DNA of 64,000 bases from Chloroflexi bacterium HGW-Chloroflexi-4. GTDB lineage: Bacteria; Chloroflexota; Anaerolineae; Anaerolineales; Anaerolineaceae. The number at the start of each line of letters is the position of its first letter. The stretch's first letter is position 1. Below, piece by piece: positions 1 through 64,000 of the stretch. The stretch spans positions 62,001-126,000 of the forward strand of contig PHBW01000015.1 of NCBI GenBank assembly GCA_002840715.1, given 5' to 3'. The notes below the pieces were generated by a model. That model saw only the letters and a program-made list of their open reading frames with translations, was not told where the DNA came from and ran no database searches. Both the position numbers and the translations under genes were made by a program.

Positions 1-1
1 T

Positions 2-448
2 GAGTTTGGAGATCGTATCATTACATTGGATGCCAAGGTTGGAGAACCTGTTGAAGTCAATATTGATGGAATTGAGGTGGAAGCCATCTATTTATCACAC
101 GGTGTTCCTCTAAACGGAGCGAGTGAAACTATCAACAATGCCTATGTAGCAAAGATTGCTGGCGTTACGATTTTTCAAACAGGGGATGTTGATCCAAGTC
201 TGTTCACGATGGATAAAATGCAAGGGTATCATCTTGCAGATAAGAATATAGATGTTGCATTAATCCAACACTATTTATTATCTGACTCAGCCTATTCAAA
301 TGTTGTTAATGATTTGATTAACAGCTCTTACTTAATCCCGATTCATTATGAATACAACAACGGAATAGTCGATTGGGCGAAAATAAAAGAGTATTACCCT
401 GATGCCGTTTATTTTGCCAAAGAAAAGCAAACCTGGAAAATGCCGTAA
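2..448 (+). CDS. MBL-fold metallo-hydrolase, C-terminal part (5' truncated)
   Basis: The reading frame is open from the first bases of the window, so the N-terminus lies upstream. The visible 148 residues look like the second half of a metallo-beta-lactamase fold. There is a QTGDVD segment after a hydrophobic strand, where the Asp would be a metal ligand, and a terminal IPIHYEY segment whose His is the usual last metal ligand. The HxHxDH motif of the family would be outside the window and cannot be checked. A TTG at 26 could be read as a start, but there is no Shine-Dalgarno and the frame continues upstream. The substrate is unknown. The family assignment is reasonably sure, the function is not. 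Confidence 0.7.
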   Translation, partial: EFGDRIITLDAKVGEPVEVNIDGIEVEAIYLSHGVPLNGASETINNAYVAKIAGVTIFQTGDVDPSLFTMDKMQGYHLADKNIDVALIQHYLLSDSAYSNVVNDLINSSYLIPIHYEYNNGIVDWAKIKEYYPDAVYFAKEKQTWKMP

Positions 449-601
449 AAAGCGACTTGACAGGGTATTTCTAAAAAAGCTATGATGATTTACTATTAAG
501 TAAAATGCTTTAAAACAACTGTATTCGCGACCTGACGTTATTTATCCTTTTGCTGACGTAAAACTCGCTCTCAGCCATTTCAATCAGTATAAATCTGCGT
601 T

Positions 602-1315
602 TTAATCAATGCACATGCCGTTGGTCTTGGGGTCGCTAAAGGCATTGATCGGCTCAGATTTGCTGAAAGTGCCGTCTTGCTGTACGGTGACCGTGACCAT
701 TGTCACGATGTGCGGACCGCATCCGCAAATGTAGTCGTCGTAGAGATTCACGGTAAACAGATTACCGTCAAAGATTGAGTGACTTTCAACCAGCGGCCGT
801 GTGTAGCGCTTGTAAAACGGATGCGAATTCAGGTCATTGAGAGGGGTAAGCCCGGTGACAGCCACGGCGTAACTCAATGCTTCATCTTCAGATTCGATGG
901 GGGCAAAGAGGTCTTTCAATCCTTCGGCCGAGTCAACAAGTTGTATTTCTCCATCCACTTCAACCAGGTAGCGCACATAATACGTGCCCATGCAGCCCTG
1001 GATGTAAACCGATGGAATCGCAGGGTCTTCAGCAAAACCCATGTTGCCAGCCTGGGCCATGGGTAGTTTGGGGTCAAGGCCGCCGTAGGCATTATCCAAC
1101 GGGTATATCCAATCCACCGGGAATTCGATTGACTCAAGATTCGCAGGAAGGCAATCAGGAGAATCAAAGCAGCCCAGTTCGGCGAAACGGGTGTTATCGA
1201 ATGTGAATTCAGGTGCAGGATATTCTTCAATGCTTTTAAATGGATTAATCTGCGAAAGCCGGCACGAAGCCAATAACATCACAGCAAGACCCACGAAAAC
1301 AAAAAGTCGTTTCAT
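602..1315 (-). CDS. Putative lipoprotein of unknown function
   Basis: This 237-residue protein starts with a short basic N-terminus, a hydrophobic stretch and a lipobox L15-A16-S17-C18, so it is probably a lipid-anchored exported protein. The ATG at 1315 is chosen because AGAGGTG lies just upstream; a GTG two codons earlier is also open. The mature part has several Cys (a CGC segment and a C-terminal MCID), possibly disulfide-bonded outside the cytoplasm. I do not recognise a domain. It is transcribed in the same direction as the two esterase genes that follow at higher coordinates, about 140 bp away, so a loose operon is possible. Confidence 0.7.
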   Translation of the reverse strand: MKRLFVFVGLAVMLLASCRLSQINPFKSIEEYPAPEFTFDNTRFAELGCFDSPDCLPANLESIEFPVDWIYPLDNAYGGLDPKLPMAQAGNMGFAEDPAIPSVYIQGCMGTYYVRYLVEVDGEIQLVDSAEGLKDLFAPIESEDEALSYAVAVTGLTPLNDLNSHPFYKRYTRPLVESHSIFDGNLFTVNLYDDYICGCGPHIVTMVTVTVQQDGTFSKSEPINAFSDPKTNGMCID

Positions 1316-1458
1316 AATCACCTCTTAAAAAATCAACAGAGAGCGTATCTCACGCATACCTTCGCTATGCTCGGGTACAAAGAGTCGCAAAGCCGCGAAA
1401 AAAATTTTTTCAAACAATCACCTTATTTGATCTATTAACCCTAATTTCACAATATACC

Positions 1459-2400
1459 CTAATTATTCACTGGTAGCGGATGCTGCTCAAAAAACTGCCA
1501 CATGAGGCGAGTGACGTCAATTTGTTGAGTGGTGTAACCCCAGGTGGGGGTCGCAGCAGGAGTATCACCCGGCCAGGTATGCCCACCGCCGTGGATGGTA
1601 TATAAAATGACATCAGCGTTTTGGGCGCAGTGGGTGTATTCCGTGCTGCTGATCTCACCTTCTTGCGGGAATTCATCTGTACTTGAGCATTGATTTTGAT
1701 TTGCATAAGCCTGGATGAAAACAGGGACGGAGGGATAGGTAATGTTGTATTCGCTGATCACTGCGCCATCATAAGGAACGGCTGTGTCTTCGGTGCCATG
1801 AAAAGCAATGAAGGGTACAGGTTTTGCAGCCTTACATTTGTTCAAGGGATAGTTGTAAGCGCCAGACACACTGCCCACAGCAGCAATGCGCTCTGAAAGA
1901 GTGCAGGCTAAAACATAACTCATGCCGCCTCCCATGGATATGCCGTTGACATAGATGCGCGCAGGATCAATGTTGTAATTTTCTTCAACCCGATCGATCA
2001 GATCTGAAAGAAATTGGATTTCAGTTTGAGTGCTTCTGCCACCATAACCATATTCAGAAATATGCCAATAAGTGGGGCTGCCGTAGCCAAGCGGATATAC
2101 GGCAATCAGACCTTCTTCATCTGCCAGAGTGTTCCAACGGCTGGAGTAAATTGCATCAGCGGGGTTTGAAGTATAGCCGTGCAGCGTGATTACCAGTGGT
2201 GCAGGAGTATCAGGATCATATGATTTTGGCACATAGATCTGATAAGAACGCTCTTCACCTGAAGAGGTTAGTTTTACGGTTTGGGTTTCAGCCGTCCATG
2301 ATTTGATTTTAATAAACAGAAAAATGCTCAATGCGAGGGCCAGCAAAATGCAAAAATCACGCAGGTATTCTTGCGCCAATGTTAATTTTCGTTTTGTCAT
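1459..2400 (-). CDS. PHB depolymerase/LpqC-like esterase (alpha/beta hydrolase)
   Basis: A 313-residue secreted or membrane-anchored hydrolase. An N-terminal hydrophobic helix (about residues 15-32) serves as signal anchor. The alpha/beta hydrolase core shows an LHGYTSNP oxyanion segment, the nucleophile elbow GISMGGG, an acid region HGTEDTAVPY and a catalytic His in GGGHTWPG, the usual Ser-Asp-His arrangement of poly(3-hydroxybutyrate) depolymerase and feruloyl esterase-like proteins. The ATG at 2400 is preceded by GGGAGGG; a TTG one codon upstream is less likely. It is a close paralogue of the next gene upstream (2437-3357) and both end in WQFFEQHPL. The true substrate could be any short-chain or aryl ester, so the polymer specificity is only a family label. 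Confidence 0.85.
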   Translation of the reverse strand: MTKRKLTLAQEYLRDFCILLALALSIFLFIKIKSWTAETQTVKLTSSGEERSYQIYVPKSYDPDTPAPLVITLHGYTSNPADAIYSSRWNTLADEEGLIAVYPLGYGSPTYWHISEYGYGGRSTQTEIQFLSDLIDRVEENYNIDPARIYVNGISMGGGMSYVLACTLSERIAAVGSVSGAYNYPLNKCKAAKPVPFIAFHGTEDTAVPYDGAVISEYNITYPSVPVFIQAYANQNQCSSTDEFPQEGEISSTEYTHCAQNADVILYTIHGGGHTWPGDTPAATPTWGYTTQQIDVTRLMWQFFEQHPLPVNN

Positions 2401-2436
2401 CAATCCCTCCCTTTTTGGTCTTACAATTTGCTCCTT

Positions 2437-3357
2437 TTATTTTAAAGGATGTTGTTCAAAGAACTGCCACATTTCGCGTGTAGCATCAACAGCCTGTGAG
2501 GTTTTGCCGACAATCCAGGCCGGGATGGGTTCACCGCCTGGCCACGAATGCCCGCCGCCGGCGATGGAATAGAAAGTAACATCTGCGTTTTGACTGCATT
2601 CCGTCCAGGTGGTGCCGCTGATCTCGCCATCTTGCGGGATTGAGGCGGCTGTCTGGCAGTGGTTGCGGTCTGCCCAAGCATGCATCCAGTTGGGGATGTA
2701 GGGGAAGGGGATTTCAAAGGAGCGCGAAGGTCCGCCCTGGTAAGGCACGACGGGGTCTGCATCGCCGTGAAAAGCGATGAGCGGGACCGGACGGGAGGGG
2801 TTGCAGAGTTCAGGTGCATAGGTGTAAGCCCCGGCAACGCTGCCAATGGCCGCGATGCGGTCTGCCATTTTGCAAGCCAGCAGGTAGCTCATACCGCCGC
2901 CGTTGGAGAGGCCGTTGGCGTAGATGCGGTTGGGGTCTATGTTGTATTCCGTTTCAAGCCGGTCGATCAGATCAGAGATGAACCTGACGTCTATTTCTGG
3001 ATCGCCAGGGGAGTTGGTCAACCCGGTGGTGCGCCAACGCTTGGGGAACTTTGTGCCGGAGGGGTAGACAACAATTAAGCCCTTTTCGTCCGCCAGGTCG
3101 TTCCAGCGGCTGATTTGGGCCTGGTGGGCGGGCCACTCTGCAAATCCGTGGATGCTGATGATCAGCGGAGTGGGAACAGTCGAATCATAAGAGTCAGGTA
3201 CATGGAGCAGGTACTGTCGTTTTTCGCCTGAAGAAATGAGTGTACCGCTGGTCTTGTTAGCGATGATAAAGGCAATGCCAATGCCAATGATAAAAAAAAG
3301 GATAATCCCAACGAGGCCAGCTAGTGCGATGATGATGCCTTTGATCAATTTTTTCAA
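2437..3357 (-). CDS. PHB depolymerase/LpqC-like esterase, tandem paralogue
   Basis: A 306-residue paralogue of the neighbouring 1459-2400 gene. It has one strongly hydrophobic N-terminal helix (about residues 8-33), then an alpha/beta hydrolase domain with SIHGFAEWP, nucleophile elbow GLSNGGG, acid loop HGDADPVVPY and GGGHSWPG for the catalytic His. The start appears to be a TTG at 3357 (TTG AAA AAA), since no in-frame ATG gives the membrane helix. The gap to its paralogue is 36 bp, so the pair is probably co-transcribed after a duplication. Extracellular or periplasm-like ester hydrolysis is inferred from the anchor, and the substrate is not known. Confidence 0.85.
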   Translation of the reverse strand: MKKLIKGIIIALAGLVGIILFFIIGIGIAFIIANKTSGTLISSGEKRQYLLHVPDSYDSTVPTPLIISIHGFAEWPAHQAQISRWNDLADEKGLIVVYPSGTKFPKRWRTTGLTNSPGDPEIDVRFISDLIDRLETEYNIDPNRIYANGLSNGGGMSYLLACKMADRIAAIGSVAGAYTYAPELCNPSRPVPLIAFHGDADPVVPYQGGPSRSFEIPFPYIPNWMHAWADRNHCQTAASIPQDGEISGTTWTECSQNADVTFYSIAGGGHSWPGGEPIPAWIVGKTSQAVDATREMWQFFEQHPLK

Positions 3358-3549
3358 CGGATTCTCACTTTGAACTACGAAAAAAATTGATAATAAAAAT
3401 TATTAACCAGTAAATGCACTAAAAGCAATTAATGTAGAGCAATATAGCATAACTTTAAAACAAAAAATAGACCGAGTATCAATATTATTTTGCATTATTA
3501 TGACATCCGTGTTTTTGGCGGTAAAAATAAGGATTAAATCAATTATACG

Positions 3550-3579
3550 AAAACTGCGCCCAATTGGAGGGCGCAGTTC
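3550..3579 (-). terminator. Stem-loop after the lysine-rich small ORF
   Basis: AACTGCGCCC and GGGCGCAGTT form a perfect 10-bp stem with a 7-nt loop, about 20 bp beyond the stop codon of the 3598-3714 ORF. The downstream U-tract on the minus strand is weak, so it may be a terminator or a stabilising 3' hairpin. Confidence 0.6.
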
Positions 3580-3597
3580 AGAATTAATCAGGTTTAG

Positions 3598-3714
3598 TTA
3601 TTCGGATTTTTTCTTGGCTTCGTTTTTCTCTTTCCTTTTTTCCTTTTGGGTCATCTTGGGTTTCTTTTTTTGTTCCTTTTTGCCTTTATCAGCCTTGCCA
3701 CCATTTTCTCCCAT
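3598..3714 (-). CDS. Lysine-rich 38-residue small protein
   Basis: A short ORF with a very good ribosome binding site (AAAGGAG, 8 nt before the ATG) and a GC-rich stem-loop just after its stop, so it is built like a real gene. The product begins MGENGGKADKG and has 15 Lys in 38 residues, with no hydrophobic segment. It is probably disordered and could bind nucleic acid or acidic surfaces. I do not recognise a family. It lies downstream of, and on the same strand as, the array of small ORFs linked to the LacI regulator, but is separated from them by a stem-loop at 3943-3972 and about 230 bp. Whether it belongs to that unit is open. Confidence 0.6.
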   Translation of the reverse strand: MGENGGKADKGKKEQKKKPKMTQKEKRKEKNEAKKKSE

Positions 3715-3942
3715 TGTCTCATCTCCTTTGTGCATTTACAGGAATCGGCGTTGGCTTAAGTATAGCACTTTCAAGCCAATTTGAAGTTGTTTTAATCAAC
3801 CGTTTGAGAGCTGAAAATCAACACCTCTTGTTGCTACGCGTAAACAGTGGAGCAGAGAAAAAAACCAAAAGCAAAGTACAAATGCAACCTCCACTTGCTT
3901 TCCCATTGCTTCAAGGAATGTACATAAGAAGGAAATTAATCA

Positions 3943-3972
3943 CAAAACACGTACGAAGTTGTACGTGTTTTG
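3943..3972 (-). terminator. Perfect 12-bp hairpin after small ORF A
   Basis: CAAAACACGTAC and GTACGTGTTTTG are perfect inverted arms around a 6-nt loop, 25 bp past the stop of the 3998-4225 ORF. A hairpin of different sequence but the same relative position follows the paralogous ORF at 4442-4675. The 3715-3942 stretch beyond it holds no supportable gene. Confidence 0.65.
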
Positions 3973-3997
3973 CAAAGGAGGAGAAAAGCAGAAACGA

Positions 3998-4225
3998 TTA
4001 ACAGGGCTGTTGAGTACTGACGTAGTCCTGACTATAACTATTGAAAAGGGGTTGGAAATTCTTCTCAAGTTTGTAGTTCCAGGTAAAGATGGTTTTGTGT
4101 TTTATTGGACACTGAGTTGGAGATTCTTCAACCAGTATGGAGAGAAGATGTGAGTTGCGAAGTTCGTTTTCTTCTTCAAGTCTCCTCTGCCAGAGCATTA
4201 TGGTGTTGATCATATTTTCGTACAT
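3998..4225 (-). CDS. Small paralogous protein A of the LacI-linked array (75 aa)
   Basis: Begins MYENMIN and ends QQPC. It is clearly paralogous to the 4442-4675 ORF: both share MYENMIN, an LW-x-RRL segment, the block KTIFTWNYK-x-E-x2-FQPLFN in the C-terminal half, and a terminal QPC with a C-terminal Cys. AAAGGA is 7 nt upstream of the chosen ATG; another ATG two codons earlier would be too close to it. The leader carries a CCCGG/CCGGG hairpin, as do leaders of the other small ORFs in this array. Unequal codon drift between the paralogues with conserved protein blocks argues for selection on the protein. There is no known domain, membrane helix or signal peptide. The function is unknown. Confidence 0.7.
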   Translation of the reverse strand: MYENMINTIMLWQRRLEEENELRNSHLLSILVEESPTQCPIKHKTIFTWNYKLEKNFQPLFNSYSQDYVSTQQPC

Positions 4226-4383
4226 GGTCATATCCTTTTGTTAATCCCCGGTCAGGCCGGGTCGATGTTTACATTTTTGTTTTATTCATGTGCTTATATT
4301 ACATGCGTCGAGGTAGAAATCCCCCAGCCTCAAGGAGAGTCTCTTACTAGCCAAGTGGATAGTCATAATATGCAGGCAATTAA

Positions 4384-4419
4384 ACACACAACGCATACCA
4401 ACCTGTATGCGCTGTGTGT
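4384..4419 (-). terminator. 15-bp hairpin after small ORF B
   Basis: A 15-bp stem with one mismatch and a CAACCT-type 6-nt loop begins 22 bp after the stop of the 4442-4675 ORF. The 25-40 nt between stop and stem resemble the equivalent stretch after ORF A (both start TAAnCGnTTCTG), so the 3' ends are homologous although the stems differ in sequence. Confidence 0.65.
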
Positions 4420-4441
4420 AAGGGGAAAGAATCAGAACCGT

Positions 4442-4675
4442 TTAACAGGGTTGGGTTACTGGCACACAATCCTGAGTTCTGGCATTAAAAAGAGGTTGAA
4501 AATCTCTCTCGAATTTATAATTCCAGGTGAAGATGGTCTTATATTCAATACGGCAGGGTCCGGGCGCCATTGAATCTTCCATGGCCACAGAAACCCGATG
4601 GGCTTTGCGCTGTTCAATTTCAAAATCCAATCTTCTTTCCCAGAGCACGACATTATTGATCATGTTTTCGTACAT
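4442..4675 (-). CDS. Small paralogous protein B of the LacI-linked array (77 aa)
   Basis: Starts MYENMINNVVLWERRL and ends VTQPC, paralogous to ORF A (3998-4225) over its whole length. The most conserved part is KTIFTWNYK-x-E-x2-FQPLFN at about residues 46-63. The ATG at 4675 has AAAGGAG 6 nt upstream; an in-frame ATG nine codons earlier lacks a suitable site. It follows the 24-codon ORF at 4730-4804 by 54 bp without a terminator, so the two are probably co-transcribed, and is followed by its own hairpin. The opening segment (Met-aromatic, hydrophobic run, acidic then basic residues, Leu) resembles the two 24-residue peptides with a one-residue offset. No function can be assigned. Confidence 0.72.
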   Translation of the reverse strand: MYENMINNVVLWERRLDFEIEQRKAHRVSVAMEDSMAPGPCRIEYKTIFTWNYKFERDFQPLFNARTQDCVPVTQPC

Positions 4676-4729
4676 GGCATTCTCCTTTGTGCCCACCGGC
4701 AAACGCCGGATAAAACAAGTTGTACTGAG

Positions 4730-4804
4730 TTACTTCTTCAGGTTTTGAGCTTCGAGCTTCTTTTCAAACAGAACGACAAAAGTGATGAGTTGAGTGCTGA
4801 ACAT
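4730..4804 (-). CDS. 24-residue micropeptide 1 of the LacI-linked array
   Basis: A 24-codon ORF beginning MFSTQLITF and ending NLKK. AAAGGAG lies 6 nt before the ATG. Its leader holds GCAACCGGTTGC, identical to the operator at the lacI promoter. It is nearly a copy of the 4866-4940 ORF: first eight residues identical, same length, same NLKK end, with both synonymous and non-synonymous changes between them. The peptide would be a short hydrophobic or amphipathic helix (residues 6-13) followed by a charged tail. It is too short for any domain. The alternative is that these are leader peptides or duplicated regulatory modules without a protein role, but two matched copies with full start signals make translation likely. 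Confidence 0.62.
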   Translation of the reverse strand: MFSTQLITFVVLFEKKLEAQNLKK

Positions 4805-4822
4805 GGTGGTACTCCTTTCTGT

Positions 4823-4834
4823 GCAACCGGTTGC
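4823..4834. promoter_or_regulatory. LacI-type operator GCAACCGGTTGC in leader of micropeptide 1
   Basis: A perfect 12-bp palindrome, identical to the one at the lacI promoter (6031-6042) and in the leader of micropeptide 2 (4960-4971). CG-centred palindromes of this type are typical LacI-family sites. It may also contribute to a CCGG/CCGG leader hairpin in the RNA. Confidence 0.65.
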
Positions 4835-4865
4835 GACCGGCTCTAAAAAAATACGACTGCCAAAG

Positions 4866-4940
4866 TTACTTTTTCAAGTTTTCGGCTATGAGTTTGTTTT
4901 CCAAAACCACGACAATAGTAATGAGTTGAGTGCTGAACAT
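4866..4940 (-). CDS. 24-residue micropeptide 2 of the LacI-linked array
   Basis: A 24-codon ORF, MFSTQLITI at the start and NLKK at the end, 63 bp after the lacI stop codon. AAAGGAG is 8 nt upstream of the ATG and a TGCAACCGGTTGCA operator lies between lacI and this ORF. The hydrophobic run at residues 6-13 (with I9-V10-V11-V12-L13) precedes a charged C-terminal half. It is paralogous to the 4730-4804 ORF, and the intergenic leaders are also duplicated: both contain a T-run, a CCGG hairpin, the palindrome and the Shine-Dalgarno in the same order. The function is unknown. Repression by the adjacent regulator is inferred from the shared operator. Confidence 0.62.
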   Translation of the reverse strand: MFSTQLITIVVVLENKLIAENLKK

Positions 4941-4958
4941 AATTATTCTCCTTTAATC

Positions 4959-4972
4959 TGCAACCGGTTGCA
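4959..4972. promoter_or_regulatory. LacI-type operator TGCAACCGGTTGCA between lacI and micropeptide 2
   Basis: A perfect 14-bp palindrome identical to the site at the lacI promoter, including flanking T/A. Overlapping it, ACCGG (4963-4967) and CCGGT (4975-4979) can form a leader hairpin. I see no convincing -35/-10 immediately upstream, so it may act as a roadblock to transcription from the lacI promoter, or the promoter is inside lacI. Confidence 0.68.
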
Positions 4973-5003
4973 GGCCGGTCTAAAAAAACGATCCTCGGCT
5001 GGT

Positions 5004-6014
5004 TTAAGCCGACTTTCTGACAACAAGTTCAACAGGAACGGTCACATGGGTGACCACACCGGTTTTGATGGACTGTACCAGATTTTGTGCCAGCAGCTTG
5101 CCCGACATCTGGATATTCTGCCTGACCGTGGTTATAGGCAGGTTATTGTAGGTGGCGATAGCCAAATCATCGTAGCCGACCACGGCTACATCTTCGGGTA
5201 CACGCCTGCCGCTTTTCTGGATAACTTCTATGGCCCCGATAGCCATCACATCGCCGCAAACAAACACGGCATCAACATCAGGTGTTTTCTCGAGCAATTG
5301 CTGCATGCCTGTTTTTCCTGACTCCAGATAGTAATCGCCGTTGACCATCAAATCTGGTTCAATCTTGCGGCCGGCATTGCGCATGGCGGTCTCATAACCT
5401 TTTTGACGAAGCTGCGCCTCAAGATCGTATTCAGGTCCGCCGAGGAAGGCAATCTTCTTGCGGCCAATGCGAATCAGGTGTTCGGTGGCCAGGATGCCGC
5501 CGCTGAGATTATCACCGGTGACAGTACAGCCGTTAATTTCAGGCTCCGGCACACCCCAGATGATGAAGGGGGCATTCATTTCAGACAGCAATTTGCTGTA
5601 AGCATGACCGCGGCCGGTTTTCATCATGATAAAACCATCCACGCGCCCGCTGTCGAAGTATTGATGCGCCCAACTGTTGTCGCGAGGTTTCATGTGAATC
5701 AACAACAGGTCGTAACCCAGCACATCCAAACCGCTGCCGATGGCGCTCATTATCTCAAGCCCGAACATGTCTTCAACGGTGAAACCGCACTGGTGACTGT
5801 GGGTGACAAAGCCCACTGTGCAGCTCTGACGACGGCTGAGATTGCGGGCGGGCAGGTTCATACAGAAGTTGTGCTCTTCTGCAATAGCCTTGATGCGGTT
5901 TTTGGTCTCAGGATTGATCAGGGAACTGTCATTTAAAGCACGGCTGACCGTCGATTTCGAGACGTTGGCCAGCTTGGCGATATCTTCAATGGTTTTGACT
6001 GTTTTTGTTCCCAT
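5004..6014 (-). CDS. LacI/GalR-family transcriptional regulator
   Basis: A 336-residue regulator of standard family length. Residues 6-30 form the LacI helix-turn-helix (TIEDIAKLANVSKSTVSRAL), followed by a hinge helix region with LPARNLSRRQS and a periplasmic-binding-protein-like effector domain (GFIMMKTGR, VDAVFVCGDVMAIGAIE, VAVVGYDD). The ATG at 6014 is chosen because AGGA precedes it and the HTH begins a few residues later; upstream in-frame codons lie inside the promoter. Its own promoter overlaps a GCAACCGGTTGC palindrome, and the same palindrome occurs twice downstream before the 24-codon ORFs, so it probably represses itself and those ORFs. No sugar gene is adjacent, which is unusual for this family. 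The effector is unknown. Confidence 0.9.
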   Translation of the reverse strand: MGTKTVKTIEDIAKLANVSKSTVSRALNDSSLINPETKNRIKAIAEEHNFCMNLPARNLSRRQSCTVGFVTHSHQCGFTVEDMFGLEIMSAIGSGLDVLGYDLLLIHMKPRDNSWAHQYFDSGRVDGFIMMKTGRGHAYSKLLSEMNAPFIIWGVPEPEINGCTVTGDNLSGGILATEHLIRIGRKKIAFLGGPEYDLEAQLRQKGYETAMRNAGRKIEPDLMVNGDYYLESGKTGMQQLLEKTPDVDAVFVCGDVMAIGAIEVIQKSGRRVPEDVAVVGYDDLAIATYNNLPITTVRQNIQMSGKLLAQNLVQSIKTGVVTHVTVPVELVVRKSA

Positions 6015-6029
6015 TTTTATCCTGTGTTT

Positions 6030-6072
6030 TGCAACCGGTTGCATTATAGCATAAATCAAACAGGGTTGTCAA
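6030..6072 (-). promoter_or_regulatory. lacI promoter with overlapping operator
   Basis: On the minus strand TTGACA (6067-6072) and TATAAT (6043-6048) are consensus hexamers with an 18-bp spacer. The perfect palindrome TGCAACCGGTTGCA (6030-6043) lies directly downstream of the -10, covering the predicted transcription start. This is the standard layout for autorepression. Confidence 0.8.
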
Positions 6073-6117
6073 GAGGGTGAATGCAGAGATGAATAAGAAG
6101 TTTTTTTATTTTTTTTG

Positions 6118-6966
6118 TCACATCCGCTCAGCAACAAGTATGGATTGATTACCCTGCACCTTGTTTCTAATGCGCCCGCGAGAGTCTGTAAAAAAGGTCT
6201 TCTCGAGCTCTTTGGAGTCTTTGCGATCCAACAAACGATAGCCGGATTCGGCGAGGAATAGATCGACTACTGATTCATTTAATCCAAACTTCAACTGTTC
6301 AACGCCGTTGTCCTGCCAATCGACCATGCCCGCTTCGCCGTACTCGAGGATCAAGCGACTACCGGGACCGGTCAGCCCAAGGATGGACGCCATTGTCTGA
6401 AGAACCAGATCTGGTTTGAGGTACTGCACTGCACCTTCGAGCAACAGCAGAGTTTTGGCACCCTTGATGAAACCGGCTTTTTCCAATTTTGCGGTAACTG
6501 ATTCCATCTCAAAATTAATTGGGATGAAGGTGACGTTATCAGGCACAATGATGCCCTTTTTAACATATTGAATGGTTTTCATGAGCTGAGTGGTACCTGA
6601 ATCCAACTCAAAGACTTTTGCTCCGGCGAGTTCCTTGTGAAAACGTACCGCGCGTGAGTCAAAGCCTGCCCCAAGAATAATGACCTGGCTGAAGGTGTCT
6701 GCTGCTGCTTTTTCAAAGAGCGTGTCGATGTATTTGGTGCGCGCGATCACCCATTCATACACGCCTTTTGGTCCGAGCAAGACTCTGAGCAGTTTATCGG
6801 CATGGGGAATTTTGAGCAGGGTCTGCACTTCTTTTGGCAGTAGTAAGGGTGCGATCCAATCTCCGCTTTTCAAAAAGGGATTTGACTCATAAAAAGAGAC
6901 GGCACGGCATCCGCAGGTGATGTCAGCTGTTCTGGAGGCTCTGTTTTCAATTCGATGTATTGACAT
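6118..6966 (-). CDS. Class I SAM-dependent methyltransferase (leucine carboxyl methyltransferase-like)
   Basis: Shows the hallmarks of the LCM/PPM1-type methyltransferase family: an N-terminal ENRASRTADITC segment followed by Phe-Tyr-Glu, then VIARTKYIDTLFE, the SAM-binding strand VIILGAGFDSRAVRF and a later acidic ELDSG segment. About 282 residues from the chosen ATG at 6966, where family homology begins. An in-frame start further upstream (to 7053) is open but would add a tail unlike the family. The enzyme would transfer a methyl group from SAM to an O or N acceptor, probably a small molecule; the substrate is unknown. It is divergent in function from its neighbours and separated from lacI by the lacI promoter. 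Confidence 0.82.
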   Translation of the reverse strand: MSIHRIENRASRTADITCGCRAVSFYESNPFLKSGDWIAPLLLPKEVQTLLKIPHADKLLRVLLGPKGVYEWVIARTKYIDTLFEKAAADTFSQVIILGAGFDSRAVRFHKELAGAKVFELDSGTTQLMKTIQYVKKGIIVPDNVTFIPINFEMESVTAKLEKAGFIKGAKTLLLLEGAVQYLKPDLVLQTMASILGLTGPGSRLILEYGEAGMVDWQDNGVEQLKFGLNESVVDLFLAESGYRLLDRKDSKELEKTFFTDSRGRIRNKVQGNQSILVAERM

Positions 6967-7059
6967 AGATTGGTTACCCTTCATTAAATCTGGTTCTACA
7001 TGCATGTATACGCAGCAATTCAAGATAGGTTTCATGGTCGATTCAAAAATCAATAAAAA

Positions 7060-7080
7060 ACGCGCCTGGTGAAGGCGCGT
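7060..7080 (-). terminator. Rho-independent terminator after the NUDIX gene
   Basis: ACGCGCCT and AGGCGCGT pair around a GGTGA loop and are followed on the minus strand by a T-run, 30 bp past the stop of the 7111-7557 gene. Confidence 0.85.
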
Positions 7081-7110
7081 GGGTTGGCAGTTGACTGATA
7101 GTTTTTTAGT

Positions 7111-7557
7111 CTAATGAATTCTGTTCTTATACCACTCTAAAAGGGTGTCAGGCACCAATCGGATTGTGTTGTCCAGGCAATCATCTCGATTAACCCACAT
7201 GGCAGTCCAATGACTGCCATTCGCTTCAGTCAACGAGAAGGTCTTTCGCGCGTAGAAGCTTTTTTCGGCAAATCTGCATGGATAGAAATAATCAATTTCA
7301 TGACCGGGTTCGCCGTCACAGGTAAAGAGGTTTTCGAGGATCAGGGGAGCGCCGATTACTTCAATATTTGTATTCAGTTCTTCACGAACTTCTCGCTTGA
7401 CCGTATCAATGGCAAGTTCGCCAAATTCCACTGAACCGCCTACTGGACGGTAATAGTCATCCAGTTTAACTTTATCGGTCATTTTGACCACAAATAACAT
7501 GTCCTGGTCTTCGATCCATGCCAGGGATTTAAATCTGATAGGTGATTGTTTTTTCAT
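7111..7557 (-). CDS. NUDIX hydrolase
   Basis: A 148-residue single-domain NUDIX protein. The NUDIX box is complete: G-x5-E-x7-REVREEL beginning at GGSVEFGE (about residue 39), which binds the divalent metal and hydrolyses a nucleoside diphosphate linked to another moiety. The N-terminus SPIRFKSLAWIEDQDMLFVVKM is the usual first strand. The substrate cannot be inferred from sequence. The gene lies between dnaK and the methyltransferase on the same strand, and strong stem-loops on both sides make it monocistronic. Confidence 0.9.
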   Translation of the reverse strand: MKKQSPIRFKSLAWIEDQDMLFVVKMTDKVKLDDYYRPVGGSVEFGELAIDTVKREVREELNTNIEVIGAPLILENLFTCDGEPGHEIDYFYPCRFAEKSFYARKTFSLTEANGSHWTAMWVNRDDCLDNTIRLVPDTLLEWYKNRIH

Positions 7558-7578
7558 TTGTCTAGTTTTAACTTAAAA

Positions 7579-7601
7579 GGCGCACCCAGATGAGGTGCGC
7601 C
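7579..7601 (-). terminator. Rho-independent terminator after dnaK
   Basis: GGCGCACC and GGTGCGCC pair around a 7-nt loop, followed on the minus strand by TTTTAAG, just past the dnaK stop codon. Confidence 0.85.
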
Positions 7602-7619
7602 ATAAAATTCAGGACGGAT

Positions 7620-9512
7620 TTATTTTTGTTCGGTGAACTCACCGTCGATCACTTCGCCATCCGGTTTGGGGGCTTCACCTGCTTCGGGAGACGGTTCACC
7701 AGGGGCTTGCTGCGCCTGAGCGTTGGCGGTCATGACCTTGCTGTATTCAGCCTGCAGTTCTTCGGTCAGACTCTTGATGTGGGCTAGGTCTTCACCCTTG
7801 AGGGCATCGCGCAGTGCCTGCACTTTGGCGTCCACACTGGATTTCTGGTCGGCAGGGATTTTATCGCCGGCTTCTTTGATGGTTTTTTCAACTTGATAAG
7901 CCGCATTGTCGCCAATGTTGCGGGCTTCAGCCAGTTCTTTGCGTTTGAAGTCCTCGGCTTCATGAGCTTTTGCTTCATTTACCATGCGTTCAATATCATT
8001 CTTGGCCAGGTTGGTGGAGGCGGTGATGGTCACTTTCTGTTCACGGCCTGTGGCTTTATCTTGTGCAGTAACGTTCAGAATGCCGTTGGCATCAATGTCA
8101 AACGTGACCTCTATTTGAGGAATACCGCGCGGCGCGTTGGGGATGCCCTCCAGGCGGAAACGGCCAAGGGACATGTTGTCAGCGGCCATTGGGCGTTCGC
8201 CCTGCAGCACGTGAATATCCACAGCGGTCTGGTTATCATCCGCGGTTGAGAAGATCTGTGACTTTCGGATGGGAATAGTAGTGTTACGTTCAATGACCGG
8301 GGTCATGACAGAGCCCATGGTCTCGACACCCAGTGACAGCGGGGTGACGTCGAGCAGCAGAATATCTTTGACTTCGCCACCGAGCACACCACCCTGAATG
8401 GCTGCGCCGATGGAAACGACTTCGTCTGGATTGACACCTTTGTTGGGTTCTTTATTGATCAATTTGCGTACCATTTCAACGACTTGAGGCATACGGGTAG
8501 AACCGCCAACCAGCACCAATTCGTCAATCTCTGAAGGTTTGAGCCCTGCATCTTTCAAGGCGCTTTCAAAGGGTTTATTGCAGCGAGCCAACAATTGGGC
8601 GGTCATCTGCTCAAATTTTGCACGGCTGAGTTTAAGCATCATGTGCTTGGGGCCGTTGGCGTCTGCTGTGACGTAGGGCAGGTTCAGTTCGGTTTCCATG
8701 ACGGTGGAAAGTTCAATCTTGGCTTTTTCGGCGGCCTCGCGCAGACGCTGGAGTGCCTGGCGGTCTTTACGCAGGTCAATACCCTGTTCGCGCTGGAATT
8801 CATCCGCGGCCCAGTTGACGATGACCTCATCCCAGTCGTCGCCGCCCAGATGGGTGTCGCCGCTGGTGGATTTGACTTCAAACACGCCTTCGCCGACCTC
8901 GAGCACCGAGACGTCAAAGGTGCCGCCGCCCAGGTCGAAGACTAGGATCTTTTCATTCTTCTTTTTGTCGAGTCCGTAAGCCAGTGCGGACGCAGTCGGT
9001 TCGTTGATGATGCGCAGCACTTCGAGACCGGCGATCTTGCCCGCGTCTTTGGTGGCCTGGCGTTGACTGTCGTTGAAGTAAGCCGGCACCGTGATGACAG
9101 CCTGGGTTACTTTTTCGCCCAAAAAGGCTTCAGCATCTGCTTTCAATTTAGCCAGGATCATGGCCGAGATTTCTTGGGGTGAGTAATCTTTGCCGGTGGC
9201 TGGGATGCGCACCTGGGCGTCTTTGGCCGGGCCGGAGATGACTTCGTAGGGCACCATTTTCCGTTCGGTCGCGACTTCTTCAAAGTGGCGTCCCATAAAA
9301 CGCTTAATGGATGAAACTGTGTTCTCGGGGTTGATGACAGCCTGACGCTTGGCGGTTTGTCCCACCAGTCGTTCGCCGCTTTTGGTGAAACCAACAACGG
9401 ATGGGCATAGACGGCTGCCTTCAGCGGTGGTGATGACCACCGGGTCGCCGCCCTGCATCACGGATACAACAGAGTTAGTCGTGCCAAGATCAATTCCAAT
9501 AATTTTAGACAT
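7620..9512 (-). CDS. dnaK: Chaperone protein DnaK (Hsp70)
   Basis: A full-length 630-residue Hsp70. The ATPase domain starts [12 protein letters not shown] and contains [45 protein letters not shown] and LVGGSTRMP. The substrate-binding domain (from about residue 385) has [16 protein letters not shown], and the C-terminal helical lid ends in a Gln/Ala/Pro-rich tail and [12 protein letters not shown]. It folds client proteins in the cytoplasm with DnaJ and GrpE, neither of which is adjacent here. GGAGG stands 7 nt before the ATG. No CIRCE element is seen upstream, so regulation by HrcA is not supported. Confidence 0.98.
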
Positions 9513-9926
9513 AGATAAACCTCCATAGGTTCAAAGGGATTTGTTGCAGTAAAGTAGTATTACTATATCGCCTGAGTATTAAAAGAATGTAAACAAATCA
9601 TTTGATTTTCGTTGGAGGTAGGGATTATTCTCGCGCAAAGGAGCAAATAAGCGAGAATTGAGAATTGAGAGTAGAGAATTGTAAATCCGAGAACCGAAAA
9701 CCGAGAACCGAAAACCGAGAACCGAAAACCGAGAACCGAGAACCGAGAACCGAGAACCGAAAACCGAGAACCATAAATACAATACTTTAGTAAATAGTTT
9801 TGTACTGGGAATCGTGTAGTTTACCTTGGATTCAAGAACGAAAAACATTCAAGGAAATAATTTTAGAACCTTCTACCTCAATTAATAGTTGATAGTTCTC
9901 TATTCTCTGCTCTCGATTCTCAGTAC
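9513..9926. other. Intergenic region with heptamer repeat, no supported gene
   Basis: This 414-bp stretch holds the dnaK leader and a low-complexity tract of CCGARAA heptamers flanked by GAGAATTGAGA-type repeats. An open frame on the minus strand (9579-9848) translates the repeat into FGSRFSVLG-type periodic sequence and has no ribosome binding site, so I do not call it a gene. Confidence 0.7.
9687..9770. repeat. Tandem heptamer array, 12 units of CCGARAA
   Basis: Twelve contiguous 7-bp units, each CCGAGAA or CCGAAAA (variable fifth base), with no interruption. The flanks (9650-9680) contain degenerate GAGAATTGA repeats. It is a variable-number tandem repeat candidate between dnaK and the PAP2-like gene. 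Confidence 0.9.
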
Positions 9927-10385
9927 TTATTTAGGCCAGATGAGCCACATGATCAATGCGGTGGCGAGTCCGGTGAGAACGCCGCCAACAACTTCGATGG
10001 GGGTGTGGCCCAGCATTTCTTTGAGTTTTTTCTGTTCTTCGGCGGGGGTCTTGGTGATGATGAACCAATCATCAAGCATGCGGTTGAGCGCTTCAGCATG
10101 GAAACCGGCTTCGCGCCTGACACCTGCGGCATCATACACCACAATCATGGTGATGGCTACGGCGATGGCAAAAGCCGGGTGGTCGAATCCGCTGAAGAGA
10201 CCGATGGCCAGGGTGGTGCCAGACAGAGTGGCGGCGTGTGAACTGGGCATGCCGCCAGTGCCGAATGCCAGCTTGATATTAAACTTGCGGTGCATGAAGA
10301 AAAAAACCGGAATCTTTAAAATGGACGAGACTATCCAGGCGACGATGCAGGTGACCAGTTCGGGGTAATTAACCAGGAAGGACAT
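9927..10385 (-). CDS. Divergent PAP2 family protein (DUF212/YuiD-like)
   Basis: A 152-residue membrane protein with four predicted hydrophobic segments. It carries the family motif GTGGMPSSHAATLSG (around residue 42), which corresponds to the SGHA motif of PAP2 phosphatases, followed by a D-A-A-G-V-R-R segment. The family is a divergent phosphatidic acid phosphatase-like group whose substrate is not established. It begins 3 bp after the xseB stop codon on the same strand, so it is the last gene of an xseA-xseB-PAP2 operon. Confidence 0.9.
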   Translation of the reverse strand: MSFLVNYPELVTCIVAWIVSSILKIPVFFFMHRKFNIKLAFGTGGMPSSHAATLSGTTLAIGLFSGFDHPAFAIAVAITMIVVYDAAGVRREAGFHAEALNRMLDDWFIITKTPAEEQKKLKEMLGHTPIEVVGGVLTGLATALIMWLIWPK

Positions 10386-10388
10386 GGA

Positions 10389-10619
10389 CTATTCTTCTTT
10401 GTCGAGTGAAGTCTTGGAGGTGTTGAGTTCTTTGATGCGCAGTTCGGCATTGTCGAGCAGGGAGGTGCAGTATTGCGAAAGCACCTGTCCGCGTTCGAAA
10501 AGCTTCATCGTCTCGTCGAGGGGCTGCTGCTGGCTTTCCATCGCTTCTACAATGGATTCAAGCTCACTGAACGCTTGTTCATAAGTTAACTCTATTGGGG
10601 TTTTATCCGTTTTCGCCAT
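10389..10619 (-). CDS. xseB: Exodeoxyribonuclease VII small subunit
   Basis: A 76-residue protein with the XseB signature: LTYEQAFSELESIVEAMES, then PLDETMKLFERGQVLSQYC and a helical tail. It partners XseA in exonuclease VII, which degrades single-stranded DNA to oligonucleotides. The ATG at 10619 has AAGGAGG upstream and overlaps the end of xseA by 17 bp, typical translational coupling. A longer reading (to 10700) would lie inside xseA and is rejected. Confidence 0.95.
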   Translation of the reverse strand: MAKTDKTPIELTYEQAFSELESIVEAMESQQQPLDETMKLFERGQVLSQYCTSLLDNAELRIKELNTSKTSLDKEE

Positions 10620-11847
10620 GACTACCACCTCCTTGAATTGCGACCACCTGGGATTGAATCGTACCATCCGATACTTTAATTGTAACTTGATCTGACGCAT
10701 TTACCTGTTGCACACTGCCGACCACCCGGCCAGCGGAGTCGCTGACGATGGCATATCCGCGCTGGAGTACTGCAAACGGATTGAGCGAAGCCAGCCTGGT
10801 CTGCAGGCTTTTTACTTGGCTGTGCTGTAAACGCAGTTCATTATGCAGCGCCAGTTCTGAACGGCTGGCAAGTTCATCCAGTCGCTGGCGGTCATTGTTC
10901 ACCAGCCAGAGCGGAGAAAGATTGTCGAGCCGGTGTTTGAGATCCATGAGATCGACGGCGGATTGAGACGCCACGGCTTGCAGGGCATAACCCAGACGTG
11001 AAGACAAAGAGGCCAGACTTTCAAAGAGCTCCGACCGGTCGGGAGTGCATAATTCTGCGGCGGCGGTGGGAGTGGGGGCGCGCAAGTCCGCGGCAAAGTC
11101 AGAGAGGGTGAAATCCGTCTCATGACCGACACCGGTGACCACAGGCGCGTGAGACGCAGAAACGGCGCGCACGACACGTTCGTCGTTGAAAGCCCACAGG
11201 TCTTCGAGCGACCCTCCGCCGCGGGCCATGATGATGACATCAATATTGCCGAGGTCATTGAGGCGTTTGAGCGAAGCGACGATTGCGGCAGGCGCTTCAT
11301 CCCCCTGCACAGGGGCAGGCGCCAGCACCACTTCTGCCAGGGGATAGCGGCGGCGCAGGGTGTTGAGCATGTCCTGCAGGGCGGCGCCAGTGGGTGAGGT
11401 GACGATGCCGATGTGCTGCGGCATTTCTGGCAACGCGCGTTTGCGGACGGCGTCAAAGAGACCTTCAGCTTCAAGCCGGGCTTTGAGCCGCATGAATTCC
11501 TGATAGAGAGCGCCTTCGCCAGACATGCGCACGGCGTCTACATATAATTGGTATTGTCCGTCTCGTTCGTAGATGCTGATGGTGCCGTGGGCTTCAATGG
11601 CCATGCCGCTCTGAAGCATCAGCGGCAGGCGGGCGGCGTTCATCTTCCAGATCACGCATTTGAGCGCGGAGGGCGGGTCTTTGAGGGTGAAATAAATGTG
11701 GCCTGAAGTCGGGCGTGACAGGTTGGAAATCTCGCCGCGAATCCATACATCGCGCAGGATTTCGTCGCTGTCCATCAGTTCGCGCAAGTAGCGCGAGATG
11801 TCGCTGACTGTCAGGGAAGTGATTTGAAAAAGGGAGGGCTGCCGCAT
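10603..11847 (-). CDS. xseA: Exodeoxyribonuclease VII large subunit
   Basis: The 414-residue XseA. The N-terminal OB-fold contains VSDISRYLRELMDSDEILRDVWIRGEISN and HIYFTLKD. The catalytic domain has IGIVTSPTGAALQDMLNTLRRR, DVIIMARGGGSLEDLWAFNDE, PVVTGVGHETDFTLSDFAADLRAPTPTAAAE, all family hallmarks. A coiled-coil region follows, ending in the GYAIV strand. The cytoplasmic enzyme works with the overlapping xseB product in DNA repair and recombination. It starts the xseA-xseB-PAP2 operon. Confidence 0.97.
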   Translation of the reverse strand: MRQPSLFQITSLTVSDISRYLRELMDSDEILRDVWIRGEISNLSRPTSGHIYFTLKDPPSALKCVIWKMNAARLPLMLQSGMAIEAHGTISIYERDGQYQLYVDAVRMSGEGALYQEFMRLKARLEAEGLFDAVRKRALPEMPQHIGIVTSPTGAALQDMLNTLRRRYPLAEVVLAPAPVQGDEAPAAIVASLKRLNDLGNIDVIIMARGGGSLEDLWAFNDERVVRAVSASHAPVVTGVGHETDFTLSDFAADLRAPTPTAAAELCTPDRSELFESLASLSSRLGYALQAVASQSAVDLMDLKHRLDNLSPLWLVNNDRQRLDELASRSELALHNELRLQHSQVKSLQTRLASLNPFAVLQRGYAIVSDSAGRVVGSVQQVNASDQVTIKVSDGTIQSQVVAIQGGGSHGENG

Positions 11848-11918
11848 ATCAAATAATATAACATACCCTCCCCTTTTTGGAGTTCAAATCTTAATAAAGA
11901 AGTGTTGTTCTGTAATCA

Positions 11919-12632
11919 TTATGGAACAGGTGTAATTGAAGCAAGTGCCGTCGCAGTGGCATTTGCAATGGCAGTGAGTGTTCCAGCGACGTTTGTTGCT
12001 ACTACATCAGGGGTTGGAGTGATTGTGCCGGTGGTGGTAGCGGTGAGTGAAGAAGAGACCACAATGGTCACATAAAAGGATGCTCCAAAGGATTGACCGT
12101 TTGCGTTTTGCAAAATCCAGTAACCGGTATGGGTGCCTTTGGTAAGCGGAGCCACCAGATTCACTGAAATGTTATCTGCGTGGCCCGAACCGACGGCGGG
12201 GATGGCCGTTGAAACACCGCCCATGGCTGTTCCGCTGAGGAAGACTACCTTGTATGAAGTGGTCCAGTTGCAGGTGCCGGCGTTCTTGATGGACCAGGTC
12301 TTGGTGAAGGCCTGCCCGGGGGTCATCACCATATTGTCAGGGATGGTGACATCAGACACAAAGAGGGAATTGTCGCAGACAGGGACGGTGATCTTGAGCG
12401 TGGGGGTGGCGGCCAGGGTGTTGGTGACCATGGGGGTAACTGTCTCGGTCGGAGACGGGGTCATGCTGGGCTGCGGGGTGACCGTCGGCATGGAGACCAT
12501 CAGGGTTTGCGCCACGGAGGTGTAGAGTGCATCCATTGTGGGCTGGGTAAGCGGCGGCGGCGTTGCAGGAGCGCAGGCGCTCAAAAGAAGCAAGCAGCAA
12601 GTTATAAGAGCAAAAATTCTTTTTATAGTCAT
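11919..12632 (-). CDS. Lipoprotein with NBR1-type Ig-like domain
   Basis: A 237-residue exported lipoprotein. The signal peptide ends with lipobox L17-S18-A19-C20, followed by a Pro/Thr-rich linker to about residue 75. The folded part (about 80-195) matches the Ig-like domain of next-to-BRCA1: FVSDVTIPDNMVMTPGQAF, KTWSIKNAGTCNW and GYWILQNANGQSFG, with Trp-rich motifs. A Thr-rich tail follows. These domains are common in Chloroflexota cell-surface proteins and mediate protein interactions. The ligand is unknown. It is monocistronic and reads away from the HIT gene. Confidence 0.85.
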   Translation of the reverse strand: MTIKRIFALITCCLLLLSACAPATPPPLTQPTMDALYTSVAQTLMVSMPTVTPQPSMTPSPTETVTPMVTNTLAATPTLKITVPVCDNSLFVSDVTIPDNMVMTPGQAFTKTWSIKNAGTCNWTTSYKVVFLSGTAMGGVSTAIPAVGSGHADNISVNLVAPLTKGTHTGYWILQNANGQSFGASFYVTIVVSSSLTATTTGTITPTPDVVATNVAGTLTAIANATATALASITPVP

Positions 12633-12830
12633 AGGAGTAATCCTCTTTTTTATATTCTTGATTTGATTGTTAAGTAAAATTTTATTTCACTTGCCATCCC
12701 CAATCATAATCCCGATTATACATACTTTTATGTTGAGACTGTCAAGTGTGCGTTAAAAGCATAAAAAAGCATTCAACCATGCTTTGTCAAATTCAAGTAG
12801 AATTAAGTCATTAATTAAAAAGGATTATCA

Positions 12831-13310
12831 ATGGAAAACTTGTGGTCCCCCTGGCGCATGAAGTACGTGACGGATAACGAGAAACCTGGTGAGTGCATCT
12901 TTTGTTGCTACCCGAAGATGTCAGACGGCGTCGAAAACCTGATCGTGCACAGGGGAGCATCCGCGTTTGTGATACTCAACCGCTATCCTTACACCTCCGG
13001 GCATGTCATGGTGGTGCCTTTTCAGCATGTGGCTTCGATTGAAGAATTGACGCCTGAAGTGCGGGCTGAGGTGATGGAAATGGTCAACCAGACACTGGGT
13101 GTGCTGCGTCGGGTCTACCAGCCTGAGGGGTTCAATGTGGGCATCAACATGGGGTCCGCCGCAGGGGCGGGGATCGCCGAACATGCGCACGTGCACATCG
13201 TCCCGCGCTGGGCTGGTGACACCAACTTCATGTCCACCACTGGTGAAACGCGCGTTATCCCCGAGGACCTGCGGGTGACCTACGAGCGAATTGCAGGGGC
13301 GTATTTGTAA
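12831..13310 (+). CDS. HIT family nucleotide hydrolase/phosphorylase
   Basis: A 159-residue histidine triad protein. It begins [12 protein letters not shown], typical of the Ap4A phosphorylase-like HIT subgroup, then CIFC (possible zinc ligand), [21 protein letters not shown], and the triad [14 protein letters not shown] near residues 116-126, the central His acting as nucleophile. The likely reaction is cleavage of nucleoside phosphate linkages such as Ap4A or AMP conjugates. AAAGGA stands upstream of the ATG at 12831. It is a single-gene unit on the plus strand. Confidence 0.93.
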
Positions 13311-13427
13311 AACCAACAGGTTGTTAATCCTTTTAACAAGTTATTTATAAAACTTATTGTTTGATTTTTTTGTAAATCATGTACACTAATATTTTCCAAT
13401 TTAAATAAATAAGGAACATGAAACGCG

Positions 13428-14210
13428 ATGGAATTGCAGACTTCAAAACAAAATAAATTCGTCACGCCTGTTATTATCGCTACCGCCCTTCTGCTGCCCG
13501 TCCTCTTTTTTACCGCCATCAATGTGTTTAACTTGAGCGGTTTACCATTATATTTTGCTCAATTAGGGCTTTATACCCTCTTCTTTTTACTGGCCTTTTG
13601 GGGGATGAAGGACAGCCAGACCAAGTTGACCTTCAGCGGACGAAAAACAATTCTGGCGCTCGCAATCACTTTGGCAAGCTGGTTGATCTATATGGGGATT
13701 ATTGCAGGCACTGGCATCATCCGCGTGCCGGAGGAAATTGATGCGCTGTGCTCTGTTGAAGCGTGGAAAGTGTGGGCGCAGATCGTCAGCACATGGTTGT
13801 TTGTGGGCATCGGCGAGGAAGTGCTTTTCAGGGGTTATTTCTTGAATAAATTACTGGCTTTTTATAAAGGTAAAAACGCCAGAAATGCAACATTATTAGC
13901 CGTGATCGTTTCAAGCGCTTTCTTTTCGGTATGGCATTTGCCGGTAAGAATCGTTTCATTATTCAACGGCGAAATGACGGTTGGATTGATTTTGATCAGC
14001 CTGGTAATGCTCTTTTTATTGGGGGCAGGTTTTGCATGGCTGTTCATCCGCAGCGGCAGCATCCTTCTCGTGGGGCTGGTGCACGGCGTGATGGATTTTC
14101 CGTTGATCGGAAAAGACAGCCAACTTTCGTTCATCATTCTGATCGCTGCGATCGGGTTGGTGGAATTGTTCAGATGGATTGGTCGTAAAAGATCTATCCA
14201 AACAGTGTGA
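13428..14210 (+). CDS. CPBP family intramembrane metalloprotease
   Basis: A 260-residue polytopic membrane protein with about seven hydrophobic segments. It carries the three CPBP/Abi motifs: EEVLFRGYFLNKL (about residues 128-140), a second motif with SVWHLP, and GLVHGVMDF. The Glu-Glu and His residues would bind zinc in the membrane. The family includes CAAX-type proteases and bacteriocin self-immunity proteins; its substrate here is unknown. The stop codon lies 11 bp before the aminotransferase start, so the two genes are co-transcribed. Confidence 0.92.
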   Translation: MELQTSKQNKFVTPVIIATALLLPVLFFTAINVFNLSGLPLYFAQLGLYTLFFLLAFWGMKDSQTKLTFSGRKTILALAITLASWLIYMGIIAGTGIIRVPEEIDALCSVEAWKVWAQIVSTWLFVGIGEEVLFRGYFLNKLLAFYKGKNARNATLLAVIVSSAFFSVWHLPVRIVSLFNGEMTVGLILISLVMLFLLGAGFAWLFIRSGSILLVGLVHGVMDFPLIGKDSQLSFIILIAAIGLVELFRWIGRKRSIQTV

Positions 14211-14221
14211 AAGAAAACTCC

Positions 14222-15340
14222 ATGAAAATTGCCAATTTTGCCACCGAATATTTCTTTGCCAAGTACGAGTTCAGCACGCCCTATCAACTGTGCAACTCGG
14301 ATTGCGAGACGCTGTCAGTGGATGAACTGCTCAAAATGGCTGATGTGCCGCTCGCAGATTTTGGCAGGCTGTCGCTTGGTTATACCGAATCGCTAGGCAA
14401 CCTGCCGCTGCGAGAGGCTATTGCGGCCGGGTATAAATACATCACCGCCGAGGACGTGATCTTTTTGGGTTCACCGATCGAGGGTATTTATCTGGCTGCA
14501 CGCGCCATTCTTGAGGCAGGGGATGAAGTGATTGCGCTTAGCCCGGCTTATGACGCGCTGGTGAATATGTTTGAACATGTAGTCGGTGCGGAGAATGTGC
14601 GCAAGTGGTGTTTCAAGCCCGGCGCCAGCCAATGGGAACTGGATTTTGATGAGTTGGAATCGCTGATCAATAACAAAACCAGGCTGATCGTGGTGAACTT
14701 TCCGCATAACCCCACGGGGTTTCTACCCACACGGACGCAATTGGATCAATTAGTAAACAGTGTTTATTTACATAATTTGGTTTTATTTTACGATGAGATG
14801 TATTTTGATCTGGCTCACCAGGGAACCCCCTCCATTCCATCAGTGGCCGAGTTGAATCCACGCACAGTGGTGCTTTCGGGGCTCTCGAAGACCTATGGGC
14901 TGCCGGGGCTCCGCAGCGGCTGGCTGATTGTGCAGGATAAGGCCCTGCGCGACGAGATCATCAACTGGAAGTTCTACACCAGCATTTGTCCGCCTGCCCC
15001 GACGGAGTTTCTAACCACCGCAGCGCTCAAGGTAAAAAATCAACTCAGAGACCGCAGCCTGGCGCAGATCGAATCCAATCTAAAACTTGCTGATGCTTTT
15101 TTCGCACGCTGGCCTGAGCTGTTCACCTGGCGGCGTCCGCTGGCCGGGTCTACAGCGCTGGTGGAGATGCATGTGCCATCTGTTGAAGTCTTTGCAGAAA
15201 AAATGGCGCGAGAAGCTGGAGTGCTCATCCAACCCGCCACGACACTGGGCTGGGATGACCATCATTTCAGATTGGGGTTAGGAAGGGCGGCGTTTGGGGC
15301 GGCACTTGAGAAGTTTGAGGAGTATTTGAAAATGCATTAA
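14222..15340 (+). CDS. Pyridoxal phosphate-dependent aminotransferase (class I/II)
   Basis: A 372-residue fold-type I aminotransferase. It shows LSLGYTESLGNLPLREAIA near the N-terminus, the NFPHNPTG motif (substrate carboxylate and PLP ring contacts), YDEMYFDL (Asp for PLP nitrogen) and the PLP-lysine segment LSGLSKTYGLPGLRSGW. The ATG at 14222 is chosen over an in-frame GTG at 14207 that overlaps the upstream stop. The substrate is probably an amino acid, not identifiable from sequence. It is the second gene of a CPBP-aminotransferase operon. Confidence 0.93.
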   Translation: MKIANFATEYFFAKYEFSTPYQLCNSDCETLSVDELLKMADVPLADFGRLSLGYTESLGNLPLREAIAAGYKYITAEDVIFLGSPIEGIYLAARAILEAGDEVIALSPAYDALVNMFEHVVGAENVRKWCFKPGASQWELDFDELESLINNKTRLIVVNFPHNPTGFLPTRTQLDQLVNSVYLHNLVLFYDEMYFDLAHQGTPSIPSVAELNPRTVVLSGLSKTYGLPGLRSGWLIVQDKALRDEIINWKFYTSICPPAPTEFLTTAALKVKNQLRDRSLAQIESNLKLADAFFARWPELFTWRRPLAGSTALVEMHVPSVEVFAEKMAREAGVLIQPATTLGWDDHHFRLGLGRAAFGAALEKFEEYLKMH

Positions 15341-15399
15341 AGAGCTTTCTCGCAAAGAGCGCGAAGAAGAACATGCAAAGAACCCAAAGAATAAGAGTT

Positions 15400-16854
15400 T
15401 TACCGTAACAATTCTTCAAGAATCTGTTTCGCCTTGGCCGCGTCGGCTTTGCCGCGCATTTTTTTCATCACGCCGCCCACGAACCAGCCAATGAGTGTGA
15501 CCTTACCGCCCTTATAAGCAGCAACTTCATTGGGGCTTTCCGCCAGGACTTCTTCACACACGGCACGGATGGCGGAATCGTCACTCACCAATCCCAAGCC
15601 TTCTTCAGCCACAATCGTTTCGGGGGATTTGCCGCTTTGCTGCACTTTTTGCAGCAAGCTCTTGCCAGTATTGATGTTGATGGTGCCGGCATCCACCAGT
15701 TTTAGGATGGACGCCAGCGCAGTGGGGGTCAGCGCCATCTCGGCCGGGTTGAGGCTCTGGTCGTTGATCATGCGCAGCACTTCATTCATCAGCCAGTTGG
15801 AGACCTTTTTAGGGTCCCCGCCGTAGGCTGTGACCGTGGTTTCGTAGTAATCAGAGAGCCTGCGTTCAGAGGTGAGGATTTCGGCATCATATTCGGGCAG
15901 GCCGTACTGTTCGATGAAGCGCGTACGGCGCTCTAACGGCAATTCGGGGAAGTCTGCCAGTATGGCTTGTTTCCACTCGTCCTCCAGGCGGATGGGCAGC
16001 AGATCCGGTTCGCGGAAATAACGGTAATCAGCCTCGGTCTCTTTGGAACGCATTTTCTTGAGGGTATTGGTATCTTCATCCCACTCAAGCGTCCAGGCTT
16101 CGATGCGGTTGCCGGCTTCTGTCTCGCGGATCTGGCGCTCAACCTCTTTAAGGATGGCTTCACGCACTGCGTCAATTGAGTTGACGTTCTTGATCTCGGT
16201 TTTGGGATTGAGTACCGTTTCGCCTTTTTTGCGGATGGAAACATTGGCGTCGCAGCGCAGGTGTCCTTTTTCCATATCGGCCTCGGAGATACCGATCCAG
16301 CGTAGCAGCTGCCGCAGACGGGTGAGGTATTGAGCGGCTTCATCCGCAGTGCGCAGGTCGGGGGCGGTCACCATCTCAACCAGCGGCACTCCGCAGCGGT
16401 TGAAATCTATCAGGCGCCGGTTGCCAGCAGTCTTGGTCTTACCGGCGTCCTCTTCGATGTGCATCTTCCAGATTCCTACGCGACGGATGTAGGCTTGCTT
16501 ATCTGGGGAAGCATTGGCCGGAACAGGCAGGTCAAGGTATCCGCCCTTGCCGATGGATTGGTCAAATTGCGAAATTTGATATCCCTTGGGCAAGTCGGGG
16601 TAAAAGTAATTTTTGCGGTCGAAATATGAGATCGGACGAATCTCGGAATGCATGGCGTTGGCCAACAGTGTTGCTTTTTCGACCACAGCCTTGTTGAGCA
16701 CCGGCAAGACACCCGGCAAGCCGCAGCATACCGGGCAGATATTGGTGTTAGGATCGTCAAACCACGAGTCCGCTTTGCAAGAGCAGAAGACTTTTGTCTT
16801 GGTGTTTAGTTGAATGTGAGTTTCGAGCCCGATCACTGCTTCGTATTCTGTCAT
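15400..16854 (-). CDS. gatB: Aspartyl/glutamyl-tRNA(Asn/Gln) amidotransferase subunit B
   Basis: The 484-residue GatB. It begins YEAVIGLETHIQLNTKTKVFC, has the zinc-type Cys pattern CSC...CPVC, then GLPGVLPVLN, FYPDLPKGYQISQ and RCDANVSIRKK, and a C-terminal YqeY-like helical tail ending in KQILEELLR. With GatC and GatA it converts Glu-tRNA(Gln) or Asp-tRNA(Asn) to the amide form. AGAGG precedes the ATG. It is the last gene of the gatC-gatA-CAP-gatB cluster, 39 bp after the CAP gene. Confidence 0.97.
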   Translation of the reverse strand: MTEYEAVIGLETHIQLNTKTKVFCSCKADSWFDDPNTNICPVCCGLPGVLPVLNKAVVEKATLLANAMHSEIRPISYFDRKNYFYPDLPKGYQISQFDQSIGKGGYLDLPVPANASPDKQAYIRRVGIWKMHIEEDAGKTKTAGNRRLIDFNRCGVPLVEMVTAPDLRTADEAAQYLTRLRQLLRWIGISEADMEKGHLRCDANVSIRKKGETVLNPKTEIKNVNSIDAVREAILKEVERQIRETEAGNRIEAWTLEWDEDTNTLKKMRSKETEADYRYFREPDLLPIRLEDEWKQAILADFPELPLERRTRFIEQYGLPEYDAEILTSERRLSDYYETTVTAYGGDPKKVSNWLMNEVLRMINDQSLNPAEMALTPTALASILKLVDAGTININTGKSLLQKVQQSGKSPETIVAEEGLGLVSDDSAIRAVCEEVLAESPNEVAAYKGGKVTLIGWFVGGVMKKMRGKADAAKAKQILEELLR

Positions 16855-16893
16855 TGTGCCTCTGAAAAATTAGAAGATTTCGATATGTATTTT

Positions 16894-17622
16894 TTACGGT
16901 CTTGCAAAATCTACAGTGAAATAACCTTCGTGCTGGCTGTTTGGGTCGCACCAGTAGCCAACGCCCATAAGGGTATACATTGAATTTAACATTTGATCTC
17001 GGTGACTAGAGCTCGCAAGCCACGACGAAATTGCAGAAGAGGCATTATTGTATGAGCCTGGTCCCGCGTAGAGAATTTCACCAACGGCAGTAAATGATCC
17101 TGAAGCATTGATGCGGCTCCAGATATCTCCATGCCTAAAAAAACCGTTCTCCGCCATTGCCTTGCTGTAACTTCTGGCGATGCTGGTCAGGGTTGATGAA
17201 CTTTGGAGGGAGCCCAGCCCGGCGCTGGAGCGCTGGCTGTTGATCATGTTAAACACGGATGATTCCATGGCGCTGTTTGCGCCGCTGCATTCTCCGCCCC
17301 CCCCTTCACTGGCTACGCCTCCCTCGGAGGTGGCCGGGGTCTTGGTGGGTTTGAGAACAGCTATTGTTAAGGTTCTAGTCGGACGCGGCGTCTCGGTTTG
17401 AGTTGCCGTAGCTGTGGGTGTTTCTGTTGCGGTTGCCGTGAGTGTTTTGGTCACGGTTGGCGTGGATGTTGCTGTCGTGGTTGCTGTGTTGGTGGAGGTG
17501 CTGGTAAGGGTGGGTGTAGCAGATGCGATAATCTGGCTGATAGTGTTTGTGAACGCACACGCCGAACCAAACCCGACCAACACAACCAAAGCAATCACCA
17601 CTAACAATCGTTTAATCAACAA
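16894..17622 (-). CDS. CAP-domain (SCP/PR-1-like) lipoprotein
   Basis: A 242-residue exported protein. A hydrophobic signal ends with lipobox G19-S20-A21-C22. Residues 30-105 are a Thr-rich low-complexity linker. The C-terminal CAP domain has SSVFNMINSQRSSAGLGSL, SIARSYSKAMAENGFFRH, then NNASSAISSWLASSSHRDQMLN and VGYWCDPNSQ, with the His residues expected of the cavity. The start appears to be TTG with GGAG upstream. It sits between gatA (24 bp) and gatB (39 bp) on the same strand, an unexpected place for a surface protein. Its function is unknown. Confidence 0.88.
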   Translation of the reverse strand: MLIKRLLVVIALVVLVGFGSACAFTNTISQIIASATPTLTSTSTNTATTTATSTPTVTKTLTATATETPTATATQTETPRPTRTLTIAVLKPTKTPATSEGGVASEGGGGECSGANSAMESSVFNMINSQRSSAGLGSLQSSSTLTSIARSYSKAMAENGFFRHGDIWSRINASGSFTAVGEILYAGPGSYNNASSAISSWLASSSHRDQMLNSMYTLMGVGYWCDPNSQHEGYFTVDFARP

Positions 17623-17646
17623 TAAAGTTTTACTCCAAAAAAAGAG

Positions 17647-19233
17647 TTACCTCAACACTTGCGGTTTGACTTGACGCCAATCCGCGTTTTCGGTGGCGTG
17701 TTCATAAGCTCGGCCAATGCGGAACAACTTGTCTTCGCAGAAATCGGCACCTAATAGTTGAATACCAATGGGCAAACCATTTTCATCCAGACCAGCGGGG
17801 AGAGAAATTCCTGGAATGCCTGCATGGTTTGATGAGACTGTCAATTGATCGGCATACTGCATTAAGACCGAGTTACCGTAAACCGCTTCCATCGCAAAGG
17901 CGGTGGTGGGGGTGGTGGGGGTTAAAAGTGCATCCAAACGGTATTTGCCATTGGGGTCATATATGGTTTCGAAATCGCGGCGGATTAATGTGCGCACGCG
18001 AAGCGCTCGTTTGTAATATTCTTCACTGTATTGAGCCGCGCTGACGTACATGCCCATCAGAATACGCAGCTTGGGTTGCAAACCAAAACCTTCTTTGCGA
18101 GATTGACGATACATCTGGGTTAAATCTGCAACAGGAGCGGTTGTGCGCAACCCGTATTTCACACCGTCAAAACGGTGCAGGTTTGAAGCGGTCTCGACAC
18201 GGCTGATTACAAAATAAGCCGGGATGCCAAAACGCGTATTAGGCATGGGCACATCTTCAATAATCTCTGTTCCCAGGGCGGCCAGCTTTTCGGCGGCCTG
18301 GCGCACGGATTTTTCAATTTCAGCCGGCAAGGGTTGGATCAGGAGTTCGCCGGTATTCGGGTCTGGATAGGTGATTTTGAAGTAATCGGGTGATAGGCCA
18401 ATGCGCATGCCCTTCACGCCGTTTTCGATGGTTGAAAGATAATCGGGGGCTGGTGTGGGTGCTGATGTGGCATCGTGTTCGTCCGCGCCGCTGATGACTT
18501 GCAGCATGGCTGCCGCATCAGTGACCGTGCGTGCCACCGGACCGGGACAATCCAGCGAGGAGGCAAATGCGATCAAGCCATAACGAGATACCCGTCCGTA
18601 GGTGGGTTTGACCCCCACCACACCGCAAAAGGCGGCTGGCTGGCGGATCGAACCGGCAGTGTCCGTACCGAGTGAGAGAGGCACTTCACCGGCTGCCACA
18701 GAAGCAGCGCTACCGCCTGAAGAACCTCCCGGCACCCGAGAGGTATCCCACGGGTTGCGCGGACTGGGTTGAAAAGCCGAGGATTCATTTGATGAACCAT
18801 GCGTAAATTCATCCAAATTGACCTTGCCAATCATCAACGCTCCGGCGGCTTCAAGGCGGGCAACGGCTGTGGCGGTGTATGGAGCTTTGAAATTGGCCAA
18901 AATGCGCGAGGCTGCTGTGGATGGAGTGCCGTTGACGCAGAAAATATCTTTAACCGAGAATGGCACACCTGCAAGCAGACCGGGGTCTTCGCCCTTTGAA
19001 ATCTGTTGATCAACTTTTTGGGCTTGAGCCAGGGCGCGATCATCGGTAAGGGTTATGAAGGCATGCACTTTTTGTTTGTCTTCTTCGGTGAGCGCACCGG
19101 CATCCAGAGCGCCGCTTCGGCCGTCCACGCCGCCGATGCGTTCAAGGGTGGATTCGAGAATTTCGACCGCGGAGGTTTTCTTTTGGCGCAGCAATAGCGT
19201 GAGTTCAAGTGCAGAAAGATCGCAGAGTTCCAT
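17647..19233 (-). CDS. gatA: Aspartyl/glutamyl-tRNA(Asn/Gln) amidotransferase subunit A
   Basis: A full-length amidase-signature protein of about 528 residues. The Ser-cisSer-Lys machinery is visible: VPFSVKDIF (Lys) and GGSSGGSAASVAAGEVPLSL with GTDTAGSIRQPAAFCGVVG (Ser residues). GatA releases ammonia from glutamine for use by GatB. The ATG at 19233 is preceded by AGTAGGTG; a GTG two codons earlier follows directly on the gatC stop codon. It is the second gene of the gat cluster. Confidence 0.97.
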   Translation of the reverse strand: MELCDLSALELTLLLRQKKTSAVEILESTLERIGGVDGRSGALDAGALTEEDKQKVHAFITLTDDRALAQAQKVDQQISKGEDPGLLAGVPFSVKDIFCVNGTPSTAASRILANFKAPYTATAVARLEAAGALMIGKVNLDEFTHGSSNESSAFQPSPRNPWDTSRVPGGSSGGSAASVAAGEVPLSLGTDTAGSIRQPAAFCGVVGVKPTYGRVSRYGLIAFASSLDCPGPVARTVTDAAAMLQVISGADEHDATSAPTPAPDYLSTIENGVKGMRIGLSPDYFKITYPDPNTGELLIQPLPAEIEKSVRQAAEKLAALGTEIIEDVPMPNTRFGIPAYFVISRVETASNLHRFDGVKYGLRTTAPVADLTQMYRQSRKEGFGLQPKLRILMGMYVSAAQYSEEYYKRALRVRTLIRRDFETIYDPNGKYRLDALLTPTTPTTAFAMEAVYGNSVLMQYADQLTVSSNHAGIPGISLPAGLDENGLPIGIQLLGADFCEDKLFRIGRAYEHATENADWRQVKPQVLR

Positions 19234-19239
19234 GGACAC

Positions 19240-19560
19240 CTACTTTAAGGTGGTGTGGGGAATGTCAGGCACAATGATATAGCCGTCATCCACCTGAGGG
19301 GATTGAGCCAGAATGGATCTGGGGTCGGGGAATGGTTTGTGGATGTCTTCGCGAGGCAGCGCACTTGAGGCTTTTTCGTAAGGCACGCCGTGTAAATTGA
19401 TGGGTACGTTTTCATCCAGAGGGATGGCTTTTAACTCATCAATAACTTTCAATTGATGGTTAAGTTGGGTACGCAGATAATGCGCCTGATCAGAGGTCAA
19501 TTCAAGTGCGGCCAGCCCAACCAGATGATTGAATACATCCACTGTGATTGATTCGCTCAT
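19240..19560 (-). CDS. gatC: Aspartyl/glutamyl-tRNA(Asn/Gln) amidotransferase subunit C
   Basis: A 106-residue GatC. It contains FNHLVGLAALELTSDQ, then HQLKVIDELKAIPLDENV and the C-terminal PRSILAQSPQVDDGYIIVP, typical of GatC, which stabilises the GatA-GatB interface. The ATG at 19560 is used because family homology starts there; the upstream extension to 19605 is not needed. It abuts gatA and begins the cluster. Confidence 0.95.
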   Translation of the reverse strand: MSESITVDVFNHLVGLAALELTSDQAHYLRTQLNHQLKVIDELKAIPLDENVPINLHGVPYEKASSALPREDIHKPFPDPRSILAQSPQVDDGYIIVPDIPHTTLK

Positions 19561-19826
19561 AGTCACTCTCGTAAATAGAATAGTTAATAATCTGGATTGT
19601 AACACGTCACGCTATGGTGGATGGGCAAATATTTGGAAGCTGGAATACTGTGGGGTGTATTATAAATAAATCGGTATTCGTAAAAGAGTCGGTTCAATTA
19701 GTTGGTATATCAAATTTTTTGTTGCTAAAATCCACCATATAATGAAACCTGAACTTGAAATATAATTATTATTGGTGGGAAAAATCATTGAAACAAAACT
19801 AGTGCGCATTACTCTGAGGAAATACT

Positions 19827-21818
19827 ATGACAGATTACTTGCAAGAATCCGGCAAAGTGCGAAAAAATAATGGTTTAATTCCCCGTTTTGTATTAATCTT
19901 TGGAAGCGTTATAGTTCTTCTTCTATGTCAAATATTAAAAAAAGATGTTCCACCAGAATCAAGGTTGGGGTTAAATCTACTCATCCCAACTTGTCTAGTC
20001 TTATTTATTTTTGGTGTTTGGCAAGTAGAAAAAGGTCGATTGCCTAGGTTAATCGAAAAATCTCTCAATTCATTCACCAACTGGATGAATATTTCCTCAT
20101 GGCAATTTTTATTATTAATATTTGGTCTAATATTTAGTGTATTAGCTTGTATTTCAGCTGGTTTCTCAGCAAAAATGTTAAATATGCCAGTTTCTATAGT
20201 TTGTTGGGGGACCAGTATACTTTTTGTAATTTTCGGCGGGTATAAAAAAATCGTTCGGCAGAAAACATCTTTATCCATTATTTTGATTGGTTTTTCGTTA
20301 TTTATTATTGCTTTTTTCATACGTGCATTCAATCTAGACACAATACCCATTGTTCTTTCTGGGGATGAAGCATCTTCTGGCTTATTTTCACTAGCGTTCA
20401 TAAATGGAACCTGGAATAATATATTTATTTCTGGTTGGGGCTCTTTTCCCAGTTTTCATAATTTTCTTCAATCCATTTTCATTAGTATTTTTGGTCAAAC
20501 TACTCAGGCATTGAGGCTCCTATCAGCTTTTTCAGGAGCATTAACTGTTGCGTTAGTTTTTTTTATTGGTCGAGCTATGTTTGGGACAATTACTGGAATA
20601 ATTTCTGCGTTGTTTCTCACTGGTTTTCATTTGGCTCTTCACTTTAGTCGGATCGGATTAAACAATATTTGGGATGGATTCTTTTTTACTTTAGTGCTAG
20701 GCTGTTTGTGGATTGGATGGCAATGGAATAACCGATCAGCATATCTTATTGCCGGATTCGCATTGGGACTATCTCAATATTTTTATACCTCAAGCCGCGT
20801 GCTGATATTACTACTTCCAATTTGGATTATGACTGCTGGGTTTTCAGATCGCGCACGAATGACCAAAGCTATTCCAAATTTGCTTTTGATGTTTTGGGTA
20901 ACATTGATAGTATTCCTGCCATTAGGATGGTTCTTCCTTAACCACCCAAATGAGATGATGGCCCCATTGAATCGAGTGACTATTATGGGGGCATGGATGA
21001 CTCAAGCTATTCAACTAACTGGTCAACCGAAAATCTTCATTATTCTCGAACAAGTTTGGTTTGCTCTACTTGGATTTTTTGAAACACCGCTACGGGCATG
21101 GTATCAACCAGGGATTCCTGCATTGCGCACGTTTCCTGGTGTCTTTTTTTTGCTTGGCATCGTGCTTATGTTATTGCATCCAAAAGACAGCAGAAACCAA
21201 ATCATTATCTTCTGGTTAGTGTTTATTACTCTTATAGTTGGATTAAGTGAAAGCGTTCCTGCAGCCCAGCGATATGTGGCTGTTACCCCTGCCATCGCAT
21301 TATTGATCGGATTCTGCTTTAATAGAATTGGTGACCTCATAAAGTTTATATTACCTAAAACGGGTATTTTGACGTCTGTTTTATTGATCGGTTGCGGTGT
21401 TTTTCTACTAATAGATGATGCCCGTTTCTATTATTTAGATTACACTCCCAGGAGTGACTTTTCTGGATTTAATGGTATGGTTGCACAAACTCTGGCAAAT
21501 AGATTGCAAAATGAGGTTGCTGGTCAGGAACTTGTCTTTTGTGGGTACCCAAATATGAACTACAATTCGATTAATAGTCTGCCGTACTTAGCACCTCAAA
21601 TTAATTTTTTCAACATGGATGAAAACTGGAGTTCTGATTATGTCACCAAACCAAGCGGAAATAGAATCCTTTTTGTTTTTTTACCAAACCACGAAAAAGA
21701 CATCCAAATAATTGAGGATCAATACCAGGGGGGGACCTGGAGCAACGCATTAAATCAAAACGGCGAAATCCTTTATTCTTTGTATGAGTATATAAAGCCG
21801 AGAGTTTTAAGTAATTGA
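19827..21818 (+). CDS. Membrane glycosyltransferase, GT39/ArnT-like
   Basis: A 663-residue protein with about 12 or more hydrophobic segments. The first extracytoplasmic loop has LSGDEASSG, the Asp-Glu pair conserved in dolichyl- or undecaprenyl-phosphate-sugar mannosyltransferases, followed by FGQTTQALRLLSAFSGALTV and HFSRIGLNN as in this superfamily. It would move a sugar from a polyprenyl phosphate carrier to a protein, lipid or polymer at the outer face. The gene is noticeably more AT-rich than its flanks, with many TTT, ATT and TTA codons, suggesting recent acquisition or a different selective regime. The specific acceptor is unknown. Confidence 0.82.
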   Translation: MTDYLQESGKVRKNNGLIPRFVLIFGSVIVLLLCQILKKDVPPESRLGLNLLIPTCLVLFIFGVWQVEKGRLPRLIEKSLNSFTNWMNISSWQFLLLIFGLIFSVLACISAGFSAKMLNMPVSIVCWGTSILFVIFGGYKKIVRQKTSLSIILIGFSLFIIAFFIRAFNLDTIPIVLSGDEASSGLFSLAFINGTWNNIFISGWGSFPSFHNFLQSIFISIFGQTTQALRLLSAFSGALTVALVFFIGRAMFGTITGIISALFLTGFHLALHFSRIGLNNIWDGFFFTLVLGCLWIGWQWNNRSAYLIAGFALGLSQYFYTSSRVLILLLPIWIMTAGFSDRARMTKAIPNLLLMFWVTLIVFLPLGWFFLNHPNEMMAPLNRVTIMGAWMTQAIQLTGQPKIFIILEQVWFALLGFFETPLRAWYQPGIPALRTFPGVFFLLGIVLMLLHPKDSRNQIIIFWLVFITLIVGLSESVPAAQRYVAVTPAIALLIGFCFNRIGDLIKFILPKTGILTSVLLIGCGVFLLIDDARFYYLDYTPRSDFSGFNGMVAQTLANRLQNEVAGQELVFCGYPNMNYNSINSLPYLAPQINFFNMDENWSSDYVTKPSGNRILFVFLPNHEKDIQIIEDQYQGGTWSNALNQNGEILYSLYEYIKPRVLSN

Positions 21819-21862
21819 TTGTTGATATTTAAGAAAATCTTATTCGAAAGCTTATTATTAAA

Positions 21863-22327
21863 TTGACATCCAAGCGCCCTTTTTTAGTCCACATATTGGT
21901 CTTCTTGTTTCTATTGGCAGGAGTGATCTCGCTGGTTGGTACCCTAGGTATTCTTCAGAGCTGGAACTGGTGGCTGTCTTTTGTTTCGGTAAAGTCAGTC
22001 GTTTGGCAGGTGTTTTTTGGTGTTTTAACCACACTGTTTTGGGTATCAGCCGCTGTTATTCTGTGGCTACGACTGTCTTGGGCAGTGGTCTATAGCAGCT
22101 TTGTGATTTTGCTTTCGGCTGTTTGGTTTTGGATTGAACGACTTGTTCTAACGCAAAACCCTCTGCCATTCAGCAGACACATGCTATTATTGGCCATCCA
22201 TTGTGTGTTTTTGATCTTTGTTTTCAGCTCGCTGTGCCTCCTCGCCCCGGCTATGAAAACAAACCAGAATTTGAAATTTATCAGCGCCAATACTTCTGTT
22301 CAGACCACAGGTGAAAAAAATGAATAA
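21863..22327 (+). CDS. Small four-helix membrane protein of unknown function
   Basis: A 154-residue protein with four hydrophobic segments and a basic start (TSKRPFLVHILVFLFLLAG). The only in-frame start giving the first helix is a TTG at 21863, with no clear Shine-Dalgarno, so the start is uncertain. It overlaps the next gene (CYTH) by 8 bp, which implies translational coupling. I do not recognise the family. Confidence 0.6.
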   Translation: MTSKRPFLVHILVFLFLLAGVISLVGTLGILQSWNWWLSFVSVKSVVWQVFFGVLTTLFWVSAAVILWLRLSWAVVYSSFVILLSAVWFWIERLVLTQNPLPFSRHMLLLAIHCVFLIFVFSSLCLLAPAMKTNQNLKFISANTSVQTTGEKNE

Positions 22328-22946
22328 TACGCCTCTCGAAGTTGAAATCAAGTTTTATCTGACCGACATGCCTTCCTTTGAAAAAAGGGTGCGCAGTATT
22401 GGCGCTTCCTTAATTCGTCCGCGCACGCGAGAAGTGAATTACCGCTTTGACACAACGGATATGAAATTGGCGCGTGAGCACAAAGTGCTGAGGCTGCGGC
22501 AGGATAATTCCATTCTAATGACCTACAAGGGGCCATCAAAAATAAAGGATGGCGTCAGTGTGCGTCCTGAGGTGGAATTAGAAGTGAACGATTTTTCTGC
22601 GGCCACCAACCTGCTTGAATCGCTGGGGTTCTGCATGAGTTTGAAGTATGAGAAGTGGCGCACTATTTATCAATTGGGGGAGCTCGAAATAGCGCTGGAT
22701 GAAATGCCTTACGGCAATTTCACCGAGCTTGAATGTGCTGACAGCGCCCTGATCCGCAAGACGGCCAGTCTGCTGGCGGTGGATTGGTCCACAGGCATCA
22801 CCGATAGCTACCTGCTGCTGTTTGAGCGTATGAAAAGCAGTAAGAAGATCGAGATCAATGATCTAACCTTCGAGGCACTCAGAAACATGGCCGTCACACC
22901 GAAAGAATTGGGGGTAAAGCCCTCCGATCTGCCGAAATACCTATAA
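22320..22946 (+). CDS. CYTH-domain protein (class IV adenylate cyclase/thiamine triphosphatase-like)
   Basis: A 208-residue protein opening with the CYTH signature E-V-E-I-K (ExExK) that binds metal and the triphosphate. Further conserved parts are YRFDTTDMKLAREHKVLRLR, SILMTYKGPS, RPEVELEV and ALDEMPYGNFTELE. The tunnel fold hydrolyses or cyclises triphosphates (ATP, thiamine triphosphate, or inorganic triphosphate). The ATG at 22320 overlaps the previous stop. The exact substrate cannot be told. Confidence 0.9.
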   Translation: MNNTPLEVEIKFYLTDMPSFEKRVRSIGASLIRPRTREVNYRFDTTDMKLAREHKVLRLRQDNSILMTYKGPSKIKDGVSVRPEVELEVNDFSAATNLLESLGFCMSLKYEKWRTIYQLGELEIALDEMPYGNFTELECADSALIRKTASLLAVDWSTGITDSYLLLFERMKSSKKIEINDLTFEALRNMAVTPKELGVKPSDLPKYL

Positions 22947-23030
22947 AGTTATGTAGAGCTGTAATTTTTCTGATGTGGCTTGTCTGACAGGGCCAATCAT
23001 GATAAAATTCCAGTTCGGTAAGGCTAAGAT

Positions 23031-23171
23031 GGAAGGGTGGCCGAGCGGTTTAAGGCGCTTGTCTTGAAAACAAGTTTGGTGAAAGCCAACGTGGGTTCGG
23101 AACGGGATCGCCTGCTAAGTGATTGTCGGGTTTAACCTCGACCGAGAGTTCGAATCTCTCCCTCCCCGCCA
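23031..23171 (+). tRNA. Chimeric tRNA-Ser locus: tRNA-Ser(UGA) 5' part fused to tRNA-Ser(GCU) 3' part
   Basis: A 141-nt tRNA-derived sequence with CCA at the end. Bases 23031-23099 are tRNA-Ser(UGA) from the acceptor 5' strand through D arm, anticodon arm (CTTGT-CTTGAAA-ACAAG, anticodon TGA 23065-23067), a TTGG/CCAA variable stem and T-stem up to GGTTCG. From about 23100 it continues as the D-loop of a second tRNA-Ser, with anticodon stem ATCGC-CTGCTAA-GTGAT (anticodon GCT 23114-23116), variable arm, T arm GAGAG-TTCGAAT-CTCTC, CCTCCCC, G, CCA. The outer acceptor strands GGAAGGG and CCTCCCC pair badly (two A-C clashes), as expected if each came from a different gene. This is a deletion between two tandem tRNA genes or an assembly collapse. 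Confidence 0.8.
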
Positions 23172-23174
23172 GAA

Positions 23175-23200
23175 AAAAAGACCGCAAACGCGGTCTTTTT
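23175..23200 (+). terminator. Rho-independent terminator after the tRNA-Ser locus
   Basis: AAAAAGACCGC and GCGGTCTTTTT form an 11-bp stem with AAAC loop and a terminal T-run, directly after the CCA end. Confidence 0.9.
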
Positions 23201-23273
23201 GATTGAAGCTGGTATGTAAGACTCGAACACAAAGCTGTTTAAGGTATAATCTATCCAGATTAACGGAGGTTGC

Positions 23274-23942
23274 ATGGAAATTACGTGGTACGGACATTCT
23301 TGCTTCAGATTGACAGAGCGCGGGCTGGCGACGGTTGTAACAGACCCCTATGATCATAAACAGGTGGGGTATGAGCCTTTAAAACTTAAGGCAGATATCT
23401 GCACCATCAGCCATAACACTCCCGGGCACAATAACCTTTCTGCAGTCAAGGGCGATCCGCATCTGATTGACGGCCCCGGTGAGTTTGAAATTGGTAGTGT
23501 GTTTATCACTGGCATTTATTCAAACGGACACACCAAAAAGACCGCCAACGAACCGCGTAATACCCTCTTCCTTTTTGATTACAACGGGATCAACGTTTTA
23601 CATTTGGGCGACCTGAATCGCGTGCCGACCCAGACTGAAGTGGAAGATTTCGGTCCAATCCATGTGGCGTTGGTACCTGTGGGTGCTGGCGGCAGCCTGA
23701 ACGCCATCAAGGCAGTTGAGGTGATCAGCCTGCTTGAACCGAGTATTGTCATCCCCATGCATTACAAAACAGATGCTTCGGCTGCCACCATGGAACCCCT
23801 TGAACCTCTGGCAAAGTTCCTCAAAGAAATGGGTCTTGCACATGTTGACAGCGTGCCTTCTCTAAAAGTTCAAAATGTCAGCTCACTGCCTGATGAAACC
23901 AAGGTTGTGGTGCTGGATTACCAAAAGAATAACGGTGCATAA
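23274..23942 (+). CDS. MBL-fold metal-dependent hydrolase (UlaG/YtkL-like)
   Basis: A 222-residue metallo-beta-lactamase-fold protein of the UlaG-like group, beginning MEITWYGHSCFRL. The usual S-H-x-H-x-D-H metal motif is replaced by S46-H47-N-T-P-G-H52, losing the second His and the Asp. Other ligands appear kept: LIDGPGEFEIG, HLGD and VIPMHYKT. Metal binding may therefore be altered. The ATG has GGAGG upstream. The stop codon overlaps the next start (ATA ATG A), so it is coupled to the 23942 gene and, after 7 bp, mutY. Its substrate is unknown. Confidence 0.85.
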   Translation: MEITWYGHSCFRLTERGLATVVTDPYDHKQVGYEPLKLKADICTISHNTPGHNNLSAVKGDPHLIDGPGEFEIGSVFITGIYSNGHTKKTANEPRNTLFLFDYNGINVLHLGDLNRVPTQTEVEDFGPIHVALVPVGAGGSLNAIKAVEVISLLEPSIVIPMHYKTDASAATMEPLEPLAKFLKEMGLAHVDSVPSLKVQNVSSLPDETKVVVLDYQKNNGA

Positions 23943-24256
23943 TGACAGAGGCTCAACAGGTTAAACTGCTGATGACGTGGGATATTATCCCCGAACACGA
24001 ACAGGAATATTTTGAGTTCGTGATTCGGGATTTTATCCCTGGCGTGCAGCGGCTGGGTTGTGAATTGTCTGATGCCTGGGCTACAGTTTATGGCGACCAA
24101 CCCCAGATTTTGGTTGGCGCGGTCATTTCCTCTTTAAACAAAGCCAGACAGTTGATCAGCTCACAAGCCTGGATTGACCTGAACTTAAAATTGATGGAAT
24201 ACGTTCAAAATTACGAGCAAAAGATCATTCCCGCCAAAACCGGTTTCCAACTCTAA
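23942..24256 (+). CDS. Conserved hypothetical protein, possible dimeric alpha/beta barrel
   Basis: A 104-residue soluble protein. Its pattern LMTWDIIPEHEQEYFEFVIRD then VGAVISSLNKARQLISSQAW, strand-helix followed by strand-helix, resembles ferredoxin-like dimeric alpha/beta barrels such as antibiotic monooxygenase-like proteins, but no catalytic motif is visible. Its start overlaps the stop of the MBL hydrolase, and mutY follows 7 bp later, so the three genes form one operon. I do not assign a function. Confidence 0.75.
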   Translation: MTEAQQVKLLMTWDIIPEHEQEYFEFVIRDFIPGVQRLGCELSDAWATVYGDQPQILVGAVISSLNKARQLISSQAWIDLNLKLMEYVQNYEQKIIPAKTGFQL

Positions 24257-24263
24257 TTCTCTA

Positions 24264-25331
24264 ATGAATGCTGAATTCGGCAGACGGTTAATATCCTGGT
24301 ATGCCATTCACGCGCGCCCAATGCCCTGGCGCAGCAAAACGGATGCCTATTCGATTTGGGTTTCCGAGATCATGCTTCAGCAAACCCAGGTCAACACCGT
24401 CATCCCCTATTATGAAAGTTGGATGCGAAAATTCCCAACGGTTCAGGCGTTGGCGGCCGCCAATGAACATGAGGTGCTGAATGCATGGGAAGGGTTGGGT
24501 TATTATTCACGCGCGCGGAACATGCTTAAATCGGCAAGGATAGTAATCGAGAATCTTCAAGGGCAATTTCCATCCTCGGCAGCTGATTTGGTCAAACTAC
24601 CGGGGATCGGCCGCTACACAGCCGCGGCCATCAGTTCCATTGCGTTTGGGGCAAATGAAGCGGTGTTGGATGGAAACGTCAAAAGAGTACTATCCCGTGT
24701 TTTTGAAATTTCAGAAGAAGTAAATACTCCCGAAGGTGAAAAAAAGTTGTGGCTGTTGGCGGCGGAACTGCTACCGAAGGGCGAGGCTTCTGCTTATAAC
24801 CAGGCAGTCATGGATCTGGGCGCTACCATCTGTACACCGAAATCACCCGATTGCACGGGCTGCCCGGTCAACTCAATTTGTAGTAGTTATAAGAATAATT
24901 CTCAAGACAATTTTCCTGTGATGCGAGAAAAACAGCCAGTGCCGCATATTAACGTAGTGGCGGCAATCATCCGCCAAAACGGTTTGGTATTGATTGCCAG
25001 ACGCCCTTCAAAAGGGTTGCTGGGCGGATTGTGGGAGTTCCCCGGGGGCAAGCTGGAAGAAGGAGAAAGTCATGCCGAAGCGCTGGTCAGAGAAATCCGT
25101 GAAGAGCTTGGATGCGATGTTATTGCCACAAGAAAATGTGGGGATTACAGGCACGCCTATACCCATTTCAAAGTGACGCTTGAAGCCTGGTTTGCTGAAA
25201 TAAATGGTGATCAACCTTCAGCGCTTGAAGCCAGTGAAATACGCTGGGTCAAAATTGAAGACCTGGGTAATTATCCCATGGGGAAGATTGACCGGTCGAT
25301 TTCGAATGATTTGATGAAGAACGAAAAGTGA
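24264..25331 (+). CDS. mutY: A/G-specific adenine glycosylase
   Basis: A 355-residue MutY. The HhH-GPD domain has WRSKTDAYSIWVSEIMLQQTQV (catalytic Glu), the hairpin LPGIGRYTAAAISSIAFG and LDGNVKRVLSR (catalytic Asp). A 4Fe-4S cluster loop follows: C-x6-C-x2-C-x5-C (CTPKSPDCTGCPVNSIC). The C-terminal NUDIX-like domain reads GGLWEFPGGKLEEGE and helps recognise 8-oxoG. The enzyme removes adenine mispaired with 8-oxoguanine. It is third in an operon with an MBL hydrolase and a small protein. Confidence 0.96.
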   Translation: MNAEFGRRLISWYAIHARPMPWRSKTDAYSIWVSEIMLQQTQVNTVIPYYESWMRKFPTVQALAAANEHEVLNAWEGLGYYSRARNMLKSARIVIENLQGQFPSSAADLVKLPGIGRYTAAAISSIAFGANEAVLDGNVKRVLSRVFEISEEVNTPEGEKKLWLLAAELLPKGEASAYNQAVMDLGATICTPKSPDCTGCPVNSICSSYKNNSQDNFPVMREKQPVPHINVVAAIIRQNGLVLIARRPSKGLLGGLWEFPGGKLEEGESHAEALVREIREELGCDVIATRKCGDYRHAYTHFKVTLEAWFAEINGDQPSALEASEIRWVKIEDLGNYPMGKIDRSISNDLMKNEK

Positions 25332-25417
25332 TATCTTTGGCAAGGTAATCCCACTCATCGCTTCGCGGTTCGGAGGCGCAAAAACTGTGGCCTTGTCAAG
25401 GTGACATGAATAAAAGC

Positions 25418-25449
25418 AGACCCCCACAGTTTTGAAACCGCGGGGGTCT
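25418..25449. terminator. Bidirectional terminator between mutY and RNase J
   Basis: AGACCCCC and GGGGGTCT form an 8-bp stem around a 16-nt loop, between converging genes. An additional inverted pair AAAACTGTGG (25381-25390)/CCACAGTTTT (25424-25433) overlaps it, so two alternative folds are possible. Confidence 0.75.
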
Positions 25450-25474
25450 TGGATAAGCATAAATAAACAGACTT

Positions 25475-27142
25475 TTAGTTTTTGACGATGTTTACAAACA
25501 CCATCGGGCGGCGGTGGGTTTCGCTGTAGAGATAGTTGCCGACCGCTTGTTCAACATCTCTTTGGATGTTGCCATTGGCTCTGGCTGCCGTATCAAACAC
25601 CTTGGCGCGCAAGCCGTTGAAAATATCTCCTGCGTCATCCATGGTAATGAATCCACGGCTGACAATATCCGGCATTTTCATGGGCTTGCCGGTCAGTTTA
25701 TCCATGATGATATTGATCACCATGACGCCTTCCTGGGCAAGAATCTCGCGATCTTTCATCACATCCTTGCCGACGTCACCAACACCTGAACCATCCACAT
25801 AGACATAGGATGCAGGCACGCGTTCGCCTTTCCGCATTTTGCCGTCAACGAATTCGACGCTTTGTCCGTTGAGGATAACCATGATGTTGTCTTCAGGAAT
25901 GCCAAGCTCATGTGCTATCTTGGCATGCTGTTTCAATTGACGTAATTCGCCATGGATGGGTATGAAATGATCTGGCTGAGTGAGATGCATCATCAATTTC
26001 ATTTCTTCCTGGCTGGCATGACCAGAAACATGTACAGGCGCAATGGAATCGTAAATTACGTTTGCGCCACGTTCAAGCAATCGGTTGATGGTGTGTGAAA
26101 CGCTTTCTTCGTTGCCGGGGATGGGATGAGCGGAAAGCACAATGGTATCACCTTCCTTAACATCAAAAGTACGGTGGCTGCCCATTGAGAGCCGTCCGAG
26201 GATGGAAGTGGGCTCGCCTTGTGACCCGGTGCACATGATGACCACGCTCTTGTCAGGCAACTTCAAAGCTTCTTCAAGACTGATGATCAGGTTGTCTTTG
26301 GGTTTCAAATAATTAAGCTTTACTGCAATTTTTGCGTTATCCACCATGCTGGTGCCAGCAAAAGCCATCTTGCGGCCATGATGCGCAGCTGCGTTTGCAA
26401 CTTGCTGCATGCGCGAGATTAATGAGGCAAAACTGGCAATTACGACGCGGCCTTTAGCTTCACGAAAGACCTTGTCAAACCCGGCATCAATGACGCGTTC
26501 TGAGGGAGTCCACCCCGGACGTTCTGCGTTGGTGGAATCGGCCAATAAGGCCATCACACCGCGGCGTTGGAATTCTGCCAGTTTGGCATAATCGGTGGGC
26601 CAGCTATCTACCGGAGTGTGGTCAAATTTATAGTCGCCTGTATGAACGACCAATCCAGCGGGGGTATCAATACCCAATCCAACCGCATCCGGGATGGAAT
26701 GGCAAACGTGGAAGAAGTCCACTTTAAATGGACCAATCTTGCGCGTGTCGCCCGCGTGGATGGTTTCGATCTTTGCTTTGGCAGCCATGCCGTTTTTGGC
26801 CAGTTTGACTTCCAACAATCCGCGGGTCAAGGGGGTGGCATAAATGGGTGCCTGAATTTCTTCGAGCACATGGCGAATGGCGCCGGTATGGTCTTCATGA
26901 CCATGAGTGATAATGATGCCTCTCACCTTGTTGCGCCGGGCGCGCAGATAGGTGAGATCAGGGATGATGTAATCAATGCCCAACATATCATTTTCAGGGA
27001 ACATCAATCCGGTATCCACCAATAAGATTTGACCTTCGTACTCGTAAACCATCATATTGGCGCCGACTTCTCCGAGTCCGCCCAATGGGATGATTTTGAG
27101 CACACCAGGCTGGTTGCTCTGTGTATTATTTTTTTGTTTCAT
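25475..27142 (-). CDS. rnj: Ribonuclease J
   Basis: About 555 residues, the usual length for RNase J. It has IPLGGLGEVGANM, the beta-CASP MBL motif ITHGHEDHTGAIRH with HxHxDH metal ligands, HTGDYKFDHTPVD, LLADSTNAERPGWTPSE, VIMCTGSQGEP, HVSGHASQEE and HFIPIHGE. It is a 5'-3' exo- and endoribonuclease in RNA maturation and decay. The start is uncertain: the ATG at 27142 has AAAGG rather far upstream, while one at 27172 has no clear site. The C-terminal dimerisation domain is complete (ends FVNIVKN). Confidence 0.95.
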   Translation of the reverse strand: MKQKNNTQSNQPGVLKIIPLGGLGEVGANMMVYEYEGQILLVDTGLMFPENDMLGIDYIIPDLTYLRARRNKVRGIIITHGHEDHTGAIRHVLEEIQAPIYATPLTRGLLEVKLAKNGMAAKAKIETIHAGDTRKIGPFKVDFFHVCHSIPDAVGLGIDTPAGLVVHTGDYKFDHTPVDSWPTDYAKLAEFQRRGVMALLADSTNAERPGWTPSERVIDAGFDKVFREAKGRVVIASFASLISRMQQVANAAAHHGRKMAFAGTSMVDNAKIAVKLNYLKPKDNLIISLEEALKLPDKSVVIMCTGSQGEPTSILGRLSMGSHRTFDVKEGDTIVLSAHPIPGNEESVSHTINRLLERGANVIYDSIAPVHVSGHASQEEMKLMMHLTQPDHFIPIHGELRQLKQHAKIAHELGIPEDNIMVILNGQSVEFVDGKMRKGERVPASYVYVDGSGVGDVGKDVMKDREILAQEGVMVINIIMDKLTGKPMKMPDIVSRGFITMDDAGDIFNGLRAKVFDTAARANGNIQRDVEQAVGNYLYSETHRRPMVFVNIVKN

Positions 27143-27463
27143 TTTAAACTTAAAACCTTTCTCGTTCCCCATTTAGAAGAACTTCATTGCAATAATATAA
27201 ACTGCCTTTGGCAGCATTAAGTGCATATTTTTAGAAAAATCCCCGGCATAATTACAGTCCAGGGATCGTTGAATATTCAATGTTTTTTGTCACACTGCCC
27301 CAAAGAACAAGGGGAAAATCCATCTACTGCTGTCTTAACTTCTTGTCTCATAAAAAATATTTCACATATCCCATGATCCAATAAGTATTATCAGACAATT
27401 ATACTCTATTATTTGTGAATTAATTATAAGAAATTGATAATAATTCAGATGTCAAGTTGATGA

Positions 27464-28093
27464 TTAGAACACAGTGATCTTGAGGTTTGCAAAATATCCA
27501 CCCTGACCAGGACCGCACCATAAACCAAGGCCTTTGCCCAAACCATCACCCAGTTCTGTGATGACAAGACTTGGTTCTGGATTGTGATTAACGAAAACAC
27601 TGACTATCGATTGTTGAACCACGATTTTTGCATGGAACCATTCGTCGCCATCAGGTGTGGGGAAAATAGGCTTTTCGTACATTGAAGGAAAATCTTGACG
27701 AAGGTTGAACCATCGATATTTTGGGTGGGAAATGTACTGAACAGCATGGATCTTTCTTTCTGCATCGTCAGTCATAAAATTAAATGGGCGGAAGTAAACA
27801 ACATCATGAGTCTTCGCGTCCAGAATATGAAAGGCAATGCCCAGAAAGTTGCTCTGTGGGGGATGGTTCTTTCCCAAAGCATCAAATTCGATTTCTCCGT
27901 TTTCGAAATCAATTCCAACGAGAGGGATGATCCATTCATCCTCTACATCAAATTCATCTTTAGTGGGTTGAACGTGAAGAGCTGATTTCCCTTTAATATC
28001 TTCTCCCCATTTCACATCAAGTTCAGCAGGAATGATGTTCTTGTCATTGCTTGCCAGAAGGGTTAAATCGGGTATGAACAATTTCCGGGTCAT
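27464..28093 (-). CDS. Concanavalin A-like fold protein (DUF1080/LamG-like)
   Basis: A 209-residue protein whose sequence pattern is that of a single beta-jellyroll: IDFENGEIEFDALGK, FLGIAFHILDAKTHDVVYFRPFNF, EWFHAKIVVQQSIVSVFVN and GLGLWCGPGQGGYFANLKI. This resembles DUF1080/LamG-type sugar-binding or glycosidase folds. No catalytic residues can be assigned and no signal peptide is visible. It is downstream of dnaA on the same strand with a 71-bp gap. The fold is likely, the function unknown. Confidence 0.65.
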   Translation of the reverse strand: MTRKLFIPDLTLLASNDKNIIPAELDVKWGEDIKGKSALHVQPTKDEFDVEDEWIIPLVGIDFENGEIEFDALGKNHPPQSNFLGIAFHILDAKTHDVVYFRPFNFMTDDAERKIHAVQYISHPKYRWFNLRQDFPSMYEKPIFPTPDGDEWFHAKIVVQQSIVSVFVNHNPEPSLVITELGDGLGKGLGLWCGPGQGGYFANLKITVF

Positions 28094-28164
28094 ATCGGCT
28101 ACCTTATTTTGGATAAGAAATGTACGAGAGCTTGAGGCGAAATTCAGGTATAAAGCCGAAGTAA

Positions 28165-29517
28165 CTAGAAGATACTGCGTTGACCATTTAGCTGTTCGCG
28201 GATCTGCACAATTTGGCGTCGCAGCATTTCGTCTTTTTCGATCAGATCAGCCACTTTTTCGCAGGCATAGATGACAGTGGTATGGTCGCGACCGCCTAGC
28301 ACTTGTCCGATCTGGGGGAGAGAAACGTTGGCTTCCTGGCGCAGCAGATACATAACGACCTGCCTGGGCAGGGCTGCTTCACGGGTGCGGTCGCGACCCA
28401 GCAGTTTCTCGGTACTGATGCCAAAGACTGAAGCTACCACATCCACAACTCTTGAGGGTTCAAAGGTGTTGCGCTGGGGAATCAGGTCTGTCAGTGCCAC
28501 GTTGACCAGGTCTTCGCTCAAGGGTTTGCCGCGTAGTTCCGCATAGGCTACCACACGGGTTAGAGCGCCTTCAAGTTCACGGATGTTCGAGGTGAACTGG
28601 CGGGCAATTTGTTCAAGAATGGCTTGAGGTACCTTGTGACGGGATTTTTGGGCTTTTTCGCCGAGAATGGCGATGCGTGTCTCGAGGTCGGGCGATTGAA
28701 TGTCCGCTGTGAGACCCCATTCAAAGCGCGAGCGCAGCCGTTCTTCAAGCGTCCCCATTGCTTTTGGAGGGCGATCTGAGGAGATGACGATCTGTTTATC
28801 CTGCCCATGTAAGGTGTTAAAAGTATGAAAGAATTCTTCCTGGGTGGATTCTTTGCCGGCTATGAACTGGATGTCATCGATCAGCAAAATGTCAATGCGG
28901 CGATAACGTTCGCGGAAGGCAGGTGTGTTGTGGGTGCGGATGGCGTTAATCAGATCGTTGGTAAACTCTTCTGATGAAACATACAGCACTTGTTTGCCGG
29001 TGGTGCGGGCATGGTTTCCGATGGCATGCAGTAGGTGGGTTTTTCCAAGGCCGACACCGCCGTAAAGGAAGAGTGGGTTATATGCTTGGGCAGGGTTCTC
29101 TGCCACTGCCAGGCAGGCTGCATGCGCCAATCGGTTGGATGACCCCACCACATAATTATCAAAGTTGTATTTTGAGTTTAGCGAGCAAGAGATGACAGGC
29201 TGTGAAATAGAAACCACCGGCGTCTGCTGCGGAAGTTCTTTGGGTTTTTCTTCAACCTGCGCCTGGTAATCTTTATGCCAAACGATAAACTTGATCTCCT
29301 GCGGACCTTCCATCAAACCGGTTAAGATTCTGACGATGGTTGAGGTTAATCGTGATTCGAGCCAATCGCGGGCATAAGCATTGGGCACACCAATGGTAAA
29401 CGCGTTGTCTTCATAAGACACCATTTCGGTGCTGCGCACCCAGGTGTCAAAAGAAGCTTTCGACATTTCCATTTGCAATTGGCCTACGGCCGCTTGCCAT
29501 GCTTGCTGCGAATTCAT
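28165..29517 (-). CDS. dnaA: Chromosomal replication initiator protein DnaA
   Basis: A complete 450-residue DnaA. Domain I is at residues 1-85. The AAA+ domain has NPLFLYGGVGLGKTHLLHAIGN (Walker A), DILLIDDIQFIAGKESTQEEFFHTFN (Walker B), SSDRPPK and the arginine finger segment RLRSRFEWGL. The C-terminal helix-turn-helix carries the signature GGRDHTTVIYACEKV that binds DnaA boxes. It initiates replication at oriC. dnaN and other usual neighbours are absent, and I see no TTATCCACA-type box cluster around it, so the origin is probably elsewhere. Confidence 0.98.
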   Translation of the reverse strand: MNSQQAWQAAVGQLQMEMSKASFDTWVRSTEMVSYEDNAFTIGVPNAYARDWLESRLTSTIVRILTGLMEGPQEIKFIVWHKDYQAQVEEKPKELPQQTPVVSISQPVISCSLNSKYNFDNYVVGSSNRLAHAACLAVAENPAQAYNPLFLYGGVGLGKTHLLHAIGNHARTTGKQVLYVSSEEFTNDLINAIRTHNTPAFRERYRRIDILLIDDIQFIAGKESTQEEFFHTFNTLHGQDKQIVISSDRPPKAMGTLEERLRSRFEWGLTADIQSPDLETRIAILGEKAQKSRHKVPQAILEQIARQFTSNIRELEGALTRVVAYAELRGKPLSEDLVNVALTDLIPQRNTFEPSRVVDVVASVFGISTEKLLGRDRTREAALPRQVVMYLLRQEANVSLPQIGQVLGGRDHTTVIYACEKVADLIEKDEMLRRQIVQIREQLNGQRSIF

Positions 29518-30017
29518 TAATAGGACCTCGGTTAAAGAATTGGTTTTTCTTACAGGTATAGCAATGCCCGACCATTTGATAAATGGCTAAAAATAATTGC
29601 TAAAAATAAATTTTTTGGCTCTCAACGCTCAATCCCGATTAGCGTTTACAAATCACTAAGGACAATTCTAGCAGAAACAAAGATTGCAGACAAGACGATT
29701 ACCCTACGCTGGGTTAAAAAAAATTCATTATTTAAGAAACTTGAAACTTAAATTAACCGGGGTAAGTCGTTTTTTCTGAAAGAACATTCTGATTATTTTA
29801 GACACCAGAAGCGCGTGAAACAAATTTTCGACAACCCTATATGTGGTGTTTGAAAGGTTATATGGGCCATTACTACCAAATGTTGGACAATATTGCAAAA
29901 AAAACTGGTTACACTCTAAAAATTTAAAAAGCCATTTCTCACACGAGATTTGGCTTTCGGTTTTCTTAATATTTTTAATCTATGCAAAACCTGTAATTTT
30001 TGATGTTGAATTATTTT
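29518..30017. other. 500-bp intergenic region upstream of dnaA
   Basis: AT-rich and without a supportable ORF. I searched by eye for DnaA boxes (TTATCCACA and its complement) and found none of good quality. It contains the dnaA leader and, at its far end, the terminator of the FAD oxidoreductase gene (29928-29957). Confidence 0.6.
29928..29957 (-). terminator. Terminator after the FAD oxidoreductase gene
   Basis: AAAGCCA and TGGCTTT pair, extended by TCTC/GAGA across a TT/TT internal loop, and are followed on the minus strand by TTTAAATTTTT. It lies 60 bp past the 30018 stop. Confidence 0.7.
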
Positions 30018-31322
30018 TTAAAGCGTAGAAATAATTTGAGAAGCAGCCTTGCGTGCAATTTCCACCGCGAAGTTTGTTCCCCGGTCCCACGGATAAACCT
30101 GCGACATGCTGGCAAAAAAGATACCGGGCAGGGGGGTTTGAATGGTGGGTATGTTTTTGGAATGATTGAGCAGCGGCACGGGTTGGGCATAATTGGATCG
30201 GGTCAGCCAGGTGCGATTAACCCACTCTGGTTTGAAATCAGGGTTGACCTGGGTAAAACTGGGCAGAAAACGTTCGAGGAGCTCTTCTTTGGTCAGCTTG
30301 AAATATTCATGATCCGTTTCAAGATAGTCCCCGCAGTAAATCAAGTGTTCGCCGCCGTATTTCTCTTTGGGTAGAAAATTGGTGTGCTCCACCAGGGCGA
30401 GGAATGGAAAACCCGCAGATTTTGGCAAGTTGTACCAGTAGTAACCCTCGCGTGAAAGCTGATGTTTGAGCGAGATCATCAAAACCACTGCGCCAATGCT
30501 TTTCAGTACCAGCAATCCTTGTAAATAATCCTGAGGCAGTTGAGGTGTCATGGCAGCCATTTGACCGGGTGAAAGGGTCACAAGAATGCGATCAAAGGTT
30601 TCTTCACCAGCCTTAAGACTGACCTTAACCGATTGGTCTTTTTCAGAGCTGATCTTTTCAACGGCAGTGTTATAGCGGATCTCGACGCCCATGTTTTGCA
30701 GAATGGCGGCAAAATCATCCGCGAAAGCCTGAAAGCCGCCTTCATAGGTCACAAGTTTGGTACTGCGGGTGTGCAAGCGCGCCCACATCCAGGCCATGTT
30801 GACTTTTTCGGCATAGTTCTCACCGAATTTGCCCACTACCATGGGTTCCCACATTTCGCGGTAAACCTTGTCGCCGGCCCATTTGCTCATCCATTGCGCG
30901 ACTGTGGTTTGTTCCATGGGCTTCCAATTTTTGGTCAGGCGCAGATAGACACCCACCAGCCCAAAACGGATCTTGTTGATACCGAATCCCAGCCCGGGGT
31001 AGAGCAAGGCGCTGACGATGGAGTCAAAGGGGTAAAACTTTCCCTTGGTGTACATGACGGTTTTGGGGCTGCGCACCATCACTTTGGCATCCAGATCTAG
31101 TTCGTGAATCAAGTCGAACATGTGTTTGTCCGAGGTGAACCAGTGATGGTAAAACTTTTCCACTGTCCAATCCCAGCCGGGTTCTTTGTAGCCTGCGGCC
31201 AAACCGCCGGGAGTGGCTGCGTTCTCGAAAATGGTCACCTGGTGGCCAGCTTTGACCAGATCATAAGCGGCAGACAAGCCGCCAAAACCGGCGCCGACGA
31301 TCGCAATTCTCTTTTTATCCAT
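30018..31322 (-). CDS. NAD(P)/FAD-dependent oxidoreductase (protoporphyrinogen oxidase/amine oxidase-like)
   Basis: A 434-residue flavoprotein. The N-terminal Rossmann motif IAIVGAGFGGLSAAYDL is followed by GHQVTIFENAATPGGLAAGY and a YHHWF segment typical of this group. A C-terminal GIFFASMSQVYPWDRGTNFAVE closes the FAD site. Related enzymes include protoporphyrinogen oxidase-like and UDP-galactopyranose mutase-like proteins; this one probably acts on a lipid or isoprenoid-type substrate, but that is inference. It is downstream of the flippase-like membrane protein gene (38-bp gap), so both may serve envelope lipid or polysaccharide metabolism. Confidence 0.88.
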   Translation of the reverse strand: MDKKRIAIVGAGFGGLSAAYDLVKAGHQVTIFENAATPGGLAAGYKEPGWDWTVEKFYHHWFTSDKHMFDLIHELDLDAKVMVRSPKTVMYTKGKFYPFDSIVSALLYPGLGFGINKIRFGLVGVYLRLTKNWKPMEQTTVAQWMSKWAGDKVYREMWEPMVVGKFGENYAEKVNMAWMWARLHTRSTKLVTYEGGFQAFADDFAAILQNMGVEIRYNTAVEKISSEKDQSVKVSLKAGEETFDRILVTLSPGQMAAMTPQLPQDYLQGLLVLKSIGAVVLMISLKHQLSREGYYWYNLPKSAGFPFLALVEHTNFLPKEKYGGEHLIYCGDYLETDHEYFKLTKEELLERFLPSFTQVNPDFKPEWVNRTWLTRSNYAQPVPLLNHSKNIPTIQTPLPGIFFASMSQVYPWDRGTNFAVEIARKAASQIISTL

Positions 31323-31360
31323 ATACCTCCAACCCAGACCGGGCGATCTTGGGAGTGATG

Positions 31361-32386
31361 TTAATCAGCTTGAAGTTCAGCGCTTTCTGTTTCTTTACGC
31401 AGCGTTTCGTTCCACTTGATGCCCTCACGGGTCATGAAGTAGGCACCCAATAAAGTGATTGGCAGCCATAGGGCAACATGCAGCACGATGGCATATCCCA
31501 AGGCTTCACCGCCCGGCACGTTGTATGCCACCAGAATTGCTTTGGTGACTGCCTCCCAGGTGCCGATGTAGCCAGGCGCGGCGGGGATGATGGTGACCAG
31601 GTTGGCGATGCCGTTGAGCAGCATCAGTGCGAAGAAACTGACTGTAAAAGTAAAGGCATGCATGACGAACCAGTATTTAACGGTTTCCAGCAGCCATATA
31701 ATGACTGAAGTTACAAATACCATCAAGACATTGGCTGGCGAACGTAGAGAGACCAACCCCTCTAAAAACTTGAGGGTAATGCCTGTGATTTTTTCGTGGA
31801 AGCGTAGTGGAATCAGTCGATTGATGAACCAGAGGCAGATGACTTCCGTCCGTTTCGGGAACATGGCTGCCAGAAGAAAGATAATTAAGGCACCCAGAAA
31901 TATTCCCATGCCGATAAAAGCAAGTTGCTGAATGCTGCCGGCAAACCCGGAATCAAAATTGGCAACTTTGGCAAGTTCAGGGAGATTAACAAACACAAAT
32001 GCAAGCATGACCACAGCATCGAACACACGCTCCACAATAATTGTGGCCAATGAAGCTGAAATGGGCACACCCTCTTTGCGCTTGAGCACTACCGCACGCA
32101 GCACTTCGCCTGCACGAGCGGGGTAAATATTGTTGCCCATGTAACCAATACAGGTGATGGGGAACATTACACTTGTTTTAATCTTCTTGATCGGTTTTAA
32201 GAGATAATGCCAGCGCCAGGCTCTCGCCCACACGCCCACAAAATAGACTGCAATGCCTGGAAACACCCACCAATAATTTGCTGATTTAATTGCACTCCAG
32301 AAATCTCTCAGGTTTAACCCGCGGAGGGCAAAATACAAGAAAACTGCACTGATAGCGATCCCCAGCCAAAACTGCCATTTTTTCAT
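31361..32386 (-). CDS. Flippase-like/lysylphosphatidylglycerol synthase TM region family protein
   Basis: A 341-residue polytopic membrane protein with about eight hydrophobic segments, matching the UPF0104/AglD-type family. Motifs include WWVFPGIAVYFVGVWARAWRW, NNIYPARAGEVLRA, ERVFDAVVMLAF, and ANLVTIIPAAPGYIGTWE. Members move or modify polyprenyl-linked lipids; this one lacks the soluble aminoacyl transfer domain of MprF. It is the first gene of an operon with the FAD oxidoreductase. Confidence 0.9.
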   Translation of the reverse strand: MKKWQFWLGIAISAVFLYFALRGLNLRDFWSAIKSANYWWVFPGIAVYFVGVWARAWRWHYLLKPIKKIKTSVMFPITCIGYMGNNIYPARAGEVLRAVVLKRKEGVPISASLATIIVERVFDAVVMLAFVFVNLPELAKVANFDSGFAGSIQQLAFIGMGIFLGALIIFLLAAMFPKRTEVICLWFINRLIPLRFHEKITGITLKFLEGLVSLRSPANVLMVFVTSVIIWLLETVKYWFVMHAFTFTVSFFALMLLNGIANLVTIIPAAPGYIGTWEAVTKAILVAYNVPGGEALGYAIVLHVALWLPITLLGAYFMTREGIKWNETLRKETESAELQAD

Positions 32387-32474
32387 AACTGAAATTCTAC
32401 CATGAGAGACTCTTTCACTTGCAACCTGTTAGCGGTTTTATATATAATCTTAAGTGATATTCAAGGAGTTGGAT

Positions 32475-32825
32475 ATGGCTGAAGAACCCAGGCTATATGA
32501 TCTCATTTATGCGGTGATCAGGCAGATCCCGGCAGGGAAGGTGGCCAGTTACGGTCAAATCTCGCACATCGTCGGACGCTGCTCCGCGCAGATGATCGGC
32601 TTTGCCCTGGCTGCCCTCGGCAAACAGCCCAATGCCGAAGACGTGCCCTGGCAGCGCGTGGTGAATGCCAAGGGCCGAATCAGTCCGCACGGTTACGGAT
32701 TCGGCACCAACATGCAGCGGGTCTTACTTGAAGAAGAGGGAATTGTGTTCAACCTCGAAGGTGAAATTGATTTTGATAAATTCGCTTGGGATGGCATTAC
32801 GGTTGTAAGTAAGAAACTGGAATAA
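32475..32825 (+). CDS. Alkyltransferase-like protein (ATL, MGMT family without the active Cys)
   Basis: A 116-residue member of the MGMT/Ada C-terminal family: LYDLIYAVIRQIPAGKVASYGQISHIVG, then a DNA-binding wing with GFALAALGK. The active-site PCHR is replaced by P-W-Q-R-V-V, so no alkyl acceptor Cys is present. Such ATL proteins bind O6-alkylguanine and pass the lesion to nucleotide excision repair. The C-terminus has NMQRVLLEEEGI as in ATLs. The ATG at 32475 has AAGGAG upstream. It is monocistronic. Confidence 0.92.
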   Translation: MAEEPRLYDLIYAVIRQIPAGKVASYGQISHIVGRCSAQMIGFALAALGKQPNAEDVPWQRVVNAKGRISPHGYGFGTNMQRVLLEEEGIVFNLEGEIDFDKFAWDGITVVSKKLE

Positions 32826-32895
32826 ACAGGTGGGGATGTTTCAAAGAGACCTGAATTCTGGATTGATTTTGGACTTAGATGGTCTACATAATACA

Positions 32896-32928
32896 AACCC
32901 TGACAAGGTTTTAAACCTTGTCAGGGTT
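32896..32928. repeat. 33-nt near-perfect palindrome, REP-like or terminator
   Basis: AACCCTGACAAGGTTT and AAACCTTGTCAGGGTT are exact inverted arms around a single T. It lies between the ATL gene and the converging DUF4173 gene. It could act as a bidirectional terminator, but the length and sequence also resemble repetitive extragenic palindromes. Confidence 0.75.
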
Positions 32929-32968
32929 GACTGTTAATGGGTGAATTATTGACCAGATTAAAGAGTGA

Positions 32969-34546
32969 CTAATCCATATATCCATAGTACATGCATGGAA
33001 TGGTTTCACCATCTTTTATGTAATTCCAACCATACTCATTGTTATCTTGCACCTTGTATTTTGACAGGGCTGCCTTGTTGGTCTGAAGTAGATTCCAGGC
33101 CTGGACGGTGCTTATATTGAACTCCTGCCAGGGTAATTTGACTGGATCATCCATCATAACGGTGCGGCAGGCCAGTGCATATCCCAAATCCTCTTTGACG
33201 GCTTTTGGTGTGGCGGTATCGTTGAATTTTTCAAAAATGGTCGGGACGACATCTGAAGAAAGTTCAACCAGATAAGACACATCCAGATCTTCGCCTGCTA
33301 CAGCCCGGGCTATATTCTTGTTGGCAATAAAGCTATTGACATTCATAACGGCCAGGGTGGCGCCGAAGCCGAGGGTCATCACCAGCAAAGCCAGGGCGAA
33401 ATGTCCGTGCCGTCGGAAGAGTTCGAGGAAGACGGTGACCACGATCAAACCGGCCAGCCAGTAGATGAACACATGGGTGTAGGTGCGTAGTTGCGAGAAC
33501 CCGTAGGCGTCTTCATAAAGCAAGAGTCGGCTCATTGATGAGGCAAGGATGACGAGCACATTGGCCATAAGCAAAATGGTGAGGGCTGAAAAACCAATTT
33601 GTGAAGTTTTACTTTCACGCTTTGAAACGGTGTGAAGCACCAGGTACAGCCCCAGGCTGAGCACGGCCACTGCCACTAGTTCACCAAATCCGCGGCGGGC
33701 GTAATCGGCATAGGTGAAGCTGGTTTCATTGATGTTGGCTGTGCCGCCAAACAGGTAGCGCATTTGAATGAAGACGAAAGCCATAAAAAGCAGGTCCACA
33801 GCGGCGAGGATGACGGCGGTTTCCGTCCATCCCAAAAAGGGCTTCATCCAGGCTTTATTGGGGTCAGGGCGTTCTTCAGTTTTGTTGGGCAGGATGGCGT
33901 GCAGGTAAATGCCGACCAGAATACCGCCGATGGTAACAATGTAGAAAGCTCTGAAGAGATATTCAGGAAGTTTTTCAAGATCGAGGATTTTTTTCAGCCA
34001 ATCGCCAAACACGGGGTCTGCCGCAGTTAATAGGAGGGCAAGAACTGCAACGATAGGCAGCGCGATCAGCAATCCGCGTAGAAAGGCCCAGACTTTTTTG
34101 CCGCCGCGGGTGGTCTGTGTTTCTTCGAGCGGGGGCGGATTTGAGCTTTTTGTTCCCATCAGAATTGCACGGGAGAGACCGCCGCCAATCGCAGTGAACA
34201 GGGCTTTGAAATAATCCACCATTTTATAGAATGGCCAGTTGCCGGTCAGGAAGGTGGCTGACAGCAGCAGCAATCCTCCAGAGGTCAGCATGGCGCTGAA
34301 CAAACGGGTGAAGGGTTCGCTGCGCCAGGCGGGCACAAACGCAAAACCCAGGATCAGCAGGGTGATGACGATGCTGGCAGCGGAAGGTTTCTTGCCCTCT
34401 CGCCAGGCCAAGAGGAATCCAATGATAATCAGAACTGCGATCCAGATTAAAAAGGATATTCCAAGGTTCTTTTTCCAAAACAGAAAATCAAAGAAACAGG
34501 CTGCAGCGAATGCGGCGAGCCAAAACCAATTCTTATGTTTAGGCAT
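32969..34546 (-). CDS. DUF4173/DUF4153-family membrane protein
   Basis: A 525-residue protein with about 12 hydrophobic helices and a short soluble C-terminal part (from about residue 430). Family features include WRSEPFTRLFSAMLTSGG, KVWAFLRGLLIALPIVAVL, and the YGFSQLRTYTHVFIYWL segment. The role of the family is not established. AGAGGAC precedes the ATG. It follows a 50-codon membrane ORF by 8 bp, so they are co-transcribed. Confidence 0.85.
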   Translation of the reverse strand: MPKHKNWFWLAAFAAACFFDFLFWKKNLGISFLIWIAVLIIIGFLLAWREGKKPSAASIVITLLILGFAFVPAWRSEPFTRLFSAMLTSGGLLLLSATFLTGNWPFYKMVDYFKALFTAIGGGLSRAILMGTKSSNPPPLEETQTTRGGKKVWAFLRGLLIALPIVAVLALLLTAADPVFGDWLKKILDLEKLPEYLFRAFYIVTIGGILVGIYLHAILPNKTEERPDPNKAWMKPFLGWTETAVILAAVDLLFMAFVFIQMRYLFGGTANINETSFTYADYARRGFGELVAVAVLSLGLYLVLHTVSKRESKTSQIGFSALTILLMANVLVILASSMSRLLLYEDAYGFSQLRTYTHVFIYWLAGLIVVTVFLELFRRHGHFALALLVMTLGFGATLAVMNVNSFIANKNIARAVAGEDLDVSYLVELSSDVVPTIFEKFNDTATPKAVKEDLGYALACRTVMMDDPVKLPWQEFNISTVQAWNLLQTNKAALSKYKVQDNNEYGWNYIKDGETIPCMYYGYMD

Positions 34547-34554
34547 AATGTCCT

Positions 34555-34707
34555 CTAGTATTGAAGCACCATTGCCAGCACCATGGACAGTACCAAAACG
34601 ATTGCCACGACTGCCATGAAGATTTGCTGGCGGCGCATTTTCTTTTGCACGAAAGACGTCCGCGGTTTGGTCTCTCGGCTGTTTGTTTTTGTGATCTTGC
34701 TTGCCAT
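34555..34707 (-). CDS. Small single-helix membrane protein (50 aa)
   Basis: A 50-codon ORF beginning MASKITKTNSRETKPR, with a basic, Arg/Lys-rich N-terminus, then one hydrophobic helix (about residues 31-48, IFMAVVAIVLVLSMVLAM). The layout predicts a cytoplasmic N-terminus with a C-terminal membrane anchor. GTGAGG lies about 8 nt before the ATG. It ends 8 bp before the DUF4173 gene on the same strand. I do not recognise a family; the operon position suggests a partner or accessory of the DUF4173 protein. Confidence 0.65.
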   Translation of the reverse strand: MASKITKTNSRETKPRTSFVQKKMRRQQIFMAVVAIVLVLSMVLAMVLQY

Positions 34708-34812
34708 AAATTGCCTCACGTGATGTGTAGAGTGTATTTTTTAGATGCTATCAAAAACTATCAACGGGCTAACATAAGCTATCAGTGTTGTTACGGCCTT
34801 ATCATAATACAA

Positions 34813-34837
34813 ATACTCCCGGCCGCGCCGGGAGTAT
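34813..34837 (-). terminator. Terminator after the FmdB-type gene
   Basis: ATACTCCCGGC and GCCGGGAGTAT form a perfect 11-bp GC-rich stem with a CGC loop, 25 bp past the FmdB stop codon, between it and the next transcription unit. Confidence 0.8.
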
Positions 34838-34862
34838 GGATGGTTGTAAGCTGGTTCGAGCG

Positions 34863-35219
34863 TCAGGATTTTTCAACACTGGGAGCGGCTGCGGGTTTGG
34901 CAGTTTCTGCTGGCTTGGTCGCAGGGGTTTCAGCCTTGGTGGTGGTGCTGCTGGAGCTGTCTGAACTTGTTGATTCGCTCTTGGTTTCGGCAGCTTTTTC
35001 ATCTTTTTTATCTGAAGCCCAACTGTTCTGGCCTGAGGGAGAACGGTGATCGGTAGCATAAAAGCCAGAACCCTTGAAGACGATGCCGACCGGGGTGTAG
35101 ACCTTCTGCAGGGTGTTCTTTCCGCATTCAGGGCACTTGGTCAATGTTTCGTCTGTGAATTTTTGGGTCTGGTCGAACTGGACACCGCAATTTCCGCACC
35201 GATAGGTATATACCGGCAT
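34863..35219 (-). CDS. FmdB-family zinc ribbon protein
   Basis: A 118-residue protein. The first 50 residues form a zinc ribbon with C-x2-C (CGNC) and C-x2-C (CPEC), opening MPVYTYRCGNCGVQFDQ, the FmdB/CxxC regulatory-protein signature, followed by VGIVFKGSGFYATD. The rest is an Ala/Ser/Thr/Lys-rich low-complexity tail. FmdB-type proteins are thought to be small regulators or ribosome-associated ribbons; the role here is unknown. It is monocistronic with a strong terminator. Confidence 0.93.
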   Translation of the reverse strand: MPVYTYRCGNCGVQFDQTQKFTDETLTKCPECGKNTLQKVYTPVGIVFKGSGFYATDHRSPSGQNSWASDKKDEKAAETKSESTSSDSSSSTTTKAETPATKPAETAKPAAAPSVEKS

Positions 35220-35334
35220 ACTTACACCTCTGTTTCATCGATCAATAATCTTGCCCATTATAGTCTGATTAAAGGGCATGGTCAAGAAGGGCAAATAGCC
35301 TTCTAATAAAACACTAATAGTTATTTGATGTGGT

Positions 35335-35895
35335 TTAACCCAATAAGTGACTTAACAACACGCGGATGCCGATGCTGATCAGCACCAGTCCGCCGATGAG
35401 CTCCATGCGTTTGCCAAATGTGCAGCCCAGTTTGCCGCCGATGAAAAGCCCCAACACTGACAACAGCAAAGAAGTAACGCCGATCACCAAGCTTGAGAAC
35501 AAAATTGACCCATCCACTAATGCCAAACTAAGACCGACCGCCAGAGCATCAATGCTGGTGGCGACCGAGAGCATGATCAGGGTTTTGCCGCGTGATGGAT
35601 TGCAAGGGTCTTCTTCTTCGTTTTTGGATAAACTCTCACGGATCATGCGCGCACCCACAAATGCCAAGAGGCCAAAGGCGATCCAGTGGTCAAAGTTGGA
35701 GATCAGGTGGGCAATGGTGCTGCCGCCCAGCCAGCCCAAAAAGGTCATGCCGCCCTGGAACAAGCCGAAATGAAATGAGATGCGGAAGTAAGTGCGAAAA
35801 TCTTTTGGCGTAGGCGAGCAGCCAATTCCGAGCGCTACGGCGAAACAATCCATAGCCAGGCCAAGTGCAATCAGTAAAATGGTGATTAAATCCAA
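35335..35895 (-). CDS. mntP: Putative manganese efflux pump MntP
   Basis: About 186 residues with six hydrophobic helices in two inverted repeats. Each repeat carries the acidic helix motif: ALGLAMDCFAVALG and ATSIDALAVGLSLAL, the Asp residues being implicated in Mn2+ transport. I choose a TTG start at 35895, because AGGAG lies 8 nt upstream and the family begins at this point; an upstream ATG (35922) would add nine residues and has no site. No manganese riboswitch is recognisable upstream. Confidence 0.9.
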   Translation of the reverse strand: MDLITILLIALGLAMDCFAVALGIGCSPTPKDFRTYFRISFHFGLFQGGMTFLGWLGGSTIAHLISNFDHWIAFGLLAFVGARMIRESLSKNEEEDPCNPSRGKTLIMLSVATSIDALAVGLSLALVDGSILFSSLVIGVTSLLLSVLGLFIGGKLGCTFGKRMELIGGLVLISIGIRVLLSHLLG

Positions 35896-36023
35896 GTTGA
35901 AGTCTCCTGTAGGCAAACCCAATGATTATATCGTGAGTTTCCAGATTTTAAGTCATTTCTTCTTGCCAGCATCCCCCCGATTTCGTATAATTCAAACAAA
36001 TGTTCGATATCTGAAAGGCTGGC

Positions 36024-37184
36024 ATGCCGGTTAATTTTCTTAATCTGAAACCCCAAATCCAAAAGCTTGCAGAAACCTCTGTTTCGCATCGATCAGAGAT
36101 TTTGCAAAAGCTGGCTGCTTGCCAGGCATTGCTGTTTCAATACAGCGACCGGCTAAAAGAGCTTCAAGAAACGGTAGAGATCAAAGCAGGTGAGAACAAA
36201 GGGCTGCGCTGCGCAGTGCCTTTGAATGAAGCCCTTACTGCTCACATTTTCGCAGCGCTTCCCTCTGCGGCCTGCACCATCCTCGCCGCGGACGGGTCGC
36301 AGATCAACCCGGATCCGCACGGATCAGCGCTTTTCGGGCTGGTCAACGTGGGTGTGTTCCGCATGCAGCCGGGCAGCGGGTTGGCGCCAGAGACAAAATC
36401 CTTTTCAAACCTTATTTATGATGAAGAACTGCATCCCTCAGGCGGGCTGGCTTCTGAAGACCTGATTGCCCTGATGCGCGATGTGGGCGAGCGCGAGATT
36501 CTGGTTGAGCTGGCAACAAACGAAGCGCCGCCGTTGATCACGCTGACAGACGGTCCGCTTGAGCTGTATCATGAGCCGCGGCAGGAAAAAGCTTTTGAGC
36601 ATTATTTCAAACAATATCTATCGGCTCTGGATGACCTGGCGCTCAATCGGGTGATCACCGCCGGCTATGTCGACCGTCCGCGTGCGGATCTGGTGGTCAA
36701 GCTGTTGGAACTCATGGCGGCAGAAGAGGAATTGAAAGAGAGACCCTTTGCAGGGGTCACTGACTTGCAGTTATATGAAACCATTTTGAACCCCGGCGAA
36801 CGCTCTGCGGTCTTTAAACTTCAATCCAGTTCTGCCGATGCCTTCGCCAACAAGAAGGCGCTGCACTTCTTTTATATCAACGTAGGCAGCACGGGGCAGC
36901 CCGCCCTGGCGCGTGTGGAAGTGCCGCTGTGGGTGGTTGAAGACCCGCAAGCCATGACGCTTTTGCAATCTGTGTTGGTTGAACAATCCCACCAGGCAGG
37001 GTCGCGGCCATACCCTTATTCCTTGATCCGCGCGCACGAGATCGCCGTGGTCAAGATGGATGATCACAACCAGATCAGTGAGATGATCGAACAGGAACTT
37101 TTAAACCGCGGATTGCCGCCTTCGTTTAATTCAAACAAACAGGCACACAAACAGCATCAGGCAAGAGGAAGGATGAACAGATGA
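36024..37184 (+). CDS. nurA: DNA double-strand break repair nuclease NurA
   Basis: A 386-residue NurA-domain nuclease. The RNase H-like fold starts with ILAADGSQINPDPHG, where the Asp binds manganese, followed by GLVNVGVFRM, TDGPLELYHEP with a second acidic motif, and AGYVDRPRADLVV. The C-terminal part ends in a Gln/His-rich tail. NurA resects DNA ends together with the HerA hexameric translocase, which is encoded 600 bp downstream. The stop codon overlaps the next start by 4 bp, so the three genes form one operon. Confidence 0.93.
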   Translation: MPVNFLNLKPQIQKLAETSVSHRSEILQKLAACQALLFQYSDRLKELQETVEIKAGENKGLRCAVPLNEALTAHIFAALPSAACTILAADGSQINPDPHGSALFGLVNVGVFRMQPGSGLAPETKSFSNLIYDEELHPSGGLASEDLIALMRDVGEREILVELATNEAPPLITLTDGPLELYHEPRQEKAFEHYFKQYLSALDDLALNRVITAGYVDRPRADLVVKLLELMAAEEELKERPFAGVTDLQLYETILNPGERSAVFKLQSSSADAFANKKALHFFYINVGSTGQPALARVEVPLWVVEDPQAMTLLQSVLVEQSHQAGSRPYPYSLIRAHEIAVVKMDDHNQISEMIEQELLNRGLPPSFNSNKQAHKQHQARGRMNR

Positions 37185-37771
37185 GCTCAATTGCAATCGG
37201 ACGTTTACTGCGGGCTAATACTTCAGGCTGTGTGATCGGTTGTCAGGTTTCTCCACTTGAAGCACCGGTTTTCAGCCAGATGGTGCGCATCCCGCTCGAG
37301 GATGGAAGTCAGATCTACGGACTGGTGCACGAAATCCACATTGACGATGATGGGCTGGTACGCCAGTTGGTGACTTCGACCAACCTTTCTGATGAAGTCA
37401 TCGAAGACAATCGCAAGAACCGCAACATGCCGGTTGAAATGAGCGTGGTTTTCATTGGCTGGCAGCAGGGCATCACCATCTCGCAGACGCGTCCGCCCCG
37501 GCCGCCGCTCTCGCTCGACAAGATCTTCCCCTGCGAATTAGATGAAGTGGCAACCTTTTGTGTCAGCGGCAAGTTCGCCTACTTCCGCGGGATGCTGCGC
37601 AATATTGAACTGCCCGCCGCGGATCTCTTAACTGCGCATCTCAGGCAGGTGCTACAAACCAGTGCTGCAGGGCAGATCGAAGACGCTTTACGAGAAGTGA
37701 TTGCGCTTCTGAAGGATGATTATCCGCAGTTGATGGATGTGCTCAGCGCGGTTTCTGAAGTCACGGCATAA
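37181..37771 (+). CDS. HAS-barrel-like partner protein in the HerA-NurA operon
   Basis: A 196-residue protein between nurA (4-bp overlap) and herA (13-bp gap). Its N-terminal 70 residues (IGRLLRANTSGCVIGCQV, then RIPLEDGSQIYGLVHEIHI) resemble the HAS-barrel that begins HerA proteins, and the same pattern recurs at the start of the downstream HerA. No Walker motif is present. The C-terminal half is helical. It may be a separated or duplicated assembly domain that docks NurA on HerA. That function is inference; the fold assignment is moderately sure. Confidence 0.65.
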   Translation: MSSIAIGRLLRANTSGCVIGCQVSPLEAPVFSQMVRIPLEDGSQIYGLVHEIHIDDDGLVRQLVTSTNLSDEVIEDNRKNRNMPVEMSVVFIGWQQGITISQTRPPRPPLSLDKIFPCELDEVATFCVSGKFAYFRGMLRNIELPAADLLTAHLRQVLQTSAAGQIEDALREVIALLKDDYPQLMDVLSAVSEVTA

Positions 37772-37784
37772 GGGAAGGTGAGCG

Positions 37785-39512
37785 ATGAGCAATATGAGTA
37801 AATTTTCTTCTGAAAAATCCGGCAGTCAACCCATTGGATACGTGGTGGGCGGCGGCCTGAAAGCCAACCTGTTTGTACGTCTCACCGTCCCATCAGATCA
37901 GGTGCAGGAGGGTGGTTTTGTGGTACTTGAAAGCGGCAACTGGCAGTTTTACGGGCTGGTGACAGACCTGCAACTCGGCGCGTCCGATCCGCGTTACGCC
38001 GAAAAGCCTGCTGAAAACAGACTCTCTCCCGTGATCGCCCGTTTGCTCAACGAGCAGACGTTGTATACCAACCTTGAGGTGCTGCCTGCGCTGATGCTTG
38101 AGCGCGGCCCCGAACTGGATTCGCCCGATTACGAAGCCTGGACGAAAGCGCATCAGAACGAGAACCTGCCCCGGCCGCTGCCGATCAAGACGGTGCCCGC
38201 GCATCACTCGTTGGCCAGGCTGGCTTCCGCCGGGGATGTGGCCGAGATCTTCGGCGAACCCGGGCAAAAGGGGTTCTTCGAAATCGGCAAGACCCGCGAA
38301 CAGGATCACCCCGTGTGCATCAACCTGGACAAGTTCGTGCAGCGCAGCGCCGGCATCTTTGGCGCCACAGGCTCCGGCAAGTCTTTCTTGACACGAATTA
38401 TATTGGCAGGGTTGATTGATCATAACGCCGCTTCTGTGCTGGTCTTTGATATGCACAACGAGTATGGTTTTGACGACATTGCCTCGGATACCGGTCAGCC
38501 GGTGGTAGGGCTTCGCAGCAAATTCGCCTCGCGTGTGCGCGTGGTCGGCCTTGGGCGCAAGAGCACCATCCGCGGCAAAACGCCCGACCTGACGCTTGAG
38601 ATCAACGAATCAGATATCCAACCCGCGGATATTGAACTGCTGGCGCGCGAACTCAACCTGCGCGACACCACCTCCACCACGCTGGATGCGTTGATCCACT
38701 CCTTTGGTACGGCCAAATGGTTCAGCGAATTCAAAATGATGGTGGTTGGAGCGATGGAAACAGATGGTGACGGCAAAAAAGTGCCTGCTCCCGACAGCGT
38801 GGCTTTTTGGGCCAACCAGGTGGGTGTCAACGTGGCTGCCGCTGAAGGCCTGCGCAGCAAACTGGGGCGGGTCTTCACCCGGCCTTATGTTGTTGAAGAA
38901 ATCGCTGGCGCAGATCCGCTCAAGAATGTGATCGAAGCGCTGCAGGCCGGGCAGCACGTGATTTTGTCATTCGGTGATTATGAATCCGACCTGGATTATT
39001 TGTTGGTCTCTAACCTGTTGACGCGCAAGATCCGCGATGCGTGGGAGGAAAGCACTAACGACTTCCGCAGCCAAGGCAAAGCCGAGCCTCGTCCGCTGGT
39101 GATTGCAGTGGAAGAAGCGCACAAACTGCTCAACCGTGAGATGGCGTCGCAGACTTCCTTCAGCACCATTGCACGTGAAATGCGCAAGTATTATGTCACC
39201 TTGCTGATCATTGATCAGCGGCCTTCGCAGATATACGACGAAGTCATGTCTCAGTTGGGCACGCGTGTCTCGGGCTGGCTCGGTGATGAAAGTGATGTGG
39301 CGGCAGTGCTATCCGGTTTGGCCGGGCGGGATGCTCTGCGCGGCATGCTTGCCCGTCTGCAGCCCAAAGAGGAAGTCGTGCTGCTGGGCTGGGGTGTGCC
39401 AATGCCCATTCTGGTGCGCTCGCGCCGCTATGATCAAATATTTTGGGATGAACTGCTGCCTCGAAGTGGTTCGCGCAATGTGGATCAGAACTTAAAAGAG
39501 TTGGGATTTTAA
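37785..39512 (+). CDS. herA: HerA-type hexameric ATPase/helicase
   Basis: A 575-residue HerA/FtsK-superfamily ATPase. An N-terminal HAS-barrel (about residues 17-65) contains GYVVGGGLKANLFV and QFYGLVTDLQLG. The RecA-like domain has Walker A GIFGATGSGKSFLTR (about residues 190-203), VLVFDMHNEYGF, Walker B PLVIAVEEAHKLLN (about residue 437) and TLLIIDQRPSQI. It forms a hexameric ring that translocates DNA and activates NurA for end resection. It is the last gene of the operon with NurA. HerA-NurA pairs are also found in antiphage contexts, but nothing here demonstrates that. Confidence 0.93.
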   Translation: MSNMSKFSSEKSGSQPIGYVVGGGLKANLFVRLTVPSDQVQEGGFVVLESGNWQFYGLVTDLQLGASDPRYAEKPAENRLSPVIARLLNEQTLYTNLEVLPALMLERGPELDSPDYEAWTKAHQNENLPRPLPIKTVPAHHSLARLASAGDVAEIFGEPGQKGFFEIGKTREQDHPVCINLDKFVQRSAGIFGATGSGKSFLTRIILAGLIDHNAASVLVFDMHNEYGFDDIASDTGQPVVGLRSKFASRVRVVGLGRKSTIRGKTPDLTLEINESDIQPADIELLARELNLRDTTSTTLDALIHSFGTAKWFSEFKMMVVGAMETDGDGKKVPAPDSVAFWANQVGVNVAAAEGLRSKLGRVFTRPYVVEEIAGADPLKNVIEALQAGQHVILSFGDYESDLDYLLVSNLLTRKIRDAWEESTNDFRSQGKAEPRPLVIAVEEAHKLLNREMASQTSFSTIAREMRKYYVTLLIIDQRPSQIYDEVMSQLGTRVSGWLGDESDVAAVLSGLAGRDALRGMLARLQPKEEVVLLGWGVPMPILVRSRRYDQIFWDELLPRSGSRNVDQNLKELGF

Positions 39513-39672
39513 GAACAAAACCACGATAAAGGGAATAATGATTAGTTACTAAAAAAGGGGTATTGGTGGGAGTTTCAATAGGGCTGATACATAACGACTA
39601 CGTACTCAGAATATTGGTTTTCCTGATGACTTAGTACTAATTACTGATTACCGAATTTGCTATAATGATTCT

Positions 39673-41010
39673 ATGAACACTAAACGAACACTCAAAATTC
39701 TATTATTTACGCTATTAGCGTTGTCTTTTATCCCCATCACATCAAAACCTGTCACTGCCCAGTCGGAAGCCTCCGTGGTAATCAGCATGAACTTCAACGG
39801 ACCGCTGACCCCCGTCTGGCGAACGTATCTGCAGCGCGGGGTTGACCAGGCCGTCAATCTCAATGCAGACTTGATCGTGATCGAACTTAATACCCCCGGC
39901 GGATCAATTGAGCTGATGAACAACCTTGTGCAACAGATATTGGCCAGCCCGGTGCCGGTGGCCGTGTATGTGGCCCCTCAGGGTGCAATGGCGGCTTCGG
40001 CGGGCACGCTTCTCGTCCTTGCCGGGGATTATGCCGCCATGAGCCCGGGTTCGGTGATCGGGGCAGCCAGCCCGGTGGGATCGCAAGGTGAAGATATTGA
40101 AGCGACTATGGAGGCAAAGACCAAAGAAATTCTCAAGGCCAGTGTGCGCGCCATGGCAGAACGCCGCGGCGAGGATGCGGTTGCCCTGGCGGAGTCATCC
40201 ATTCAGGATGCAAAAGCGGCCAGCGCCAATGAAGCCCTGGCTGTTAATCTGGTCGATTATATTGCCGAAGATTTAAACGACTTGCTTGCACAAATTAATG
40301 GACAAACCCTTACCGTGGATGGCAAAGATGTGGTCATTCACACAGAAGATGCTTTTTTAGTAAAATTGAAAGCCTCGTTTATTGAAAATCTTGTTGGCAC
40401 GCTGGTGAACCCCAATATTGTTTTTGTGCTGCTGTCTTTGGGTGTGCAGGCTATCTTGATCGAACTATCGCACCCAGGCGGCTGGGTCGCGGGCTTTTTC
40501 GGCGCCATTCTGCTGGCGTTGGCAGGCTATGGTCTGGGCATTCTGCCGGTCAACTGGTTTGGATTGGTCCTGATAGGCATTTCGTTTATCTTGTTTATTT
40601 TGGATATCAAGGCACCCACACATGGGGCTTTGACCATAGCAGGGGTTGCAACCTTTATTGCTGGCGCATTGGTGCTGTTTAACTCCGCTCAAACCCCTGT
40701 TTTTGGGCGCGTTTCAGTGCCGCTTGTGGTGGGCATGGGGGTATTCATTGGCGCAAGCTTCTTTGCCATAGTGATGATCGCCGTCCGTGCGATGAAGACA
40801 CCGGTAGTTACCGGGCAAACCGCGTTGGTAGGGCGCAGCGGCTTGGCGGTGACCGAGATCAACCCGACAGGTATTGTGCAGGTGGCGGGCGAGCGCTGGT
40901 CCGCGAAACTTGCGGAGGGCGAAAAGCCGATCATGATGGATGAACTGGTGGAAGTGGTAAGAACCGAAGGTTTGAAGGTGGTGGTACAAAAACCAAAATT
41001 AATCAAATAA
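39673..41010 (+). CDS. nfeD: NfeD family protein with N-terminal ClpP-like serine protease domain
   Basis: The 445-residue long NfeD. A signal peptide (about residues 1-28) precedes a ClpP/crotonase-like protease: ADLIVIELNTPGGSIELMN, then AVYVAPQGAMAASAGTLLVLAGD with the nucleophile Ser and GSVIGAASPVGSQ. A central membrane domain of four to five helices follows, and a C-terminal OB-fold (residues 375-440, GQTALVGRSGLAVTEINPTG and VEVVRTEGLKVVVQK). Such proteins cooperate with stomatin-like partners in membrane quality control; no stomatin gene is adjacent. A second copy of the OB-fold end is found 700 bp downstream. Confidence 0.94.
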   Translation: MNTKRTLKILLFTLLALSFIPITSKPVTAQSEASVVISMNFNGPLTPVWRTYLQRGVDQAVNLNADLIVIELNTPGGSIELMNNLVQQILASPVPVAVYVAPQGAMAASAGTLLVLAGDYAAMSPGSVIGAASPVGSQGEDIEATMEAKTKEILKASVRAMAERRGEDAVALAESSIQDAKAASANEALAVNLVDYIAEDLNDLLAQINGQTLTVDGKDVVIHTEDAFLVKLKASFIENLVGTLVNPNIVFVLLSLGVQAILIELSHPGGWVAGFFGAILLALAGYGLGILPVNWFGLVLIGISFILFILDIKAPTHGALTIAGVATFIAGALVLFNSAQTPVFGRVSVPLVVGMGVFIGASFFAIVMIAVRAMKTPVVTGQTALVGRSGLAVTEINPTGIVQVAGERWSAKLAEGEKPIMMDELVEVVRTEGLKVVVQKPKLIK

Positions 41011-41036
41011 TTAGAAAAAAGATTGGGGAATGAAAA

Positions 41037-41711
41037 ATGAAACTCAAAACGGCATTATCACTTTTTGCTAAGACGAAAATCTTTGAAGTCCTAGATTCAG
41101 ACGGGGAACCAGAAAATTGGAAAGTAAAGCCATTAGCTTCTAAAATATTAATTGAAACTGAAGGTTATTTCAATGTTAAAGGAATTAACATTCTCCCGGA
41201 TGGGAAGGCTGTTGATTGTTATATGGATATATCTCTTCCTGAACGAATAAATGATCTTGTTTACTTTAGGGAAGAGAATTCGTTAAGAGAAGAATACCCT
41301 GTAAATATTGAAGGGGATGTTATTTGTGGGGTGCCAATTGATTGTTTTGGAGTTTATAAGCTTTTCTATTCCAAAATTAACCCCGAAATTGGAATAGAAA
41401 TATTAAATAAGGGGTTAGCTATTTCGACTCGAAAAAGATATATTGCTGAGGATTTGGGATATATCTTTAGAGATGAAGGAAGAAATACGGAAGCAGCAGA
41501 AATGTTCCAAATTTCGGTGGATGAGACGCCCTCTTCAAATTATATCTATGGTGAGCTAGCCAAGAGTTATGAATTGATTGGCGAAAATGAACAAGCCGAG
41601 AAATTTAAAAAAACATTTTCTGATGAAGACAAAGGAATATCAAAAGTACTAAATGAATTAATTTCAAAAAGTGATGAAGGAAGTAAAGGTTGGACCCGTC
41701 CGATTAGATGA
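41037..41711 (+). CDS. AT-rich gene for a TPR-like protein of unknown function
   Basis: A 224-residue soluble protein. The C-terminal third has helical repeats of TPR type (IAEDLGYIFRDEGRNTEAAEMF, then YGELAKSYELIGENEQAEKF). The N-terminal part is strand-rich and unfamiliar. The gene is far more AT-rich than its neighbours, with ATA, AGA and TTA codons, which suggests acquisition. It lies between the intact nfeD and an out-of-frame NfeD C-terminal remnant, and its last codons overlap that remnant. The last residues (from about 218) may therefore be host sequence read in the wrong frame. Confidence 0.7.
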   Translation: MKLKTALSLFAKTKIFEVLDSDGEPENWKVKPLASKILIETEGYFNVKGINILPDGKAVDCYMDISLPERINDLVYFREENSLREEYPVNIEGDVICGVPIDCFGVYKLFYSKINPEIGIEILNKGLAISTRKRYIAEDLGYIFRDEGRNTEAAEMFQISVDETPSSNYIYGELAKSYELIGENEQAEKFKKTFSDEDKGISKVLNELISKSDEGSKGWTRPIR

Positions 41712-41766
41712 GCGTGTGGAGGTGGTCGAGACGGAAGGGATTAAGGTGGTGGTAGAGAAGAGTTAA
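41689..41766 (+). pseudogene. Remnant of an NfeD C-terminal OB-fold
   Basis: In the frame +1 to the TPR gene, the sequence reads VGPVRLDERVEVVETEG then IKVVVEKS and a stop. This is plainly the end of an NfeD OB-fold: the intact nfeD upstream ends in DELVEVVRTEGLKVVVQK. No start codon or ribosome binding site fits, so it is the orphan tail of a second NfeD or of the original nfeD end displaced by an insertion or duplication. Confidence 0.75.
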
Positions 41767-42170
41767 TTATTCAGATTGACTTTAATGGGTCGCAATGAGA
41801 TAAGCCACTGCATGGCCAATTCTTCTTCATAAAAAAGTTTGAGTATCTGGGCGTTGTTTGAGGTGACGCTTTCCAAAAAATCAAAGTCTTTTTGGCCTGG
41901 TTTGATCAGTATGGCGCGTCTCAATTTTTGGGCATTAATCCCCATTTTTCCAAATTCTTCTGCAATTTTGCGCGGCGTTTCATATATTTTGATTGTCGAC
42001 ATCATTACCTTTGATCGACGAAAATCAATAAAAATCAAGTTTGATCCGTTTTCGATTATATGTTTTCCGATTTCGGGGATCATGGTTTCAACGAGGGTCC
42101 AGTCGAAATCGCAGTGAACTCTGCTTTCAACAATTTGTGTTGATTCGTTAAATGTGACTTTAAAGTTCAT
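41763..42170 (-). CDS. STAS/SpoIIAA-like domain protein
   Basis: A 135-residue protein with the alternating strand-helix pattern of SpoIIAA-like or STAS-like proteins: strand VTFNESTQIVESRVHCDF, helix WTLVETMIPEIGKHI, strand SNLIFIDFRRS, a helix with KIYETPRKIAEEF and strand RRAILI. No phosphoacceptor Ser can be named with confidence. It converges on, and just overlaps, the NfeD remnant. Fold assignment is tentative. Confidence 0.65.
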   Translation of the reverse strand: MNFKVTFNESTQIVESRVHCDFDWTLVETMIPEIGKHIIENGSNLIFIDFRRSKVMMSTIKIYETPRKIAEEFGKMGINAQKLRRAILIKPGQKDFDFLESVTSNNAQILKLFYEEELAMQWLISLRPIKVNLNN

Positions 42171-42283
42171 CCGCCCCTCGCAAAATACAACTAATGGTTA
42201 CAGATATTGTATGCTTTTTTTTGCAAATTGGCGAAAAGTCACATTATTCTCATTGCATTTTTTACAGTGAGAATAGGTGAATC

Positions 42284-42312
42284 TTGATTGTGTACATTTT
42301 GCACATTATAAT
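42284..42312 (+). promoter_or_regulatory. Sigma-70 type promoter for the DUF1761 gene
   Basis: TTGATT (42284-42289) and TATAAT (42307-42312) are separated by 17 bp, with the DUF1761 ATG about 40 bp downstream. Confidence 0.65.
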
Positions 42313-42351
42313 GTTGACAAAAATTGTCGTATTATAAAAAAGAGGTATAAA

Positions 42352-42777
42352 ATGAACATTTTTTCAATTAATTGGTTGGCGGTGGTGGTAGGTGTTGTGC
42401 TCAGCATGATGAGCGGAGGCTTGTGGTACAACCCCAAGACTTTCTTCCCGGCTTGGTGGAAGGGCATTGGAAAAGGGGATGAAACACCAGGCGGCGGCAA
42501 GAACATGGGGTTGGTGTGGGGCTTAACCATCCTCACATCAGTGTTTCAGGTGGTCGGGTTGGCAGTGATCCTCAACGTGGTCGCGAAAGCTTTTGGCGGT
42601 GTCAACATTGCAACCGGGGCATTAACCGGATCTCTGGTCTGGCTTTTCATCATTGCCCCAACCAACCTTACCAACAAACTTTTTGCAGGATTCCCATTTA
42701 AAGTCTGGTTCATAGAAGCAGGCAATCATCTGCTCAACTTTGTGCTTTTTGGCGCTTTGCTTGGATTGTGGCGATAA
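42352..42777 (+). CDS. DUF1761 domain-containing membrane protein
   Basis: A 141-residue membrane protein of four hydrophobic helices. Family features are INWLAVVVGVVLSMMSGGLWYNP with AWWKGIGK, and APTNLTNKLFAGFPFKVWFIEAG near the C-terminus. The role of DUF1761 is not established. The ATG at 42352 has AGAGGT upstream; an extension to 42277 would start within the promoter and is rejected. A strong terminator follows at 42832-42866, so it is monocistronic. Confidence 0.9.
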   Translation: MNIFSINWLAVVVGVVLSMMSGGLWYNPKTFFPAWWKGIGKGDETPGGGKNMGLVWGLTILTSVFQVVGLAVILNVVAKAFGGVNIATGALTGSLVWLFIIAPTNLTNKLFAGFPFKVWFIEAGNHLLNFVLFGALLGLWR

Positions 42778-43098
42778 AAGAATACATCATTCACTTACTT
42801 GTTATTTTTGCACCTAACTTTAATGTATCGAAAAACAGTCTTCATTAATTAAATGAAGACTGTTTTGTTAAAAAAATGAATATTGAGCAAAATCCAGGCC
42901 AAATCAGGGTTAATAATTTGTTACAACACGCAATTAAGAGATAATTAATCCTGTGATTGAAAATTAATGGAATTGTAAAATACCAGATATAATTTGGTTA
43001 TATAAAAAGTAAGGCGGTTTTGTTAGCCGTTATCACACCATGTTTATATACCTCCCAATAAGGGGGGAATTTTTATCTATTGAAAGATTGATCTTTTT
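42778..43098. other. Intergenic region between DUF1761 and the response regulator
   Basis: A 321-bp AT-rich stretch. It contains the terminator at 42832-42866 and otherwise only the leader of the response regulator gene, with a GGGGGG run near 43060. I see no ORF or RNA gene. Confidence 0.6.
42832..42866 (+). terminator. Rho-independent terminator after the DUF1761 gene
   Basis: AAAACAGTCTTCATT and AATGAAGACTGTTTT form a perfect 15-bp stem with an AATTA loop and a trailing T-run. Confidence 0.85.
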
Positions 43099-43608
43099 AT
43101 GACCATTACAAATTCATTCATCATGATCATTGACGATAATTCAAGTGATTTGGATTTGATTAAACGTGCTTTTGAGATTAACCATAAAAGTGGAAAATTG
43201 TTATGCATGAACAACAGTAAGGACGCCCTGGCGTATTTGATGGGAGACGGGGTATTCGCAGATCGTGAAAACCATCCCTTTCCTTCCATGCTAATCACGG
43301 ATATTAAAATGCCTGGCGTTGACGGTTTTGACATCCTTGAATATCTGCAAAATAACCCAACCCGAATAATCATCCCATCTATTGTCCTTTCTTCATCAGA
43401 AGATTCTGATGATATCCGAACCGCCTACAAGCTGGGGGCTTACTCTTATTTTGTAAAGCCTTTTAAGTATGAGGACCTTTGCGACTTAATCAGTTTAATT
43501 ATTGCGTATTGGAAAAACACAAAATCACCGTTAAAAGATGCTTCTGGAAAACAAATTATTACTGATTCATCAGGAAAAATGGGAGCAAGATACGTAATGC
43601 CGAATTGA
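43099..43608 (+). CDS. Single-domain response regulator (Rcp1-like receiver)
   Basis: A 169-residue protein consisting of one receiver domain. The acidic pair is in FIMIIDDNSSDLDL, the phosphoacceptor Asp in SMLITDIKMPGVDGF, the Thr/Ser in SIVLSSSED and the Lys in YFVKPFKYEDL. There is no output domain, so it probably passes phosphate or binds a partner protein, as in phytochrome-linked Rcp1. No histidine kinase is adjacent; the chemoreceptor gene converges on it. The last 30 residues are not part of the fold. Confidence 0.92.
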   Translation: MTITNSFIMIIDDNSSDLDLIKRAFEINHKSGKLLCMNNSKDALAYLMGDGVFADRENHPFPSMLITDIKMPGVDGFDILEYLQNNPTRIIIPSIVLSSSEDSDDIRTAYKLGAYSYFVKPFKYEDLCDLISLIIAYWKNTKSPLKDASGKQIITDSSGKMGARYVMPN

Positions 43609-43649
43609 CTGCCAATCAACATTAACTGAGTGAAAACATCCACAAATGA

Positions 43650-43680
43650 AAAGCCTGAGAGATAACCTCAGGCTTTTTTT
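43650..43680. terminator. Terminator between the response regulator and the chemoreceptor gene
   Basis: AAAGCCTGAG and CTCAGGCTTT pair around a 7-nt loop, followed by TTTT on the plus strand. It serves the response regulator and possibly the converging chemoreceptor gene. Confidence 0.85.
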
Positions 43681-43705
43681 AATTAGTTTGTAAAAATTTT
43701 GAATG

Positions 43706-45841
43706 TTAATTATTTAGTTTGAATTGTGCCACAATCTGATTGAGGGCGTTGGCCATATTCGAAAGCGAGACAGCCGCTTCGGTGACTTCAGCGATCTGGG
43801 CGCTCATTTCTTCAGTGCTTCCGCTGACCTCTTCGACTTCTGCGTTATTCTGCTGCGTGGAAGTCGAGATGTGCTCTATGGATTGTGCGACTTCATTGGA
43901 GGTGGCTGCCATCTCTTCGGTAGCTGCGGTGTTCTGTTCAACGATCTGCGAAACAGCATCGACAGCATTGACCAGTTCTTGAGATGCGGCTTCCATGCGG
44001 GCGGTAGCCTCAGAAGCCAATGCAGCCTGTTTGTTTACAGCGTCAGTGGCTGCCAGAATGTCAGTCAACGCCTGGCCTGCAAGATTGGCATTTTCAACAC
44101 CCTGTTTGACTTCTATTGAACTTTCTTCCATTGCTTGAACGGCCTCTGAAACCGTGTTTTGAATGCCTTTGATCAAGGAACCGATTTCTTTTGTGGCGAG
44201 CGTAGAACGTTCTGCCAGCTTGCGTACTTCATCTGCAACTACCGCAAACCCCTTTCCTTGTTCGCCGGCGCGTGCAGCTTCAATGGCTGCATTGAGTGCC
44301 AATAGATTTGTTTGAGAGGCAATATCTTCAATGGTTTCAATAATGGCGCCAATTTCTTGTGACCGCTGGCCCATCTCTTCGATCTTCAATGAAGCAGCGC
44401 CAACCTTAGTCTTTATAGTTTGCATTCCTGTCAAGGTGATTTCAACGGTTTGGGATCCTTTTTGCGCGGCATCTGCAGCCGAAGCAGAGTCTGTCGAAAC
44501 TGCGTTGGCGTTTTGTGCCACCTGCCGGATGGCTGCGCTGATTTGATCGGTAATTTCAGTGGCCTTTGAGACTGACAAGCTTTGTTCTTGAGCCCCTTTG
44601 GCGACCCCTTCAATAGCTCTGGCCATTTGATCGACAGAGTTGGAAGTGCTGGCAACAATGACGGATTGTTCTTGAGAACTGGCAGCCATTTGCTGCATGG
44701 ATGATGTGATCTGATCTGTGGCACTTCGGGCCTGAAGAGACGCATCTGATAGCTCAGATGCAGATTGATTTAAATCAGTTGCGTTAACCGCCACATTTGA
44801 AACAGTCTCCCTCAGGCTGGCAATCATATTTTTAAAGGCTTTTCCCAAATCATCATTAGCCGATTTTGGATGAACATCCACGGTTAAATTTCCGACTGAA
44901 ATCTCTTCAGCTACTAAGGCCATTTCATGAAGGGAACCAATAAGTTGATTAAAAGAGTCAGACATTAAGCCGACTTCATCTTGATAACGAGTGGTTGATC
45001 TTTGTGACAAATCACCTTCACGGGCAATTTTTTCGGCAACAGTAACAATTTCAAGCAGGGGATTGGTAATAAAGCGGGCTAGCCAGGTGGAGGCTACTGC
45101 TGCCATAATAATGGCAATTTGAGAGCCTAGTAAATACCAGGTTGAAAATAGTTTGATGGTCATAAACCCAGCGGTGGTTTTGTTTGCCAGGATGCTTGAA
45201 ATAATAATCCCAAGGATGTTAAGCAAGAAGACTGACATGGCTGTGATTGCCAACACCAGTTTTGCGGTCACGGGATACTTGGTAAACCGTGCAAATAACA
45301 ACACAGTCAACCCGATTGATATGGCGCACAATAGAAGCACCTGCACATCACCAACATTGATAGAGTAGTGGACAGTTTTTTGTAAAAAGTCGGTAAGAGA
45401 AATTAAGGCACCACCAATAAATGCCACAAAAATCCCTCGTCCCATCCACTCTGAAGGCATGAGTTGGATAACGATCAGCGAAAGAAGCAGACTGACGATC
45501 AGCCCCAACAACCAACCAATATTGATCGGTTGCACCAAACACATGGCAAGCAGTGCAACTATGCCAACCACAATAGTGGTTAAGGTGGCGGGTACAGGCT
45601 TTCTTTTGCGCATGAAAGATTCGCCAAAAATGAAGATGATTAGACCTGCTGCAAATCGAATCGACATACTAATATATTCACCAAATGTGGTCTTTATTGA
45701 AAAAGATATGACGATGTCAAGAATGCTGCTTGTCAATAAGGCAAAATAGGTGAGGCGAATCAACCAAATTCCAATTTTCCACTGCCTGGATGTTGAATTG
45801 GTGCCAACGTTTATGGTTGACACACTGTTGTGTGAATTCAT
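43706..45841 (-). CDS. Methyl-accepting chemotaxis protein
   Basis: A 711-residue chemoreceptor. The N-terminal 260 residues form about seven hydrophobic helices instead of a periplasmic sensor, so sensing is likely in or at the membrane. A HAMP domain follows ([23 protein letters not shown]) and a long coiled-coil signalling domain with the hairpin tip [20 protein letters not shown] and [20 protein letters not shown]. The chosen ATG at 45841 has an AGG site upstream; an extension to 45889 is open. No che genes are nearby. Confidence 0.93.
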
Positions 45842-45942
45842 TTTAACCTGCCTAAATGGTAAGAAATTCGTGCAGTTAAATGTATACAAAAGTTGAAAAA
45901 AAGATAATAAATACTACATAAATATAGAAATAAAACTTTAAA

Positions 45943-45981
45943 AAAAAGCAAAAGGATGGTTTCAAGATCCTTTTGCTTTTT
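45943..45981 (-). terminator. Terminator after the 46041 MFS gene
   Basis: AAAAAGCAAAAGGAT and ATCCTTTTGCTTTTT form a perfect 15-bp stem with a 9-nt loop, 60 bp past the MFS stop codon. Confidence 0.8.
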
Positions 45982-46040
45982 ATAAAGGTTAATTGTCTTT
46001 AACAACTATTTAGCAGAGAGGAAATCTTGGTTGTGTATCT

Positions 46041-47222
46041 TTATGGAGTTATCTGTTTAATGTTTCTGAATTTCATTCCCAGATACAAAGCAAGCATGGC
46101 GACAATGATCGCTGTTTCGAAAACCACAAAACCTAGTGGGGGTTGTCTTTCGAGAAAGAGTCCCGCCATCCATGGCAATGTAAGCCCACCGATGCTGCCA
46201 AACGTTGATACCAAACCCACCGCTTTACCCTGGTTGTTGATAAATGCATCAGAAGTAAAGGCGATCGTTGATGGGTAAACGGTGCCAAAACAAAAGCCTA
46301 TGAACATAATTGTTGCGATAGCGGCTGTTGAAGTTCCGGTGAAAAAGATTAAGGCAATTCCGCCGATCAACGATCCAATCGATGCCAGACCTAGTAATTG
46401 CAGCGAATTAAATTTTTTACTCAGAACCAAACCAGCTAATCGACCCAAGGTGATCAATCCCCAGTAGGCCGAAGTTACCAGGGCTCCCTGTTGGATCGGC
46501 AGATTTGCTGACATTTCCATGAAAGTGGTTGACCAACTTCCAAGGCCAAACTCGACGCCGACATAAGTTAACAGCATCGCGCCGGTCAACCACAAAAGGG
46601 GTGAGCGGTAAACACTGACTGGAGTAGTTTTGTTTTCAGAATGCGAGGGTGTGGATACAATTTGCCTATTTGTATAAAGAATGATGAATAAAACTGCCAG
46701 GACAGCAAACAAGCCTGAGGCAAACCACAAAACCACTTTACCCGATATTGCATTTGAAATCGCAAGGCTGATGATAGCGGGGCCGGAAAAAGCGCCAAAA
46801 CCATAAAAGAAATGCAGCAAATTCATGATTCCGGTATTGTTTTTTGGAAAAGCTTCGGCCACCACCAAATTACCGCTGACTTCCATTCCGCCCTGACCGA
46901 GACCGGTAAAGAAGAAAAAGAAAAACATTAAGGGCAACGAGCGTGTGAGACACAGCCCGACAAGCCCGGCTGATAAGAAGAACAATGAAATCACCATCAC
47001 GATTTTCTTGCCGAATCGGTCTGTCAACGGACCGGCCACAAACATGGAGATGAGGGCTCCCATGAACAAAAACGTGAGTACTCCGCCGATGGCGCCCAGA
47101 GTTGAATTGGTTTGTTGTGATAATTCCTTGACGATTGGACCGATTGAACCATTAAACAGCCCAAAAACGAGGAACACAAGACAGGTCATTGCCACGATTA
47201 ATTTAGGAGATACTTTTGCCAT
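46041..47222 (-). CDS. MFS transporter
   Basis: A 393-residue protein with about 12 hydrophobic helices. The A-motif between helices 2 and 3 reads GPLTDRFGKKIVMV. Helix 1 and loop contain LFNGSIGPIVKELSQQTN, typical of the FucP/sugar-transporter-like branch. The substrate is unknown. It lies upstream of the chemoreceptor terminator and shares its direction with the TSUP gene (45-bp gap), so they may form one operon. Confidence 0.9.
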   Translation of the reverse strand: MAKVSPKLIVAMTCLVFLVFGLFNGSIGPIVKELSQQTNSTLGAIGGVLTFLFMGALISMFVAGPLTDRFGKKIVMVISLFFLSAGLVGLCLTRSLPLMFFFFFFTGLGQGGMEVSGNLVVAEAFPKNNTGIMNLLHFFYGFGAFSGPAIISLAISNAISGKVVLWFASGLFAVLAVLFIILYTNRQIVSTPSHSENKTTPVSVYRSPLLWLTGAMLLTYVGVEFGLGSWSTTFMEMSANLPIQQGALVTSAYWGLITLGRLAGLVLSKKFNSLQLLGLASIGSLIGGIALIFFTGTSTAAIATIMFIGFCFGTVYPSTIAFTSDAFINNQGKAVGLVSTFGSIGGLTLPWMAGLFLERQPPLGFVVFETAIIVAMLALYLGMKFRNIKQITP

Positions 47223-47267
47223 TGGACTGTCCTTTTATTTCAATTCAAATTTGATTTTTTAGATAAA

Positions 47268-48032
47268 TTATTTGATGAAGTAAATAATTGCTACTGCCAG
47301 CCCTATACCTACCACCAACCAGCGTAATATGGATGCATTAACTTTGTTCGCCAGCTTGCCGCCAGCAGCGCCACCTGCCAGGGCACACACCATCATCACT
47401 ACGGCTGCACCCCAAATGACCTGCCTTGAAAAAAGAAAAACCACAGCCGCAGCGATATTGGCAGCAAAAGCAATGGCTTGTTTCAACGCATTCAACTTGG
47501 TGAGAGAATCATTATAAAAAAGCCCGAGTACAGCCAGAACGATCACACTTAACCCGGCCCCAAAATAACCGCCATAGACGGCAGACAGCCCAACCGGCAA
47601 GAAGGCAATCAGTTTATCACCCCTTTTGGTGGCATTGCGTTCAGCAGATTTCTGTCTGAGCCAGGTTTTAAGTGGTTCTCCCACTGCCAGTAATAAACTG
47701 GCCAATAGGATCAGCCAGGGCACCAACTCTGTGAACAGGCGTTCACCAGTGTTCAGAAGCAACAATGAGCCGCCCAACCCGCCCAACACACCGGCAGGCA
47801 CCAGCAGCCACAGGCGTTTGGATTGTTCTTTTAGCAGCCCGCGCTGCGCAAAAGTTGCGCCGAAATAACCGAGGCAAAGCGCTACCGTGTTGGTCACATT
47901 GGCTACCACAGCCGGCAGACCAAAAGCAGTCAACAGCGGAAATGTGATCAATGTGCCGCCGCCAGCCAGGGCATTCACCAACCCTGCCGCGAAGGCGCCC
48001 AAACCAGCCAATAAGAATTCAAGAAGTGTCAT
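47268..48032 (-). CDS. TSUP family sulfite exporter TauE/SafE-like
   Basis: A 254-residue protein with about eight hydrophobic helices in two repeats. It carries the TSUP signature GLVNALAGGGTLITFPLLTAFGLPAVVANVTNTVAL in the first repeat and SAVYGGYFGAGLSVIVLAVLG in the second. The family exports sulfite, sulfoacetate or other organosulfur anions; the substrate here is unknown. It is upstream of the MFS gene on the same strand. Confidence 0.93.
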   Translation of the reverse strand: MTLLEFLLAGLGAFAAGLVNALAGGGTLITFPLLTAFGLPAVVANVTNTVALCLGYFGATFAQRGLLKEQSKRLWLLVPAGVLGGLGGSLLLLNTGERLFTELVPWLILLASLLLAVGEPLKTWLRQKSAERNATKRGDKLIAFLPVGLSAVYGGYFGAGLSVIVLAVLGLFYNDSLTKLNALKQAIAFAANIAAAVVFLFSRQVIWGAAVVMMVCALAGGAAGGKLANKVNASILRWLVVGIGLAVAIIYFIK

Positions 48033-48068
48033 GTCTGTTTTGCTTCTATCGTTTTGTCTAATTAATCA

Positions 48069-48097
48069 AAAGCCGTGACCAATTATGCCACGGCTTT
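48069..48097 (-). terminator. Terminator after the aldo/keto reductase gene
   Basis: AAAGCCGTG and CACGGCTTT pair around an 11-nt loop, with T-rich sequence following on the minus strand, 20 bp past the stop codon. Confidence 0.75.
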
Positions 48098-48117
48098 AAG
48101 TTCACGTAAGATTGGTT

Positions 48118-49101
48118 TTATCCGTTCAGGTTCTTTTTGTAGCTTGAAAGAATTTCATCAATGCGGTTCATCACATCCGGGGTCAAATGGTCAACCACAT
48201 CCATGGCTTTCATGTTCTCGTGCATCTGAGTCACCCGACTGGCGCCGGTGATCACTGTGCTAACATTGGGATTCTTTAAACACCAGGCAATGGCCATCTT
48301 GGGCAGCGTGATGCCGATCTCTTCTGCCAATTTGCCCAATTGTTTTACCTTTTCAAGTGCTTCTTGATCTGTGAATTTCTCGCGCAGCCATTCATAGCCT
48401 GAAAGCGCTCCACGTGAATCCGCGGGGATGCCGTTGTTATATTTGCCGGTCAACAAACCTGCACCGAGCGGACTGAAGATGGTGGTGCCGTAGCCGTAAT
48501 CTTTAAACAAACGGGCGTATTCTTTTTCCATTCGGTCGCGCCACAATAAATTGTATTGGGGTTGTTCCATCACCGGTTTGTGCAAGTGATGGCGTTCAGC
48601 GATTTCAATGGCTGAGATAATCTCGGAGGCCGACCATTCGGAGGTGCCCCAATAGAGTGCCTTGCCCCATTCAATCAGGTTGTGCATGGCCCAAACGGTT
48701 TCTTCGATGGGGGTTGAGGCATCCGGACGGTGGCAGAATAGGAGATCAACATGTTCGAGGTCCAGCCGTTTTAACGATCCGTTCATGGCTTCAATCAGAT
48801 ATTTGCGATTGAGGGTGTTTTTCTCGTTGACGCCTTCATTGAGTCCCCAGAATAATTTAGTCGAGACGAGATAACTTCCGCGCCTCCAGCCCAATTTTTT
48901 GAATGCAGCTCCCATCACTTCTTCAGATTTACCAGAGGCATAAACCTCTGCATTATCAAAAAAGTTGACGCCAGACTCATAGGCAATTGACATTGATTCC
49001 ACGGCGGCGTCAATGCCGACCTGAGTGTGGAAGGTGACCCACGACCCATAAGACAGGGCGCTCACACGCAAACCTGTTTTTCCTAAATGACGATATTCCA
49101 T
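48118..49101 (-). CDS. Aldo/keto reductase, Kv-beta-like group
   Basis: A 327-residue TIM-barrel NADPH oxidoreductase. It opens [21 protein letters not shown]. The catalytic tetrad is visible: Asp in FFDNAEVY, Tyr in the same motif, Lys in LVSTKLFWG and His in LLFCHRPD. The GTSEWSA and [12 protein letters not shown] segments place it near the potassium-channel beta-subunit group (AKR6). The ATG at 49101 is chosen since AAGGAG lies 8 nt upstream; a GTG two codons earlier is possible. The substrate is an aldehyde or ketone, not identifiable. Confidence 0.94.
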
Positions 49102-49196
49102 AATCACAACTCCTTAATCGTTTACTTATTTGATTTCATTCTACACGATTACATAGAAGAATTTATTGTTATCTTGAAACCCAAACACTCTTTTGT

Positions 49197-49820
49197 TTAA
49201 ATGTACATTTTGTGTATTTTTTGGATGCGTTTCGCTTGTGAGGAAGTCATATGCGGCATGCGTTCCTGAAGAATGAAAATAAATTCTTGCTGATTTGTTT
49301 GGTTCACACACGGCACTATAAATTCAGCATGCCTGGGTACATCAGAAAGCCGGCAAGTGCGCAAAAAATTCATCAGAAAGGGGTTTATTTCAACTAGAAA
49401 GTCCGGGGCTGCAGCGGCTACCAGGGCAAGCATTTTTATGCCTGCATCCTGGGTGATGACTGACCCTTGTGATATCACTTTAATGAGCAAATCGCGTTCA
49501 TTAAATAATTCACTGGCTACAAAAGGGGCAATGGTGGAGAGGGCGATCATGGCTCCCCACACCAGACGGTTCTGCTTACTAAGTAGCAGTTTTAGAAAAT
49601 CTTGCGTAAAGGGAGTGATCAAAACAGGATCTATATAGCCTGTTTCATACAACACTTTGACGCAATCGCTGCGGACATTGGCATTTTTATCCCACAGGTG
49701 TTCAGCAATTTCTTTGATCCCATCAATATCTTTGTTGGTGGCCAGCTCACGTGCCAGTTCCTGATTTGGGATTTCACTGCGGATTCCCTGGTAAAAAGCG
49801 ATCTTCATCAAAACGGACAT
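49197..49820 (-). CDS. HEAT-repeat-like protein
   Basis: A 207-residue all-helical protein with HEAT-type repeats, for example NKDIDGIKEIAEHLWDKNANVRSDCVKVLYE and LVWGAMIALSTIAPFVASELFNERD. Repeats of this kind are protein-interaction scaffolds. The ATG at 49820 has GGGAGG upstream. It ends 95 bp before the aldo/keto reductase start, on the same strand as the racemase upstream (19-bp gap). No specific role can be named. Confidence 0.75.
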   Translation of the reverse strand: MSVLMKIAFYQGIRSEIPNQELARELATNKDIDGIKEIAEHLWDKNANVRSDCVKVLYETGYIDPVLITPFTQDFLKLLLSKQNRLVWGAMIALSTIAPFVASELFNERDLLIKVISQGSVITQDAGIKMLALVAAAAPDFLVEINPFLMNFLRTCRLSDVPRHAEFIVPCVNQTNQQEFIFILQERMPHMTSSQAKRIQKIHKMYI

Positions 49821-49839
49821 ATTGACCTCCCCGGTCAAG

Positions 49840-50535
49840 TTATGCTTCTAATGCATATTGTACTGCTGCTTGAGCATGGAGGAGGGTGGTATCAAAAAGG
49901 GGTAGGCTGCAATCAGACTGCTTGACCAGCAGCCCAATCTCTGTGCAGCCTAAAATGACGCCTTCTGCACCTTGTTCGGCCAAGTTGAGGATGATTTTCT
50001 GATAGGCAGCTTTCGACGCGGGTAAAATCTTACCTACGACCAGTTCATCATAAATGATGTTGTGCACAATATCTTGATCTGCTTCCACGGGGGTATACAC
50101 CTTGAGTCCAAATTTATCTGCCAGGCGCCTTTTGTAAAAATCTCCCTGCATGGTAAAGCGAGTGCCGAGCAAGCCAACGCTGTGAAAGCCCTGTTCAAGC
50201 ACGGCGGCAGCAGCGGCATCAGCTATGTGTAACAGGGGGATCTGAATGGCTGTCTGAACTTCATCTGCCATCTTGTGCATGGTATTGGTGCAGATGATTA
50301 AAAAGTCAGCGCCGGCGGCTTCAACCTGACGGGCTGCGCTGACCATCATTTGTGTGGCCTCATCCCAGCGGCCGGTTTTTTGCAGCAGCTCGATCTCAGC
50401 AAAATCCACTGAAACCATCACGCTCTTGGCTGAATGCACCCCGCCAAAAGCCTGATGCACTCCTTCATTCACCAATTTATAGTATTCTGCAGAAGATTCC
50501 CAACTCATTCCGCCGATCATGCCAATGGTTTTCAT
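49840..50535 (-). CDS. Aspartate/glutamate racemase family protein
   Basis: A 231-residue cofactor-independent racemase. It has MKTIGMIGGMSWESSAEYY, the first catalytic Cys in IICTNTMHK and the second in VILGCTEIGLL, the two-Cys base pair of the family. It would interconvert D- and L-Asp or a similar amino acid for peptidoglycan or signalling. The ATG at 50535 has GGGGAG upstream. It lies 22 bp after the HAD gene on the same strand, so they are co-transcribed. Confidence 0.93.
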   Translation of the reverse strand: MKTIGMIGGMSWESSAEYYKLVNEGVHQAFGGVHSAKSVMVSVDFAEIELLQKTGRWDEATQMMVSAARQVEAAGADFLIICTNTMHKMADEVQTAIQIPLLHIADAAAAAVLEQGFHSVGLLGTRFTMQGDFYKRRLADKFGLKVYTPVEADQDIVHNIIYDELVVGKILPASKAAYQKIILNLAEQGAEGVILGCTEIGLLVKQSDCSLPLFDTTLLHAQAAVQYALEA

Positions 50536-50557
50536 TTGACTCCCCTTTTCTATGATT

Positions 50558-51214
50558 TCAGACTGCCGCATCCAAATTGAAAGGCGCAGATACGACCAGA
50601 TCAACAATTTGACTCATTTCAGTAAAGATGTGTTCGGGTGAATGTGGAGCCATGGCTTCCATGGATGAAAAACCCCACGACACCGCGCCAAACGGAATAT
50701 TGACTTTCTTGGCGGCTTCAACGTCTCTGATTTCGTCGCCAATGGCCAACATCTCTGAGCGATCAAATCCGCTCTTGCGTATGATCCGTCTCAAGGCTGC
50801 CGGCTTGCCGAACAATGATACCTTGTCTTCAAAGTGGTGAAAAAGGTTGTAAAGGTCATCCCCTAAAACCTTGCGCACGGTCTCACAAGTATTGGTGGTT
50901 ACCAACGCCATACGGATGTCGTTATCCTTAAGTTTTTGCAGCATCGTATCAACACCCTCAAAATATTGGATGCTCTCGCCGTTCGTTTTCATGCGCGAAC
51001 GGGTAAATTTGAGTATGGCAGGCAGCTTCAAGATCGAAACGTTATGCATTTTCATTATCTTCCGCGGTGGATAGTTTTTTAATTCTTCCAGCCTGGAATG
51101 ATCAACTGGTTTTGCATTAAATTTTTCAGCCAATTCGTCCAAAATGGCTACCACCCATGGGAAGGAATTTGCCAGAGTACCGTCAAAGTCAAAGATCAAT
51201 AATTTATAGGCCAC
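50558..51214 (-). CDS. HAD hydrolase, phosphoglycolate phosphatase-like
   Basis: A 218-residue haloacid dehalogenase superfamily phosphatase. The nucleophile motif is LLIFDFDGTLANSF (Asp7 or Asp9 region), motif II is in ALVTTNTCE, Lys in LFGKPAALRRI and motif IV in AIGDEIRDVEAAK. The cap is the helical C1 type seen in phosphoglycolate phosphatase and PpaX. The substrate is a small phosphate ester, not identifiable. It begins the HAD-racemase-HEAT operon. Confidence 0.92.
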   Translation of the reverse strand: MAYKLLIFDFDGTLANSFPWVVAILDELAEKFNAKPVDHSRLEELKNYPPRKIMKMHNVSILKLPAILKFTRSRMKTNGESIQYFEGVDTMLQKLKDNDIRMALVTTNTCETVRKVLGDDLYNLFHHFEDKVSLFGKPAALRRIIRKSGFDRSEMLAIGDEIRDVEAAKKVNIPFGAVSWGFSSMEAMAPHSPEHIFTEMSQIVDLVVSAPFNLDAAV

Positions 51215-51392
51215 TATAAAGAATCCTAACTAGACAAGATAACGATAATTTTACCCAATAACTAGCAATAAATACTTATTCATAACATTGCAATTTCTTA
51301 ATGTTTATCTACCAAATCTACACAAAATATTCACAAGTTTCCTTTATCCTTTGAGAATCAATACTATTATCGGCTTTCAGGTAAAAAAGAAC

Positions 51393-52283
51393 ATGAGAAA
51401 TCAAAAATTAAATTGGATTCTGGATGTTGTCATCCTTCTTGGATTTCTGATCTCCTTTTTTCTCAACCTGACCGGGCTGGCTGTGCATCAATGGCTGGGT
51501 GTTGCAGTTTTCTTGGGCATCATGTTTCATCTGGTCAACCATTGGGATTGGGTAATATGTGTGTTTTCAGGGTTTTTTGGCAAAACTTGTAGCCGGACAA
51601 GGATTTATGCTCTGATTGACGGTCTTTTGCTATATGGTTTCGTGTTGATCATTGAAACCGGATTGGTCATATCCACCTGGTTCAACCTGAATCTTACAAA
51701 TTATGAGGTTTGGCTGGATATTCACATTTATTCGTCCATAGCGACATTATCATTGGCTGTTCTCAAGATAGGGCTGCACTGGCGCTGGATAGTGAAGACT
51801 GCGGCAAAAATCTTCAAGCCTCTACCCGACCAAAAACTTTCCCCACAGGTGCTGACCTCTTCTCCTCAAACCTCTGTCGTCAGCCGAAGAGATTTTTTAG
51901 TGACCATGGGTGTGGTTGGTTTGGGATCTGCTCTTGCAATCAGCAATGTGCTGCCTTCGCTTAAAAAAGTTGAAGCTTTTTCAGCAGCTGCACAAAACGC
52001 GGATTCAATATCCACCACGGCGGCAGCACAGGCTCAACCGAAAGCCGCCGCCACGCAGACTCAGGCAGCCACTTCGGCTTCCACTGAAGCGCCAACAGCT
52101 GTCCAGACGGCGACGGTCCAACCCACAGTCATCCCCACAAACACAAGTGCGCCGGTTGCACAAAACAGCCTGGCTTGTTACGCAACCTGCCCAAAACGAA
52201 AACATTGTTCTTTCCCCGGTGACTGCGGCAGATATTCTGATACTGACGGCAATGGGTTGTGTGATTTGGGTGAGTGCAGCTAA
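51393..52283 (+). CDS. DUF4405-type membrane protein with internal Tat-like segment and EF-hand-like tail
   Basis: A 296-residue protein of unusual layout. Residues 1-150 form four hydrophobic helices like DUF4405/cytochrome b561-type domains, with His residues that could bind heme (HQW, FHLVNHWDW, DIHIY). A twin-Arg segment S164-R165-R166-D167-F-L with a following hydrophobic stretch resembles a Tat signal but is internal. A long Ala/Thr/Gln-rich linker follows, and a Cys-rich end (ACYATCPKRKHC) closed by D283-T-D-G-N-G-x2-D-x-G-E294, an EF-hand-like calcium loop. It looks like a membrane redox domain tethering an extracellular Cys-rich tail. Confidence 0.8.
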   Translation: MRNQKLNWILDVVILLGFLISFFLNLTGLAVHQWLGVAVFLGIMFHLVNHWDWVICVFSGFFGKTCSRTRIYALIDGLLLYGFVLIIETGLVISTWFNLNLTNYEVWLDIHIYSSIATLSLAVLKIGLHWRWIVKTAAKIFKPLPDQKLSPQVLTSSPQTSVVSRRDFLVTMGVVGLGSALAISNVLPSLKKVEAFSAAAQNADSISTTAAAQAQPKAAATQTQAATSASTEAPTAVQTATVQPTVIPTNTSAPVAQNSLACYATCPKRKHCSFPGDCGRYSDTDGNGLCDLGECS

Positions 52284-52377
52284 GGAGTGATATCGACAAA
52301 ACTACGCTTATTCTTGATAATTCCTTCATAATCCATTTGTAAACTAAAAATATATCTTCTCCTCCTTTGCAAAAACA

Positions 52378-52406
52378 CGGATCTCCAAGCGGCACTTGGG
52401 GATCCG
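52378..52406. terminator. Imperfect hairpin before the ABC transporter gene
   Basis: CGGATCTCCAAG and CTTGGGGATCCG pair with one mismatch around a CGGCA loop. It may end the DUF4405 transcript, but has no T-run. Confidence 0.45.
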
Positions 52407-52478
52407 CCGATTTAAAACCATTTCACGCCAAGCAGGAATATAATGAAATTGACTTTCGATTAAATGAGGTGAATTTTT

Positions 52479-54404
52479 ATGCGCGGTCACATGATGAAGA
52501 GTTTGGCAAATGCGCCAGATGAAATTCCGCACGTTTCTAGGGAATTGTTGAAACGTGTGTTTCAATATGCAAAACCATATCTGGAGACATTGCTGGGAAT
52601 GTTGGCGCTGATTTTGATCAGCACCGCTCTTTCATTGTTGTCGCCGATAGTGGTCAGGCAATTGATCGATAAAACCATCCCTGCCGGAGATTTAAAAGGG
52701 TTGATTTGGCTGGCATTGGCGTTATTTGTGATTCCGGTAATGAATAGCATTTTCAGTGTCATTCAAAGACGGATGAGTGCGGCAGTGGGAGAGGGTGTAA
52801 TATACGACCTGCGCATGACACTTTATTCAGGTCTTCAACGCATGTCACTGCGTTTTTTCACCAACACCAAGGTCGGCGAATTGATGAGCCGATTGAATAA
52901 TGATGTAGTAGGCGCTCAAAACGCCATCAGCAGCACTTTTGTAAATATTTTGACCAATATCATCCAGATGATTGCCACCCTGGTGGTGATGTTCACTTTT
53001 GAATGGCGTCTAACTTTGATTAGCATCATCATAGCACCGGTTTTCATTTTGGCTGTGCGTAAACTGGCCAACCGTATGCGTGATATTGTGCGTTCGCAAA
53101 TGGAAGCCAACGCACAGATGAATGCCATGATGCATGAAACCCTTAATATTGGCGGCGCATTGTTGGTGAAACTTTTTGGCGGACGCATGCTTGAAGTGGA
53201 TCGATTTGGAGACAGAGCAAAGCAGGTCAGAAATCAGGGCGTTGAACGGGCTTATTTGGGCTCGGTTTTCATGGCTATCATCGGATTACTCAGTGCGGTA
53301 GGGACCGCGTTAGTTTATGGTTTTGGTGGCTATTTTGTGATCAGTGGATTATTCACCGTGGGCACCATTGTGGCGTTTGGGTCGTATCTTGGCAGTCTTT
53401 ACGGTGCATTGTTCAGTCTGGCAAACGCACCTTTGGATTTCGCCACCTCAGTGGTCAGTTTTGAGCGCGTATTTGAAGTGATTGATATGCCACTGGATAT
53501 AGAAGAAAAACCAGATGCAAAAGCACCGCAAATTGTTAATGGACAGATCGATTTTGATGATGTCACTTTTACCTACCAGGCAGGCGATGAACATTTATTG
53601 AGCGATGTACGACGCTATGACAGCACAGAATCGATCACAGCGGCACTTTCTGGAACCAGCCCTGTTTCAAACTCGGATGACGGTCATCATAGCCAGGCAA
53701 GGGGCAACGCGCTGGAGCATGTCAGTTTTTGTGTGGAACCCGGCAGCCTGGTGGCGCTAGTCGGCCCCAGCGGAGCCGGCAAGACCACCCTGACATACCT
53801 TATCCCCCGATTGTATGACCCCACTGCTGGCAGCATTCGACTCGATGGTGTGGATTTGCGCGATCTCAAGCTAGATGCACTCGCCGAACAAATAGGCATG
53901 GTCACCCAGGAAACTTATCTCTTTCACGACTCCATCCGCACCAACCTGCTATATTCAAAGTTGGATGCAAGTCAGGAGGAAATTGAAGCCGCCTGCAAGA
54001 CAGCCAATATTCACGATTTCATCTGCGATCTGCCAGATGGTTATGATACAGTGGTGGGTGAACGCGGATACCGGCTTAGCGGCGGCGAAAAACAGCGCAT
54101 CGCCCTGGCGCGTGTGATCTTGAAAAACCCCCGCATTCTTGTGCTGGATGAAGCCACCAGCAGCCTTGACAGCGAGTCAGAAGCGCTAATTCAAGAAGCG
54201 CTCAACAGGGTGATGGCAGAACGCACCAGCATTGTGATTGCTCACCGTTTGAGTACCATTCTGGCGGCAGATCAGATCATGGTGATTGACCGCGGACAGG
54301 TGCTTGAACGAGGAACTCATGCAGAATTGCTGGCTAAAAAAGGGCTGTACTCACAGCTGTATAAAACCCAATTCCGAAAACGTGGCACTGACGAGGAATC
54401 GTAA
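52479..54404 (+). CDS. ABC transporter, fused permease and ATPase (type IV exporter)
   Basis: A 641-residue half-transporter. Residues 35-330 are a six-helix ABC exporter domain. The ATPase domain has Walker A LVGPSGAGKTTLTY, Q-loop MVTQETYLF, signature LSGGEKQRIALARV, Walker B ILVLDEATSSLD and H-loop VIAHRLST. It would work as a homo- or heterodimer exporting lipids, drugs or peptides. An insertion of about 35-40 residues (around 374-411) sits between the first two strands of the ATPase (after FTYQAGD and before ALEHVSF), where most members have a short loop. GAGGTG precedes the ATG. It is monocistronic. Confidence 0.95.
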   Translation: MRGHMMKSLANAPDEIPHVSRELLKRVFQYAKPYLETLLGMLALILISTALSLLSPIVVRQLIDKTIPAGDLKGLIWLALALFVIPVMNSIFSVIQRRMSAAVGEGVIYDLRMTLYSGLQRMSLRFFTNTKVGELMSRLNNDVVGAQNAISSTFVNILTNIIQMIATLVVMFTFEWRLTLISIIIAPVFILAVRKLANRMRDIVRSQMEANAQMNAMMHETLNIGGALLVKLFGGRMLEVDRFGDRAKQVRNQGVERAYLGSVFMAIIGLLSAVGTALVYGFGGYFVISGLFTVGTIVAFGSYLGSLYGALFSLANAPLDFATSVVSFERVFEVIDMPLDIEEKPDAKAPQIVNGQIDFDDVTFTYQAGDEHLLSDVRRYDSTESITAALSGTSPVSNSDDGHHSQARGNALEHVSFCVEPGSLVALVGPSGAGKTTLTYLIPRLYDPTAGSIRLDGVDLRDLKLDALAEQIGMVTQETYLFHDSIRTNLLYSKLDASQEEIEAACKTANIHDFICDLPDGYDTVVGERGYRLSGGEKQRIALARVILKNPRILVLDEATSSLDSESEALIQEALNRVMAERTSIVIAHRLSTILAADQIMVIDRGQVLERGTHAELLAKKGLYSQLYKTQFRKRGTDEES

Positions 54405-54416
54405 ACGAAAGACATG

Positions 54417-54446
54417 AAAACCTCCGCAGAATCCTGCGGAGGTTTT
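54417..54446. terminator. Terminator between the ABC transporter and lipoprotein genes
   Basis: AAAACCTCCGCAG and CTGCGGAGGTTTT form a perfect 13-bp stem with an AATC loop, between converging genes. Confidence 0.9.
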
Positions 54447-54474
54447 CATAACTACAAGATGTCACTATTTTAAC

Positions 54475-55383
54475 TTAGGGTTTGACTTTGATCTCTTTGT
54501 TCATACACGTGCCTGTGAGACCGTCTTCAGAGCATAATTTAACACGGATGAAGAAAGTTCCACCGGCCGGGTTGTAATCAAAATGTCCGGGGTCAAAGGG
54601 GCTGATAAAGGCGTGTTCGCCTTCAGTCAGGTCATCTTGATACCAATCTACATGACAATCGCTCCACCCTTCAAAGTGATCGCTAGAGTAGCTGGCAGAT
54701 TTTTTGGTGTTGGCGTCGACTATATACATGCTAATGGACTGCCATATTTGTTCATTTGTGTTGGCTACAACAACATTAAAAGAGTAATCACCACCTGTGC
54801 ATTGTTGGATGCCTGAAAAGGTAAGGCTGAAGTTCGTTTTTGTATCAGGTGTCGGAGAGGCGATGGGTTTAACGATTTTTAAATCTTTTGGGTCGCCTTG
54901 AATGGCGGCGCCTTCACTGAAGACCCAGCAAAAACTGCCTGGTGCAGAGGGGTTTTCAATATAAGTGTAGCTGGTGCTGTTTTCAAGTTTCCCAACGGCG
55001 TTCACTTGCTGTCCGGCGGGGATGGATGCCACCGAAGGGTAATTGGTGGCAGGGCCGGTGCGGCAGATGGTGTTTTTGGCCAGTGAAATGACCACGTTTC
55101 CGGCGGCGTTAACCATTTCGGTTGTTGGGGCTGCGGCTGCAGTTTCGGCAGTGGCGGTGGGTTCCACTGCCACCGTAGCGGTGGGTTCAAGCGTGGCCGT
55201 CGGTGCAGTGGTTGCTGTAGGTTCAACGGCTGCAACAGCTTCGGTGGCAGCTTCTGTGGCAACGATTTCTGGTATTGCGGTGGCTTGAGCTGTGGGTTGA
55301 GCCGCAGGCGGCGCTGTGCATGCTGACAATGCAATTATGATTACGAGGGTGATACCCAATAAAATCGAGTTTTGTTTTTCCAT
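54475..55383 (-). CDS. SH3b-like lipoprotein, array member 4
   Basis: A 302-residue exported lipoprotein. The lipobox is A-L-S-A-C near residue 22, followed by a long Ala/Thr/Pro/Glu linker to about residue 95. Then comes an SH3b-like domain (ICRTGPATNYPSVASIPAGQQVN ending FCWVF) and a C-terminal Ig-like beta-domain (FSLTFSGIQQCTGG to VKLCSEDGLTGTC). It is the most divergent of four tandem paralogues and stands apart: a terminator separates it from the other three. AGGA precedes the ATG at 55383. The function is unknown; binding of cell wall or polymer is suggested by the SH3b-like part. Confidence 0.82.
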   Translation of the reverse strand: MEKQNSILLGITLVIIIALSACTAPPAAQPTAQATAIPEIVATEAATEAVAAVEPTATTAPTATLEPTATVAVEPTATAETAAAAPTTEMVNAAGNVVISLAKNTICRTGPATNYPSVASIPAGQQVNAVGKLENSTSYTYIENPSAPGSFCWVFSEGAAIQGDPKDLKIVKPIASPTPDTKTNFSLTFSGIQQCTGGDYSFNVVVANTNEQIWQSISMYIVDANTKKSASYSSDHFEGWSDCHVDWYQDDLTEGEHAFISPFDPGHFDYNPAGGTFFIRVKLCSEDGLTGTCMNKEIKVKP

Positions 55384-55488
55384 TTTTTCCTCCCAAGCAG
55401 GCATTTTTTACGCCTCTGGCTTGTATGTTTCCAATCTTATCATGGAGTTTTGTATCTAAATAGGATGGGGAAACCAGAGGAAGAATTA

Positions 55489-55522
55489 AAAACACATGCG
55501 GACGTCAATCCGCATGTGTTTT
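55489..55522 (-). terminator. Terminator after array member 3
   Basis: AAAACACATGCGGA and TCCGCATGTGTTTT form a perfect 14-bp stem with a CGTCAA loop, 17 bp past the stop of the 55539 gene. Confidence 0.85.
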
Positions 55523-55538
55523 GAGTCGGATGGAGTTC

Positions 55539-56444
55539 TTAGGGAGTAAACGAAATAGGTTTCGTCACACAGGTGCCGCCGGCGTTATCCAGCGTGCAGA
55601 GTTTTACACTGAGATTGATTTGGTGCCCGGTGGGGTCGTAGTTAAATTCGCCCGGATTTACATTCATGGCGTAAGTGTCATCTCCACCCATGACCATGTC
55701 TTGCGGATTCACGGTTGAACAGCCGGAATATTGGTCAAAGACATTGGAGGTGTGATTGATGGCAAATCCAGTGACCGTATCTGAGCCGGTTATTGAAATG
55801 AACTGCCAGGGCGTGGCGCCAAGGTTTTGAATATACAGCTTGAAGGCATAATTGGATCCGCCGCATGCGACCAGACTGCTGTATGTCAGTGAAAAGTTAG
55901 CGTTTGGAGTCGGTGTGCGGGTGGGAGTTGGTGTGGGTTGTAGCGTAGCGATATCCAAACCCTCTGCGTTGCCTTCAAAAGCAAGTTCTTTTACAAAGAT
56001 CCAACATGTGCTGTTGTCTTCATATGGGTTCTTGATATAAAACGAAGTGTTTTCTGGATTGCGGGCGATCACTTCAACCACCTGACCTGATTTTATGATC
56101 GCAACAGATTTGAATGCAGCCACAGGAGCACCTTGCCGGCAATTTGTGTCTTTTGAAATCACTATAGTAACAACGTCAGAAGTTGGTTCCAGAGTGGCAG
56201 TTTGCGTCGCCGTTGGAGTATAAGACTCCAACGGTGGTTGAGGGGTTAGTGTGATGGTTGGCGCTCCGGCGGTCAGCGTTTGAGCGACTATGGTTCCGGC
56301 AGCTTGTTCGACTGGCAGATTGCTGTCAGCAAGTATCGTATCTTCCTGGGAAGAAGGGGCGCCTGATGTAGGAATATTGCATGCTGTAATTGAAACAATG
56401 ACAGCAATAATTAGCAATACCGAAAAAACGCGAATGGGTTTCAT
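55539..56444 (-). CDS. SH3b-like lipoprotein, array member 3
   Basis: A 301-residue paralogue. It has a signal peptide with lipobox I-T-A-C at residue 22, a Thr/Pro linker, an SH3b-like domain (NCRQGAPVAAFKSVAIIKSG to CWIFVKEL) and a C-terminal beta-domain (FSLTYSSLVACGG, then PTGHQINLSVKLCTLDNAGG). It shares with member 2 the phrase FYIKNPYE or YYVKNPYE and SITGSDTVT. It is the last gene of a three-gene operon (26-bp gap to member 2). The function is unknown. Confidence 0.83.
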   Translation of the reverse strand: MKPIRVFSVLLIIAVIVSITACNIPTSGAPSSQEDTILADSNLPVEQAAGTIVAQTLTAGAPTITLTPQPPLESYTPTATQTATLEPTSDVVTIVISKDTNCRQGAPVAAFKSVAIIKSGQVVEVIARNPENTSFYIKNPYEDNSTCWIFVKELAFEGNAEGLDIATLQPTPTPTRTPTPNANFSLTYSSLVACGGSNYAFKLYIQNLGATPWQFISITGSDTVTGFAINHTSNVFDQYSGCSTVNPQDMVMGGDDTYAMNVNPGEFNYDPTGHQINLSVKLCTLDNAGGTCVTKPISFTP

Positions 56445-56470
56445 GTGGTACTCCTGTTTTACTTCGACGG

Positions 56471-57388
56471 TTATGGAGTAAATGAGAGTGGAACCGATTT
56501 ACAAGTGCCTGCACCCCCATCGAGTGTACATAGGGTAACGTTAATCGAAATATTGTGTCCCGTAGGATCATAATTAAACTGACCTGGGCTTACATTCAAC
56601 ACGTAAGATGATTCTCCGGGAGTGAGGTCGGCCTGAACTACACCGGCGACACAACCTGCATACTCTTTAAATGTGTTTGATGAGTGGTTGATTGCAAACG
56701 CTGTAACAGTGTCACTGCCAGTTATTGAAATATACTGCCAGGTAGATGAACCAGTGTTTTTTATGAACAGTTTAAAAGCATATTGAGGACCGCATGTTTC
56801 AAGGCTGACATAGTTAACTGAAAAACCGATCGCAGGAGTTGGCGTGTAGGTCGGTGTAGGCGTTGGGTTCATGGTGGCTACGGTCAGCCCTGAGGCGTTT
56901 CCGGTAACGGTAGCGTATTTACCATATAACCAACAGGTTGAGTTGGCTTCATATGGGTTCTTGACGTAATATGAATCGTTTTCAGGGTTGCGGGCAATCA
57001 CTTCCACTTTTTGACCGATTTTTACAGTTGTGATGATCTTAAAGGAGGAATAGGGTCCGCCAAAACGACAGTAAGTATCTTGAGAAACGGTCAGAAAAAC
57101 ACCTTCAAGTGTCGGGGTCAAGGTGATGGTGGGTTCGAGCGTTGGTGTGAAAGTGGCTTCAGGCGGCGCTTGAATGGTATTGGTGCTGGTATTTGCCGCA
57201 GGCTGTGCTGCAGAAAGTGTTTGTGCCACCATAGTCTGTGCAGCTTGTTCAATTGCTACTTTAGCAGCCACCGTACCGGCAATATCAGGCGTACCAGCAG
57301 GGTTTGCTCCAATGGGTAGATTACACGCTGTCAATGTCAGGATGATCGTGAATACCAGTGCAGAAAACAAAATTCGCTTGGCTTTCAT
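56471..57388 (-). CDS. SH3b-like lipoprotein, array member 2
   Basis: A 305-residue paralogue with lipobox T-A-C near residue 22 and the same three-part design: Thr/Pro/Gln-rich linker, SH3b-like domain (YCRFGGPYSSFKIITTVKIGQKVE to CWLYGKYA) and C-terminal beta-domain ending VTLCTLDGGAGTCKSVPLSF. It is most similar to member 3, so that pair is the youngest duplication. Cys residues are conserved between copies, suggesting disulfides outside the cytoplasm. The middle gene of the operon. Confidence 0.83.
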   Translation of the reverse strand: MKAKRILFSALVFTIILTLTACNLPIGANPAGTPDIAGTVAAKVAIEQAAQTMVAQTLSAAQPAANTSTNTIQAPPEATFTPTLEPTITLTPTLEGVFLTVSQDTYCRFGGPYSSFKIITTVKIGQKVEVIARNPENDSYYVKNPYEANSTCWLYGKYATVTGNASGLTVATMNPTPTPTYTPTPAIGFSVNYVSLETCGPQYAFKLFIKNTGSSTWQYISITGSDTVTAFAINHSSNTFKEYAGCVAGVVQADLTPGESSYVLNVSPGQFNYDPTGHNISINVTLCTLDGGAGTCKSVPLSFTP

Positions 57389-57424
57389 GTATTCCTCCTT
57401 TATTTAAAATACATCAATATTTGA

Positions 57425-58291
57425 CTATGGCGTAAAATTAATCGTTTTTGGATTACAACCACCCGATGCATCGGTTTGGCACAAGATGATAGTGGCGGTC
57501 ATAGAATGTCCGGTTGGGTCACCACTAATTTTTACGGCAACATTACTGTTTTCCCCGGGGGCAAGATCAGATTCAGAAACACCAGCTGTACAACCAACGT
57601 AATCCACAAATACGGTATTGTTATACGGTGTGACAGCGTTATTGAAGTTGTCTGTTGTGTTAATTTGCAGCGCTTGCCAGGTTTTTGAGCCATTGTTTTT
57701 AATGGAAAAGCGTAAATAGTAATCAGCACCACAGACTTGTTGACCTATGTACGACACTGAAAAATCAGGGCCAACCGTGGCAGTTTTGGTGGGCGTGGGC
57801 AGCGGTTGAGGTGTATAGATTGGCAGACTGGCAACATCACCGCTGACTGTTGCGAACTCACCCCACAACCAGCAATAAGTAAAGGTGTGGTCGGGCTCGA
57901 CGACGTAAAAGGCTTGATTGTTTGGGTCGACAGCCAGCACATCATAAGTGCGGCCGGCGGTCATGAGCGCTACAAATGGGGATTTTGCAAAAACACCGTT
58001 GCGGCAGTAAGTATCTTTGGAAAGGGTCAAAGTAACTTTATCTGGTGTGGCGGTAAATTCACTGGTGGCTGTGGGCTGTGGTGTGGGAGTTTCAGTTGGG
58101 TTCATTTGTTGATAGGCCAACTCAGTAAGAATGGTTTGAGTTCCGAGTGCCGCCAGAGTTTGCTCTACGGCCACGTTTACAGCAATGGTCGCCGCCAAAT
58201 CCGGGGTCTGGACTGCCGGTGTGGTACATCCACTGACCAGGATTAAAAGCATGATCGTTGCCATGCCAATCATTCGTTTTTTGAAATTCAT
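57425..58291 (-). CDS. SH3b-like lipoprotein, array member 1
   Basis: A 288-residue paralogue and first gene of the operon. It has lipobox V-S-G-C at about residue 22, a Thr/Pro linker, an SH3b-like domain (YCRNGVFAKSPFVALMTAG to CWLWGEFA) and a C-terminal beta-domain (FSVSYIGQQVCGADYYLRFS, then TIILCQTDASGGC). AGGAGG stands before the ATG and a good promoter lies at 58313-58341. It is separated from member 2 by 36 bp. The role is unknown. Confidence 0.83.
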   Translation of the reverse strand: MNFKKRMIGMATIMLLILVSGCTTPAVQTPDLAATIAVNVAVEQTLAALGTQTILTELAYQQMNPTETPTPQPTATSEFTATPDKVTLTLSKDTYCRNGVFAKSPFVALMTAGRTYDVLAVDPNNQAFYVVEPDHTFTYCWLWGEFATVSGDVASLPIYTPQPLPTPTKTATVGPDFSVSYIGQQVCGADYYLRFSIKNNGSKTWQALQINTTDNFNNAVTPYNNTVFVDYVGCTAGVSESDLAPGENSNVAVKISGDPTGHSMTATIILCQTDASGGCNPKTINFTP

Positions 58292-58312
58292 TTTATCCTC
58301 CTGTTGCTTTAT

Positions 58313-58341
58313 ATAGTAAAGTGTTGCAGCACAAAATGCAA
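58313..58341 (-). promoter_or_regulatory. Promoter of the SH3b lipoprotein operon
   Basis: On the minus strand TTGCAT (58336-58341) and TACTAT (58313-58318) are separated by 17 bp, with the first lipoprotein ATG about 22 bp downstream of the -10. Confidence 0.65.
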
Positions 58342-58351
58342 GAGATGTGCT

Positions 58352-59035
58352 TTATATATATGGTGAGTGTTTCTTTAATTCTTTCAAAGCTATTTTCTTC
58401 AAAGTTTCTGTTTTGGGGCTGATCAAGTAGTCTGCACCATTGCGGTGCAGCAGTGGAATCCGTTTTTTAACGGTCGCGTAATGCTCGCGAACTTCTTCTG
58501 AAAGCGCTGCATAGCTGTCGAAATCATCCATCCAGTAAGAAAAGATGACATCAAAAGTTTTAATAAATTCCTGACGGTATTCAGGGGTGACTAGGTCTAG
58601 GTGGCTGAGAATCCAGCATTTTGATTCAAATTCCCAGTCATGAGCCAGTCCGATAAAACGGAAATCGCTGGTGATGTAAGGGAAGAACGGAAACTGGCGG
58701 CAGCTTGTGGCGCGAAACTCGCGTTCGCAGTGCGCAGGGCCTTTACAAGAAAGCAGCAGCAAATGTTCCGGCGTTTCTTCCAACAGATCGTCTGGGTTCA
58801 TGGGTTCGTCGCTGCATTCATCTCCGCGCCAGAGATGCCAGAGAGCGGTATGCGTCTGTAAATAATCCCACTCGGGCTTATAAGCCACCGGGACGGCATG
58901 ACAGATATCGCAGCAAAAAGGTTTGTCAGACGGATTGAAGGGCGCGCACAATATGCCGCAATCCAACGGGGTGGTGGAGGCATTAAAACCAGCCAGAAGG
59001 CTTTCGAAATTGATCTGCGGTGAGTCATTATCCAT
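58352..59035 (-). CDS. Cysteine-rich protein of unknown function
   Basis: A 227-residue cytoplasmic protein with many Cys in its first 140 residues: CGILC, FCCDIC, DECSDEP, LLSCKGPAHCERE, SCRQF and SKCW. The CxxxC, CCxxC and CxxxxxC spacings suggest an Fe-S cluster or zinc site, somewhat like YkgJ-type cysteine cluster proteins, though I cannot match it to a named family. The C-terminal half is helical and charged. It is divergent from a TetR gene with an operator-like palindrome in the shared region, so it may be controlled by it. Confidence 0.75.
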   Translation of the reverse strand: MDNDSPQINFESLLAGFNASTTPLDCGILCAPFNPSDKPFCCDICHAVPVAYKPEWDYLQTHTALWHLWRGDECSDEPMNPDDLLEETPEHLLLLSCKGPAHCEREFRATSCRQFPFFPYITSDFRFIGLAHDWEFESKCWILSHLDLVTPEYRQEFIKTFDVIFSYWMDDFDSYAALSEEVREHYATVKKRIPLLHRNGADYLISPKTETLKKIALKELKKHSPYI

Positions 59036-59077
59036 ATCTTCATTTTATCGCTGTATTTGTAGTTTTAATGAGGAGTA

Positions 59078-59106
59078 TTGACAATGTGTATACCGTTCGG
59101 TATACT
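59078..59106 (+). promoter_or_regulatory. TetR gene promoter with overlapping palindromic operator
   Basis: TTGACA (59078-59083) and TATACT (59101-59106) are 17 bp apart. The palindrome GTATACCG-TT-CGGTATAC (59088-59105) has perfect 8-bp arms and fills the spacer and -10, a typical TetR-family autoregulatory site. The divergent gene has a weaker TTGTCA-17-TACAAA on the minus strand, whose -35 lies beside the palindrome. The -10 is only 6 bp from the TetR ATG, so the transcript may be leaderless. Confidence 0.8.
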
Positions 59107-59112
59107 AACGCT

Positions 59113-59679
59113 ATGGATAACCGCGGAACAATTCTCGAACAAGCGCTGAACCTTTTTTCGGAGAGGGGATACGATGCCGTCGGCGTGCAGGAAATCTGCG
59201 ATGCAGCCGGCATTACCAAACCCACACTTTATCATTATTTTGGCAGTAAGCGCGGCTTGCTTGAAGCGATCCTTGAACAATCTTTCAATACATTGAAAAT
59301 AAGATTGACTTCGGCAGCAGATTATTGCGGCGATCTTCCCCTGACTCTGCAAACCATCGCCGAAACCTATTTTTCATTTGCAAGTGAATTCCCGGTTTTT
59401 TATCGTTTGCAGCTTGCATTGTGGTTTGCGCCTCAAGAAAGTGAAGGCTTTAAAGCAGTCATCATCCAAAACCGATTTCAACATGAGATGATCATGAATG
59501 TCTTTCTCAACGCTGTACCTCAACATGGTAATATGCGTGGACGGCACCAGGATTATGCCTTGACCTTTTTAGGTATGCTCAACACTTATATCGGGTTGGG
59601 GCTTAACGGCCTGACACCCCTTGATGTGGAACTTGCCAGACAAGCTGTCAGACAGTTCCAGTATGGAATTTATTCATAA
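59113..59679 (+). CDS. TetR/AcrR family transcriptional regulator
   Basis: A 188-residue regulator. The TetR helix-turn-helix is at residues 5-50: ILEQALNLFSERGYDAVGVQEICDAAGITKPTLYHYFGSKRGLLEAIL. The C-terminal domain (from about residue 60) binds an unknown ligand. The ATG at 59113 is preferred because upstream in-frame codons overlap the promoter. No ribosome binding site stands before it, which fits a leaderless mRNA. It likely represses itself through the palindrome at 59088-59105 and may control the divergent Cys-rich gene or the amylase downstream. Confidence 0.93.
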   Translation: MDNRGTILEQALNLFSERGYDAVGVQEICDAAGITKPTLYHYFGSKRGLLEAILEQSFNTLKIRLTSAADYCGDLPLTLQTIAETYFSFASEFPVFYRLQLALWFAPQESEGFKAVIIQNRFQHEMIMNVFLNAVPQHGNMRGRHQDYALTFLGMLNTYIGLGLNGLTPLDVELARQAVRQFQYGIYS

Positions 59680-59686
59680 AAACATA

Positions 59687-59722
59687 AATCGCAGGGGAGG
59701 TTCATGAACCTCCCCTGCGATT
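59687..59722. terminator. Perfect 36-nt palindrome between TetR and amylase genes
   Basis: AATCGCAGGGGAGGTTCA is followed by its exact reverse complement, giving a 16-18 bp hairpin just after the TetR stop codon. It probably ends the TetR transcript, though there is no long T-run. Confidence 0.75.
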
Positions 59723-59736
59723 GGACGAGGATTAAA

Positions 59737-61077
59737 ATGAACTGGATTGATCAAACAATTTTTTATCACATTTACCCGCTTGGGCTGTGCGGTGCCCCAT
59801 CTCACAACGATTTCAATCAGCCGCCAGCGAATCGCTTGGATGTGCTGTATCCGTGGCTTGAGCATATGGCAGAAATGGGACTAAACGGCTTATACATCGG
59901 TCCGCTTTTTGAATCGGTCGCGCATGGCTACGATACTGTGGATTATTACAATATTGACCGTAGATTGGGTACCAACCAGACCTTTGCACATTTTGCTGCG
60001 AGAACCCATGAGTTGGGCATCAAGCTTGTCTTGGATGCAGTCTTTAATCATGTGGGCAGGGGCTTTTGGGCTTTTCGAGATGTGCTCGAGAAACGCCAGG
60101 CATCTCAATTTTGCGGCTGGTTTTCAGGTTTGAAATTTGATGGGGATAATTCTTTCCATGATGGATTGACGTATGAAAGTTGGGCAGGGCATGAGACCCT
60201 GGTGAAGCTCAACCTTTCCAATGGAGAAGTGCGAGCTCATCTCTTTGGTGCAGTCAAACAATGGATTGATGATTATCAAATTGACGGCTTGCGCCTGGAT
60301 GCCGCGGATGTGATGGATAAAGACTTTTTATCTATGCTGGCTGGTTTTTCAAAAAGCCTCAAAGCTGATTTTTGGTTGATGGGTGAAGTGGTGCACGGAG
60401 ATTACACACAGTGGGTGCAGCCCGGGCGGCTCGATTCTGTGACCAATTATGTGGCATACAAAGGGTTGTTCTCCAGTTTTAACGATCACAATATGTTTGA
60501 GATCGCATATACCTTGCAGCAGCAGTTTGGTGAGAATGCCAGGCTGCGCGGCCTCGGCCTCTACTCGTTCGCCGATAACCATGATGTCAGCCGGGTTGCA
60601 AGTATGTTAAAGAACCCGGCAGCGCTGCTGCCCTTGTATGTGTTGATGTTCAGCATGCCAGGCATCCCTTCGATCTACTATGGAAGCGAATTCGGCGTCC
60701 GCGGACGCAAAGAAGATCACGATGCTGCGCTGCGTCCGGCACTCAATCTACCAGAGCTGCTTGTTCATGGCGACCGACTGGATTTATTTGAAGCGCTCAG
60801 TAAGATGATCGAAATTCGTAAACAACACTCCGCTTTGATCAACGGCGCTTATCGACAACTGTTACTCACCAACGAACAATTTGCCTTTACGCGTGATGTG
60901 GAAAACAGTTTGTCACTCACTGTGATTAATGCAGCCGATCATAAGGTCTCAATCGATGTTCCATTGGGAGGTCATCAATCTCGTTTTATTGACCAGATGG
61001 ATAATGCTACCTATGATACAGCAGACGGGCATCTTCATCTTGTAATGCCGCCGAATTCAGCCAAATGGTTGATGTAA
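59737..61077 (+). CDS. Alpha-amylase family glycosidase (GH13)
   Basis: A 446-residue TIM-barrel glycosidase. Conserved regions are DAVFNHVG (region I), GLRLDAADV with the nucleophile Asp (region II), LMGEVVHGDY with the acid/base Glu (region III) and FADNHDVSR with the transition-state Asp (region IV). It begins MNWIDQTIFYHIYPLG. No signal peptide is seen, so it acts in the cytoplasm on maltodextrins or related alpha-glucans. The ATG at 59737 has AGGAT upstream; an ATG in the preceding palindrome is rejected. The C-terminal beta-domain is short. Confidence 0.94.
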   Translation: MNWIDQTIFYHIYPLGLCGAPSHNDFNQPPANRLDVLYPWLEHMAEMGLNGLYIGPLFESVAHGYDTVDYYNIDRRLGTNQTFAHFAARTHELGIKLVLDAVFNHVGRGFWAFRDVLEKRQASQFCGWFSGLKFDGDNSFHDGLTYESWAGHETLVKLNLSNGEVRAHLFGAVKQWIDDYQIDGLRLDAADVMDKDFLSMLAGFSKSLKADFWLMGEVVHGDYTQWVQPGRLDSVTNYVAYKGLFSSFNDHNMFEIAYTLQQQFGENARLRGLGLYSFADNHDVSRVASMLKNPAALLPLYVLMFSMPGIPSIYYGSEFGVRGRKEDHDAALRPALNLPELLVHGDRLDLFEALSKMIEIRKQHSALINGAYRQLLLTNEQFAFTRDVENSLSLTVINAADHKVSIDVPLGGHQSRFIDQMDNATYDTADGHLHLVMPPNSAKWLM

Positions 61078-61086
61078 TTCGTGAAA

Positions 61087-61117
61087 AATCTCCCGCGGTT
61101 TAAAACCGCGGGAGATT
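61087..61117. terminator. Terminator between amylase and MFS genes
   Basis: AATCTCCCGCGGTTT and AAACCGCGGGAGATT form a 15-bp GC-rich stem with a single-base centre, serving converging genes. Confidence 0.85.
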
Positions 61118-61152
61118 CGTTTAAGTTACTTCTTATTATTGAAAGGCGTAAA

Positions 61153-62415
61153 CTAGGCGCTTTCGGCTACAGCACTGGCAGGTTCTTCCTCTACCTGTTG
61201 AAAACGTTTTTGTTTGCCAATGGCACCATGCAATCCAAAGAAGGCAAAGGCAGCCATAGCACACAAAATTCCACCGATATACCACAGCAGATTGGGGTCA
61301 AGGTTATCAAGAATTACGCCAGCCAGATAAGGTGCGATCACACCTGGGATGGACCAGGTCATGCCGAACACACCCATATATCTTCCGCGCATATCTTCAG
61401 GGGCAAAGCCCGCCACCAGCACCTGGCTGGTAGGTACGACCAGCATCTCACCCATGGTGACCACGATGATGGCTGCCACGAACAGCCAATAAGCAGTGAC
61501 AAAGCCAAACATGCTGAAGCCGATCATATAGAAGAGTGTTCCAATTGCCATGATCACAAAAGGCGCCTTGTTTTTGATGTAACGAGTAACACTAAACTGG
61601 AACAAGATCACCACAATGGCACTGGCGGTCAGCAAAAAGCCGTAACCACTGGGGTCAATGTTGTGAACATCGCGCAAGTAAACCGAGAGCGAGTTATACA
61701 TTTGCTGATAGACCAACCCCATCAAGATCAGAGCGACCAAAAAGGCCATGAAAGCTTTATTGGTTAACACTTTGCCGTATCCCAGGAAGGTTTTGAAAAG
61801 GCTTTCTTGTTTATGTTCTTCGTGGGTTTCAGGTTTGGTTTCAGAAATGAACAAGAAGAAGAGTAAAGCCACAAAGCAACTGATGATTGCGTCAACGACG
61901 AAGAGAGCTAAAAATGATTTTGCGGCCACAAATCCGCCAATGGTCGGACCAATGATCCAGGCCAAATTGCCCACAACGCGCATGATGCCGAAACCCTCCT
62001 GCCGTTTTTGTTCGGGAAGAATATCTGCGATCATGGCTCCGTGGGCTGGTCCAGCCATGTCAGATAGCAGCCCGATCACCACAGCCAGGGGGATAAGCAC
62101 TGAAAACTCTTTTACCAGACCCAGGGTCAGAGTGCTTAGGGCGCTGAAGATCAAACCAAAAATGATCAGATTCCTGCGGCCAAATTTATCGGTCAGTGCC
62201 CCTCCGATCATTTGTCCAAAAAGACCTGACAAGGCGAAAATGCCCAAAACGACGCCGGCTTCTGTCATGCCGACATTGAATTTTTGGGTTATATAGAGTG
62301 AGAAGAACGGGAACAACATCGTCCCACCAACATGATCAATGAAAGAAACACCGACCACAATCCAGAACTTGCGCGGAAACTCCCGGGCAATTTTTGCAAA
62401 GTTCATATTTAACAT
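61153..62415 (-). CDS. MFS transporter
   Basis: A 420-residue 12-helix transporter. It has the drug-efflux-like layout: VGVSFIDHVGGTMLFPFFSLY in helix 1, A-motif GGALTDKFGRRNLIIFG between helices 2 and 3, and PAHGAMIADILPEQKRQEGFG. It may export drugs or sugars. Starts at 62415 (AAAGG upstream) or 62406 (MNFAKIAREF) are both possible. It converges on the amylase gene. The substrate is unknown. Confidence 0.91.
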   Translation of the reverse strand: MLNMNFAKIAREFPRKFWIVVGVSFIDHVGGTMLFPFFSLYITQKFNVGMTEAGVVLGIFALSGLFGQMIGGALTDKFGRRNLIIFGLIFSALSTLTLGLVKEFSVLIPLAVVIGLLSDMAGPAHGAMIADILPEQKRQEGFGIMRVVGNLAWIIGPTIGGFVAAKSFLALFVVDAIISCFVALLFFLFISETKPETHEEHKQESLFKTFLGYGKVLTNKAFMAFLVALILMGLVYQQMYNSLSVYLRDVHNIDPSGYGFLLTASAIVVILFQFSVTRYIKNKAPFVIMAIGTLFYMIGFSMFGFVTAYWLFVAAIIVVTMGEMLVVPTSQVLVAGFAPEDMRGRYMGVFGMTWSIPGVIAPYLAGVILDNLDPNLLWYIGGILCAMAAFAFFGLHGAIGKQKRFQQVEEEPASAVAESA

Positions 62416-62697
62416 AATCAATTACCTTTGAACGAAAACAATATAAAAGCTGACCACCTCGAGTGGCAGACACAATGGATTTCAAACAAATGAAATCAGA
62501 CGGCTTTATTAATACGCTGGAAAATTAAGGAAGTTGCATCATGGGAGAAAAATACCCCTTTCGGCATAAAGGGAAAAACACCATACCGACCTGATGGTCA
62601 AAAATACACGCTGGCTGCTGAACCTATGACATTTTACTACAATTAATAAAATCCATATAATTAAGTGTGAAATCATTCCCATTTCGGAGGTTTACTC

Positions 62698-63480
62698 ATG
62701 GCCACTCACCAAACAGCTGCAATTTCTGACGCCAGGCGCAAGGTTGTTTATGCCATTCTGGGTATAACGCTGCTGCTGGCGGGTTCCGTCTTCAGTGCGG
62801 ACTGGATGAATTATTTTAACAAGACCACCAGCCTATACCCGGCGATAGCCAAACCATGCATCACGCTGCTGGCTTTTGTGCTGGTCTTGATTGCAGGGGC
62901 GCACAAACTTGAACGTCGTGATTGGATTCTGCTGGTGGCGGCTTTCTGCTGTATGCTGCCCACGGATATTTTGATGAGTTTGGTGGTGGTCAGTCCCACA
63001 CTGGGGGTCGGTGGCTGGGTCTTCATGGTGGGCGGGGGACTTTCGATTCTGGCACACGTCTTTTTGATTATCCGCGTCGGGCGTGGATTGCATTACCTCA
63101 AGAAGTTCCAACTTAAAGATTTGTGGCTGCCGCTGGTGATCTACGGTGTTGCCGCAATAATCGTGGTTTTTTTGTGGTCAGATCTTGTGAGAGTAGGGCA
63201 CGGCGTGATCGGCCCCATTTACACAGCATTTTTCTGCACCACCATGTGGTTTTCGTGGGAGACAGTCAGACGCAAGCTATATCCCGCTTGCAACGCCTGG
63301 TTTGCAGCTCTTGCAGCCACTTGCTGGTTTGCAACTGAAATCTTGGGTGAGATCTACAACCTGGGGATGGGAAATCTTTCGAACATCACTTTTGGCCTGG
63401 TGTGGGTATTCTATGGCACCAATGTTGTGCTTTGGGCGTTTAGCGGTTACCGCTGGCACTCAGATAAGAAACTTCACTAG
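62698..63480 (+). CDS. YhhN/TMEM86-like membrane protein (putative lysoplasmalogenase)
   Basis: A 260-residue protein with eight hydrophobic helices. Segments YPAIAKPCITLLAFVL, CCMLPTDILMSL and VGGGLSILAHVFLII match the YhhN/TMEM86 family (K-P, D and H residues). The family includes lysoplasmalogenase, which cleaves the vinyl ether of lysoplasmalogens, but most bacterial members are untested. GGAGG precedes the ATG. It is monocistronic, followed by a terminator. Confidence 0.78.
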   Translation: MATHQTAAISDARRKVVYAILGITLLLAGSVFSADWMNYFNKTTSLYPAIAKPCITLLAFVLVLIAGAHKLERRDWILLVAAFCCMLPTDILMSLVVVSPTLGVGGWVFMVGGGLSILAHVFLIIRVGRGLHYLKKFQLKDLWLPLVIYGVAAIIVVFLWSDLVRVGHGVIGPIYTAFFCTTMWFSWETVRRKLYPACNAWFAALAATCWFATEILGEIYNLGMGNLSNITFGLVWVFYGTNVVLWAFSGYRWHSDKKLH

Positions 63481-63502
63481 CCACATTAATCATGATTACA
63501 AT

Positions 63503-63532
63503 CAATATTCCCGTATTTTTGCGGGAATATTG
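63503..63532 (+). terminator. Terminator after the YhhN-like gene
   Basis: CAATATTCCCG and CGGGAATATTG form an 11-bp stem with an 8-nt T-rich loop, 23 bp past the stop codon. Confidence 0.75.
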
Positions 63533-63643
63533 ACATTTATGACCTTATCTATTAAGATTTTCTGTCAATCACCTATTCAATAATTGAATAGGTTGTAAAT
63601 AGCAACTTTATTAATGTTTTCTAGATGAAAGTTCAGGTGTTGG

Positions 63644-64000
63644 ATGCTCAGTTTGTGGGTTGCTTTTATTACCGGTTTGACCACAGGCGGATTAAGCTGC
63701 ATGGCCGTTCAAGGTGGTTTGTTGGCAAGTTCTTTAGCCAACCAGATTGAAAAGGAAGTTGGTGGGCCTGGCACGAAAACCAAGCAAAAAAAATCACCAA
63801 AAATTGCCCTTCCCATTACCCTTTTCTTGACAGCCAAACTGATTGCTTATACCTTGATGGGTGCGTTGCTTGGTGCCCTCGGATCTGTATTACAGGTGAC
63901 CCCCACCATGCGAGCTATTTTGCAGTTTTTGATTGCCATTTTTATGATTGGCAACGCCCTGCGTATGCTCAATGTGCATCCGATCTTTCGTTATTTTTCA
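63644..64000 (+). CDS. UreH/TauE-type membrane protein, N-terminal part (3' truncated)
   Basis: The frame is open from the ATG at 63644 to the window end (119 codons). The start follows an in-frame stop and has AGGTG upstream. The visible part begins MLSLWVAFITGLTTGGLSC, then AVQGGLLASSLANQ, a basic cytoplasmic loop (KTKQKKSPKIALP) and two further hydrophobic helices. The GLSCMAVQGGLL motif matches the UreH-type transmembrane domain of the sulfite exporter TauE/SafE relatives, often involved in metal transport. The Cys could bind metal. Its C-terminal domains are out of view. Confidence 0.8.
   Translation, partial: MLSLWVAFITGLTTGGLSCMAVQGGLLASSLANQIEKEVGGPGTKTKQKKSPKIALPITLFLTAKLIAYTLMGALLGALGSVLQVTPTMRAILQFLIAIFMIGNALRMLNVHPIFRYFS

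What the first reader, a model, noticed from the sequence alone, without database searches (positions are those of the whole stretch)
3598..6072. LacI-linked array of tandem micro-ORFs, possibly an undescribed regulated peptide system
On one strand an autoregulated LacI-type gene is followed, with even gaps of 63, 61 and 54 bp, by two 24-codon ORFs and a 77-codon ORF, then after a hairpin by a 75-codon paralogue and further on by a lysine-rich 38-codon ORF. All have strong Shine-Dalgarno sites. The operator palindrome GCAACCGGTTGC occurs three times. The four central peptides share a Met-aromatic start, a hydrophobic run and an acidic-basic-basic-Leu turn (with a one-residue offset between size classes). 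No sugar gene is present, unlike normal LacI regulons. The peptide function is unknown.
Basis: partly seen in the sequence, partly recalled or inferred. Interest (0 to 1): 0.88.

Follow-up and report, generated by a model that had tools for sequence, protein, structure and literature searches.

The report
Repressor operator coupled to T-run
A row of tiny, conserved genes sits behind a sugar-type repressor gene, and between them lies what looks like a switch (a run of T's nine bases before the repressor's binding site) that probably lets the bound repressor end transcription of its own message without an RNA hairpin.

Summary
In detail: lacI, two 24-codon ORFs, the 77- and 75-codon ORFs and three GCAACCGGTTGC copies are there, three congeners keep the array, and the ORFs evolve under purifying selection. 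The peptides are real and were found only beside this lacI, but "no sugar gene" fails for the regulon: in the window genome and three congeners the same operator precedes an MFS transporter gene, and homologues of that MFS, and of a GH3-type gene, lie directly behind lacI elsewhere. Of 43 distinct orthologous lacI loci (mostly Anaerolineae; a few Spirochaetota, Bipolaricaulota and Actinomycetota MAGs), 40 have an operator behind the gene. Of these 46 operators, 43 carry a T-run of at least 5 on the coding strand, and in 39 it ends exactly 9 nt before the 14-bp operator. Hairpins abutting the run are rare (1 of 43 at my threshold) and no promoter motif is seen. Best explanation: bound repressor stalls RNA polymerase over a U-rich hybrid and so ends its own transcript, a roadblock terminator laid out like Pol I terminators, keeping downstream genes off until inducer arrives. 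Peptide function remains inferred.

The parts
6043..6072 (-). sigma-70 promoter TTGACA-N18-TATAAT of lacI, 12 of 12 matches; last T of the -10 is the first base of the operator
6030..6043 (-). upstream operator TGCAACCGGTTGCA overlapping the -10; no T-run
5004..6014 (-). lacI, 336 aa; HTH plus periplasmic-binding-protein-like core; ends where the core alignment to LacI ends, so no tetramerisation helix
4982..4988 (-). T7 on the coding strand, 15 nt after the lacI stop codon, ending exactly 9 nt before the operator
4959..4972 (-). downstream operator TGCAACCGGTTGCA (first)
4866..4940 (-). 24-aa ORF 1 (MFSTQLITIVVVLENKLIAENLKK), SD AAAGGAG
4845..4851 (-). second T7, again exactly 9 nt before an operator
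4822..4835 (-). downstream operator CGCAACCGGTTGCA (second, tandem copy)
4730..4804 (-). 24-aa ORF 2 (MFSTQLITFVVLFEKKLEAQNLKK)
4442..4675 (-). 77-aa ORF, 'WER' small protein ending in QPC
4384..4419 (-). 15-bp RNA hairpin behind the 77-aa ORF; probable terminator or processing site
3998..4225 (-). 75-aa paralogue of the 77-aa ORF; second match seen in this genome only among 61 searched
3940..3975 (-). 15-bp hairpin with T-containing tail behind the 75-aa ORF
3598..3714 (-). separate Lys-rich 38-aa ORF, nearly invariant in two congeners

Best explanation
A LacI-type repressor of a sugar-uptake regulon controls its own transcription unit at two points. (1) It binds an operator over the -10/start of a sigma-70 promoter and blocks initiation. 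(2) It binds one or more further operators just behind its own stop codon. An RNA polymerase that escaped the first block stalls there, and the T-run (mostly T6-8) ending 9 nt before the operator places a weak U-rich RNA:DNA hybrid in the stalled complex, so the transcript is released (possibly with Mfd), without a hairpin. Leaky transcripts thus make complete repressor mRNA but nothing downstream. With inducer both blocks lift and the strong promoter drives lacI plus whatever lies behind: in this genus 24-aa and 77-aa small proteins; elsewhere related 70-104-aa proteins, a ParB-like protein, an MFS transporter or a GH3-type glycosidase. Shown by sequence: promoter, operators, T-run, spacing, conservation, selection on the ORFs, candidate regulon members. 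Inferred: repressor binding, the stall position, transcript release, induction by a sugar (perhaps a beta-glucoside or mannoside). Least certain: that the small proteins are accessories of the co-regulated uptake system, perhaps acting on the transporter (about 0.25).
For: 43 distinct loci were examined, chosen by LacI similarity and not by the T-run (50 rows with the window; 7 duplicates dropped); 40 have a downstream operator. Downstream sites: 43 of 46 have T>=5; 39 of 46 end exactly 9 nt before the operator (2 at 8, 1 at 10, 1 at 11). Upstream sites: 5 of 39 have T>=5 within 40 nt, one of them at 9. Per column (39 first sites): T is 0.78-0.98 at -16..-10; other columns outside the operator reach at most 0.4 bit. 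The 3' end of the run is anchored and its length varies at the 5' end (5-12). A T>=6 run within 45 nt of the stop is present in 36 of 40 loci with operator, 0 of 3 without, and 3 of 55 other LacI loci (Fisher p 3e-18 for 36/40 against 3/55; rows not phylogenetically independent). Hairpin abutting the run: 1 of 43 at the strong threshold, mean z -0.4. Searching 400 genomes of the order with the T5-N9-operator pattern alone gave 33 sites: 21 lie 6-22 nt behind a relative of this LacI, 3 are tandem copies at those loci, 1 lies at a contig edge with the small ORF behind it, 1 was not fetched, 7 have no such LacI in front (one at a contig start cannot be judged); reversed-pattern control 5. Seven of the 21 loci were new to me. 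Precedents (passages only): E. coli LacI roadblocks its own mRNA (PMC3711431); LacI-stalled polymerase is removed mainly by Mfd (PMC4132739); Mfd was found in 10 of 10 genomes; Pol I is stopped 15 bp upstream of the Reb1/Nsi1 site at a T-rich stretch (PMC12366685).
Against: No transcript data exist here. PMC12366685 (passages) reports that roadblock plus T-rich sequence alone did not release Pol I without an RNA hairpin, and mentions slow release at a Lac-repressor block and no efficient termination with LexA; if bacterial RNAP behaves the same, T-run plus operator may only pause it and need Mfd. In L134 a strong stem abuts the T-run and in L058 a weaker one (p 0.04). Five of 43 stretches before the run fold with z below -2, four of them tandem second copies, one of these in the window. 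In the window a 6-pair stem ends 6 nt before the first run. Three of 46 sites lack T>=5 (L065, L070; L086 has T4 at 9 nt). The stall point of bacterial RNAP at a LacI-family repressor was not found in the passages read (also PMC11014978, PMC1950744, PMC3737525).
Confidence: 0.6

Rival explanations
1. The T-run is the tail of an ordinary intrinsic terminator of lacI, and the operator belongs to a separate promoter for the small ORFs.
For: A stem abuts the run in L134 and, more weakly, L058; 5 of 43 stretches before the run fold with z below -2. A 6-pair stem ends 6 nt before the run in the window.
Against: 42 of 43 runs lack a strong abutting stem at my threshold; mean z -0.4. The run's 3' end is locked to the operator. 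Tandem copies keep the spacing (9 nt; 10 in L007). No shared -35/-10 pattern precedes the downstream operator, and the start codon follows the operator within 12-51 nt in loci with a clear ORF.
Confidence: 0.12
2. The T-run is a DNA-shape element (A-tract) that helps the repressor bind O2 or bridge O1 and O2 (about 1.06 kb apart) in a loop.
For: O1-O2 distances (35 loci) show weak helical clustering (R 0.34 at 10.5 bp, p about 0.02, rows not independent). Two operators of a repressor can loop (PMC5477534, passages).
Against: 34 of 39 upstream operators of the same repressors lack the run. It is one-sided and T on the coding strand. The LacI ends at the dimeric core without the tetramer helix (helix recalled). 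Clustering is no better at 10.5 than at 10 or 11 bp.
Confidence: 0.14
3. The T-run works in RNA, as a U-rich translation enhancer, slippage site or RNA-chaperone site for the downstream ORF.
For: It lies in the leader of the downstream gene (sequence).
Against: Its distance to the start codon varies (12-51 nt from operator to start in loci with a clear ORF) while its distance to the operator is nearly fixed.
Confidence: 0.07
4. One reading: a dedicated, self-contained LacI-peptide system unrelated to sugar use.
For: The small ORFs are conserved and were found only beside this lacI. In G007, G017 and G025 the only exact GCAACCGGTTGC sites in the assembly are at the lacI locus.
Against: Same operator at MFS and GH2 genes in the window genome and three congeners, and at a GH3-type gene in one; MFS or GH3-type gene directly behind lacI in other species.
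Confidence: 0.1

Closest known systems
E. coli lacI autoregulation by roadblock at O3/O1 (PMC3711431, passages read)
   Same: LacI-family repressor bound behind or at the end of its own gene blocks polymerase elongating on lacI
   Different: In E. coli the O3 block truncates the lacI mRNA and the protein is tagged and degraded. Here the ORF is complete, the operator is a palindrome, and a T-run stands at fixed distance.
RNA polymerase I terminators with Reb1/TTF1 (PMC12366685, passages read)
   Same: DNA-bound protein roadblock preceded by a T-rich stretch on the non-template strand in which polymerase stops
   Different: Eukaryotic polymerase and unrelated protein; an RNA hairpin is reported as needed there and is rarely seen abutting the run here; here the roadblock would be inducer-controlled.
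Bacterial roadblock repression by CcpA, CodY, LacI with Mfd (PMC10310618, PMC4132739, passages read)
   Same: Operator inside a transcription unit, repressor as elongation block
   Different: No T-run of fixed spacing was described in the passages read.
5YSZ LacI-family regulator (recalled as Thermobifida CelR, cellobiose-responsive)
   Same: Best solved-structure match of this LacI, 184 bits, next 129
   Different: Operator differs (recalled); no small ORF known to me.

Membership tests
LacI/GalR family repressor | N-terminal LacI HTH plus Peripla_BP sugar-binding core | tested here: met
   PF00356 59.6 bits, PF13377 100 bits, both over cut-off
LacI/GalR family repressor | palindromic CG-centred operator overlapping its own promoter | tested here: met
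   window promoter 12 of 12; 30 of 39 upstream sites have at least 10 of 12 promoter matches, 19 perfect; binding itself not tested
Tetrameric, looping LacI | C-terminal tetramerisation helix | tested here: not met
   336-aa protein; residues 8-335 align with E. coli LacI 5-328 of 360; place of the helix recalled
Intrinsic terminator | G+C-rich hairpin directly before the U-run | tested here: not met
   1 of 43 strong stems, mean z -0.4; 5 of 43 with z below -2; window first copy: stem 6 nt away
Roadblock-regulated transcription unit | operator of the repressor inside the presumed transcribed unit, downstream of the promoter | tested here: met
   40 of 43 distinct loci
Roadblock-regulated transcription unit | repressor-dependent transcript 3' ends | not testable with these tools
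   no RNA data
Pol I-type roadblock terminator | T-rich stretch at fixed distance before the protein site | tested here: met
   39 of 46 at 9 nt; similarity of layout only, no kinship claimed
Pol I-type roadblock terminator | upstream RNA hairpin that disassembles the complex | tested here: not met
   (45 nt before the run; more distant hairpins not tested)
Known small-protein or toxin families | match to Pfam, NCBIfam or PHROGs | tested here: not met
   0 hits: Pfam 4 peptides, NCBIfam the 77-aa only, PHROGs 4 window peptides and one relative

The most novel reading that the evidence does not exclude
Bacteria have evolved a hairpin-free, inducer-gated terminator in which a sugar repressor replaces the RNA hairpin: a T-run set 9 nt before its operator lets the bound repressor release RNA polymerase behind its own gene. 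The cassette has travelled with this repressor across phyla, has been duplicated in tandem, and in one genus has become the building block of an expanding array of micro-genes.
Probability: 0.5. Interest if true: 0.85.

Novelty: new variant of a known kind. Interest (0 to 1): 0.72.

Why it matters
Roadblock repression is known; removal of the stalled bacterial polymerase is, in the passages read, mainly ascribed to Mfd. A T-run locked to the operator at 9 nt in dozens of diverged loci suggests that selection has tuned the DNA before a roadblock, as in Pol I terminators. It gives a small, swappable element to test whether U-rich hybrids plus a protein block suffice to end transcription, and a possible tight inducible terminator for engineering. 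It also adds a small-protein family under clear selection whose copy number changes by operator-ORF duplication.

Tried and rejected
Helical amphipathicity of the peptides: hydrophobic moment no higher than in shuffled sequences (p 0.28-0.85, 8 peptides), so no claim of membrane-binding helices. Looping: only weak phase clustering. T-run as intrinsic terminator: judged unlikely. The ParB-like label for the alternative downstream protein rests on a DGHHR motif recalled by me and weak hits only (PHROG ParB E 0.007; sulfiredoxin E 0.15; no Pfam or NCBIfam hit for those tested). Other TGCAANCGNTTGC sites (list cut): ten places fetched and viewed, none assigned to this LacI; one, in G388, precedes ABC sugar-transport-like genes, but the lacI there has another operator. 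LacI paralogues of the window genome: 10 of 11 fetched; 8 of 10 show other palindromes upstream, 2 none; one (L165) has a different palindrome behind the gene, without T>=5; none has this operator. Viral contigs: 16 pattern hits, one behind an unrelated LacI. Literature searches for a T-tract or U-tract with roadblock and repressor returned 0 papers or listings without a fitting title (listings only), in an open-access library.
Full report
Observation. The ORFs are genes: three congeners (L007/G012, L008/G009, L009/G013) keep lacI, the 24-aa ORFs (3, 2 and 2 copies) and the 77-aa ORF. The 77-aa ORF has dN/dS 0.036-0.121 in 6 pairs, against 0.049-0.078 for lacI; the 24-aa ORFs have single-pair ratios of 0.06-0.53 and pooled pN/pS of 0.24 and 0.28. 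Among 61 genomes a second match of the 77-aa type (the 75-aa paralogue) is in the window genome only. The Lys-rich ORF, seen in two of three congeners, looks like a neighbour.

The repressor. It has LacI HTH and sugar-binding core, best solved relative 5YSZ. It ends at the core, so it is probably a dimer. Of 11 LacI paralogues of the same genome, 10 were fetched: 8 show other palindromes upstream, 2 none, none this operator. GCAACCGGTTGC sites elsewhere in this genome are therefore best assigned to this repressor, though binding was not tested.

Regulon. Exact GCAACCGGTTGC sites: 5, 5, 6 and 4 in G000, G009, G012 and G013. Away from the locus they lie before an MFS gene (4 of 4) and between ABC-ATPase-like genes and a GH2 mannosidase-like gene (4 of 4), and before a GH3-type gene in G012 (Pfam checked for the MFS and GH2 of the window genome; other labels by eye). 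The MFS is 57% and 60% identical to MFS genes directly behind the orthologous lacI in G311 and G343. The G012 GH3-type protein is 75% identical to the one in the lacI-small ORF-MFS-GH3 cluster of L105. So the LacI very probably governs sugar uptake, and the small ORFs belong to that regulon.

The T-run/operator element. I collected orthologous lacI loci by protein similarity: 50 rows with the window, 7 duplicates dropped, 43 distinct; 40 have an operator behind lacI. Upstream of lacI, 30 of 39 operators are preceded by a TTGACA/TATAAT pair with at least 10 of 12 matches (19 perfect) whose last base is the operator's first. Behind lacI, 43 of 46 operators are preceded by T>=5 on the coding strand, 39 at exactly 9 nt. 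T frequency is 0.78-0.98 at positions -16 to -10, and no other column outside the operator exceeds 0.4 bit (39 first sites). Tandem operators in L061, L069, L140, L141, L007 and the window repeat the T-run, at 9 or (L007) 10 nt. The three loci without the operator (L060, L090, L143) have no T>=6 either, and 3 of 55 other LacI genes have T>=6 behind them. A strong hairpin abutting the run is seen in 1 of 43; 5 of 43 stretches before the run fold with z below -2, four of them tandem second copies. The start codon lies 12-51 nt after the operator in loci with a clear ORF, so the run is locked to the operator and not to the ribosome site.

Blind test. Searching 400 genomes of the order for T5-N9-[TC]GCAANCGNTTGC alone gave 33 sites in 28 genomes, against 5 for the reversed pattern. 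Of these, 21 sit 6-22 nt behind a relative of this LacI (49-100% identity), 3 are tandem copies at those loci, 1 is at a contig edge followed by the small ORF, 1 was not fetched, and 7 have no such LacI in front, one of them at a contig start where this cannot be judged. Seven of the 21 loci were new to me: L176 and L179 with the small protein, L183 with a GH3-like protein, L187, L190 and L200 with the ParB-like protein, L201 with the MFS (labels by eye). In 400 phylum genomes a stricter pattern gave 5 sites, 4 of them at this locus.

What lies behind the element. By eye (labels as, 40 rows): tandem peptides in 4 loci (one clade, support 100/100); a 70-104-aa 'WER' small protein in 7, with L062 uncertain and L023 and L024 left out of the tree as partial; a ParB-like protein of 120-195 aa in 14; MFS in 4; aldo-keto reductase in 1; others unclear, cut or without operator. 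Six of the 7 small-protein loci, the 4 peptide loci and 2 of the 4 MFS loci fall in one 16-row clade (89/82; its 15-row core 100/98). The small-protein profile found nothing outside the locus in 396 class genomes.

Mechanism. A complete repressor mRNA is made before the block, so low-level leak would keep repressor present while downstream genes stay silent; induction would open both sites. That a stalled complex with a U-rich hybrid is released is inference. It is supported by the fixed geometry, by the known LacI roadblock of its own mRNA in E. coli (PMC3711431, passages), by Mfd-assisted removal of LacI-stalled polymerase (PMC4132739, passages; Mfd found in 10 of 10 genomes) and by the layout of Pol I terminators (PMC12366685, passages). 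Against it, the same Pol I paper finds that roadblock plus T-rich sequence without a hairpin did not release Pol I; the bacterial case needs the in vitro test.

Peptides. They are conserved, with strong SD sites, the two 24-aa ORFs of the window are each preceded by their own T-run and operator, and they have no family match. Most likely they are small accessories of the co-regulated sugar uptake, but I have no direct evidence; amphipathic-helix ideas were tested and not supported.

Novelty. LacI roadblocks are known; a T-run locked to the operator was not found in searches of an open-access library, which does not prove it is unpublished.

Noticed in passing
L214:4771-5861 (IMG/VR contig): An unrelated LacI (28% identity) has TGCAAGCGGTTGCA upstream and TGCAACCGCTTGCA 44 nt behind its stop, the latter with T5 exactly 9 nt before it: possible independent case, though found by the pattern.
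   Followed up: partly
L100, behind the lacI stop at 1447: Thermotogae MAG LacI with T6-N12-GGGAACCGGTTCCA behind the gene and a similar palindrome upstream.
   Followed up: no
window 3598-3714: Lys-rich 38-aa ORF, 0 non-synonymous differences to L007 and 2 to L008, no family hit.
   Followed up: partly
L061, L069, L053 and others, directly behind the operator: An uncharacterised ParB/sulfiredoxin-like protein of 120-195 aa with a DGHHR-type motif and, in several, a Cys-containing tail; no Pfam or NCBIfam match for those tested.
   Followed up: partly
window 4384-4419 and 3940-3975: Two 15-bp RNA hairpins behind the 77-aa and 75-aa ORFs.
   Followed up: no
L192 (G840): T7-N9-TGCAAACGTTTGC stands in front of a different LacI-like gene (by eye).
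   Followed up: no
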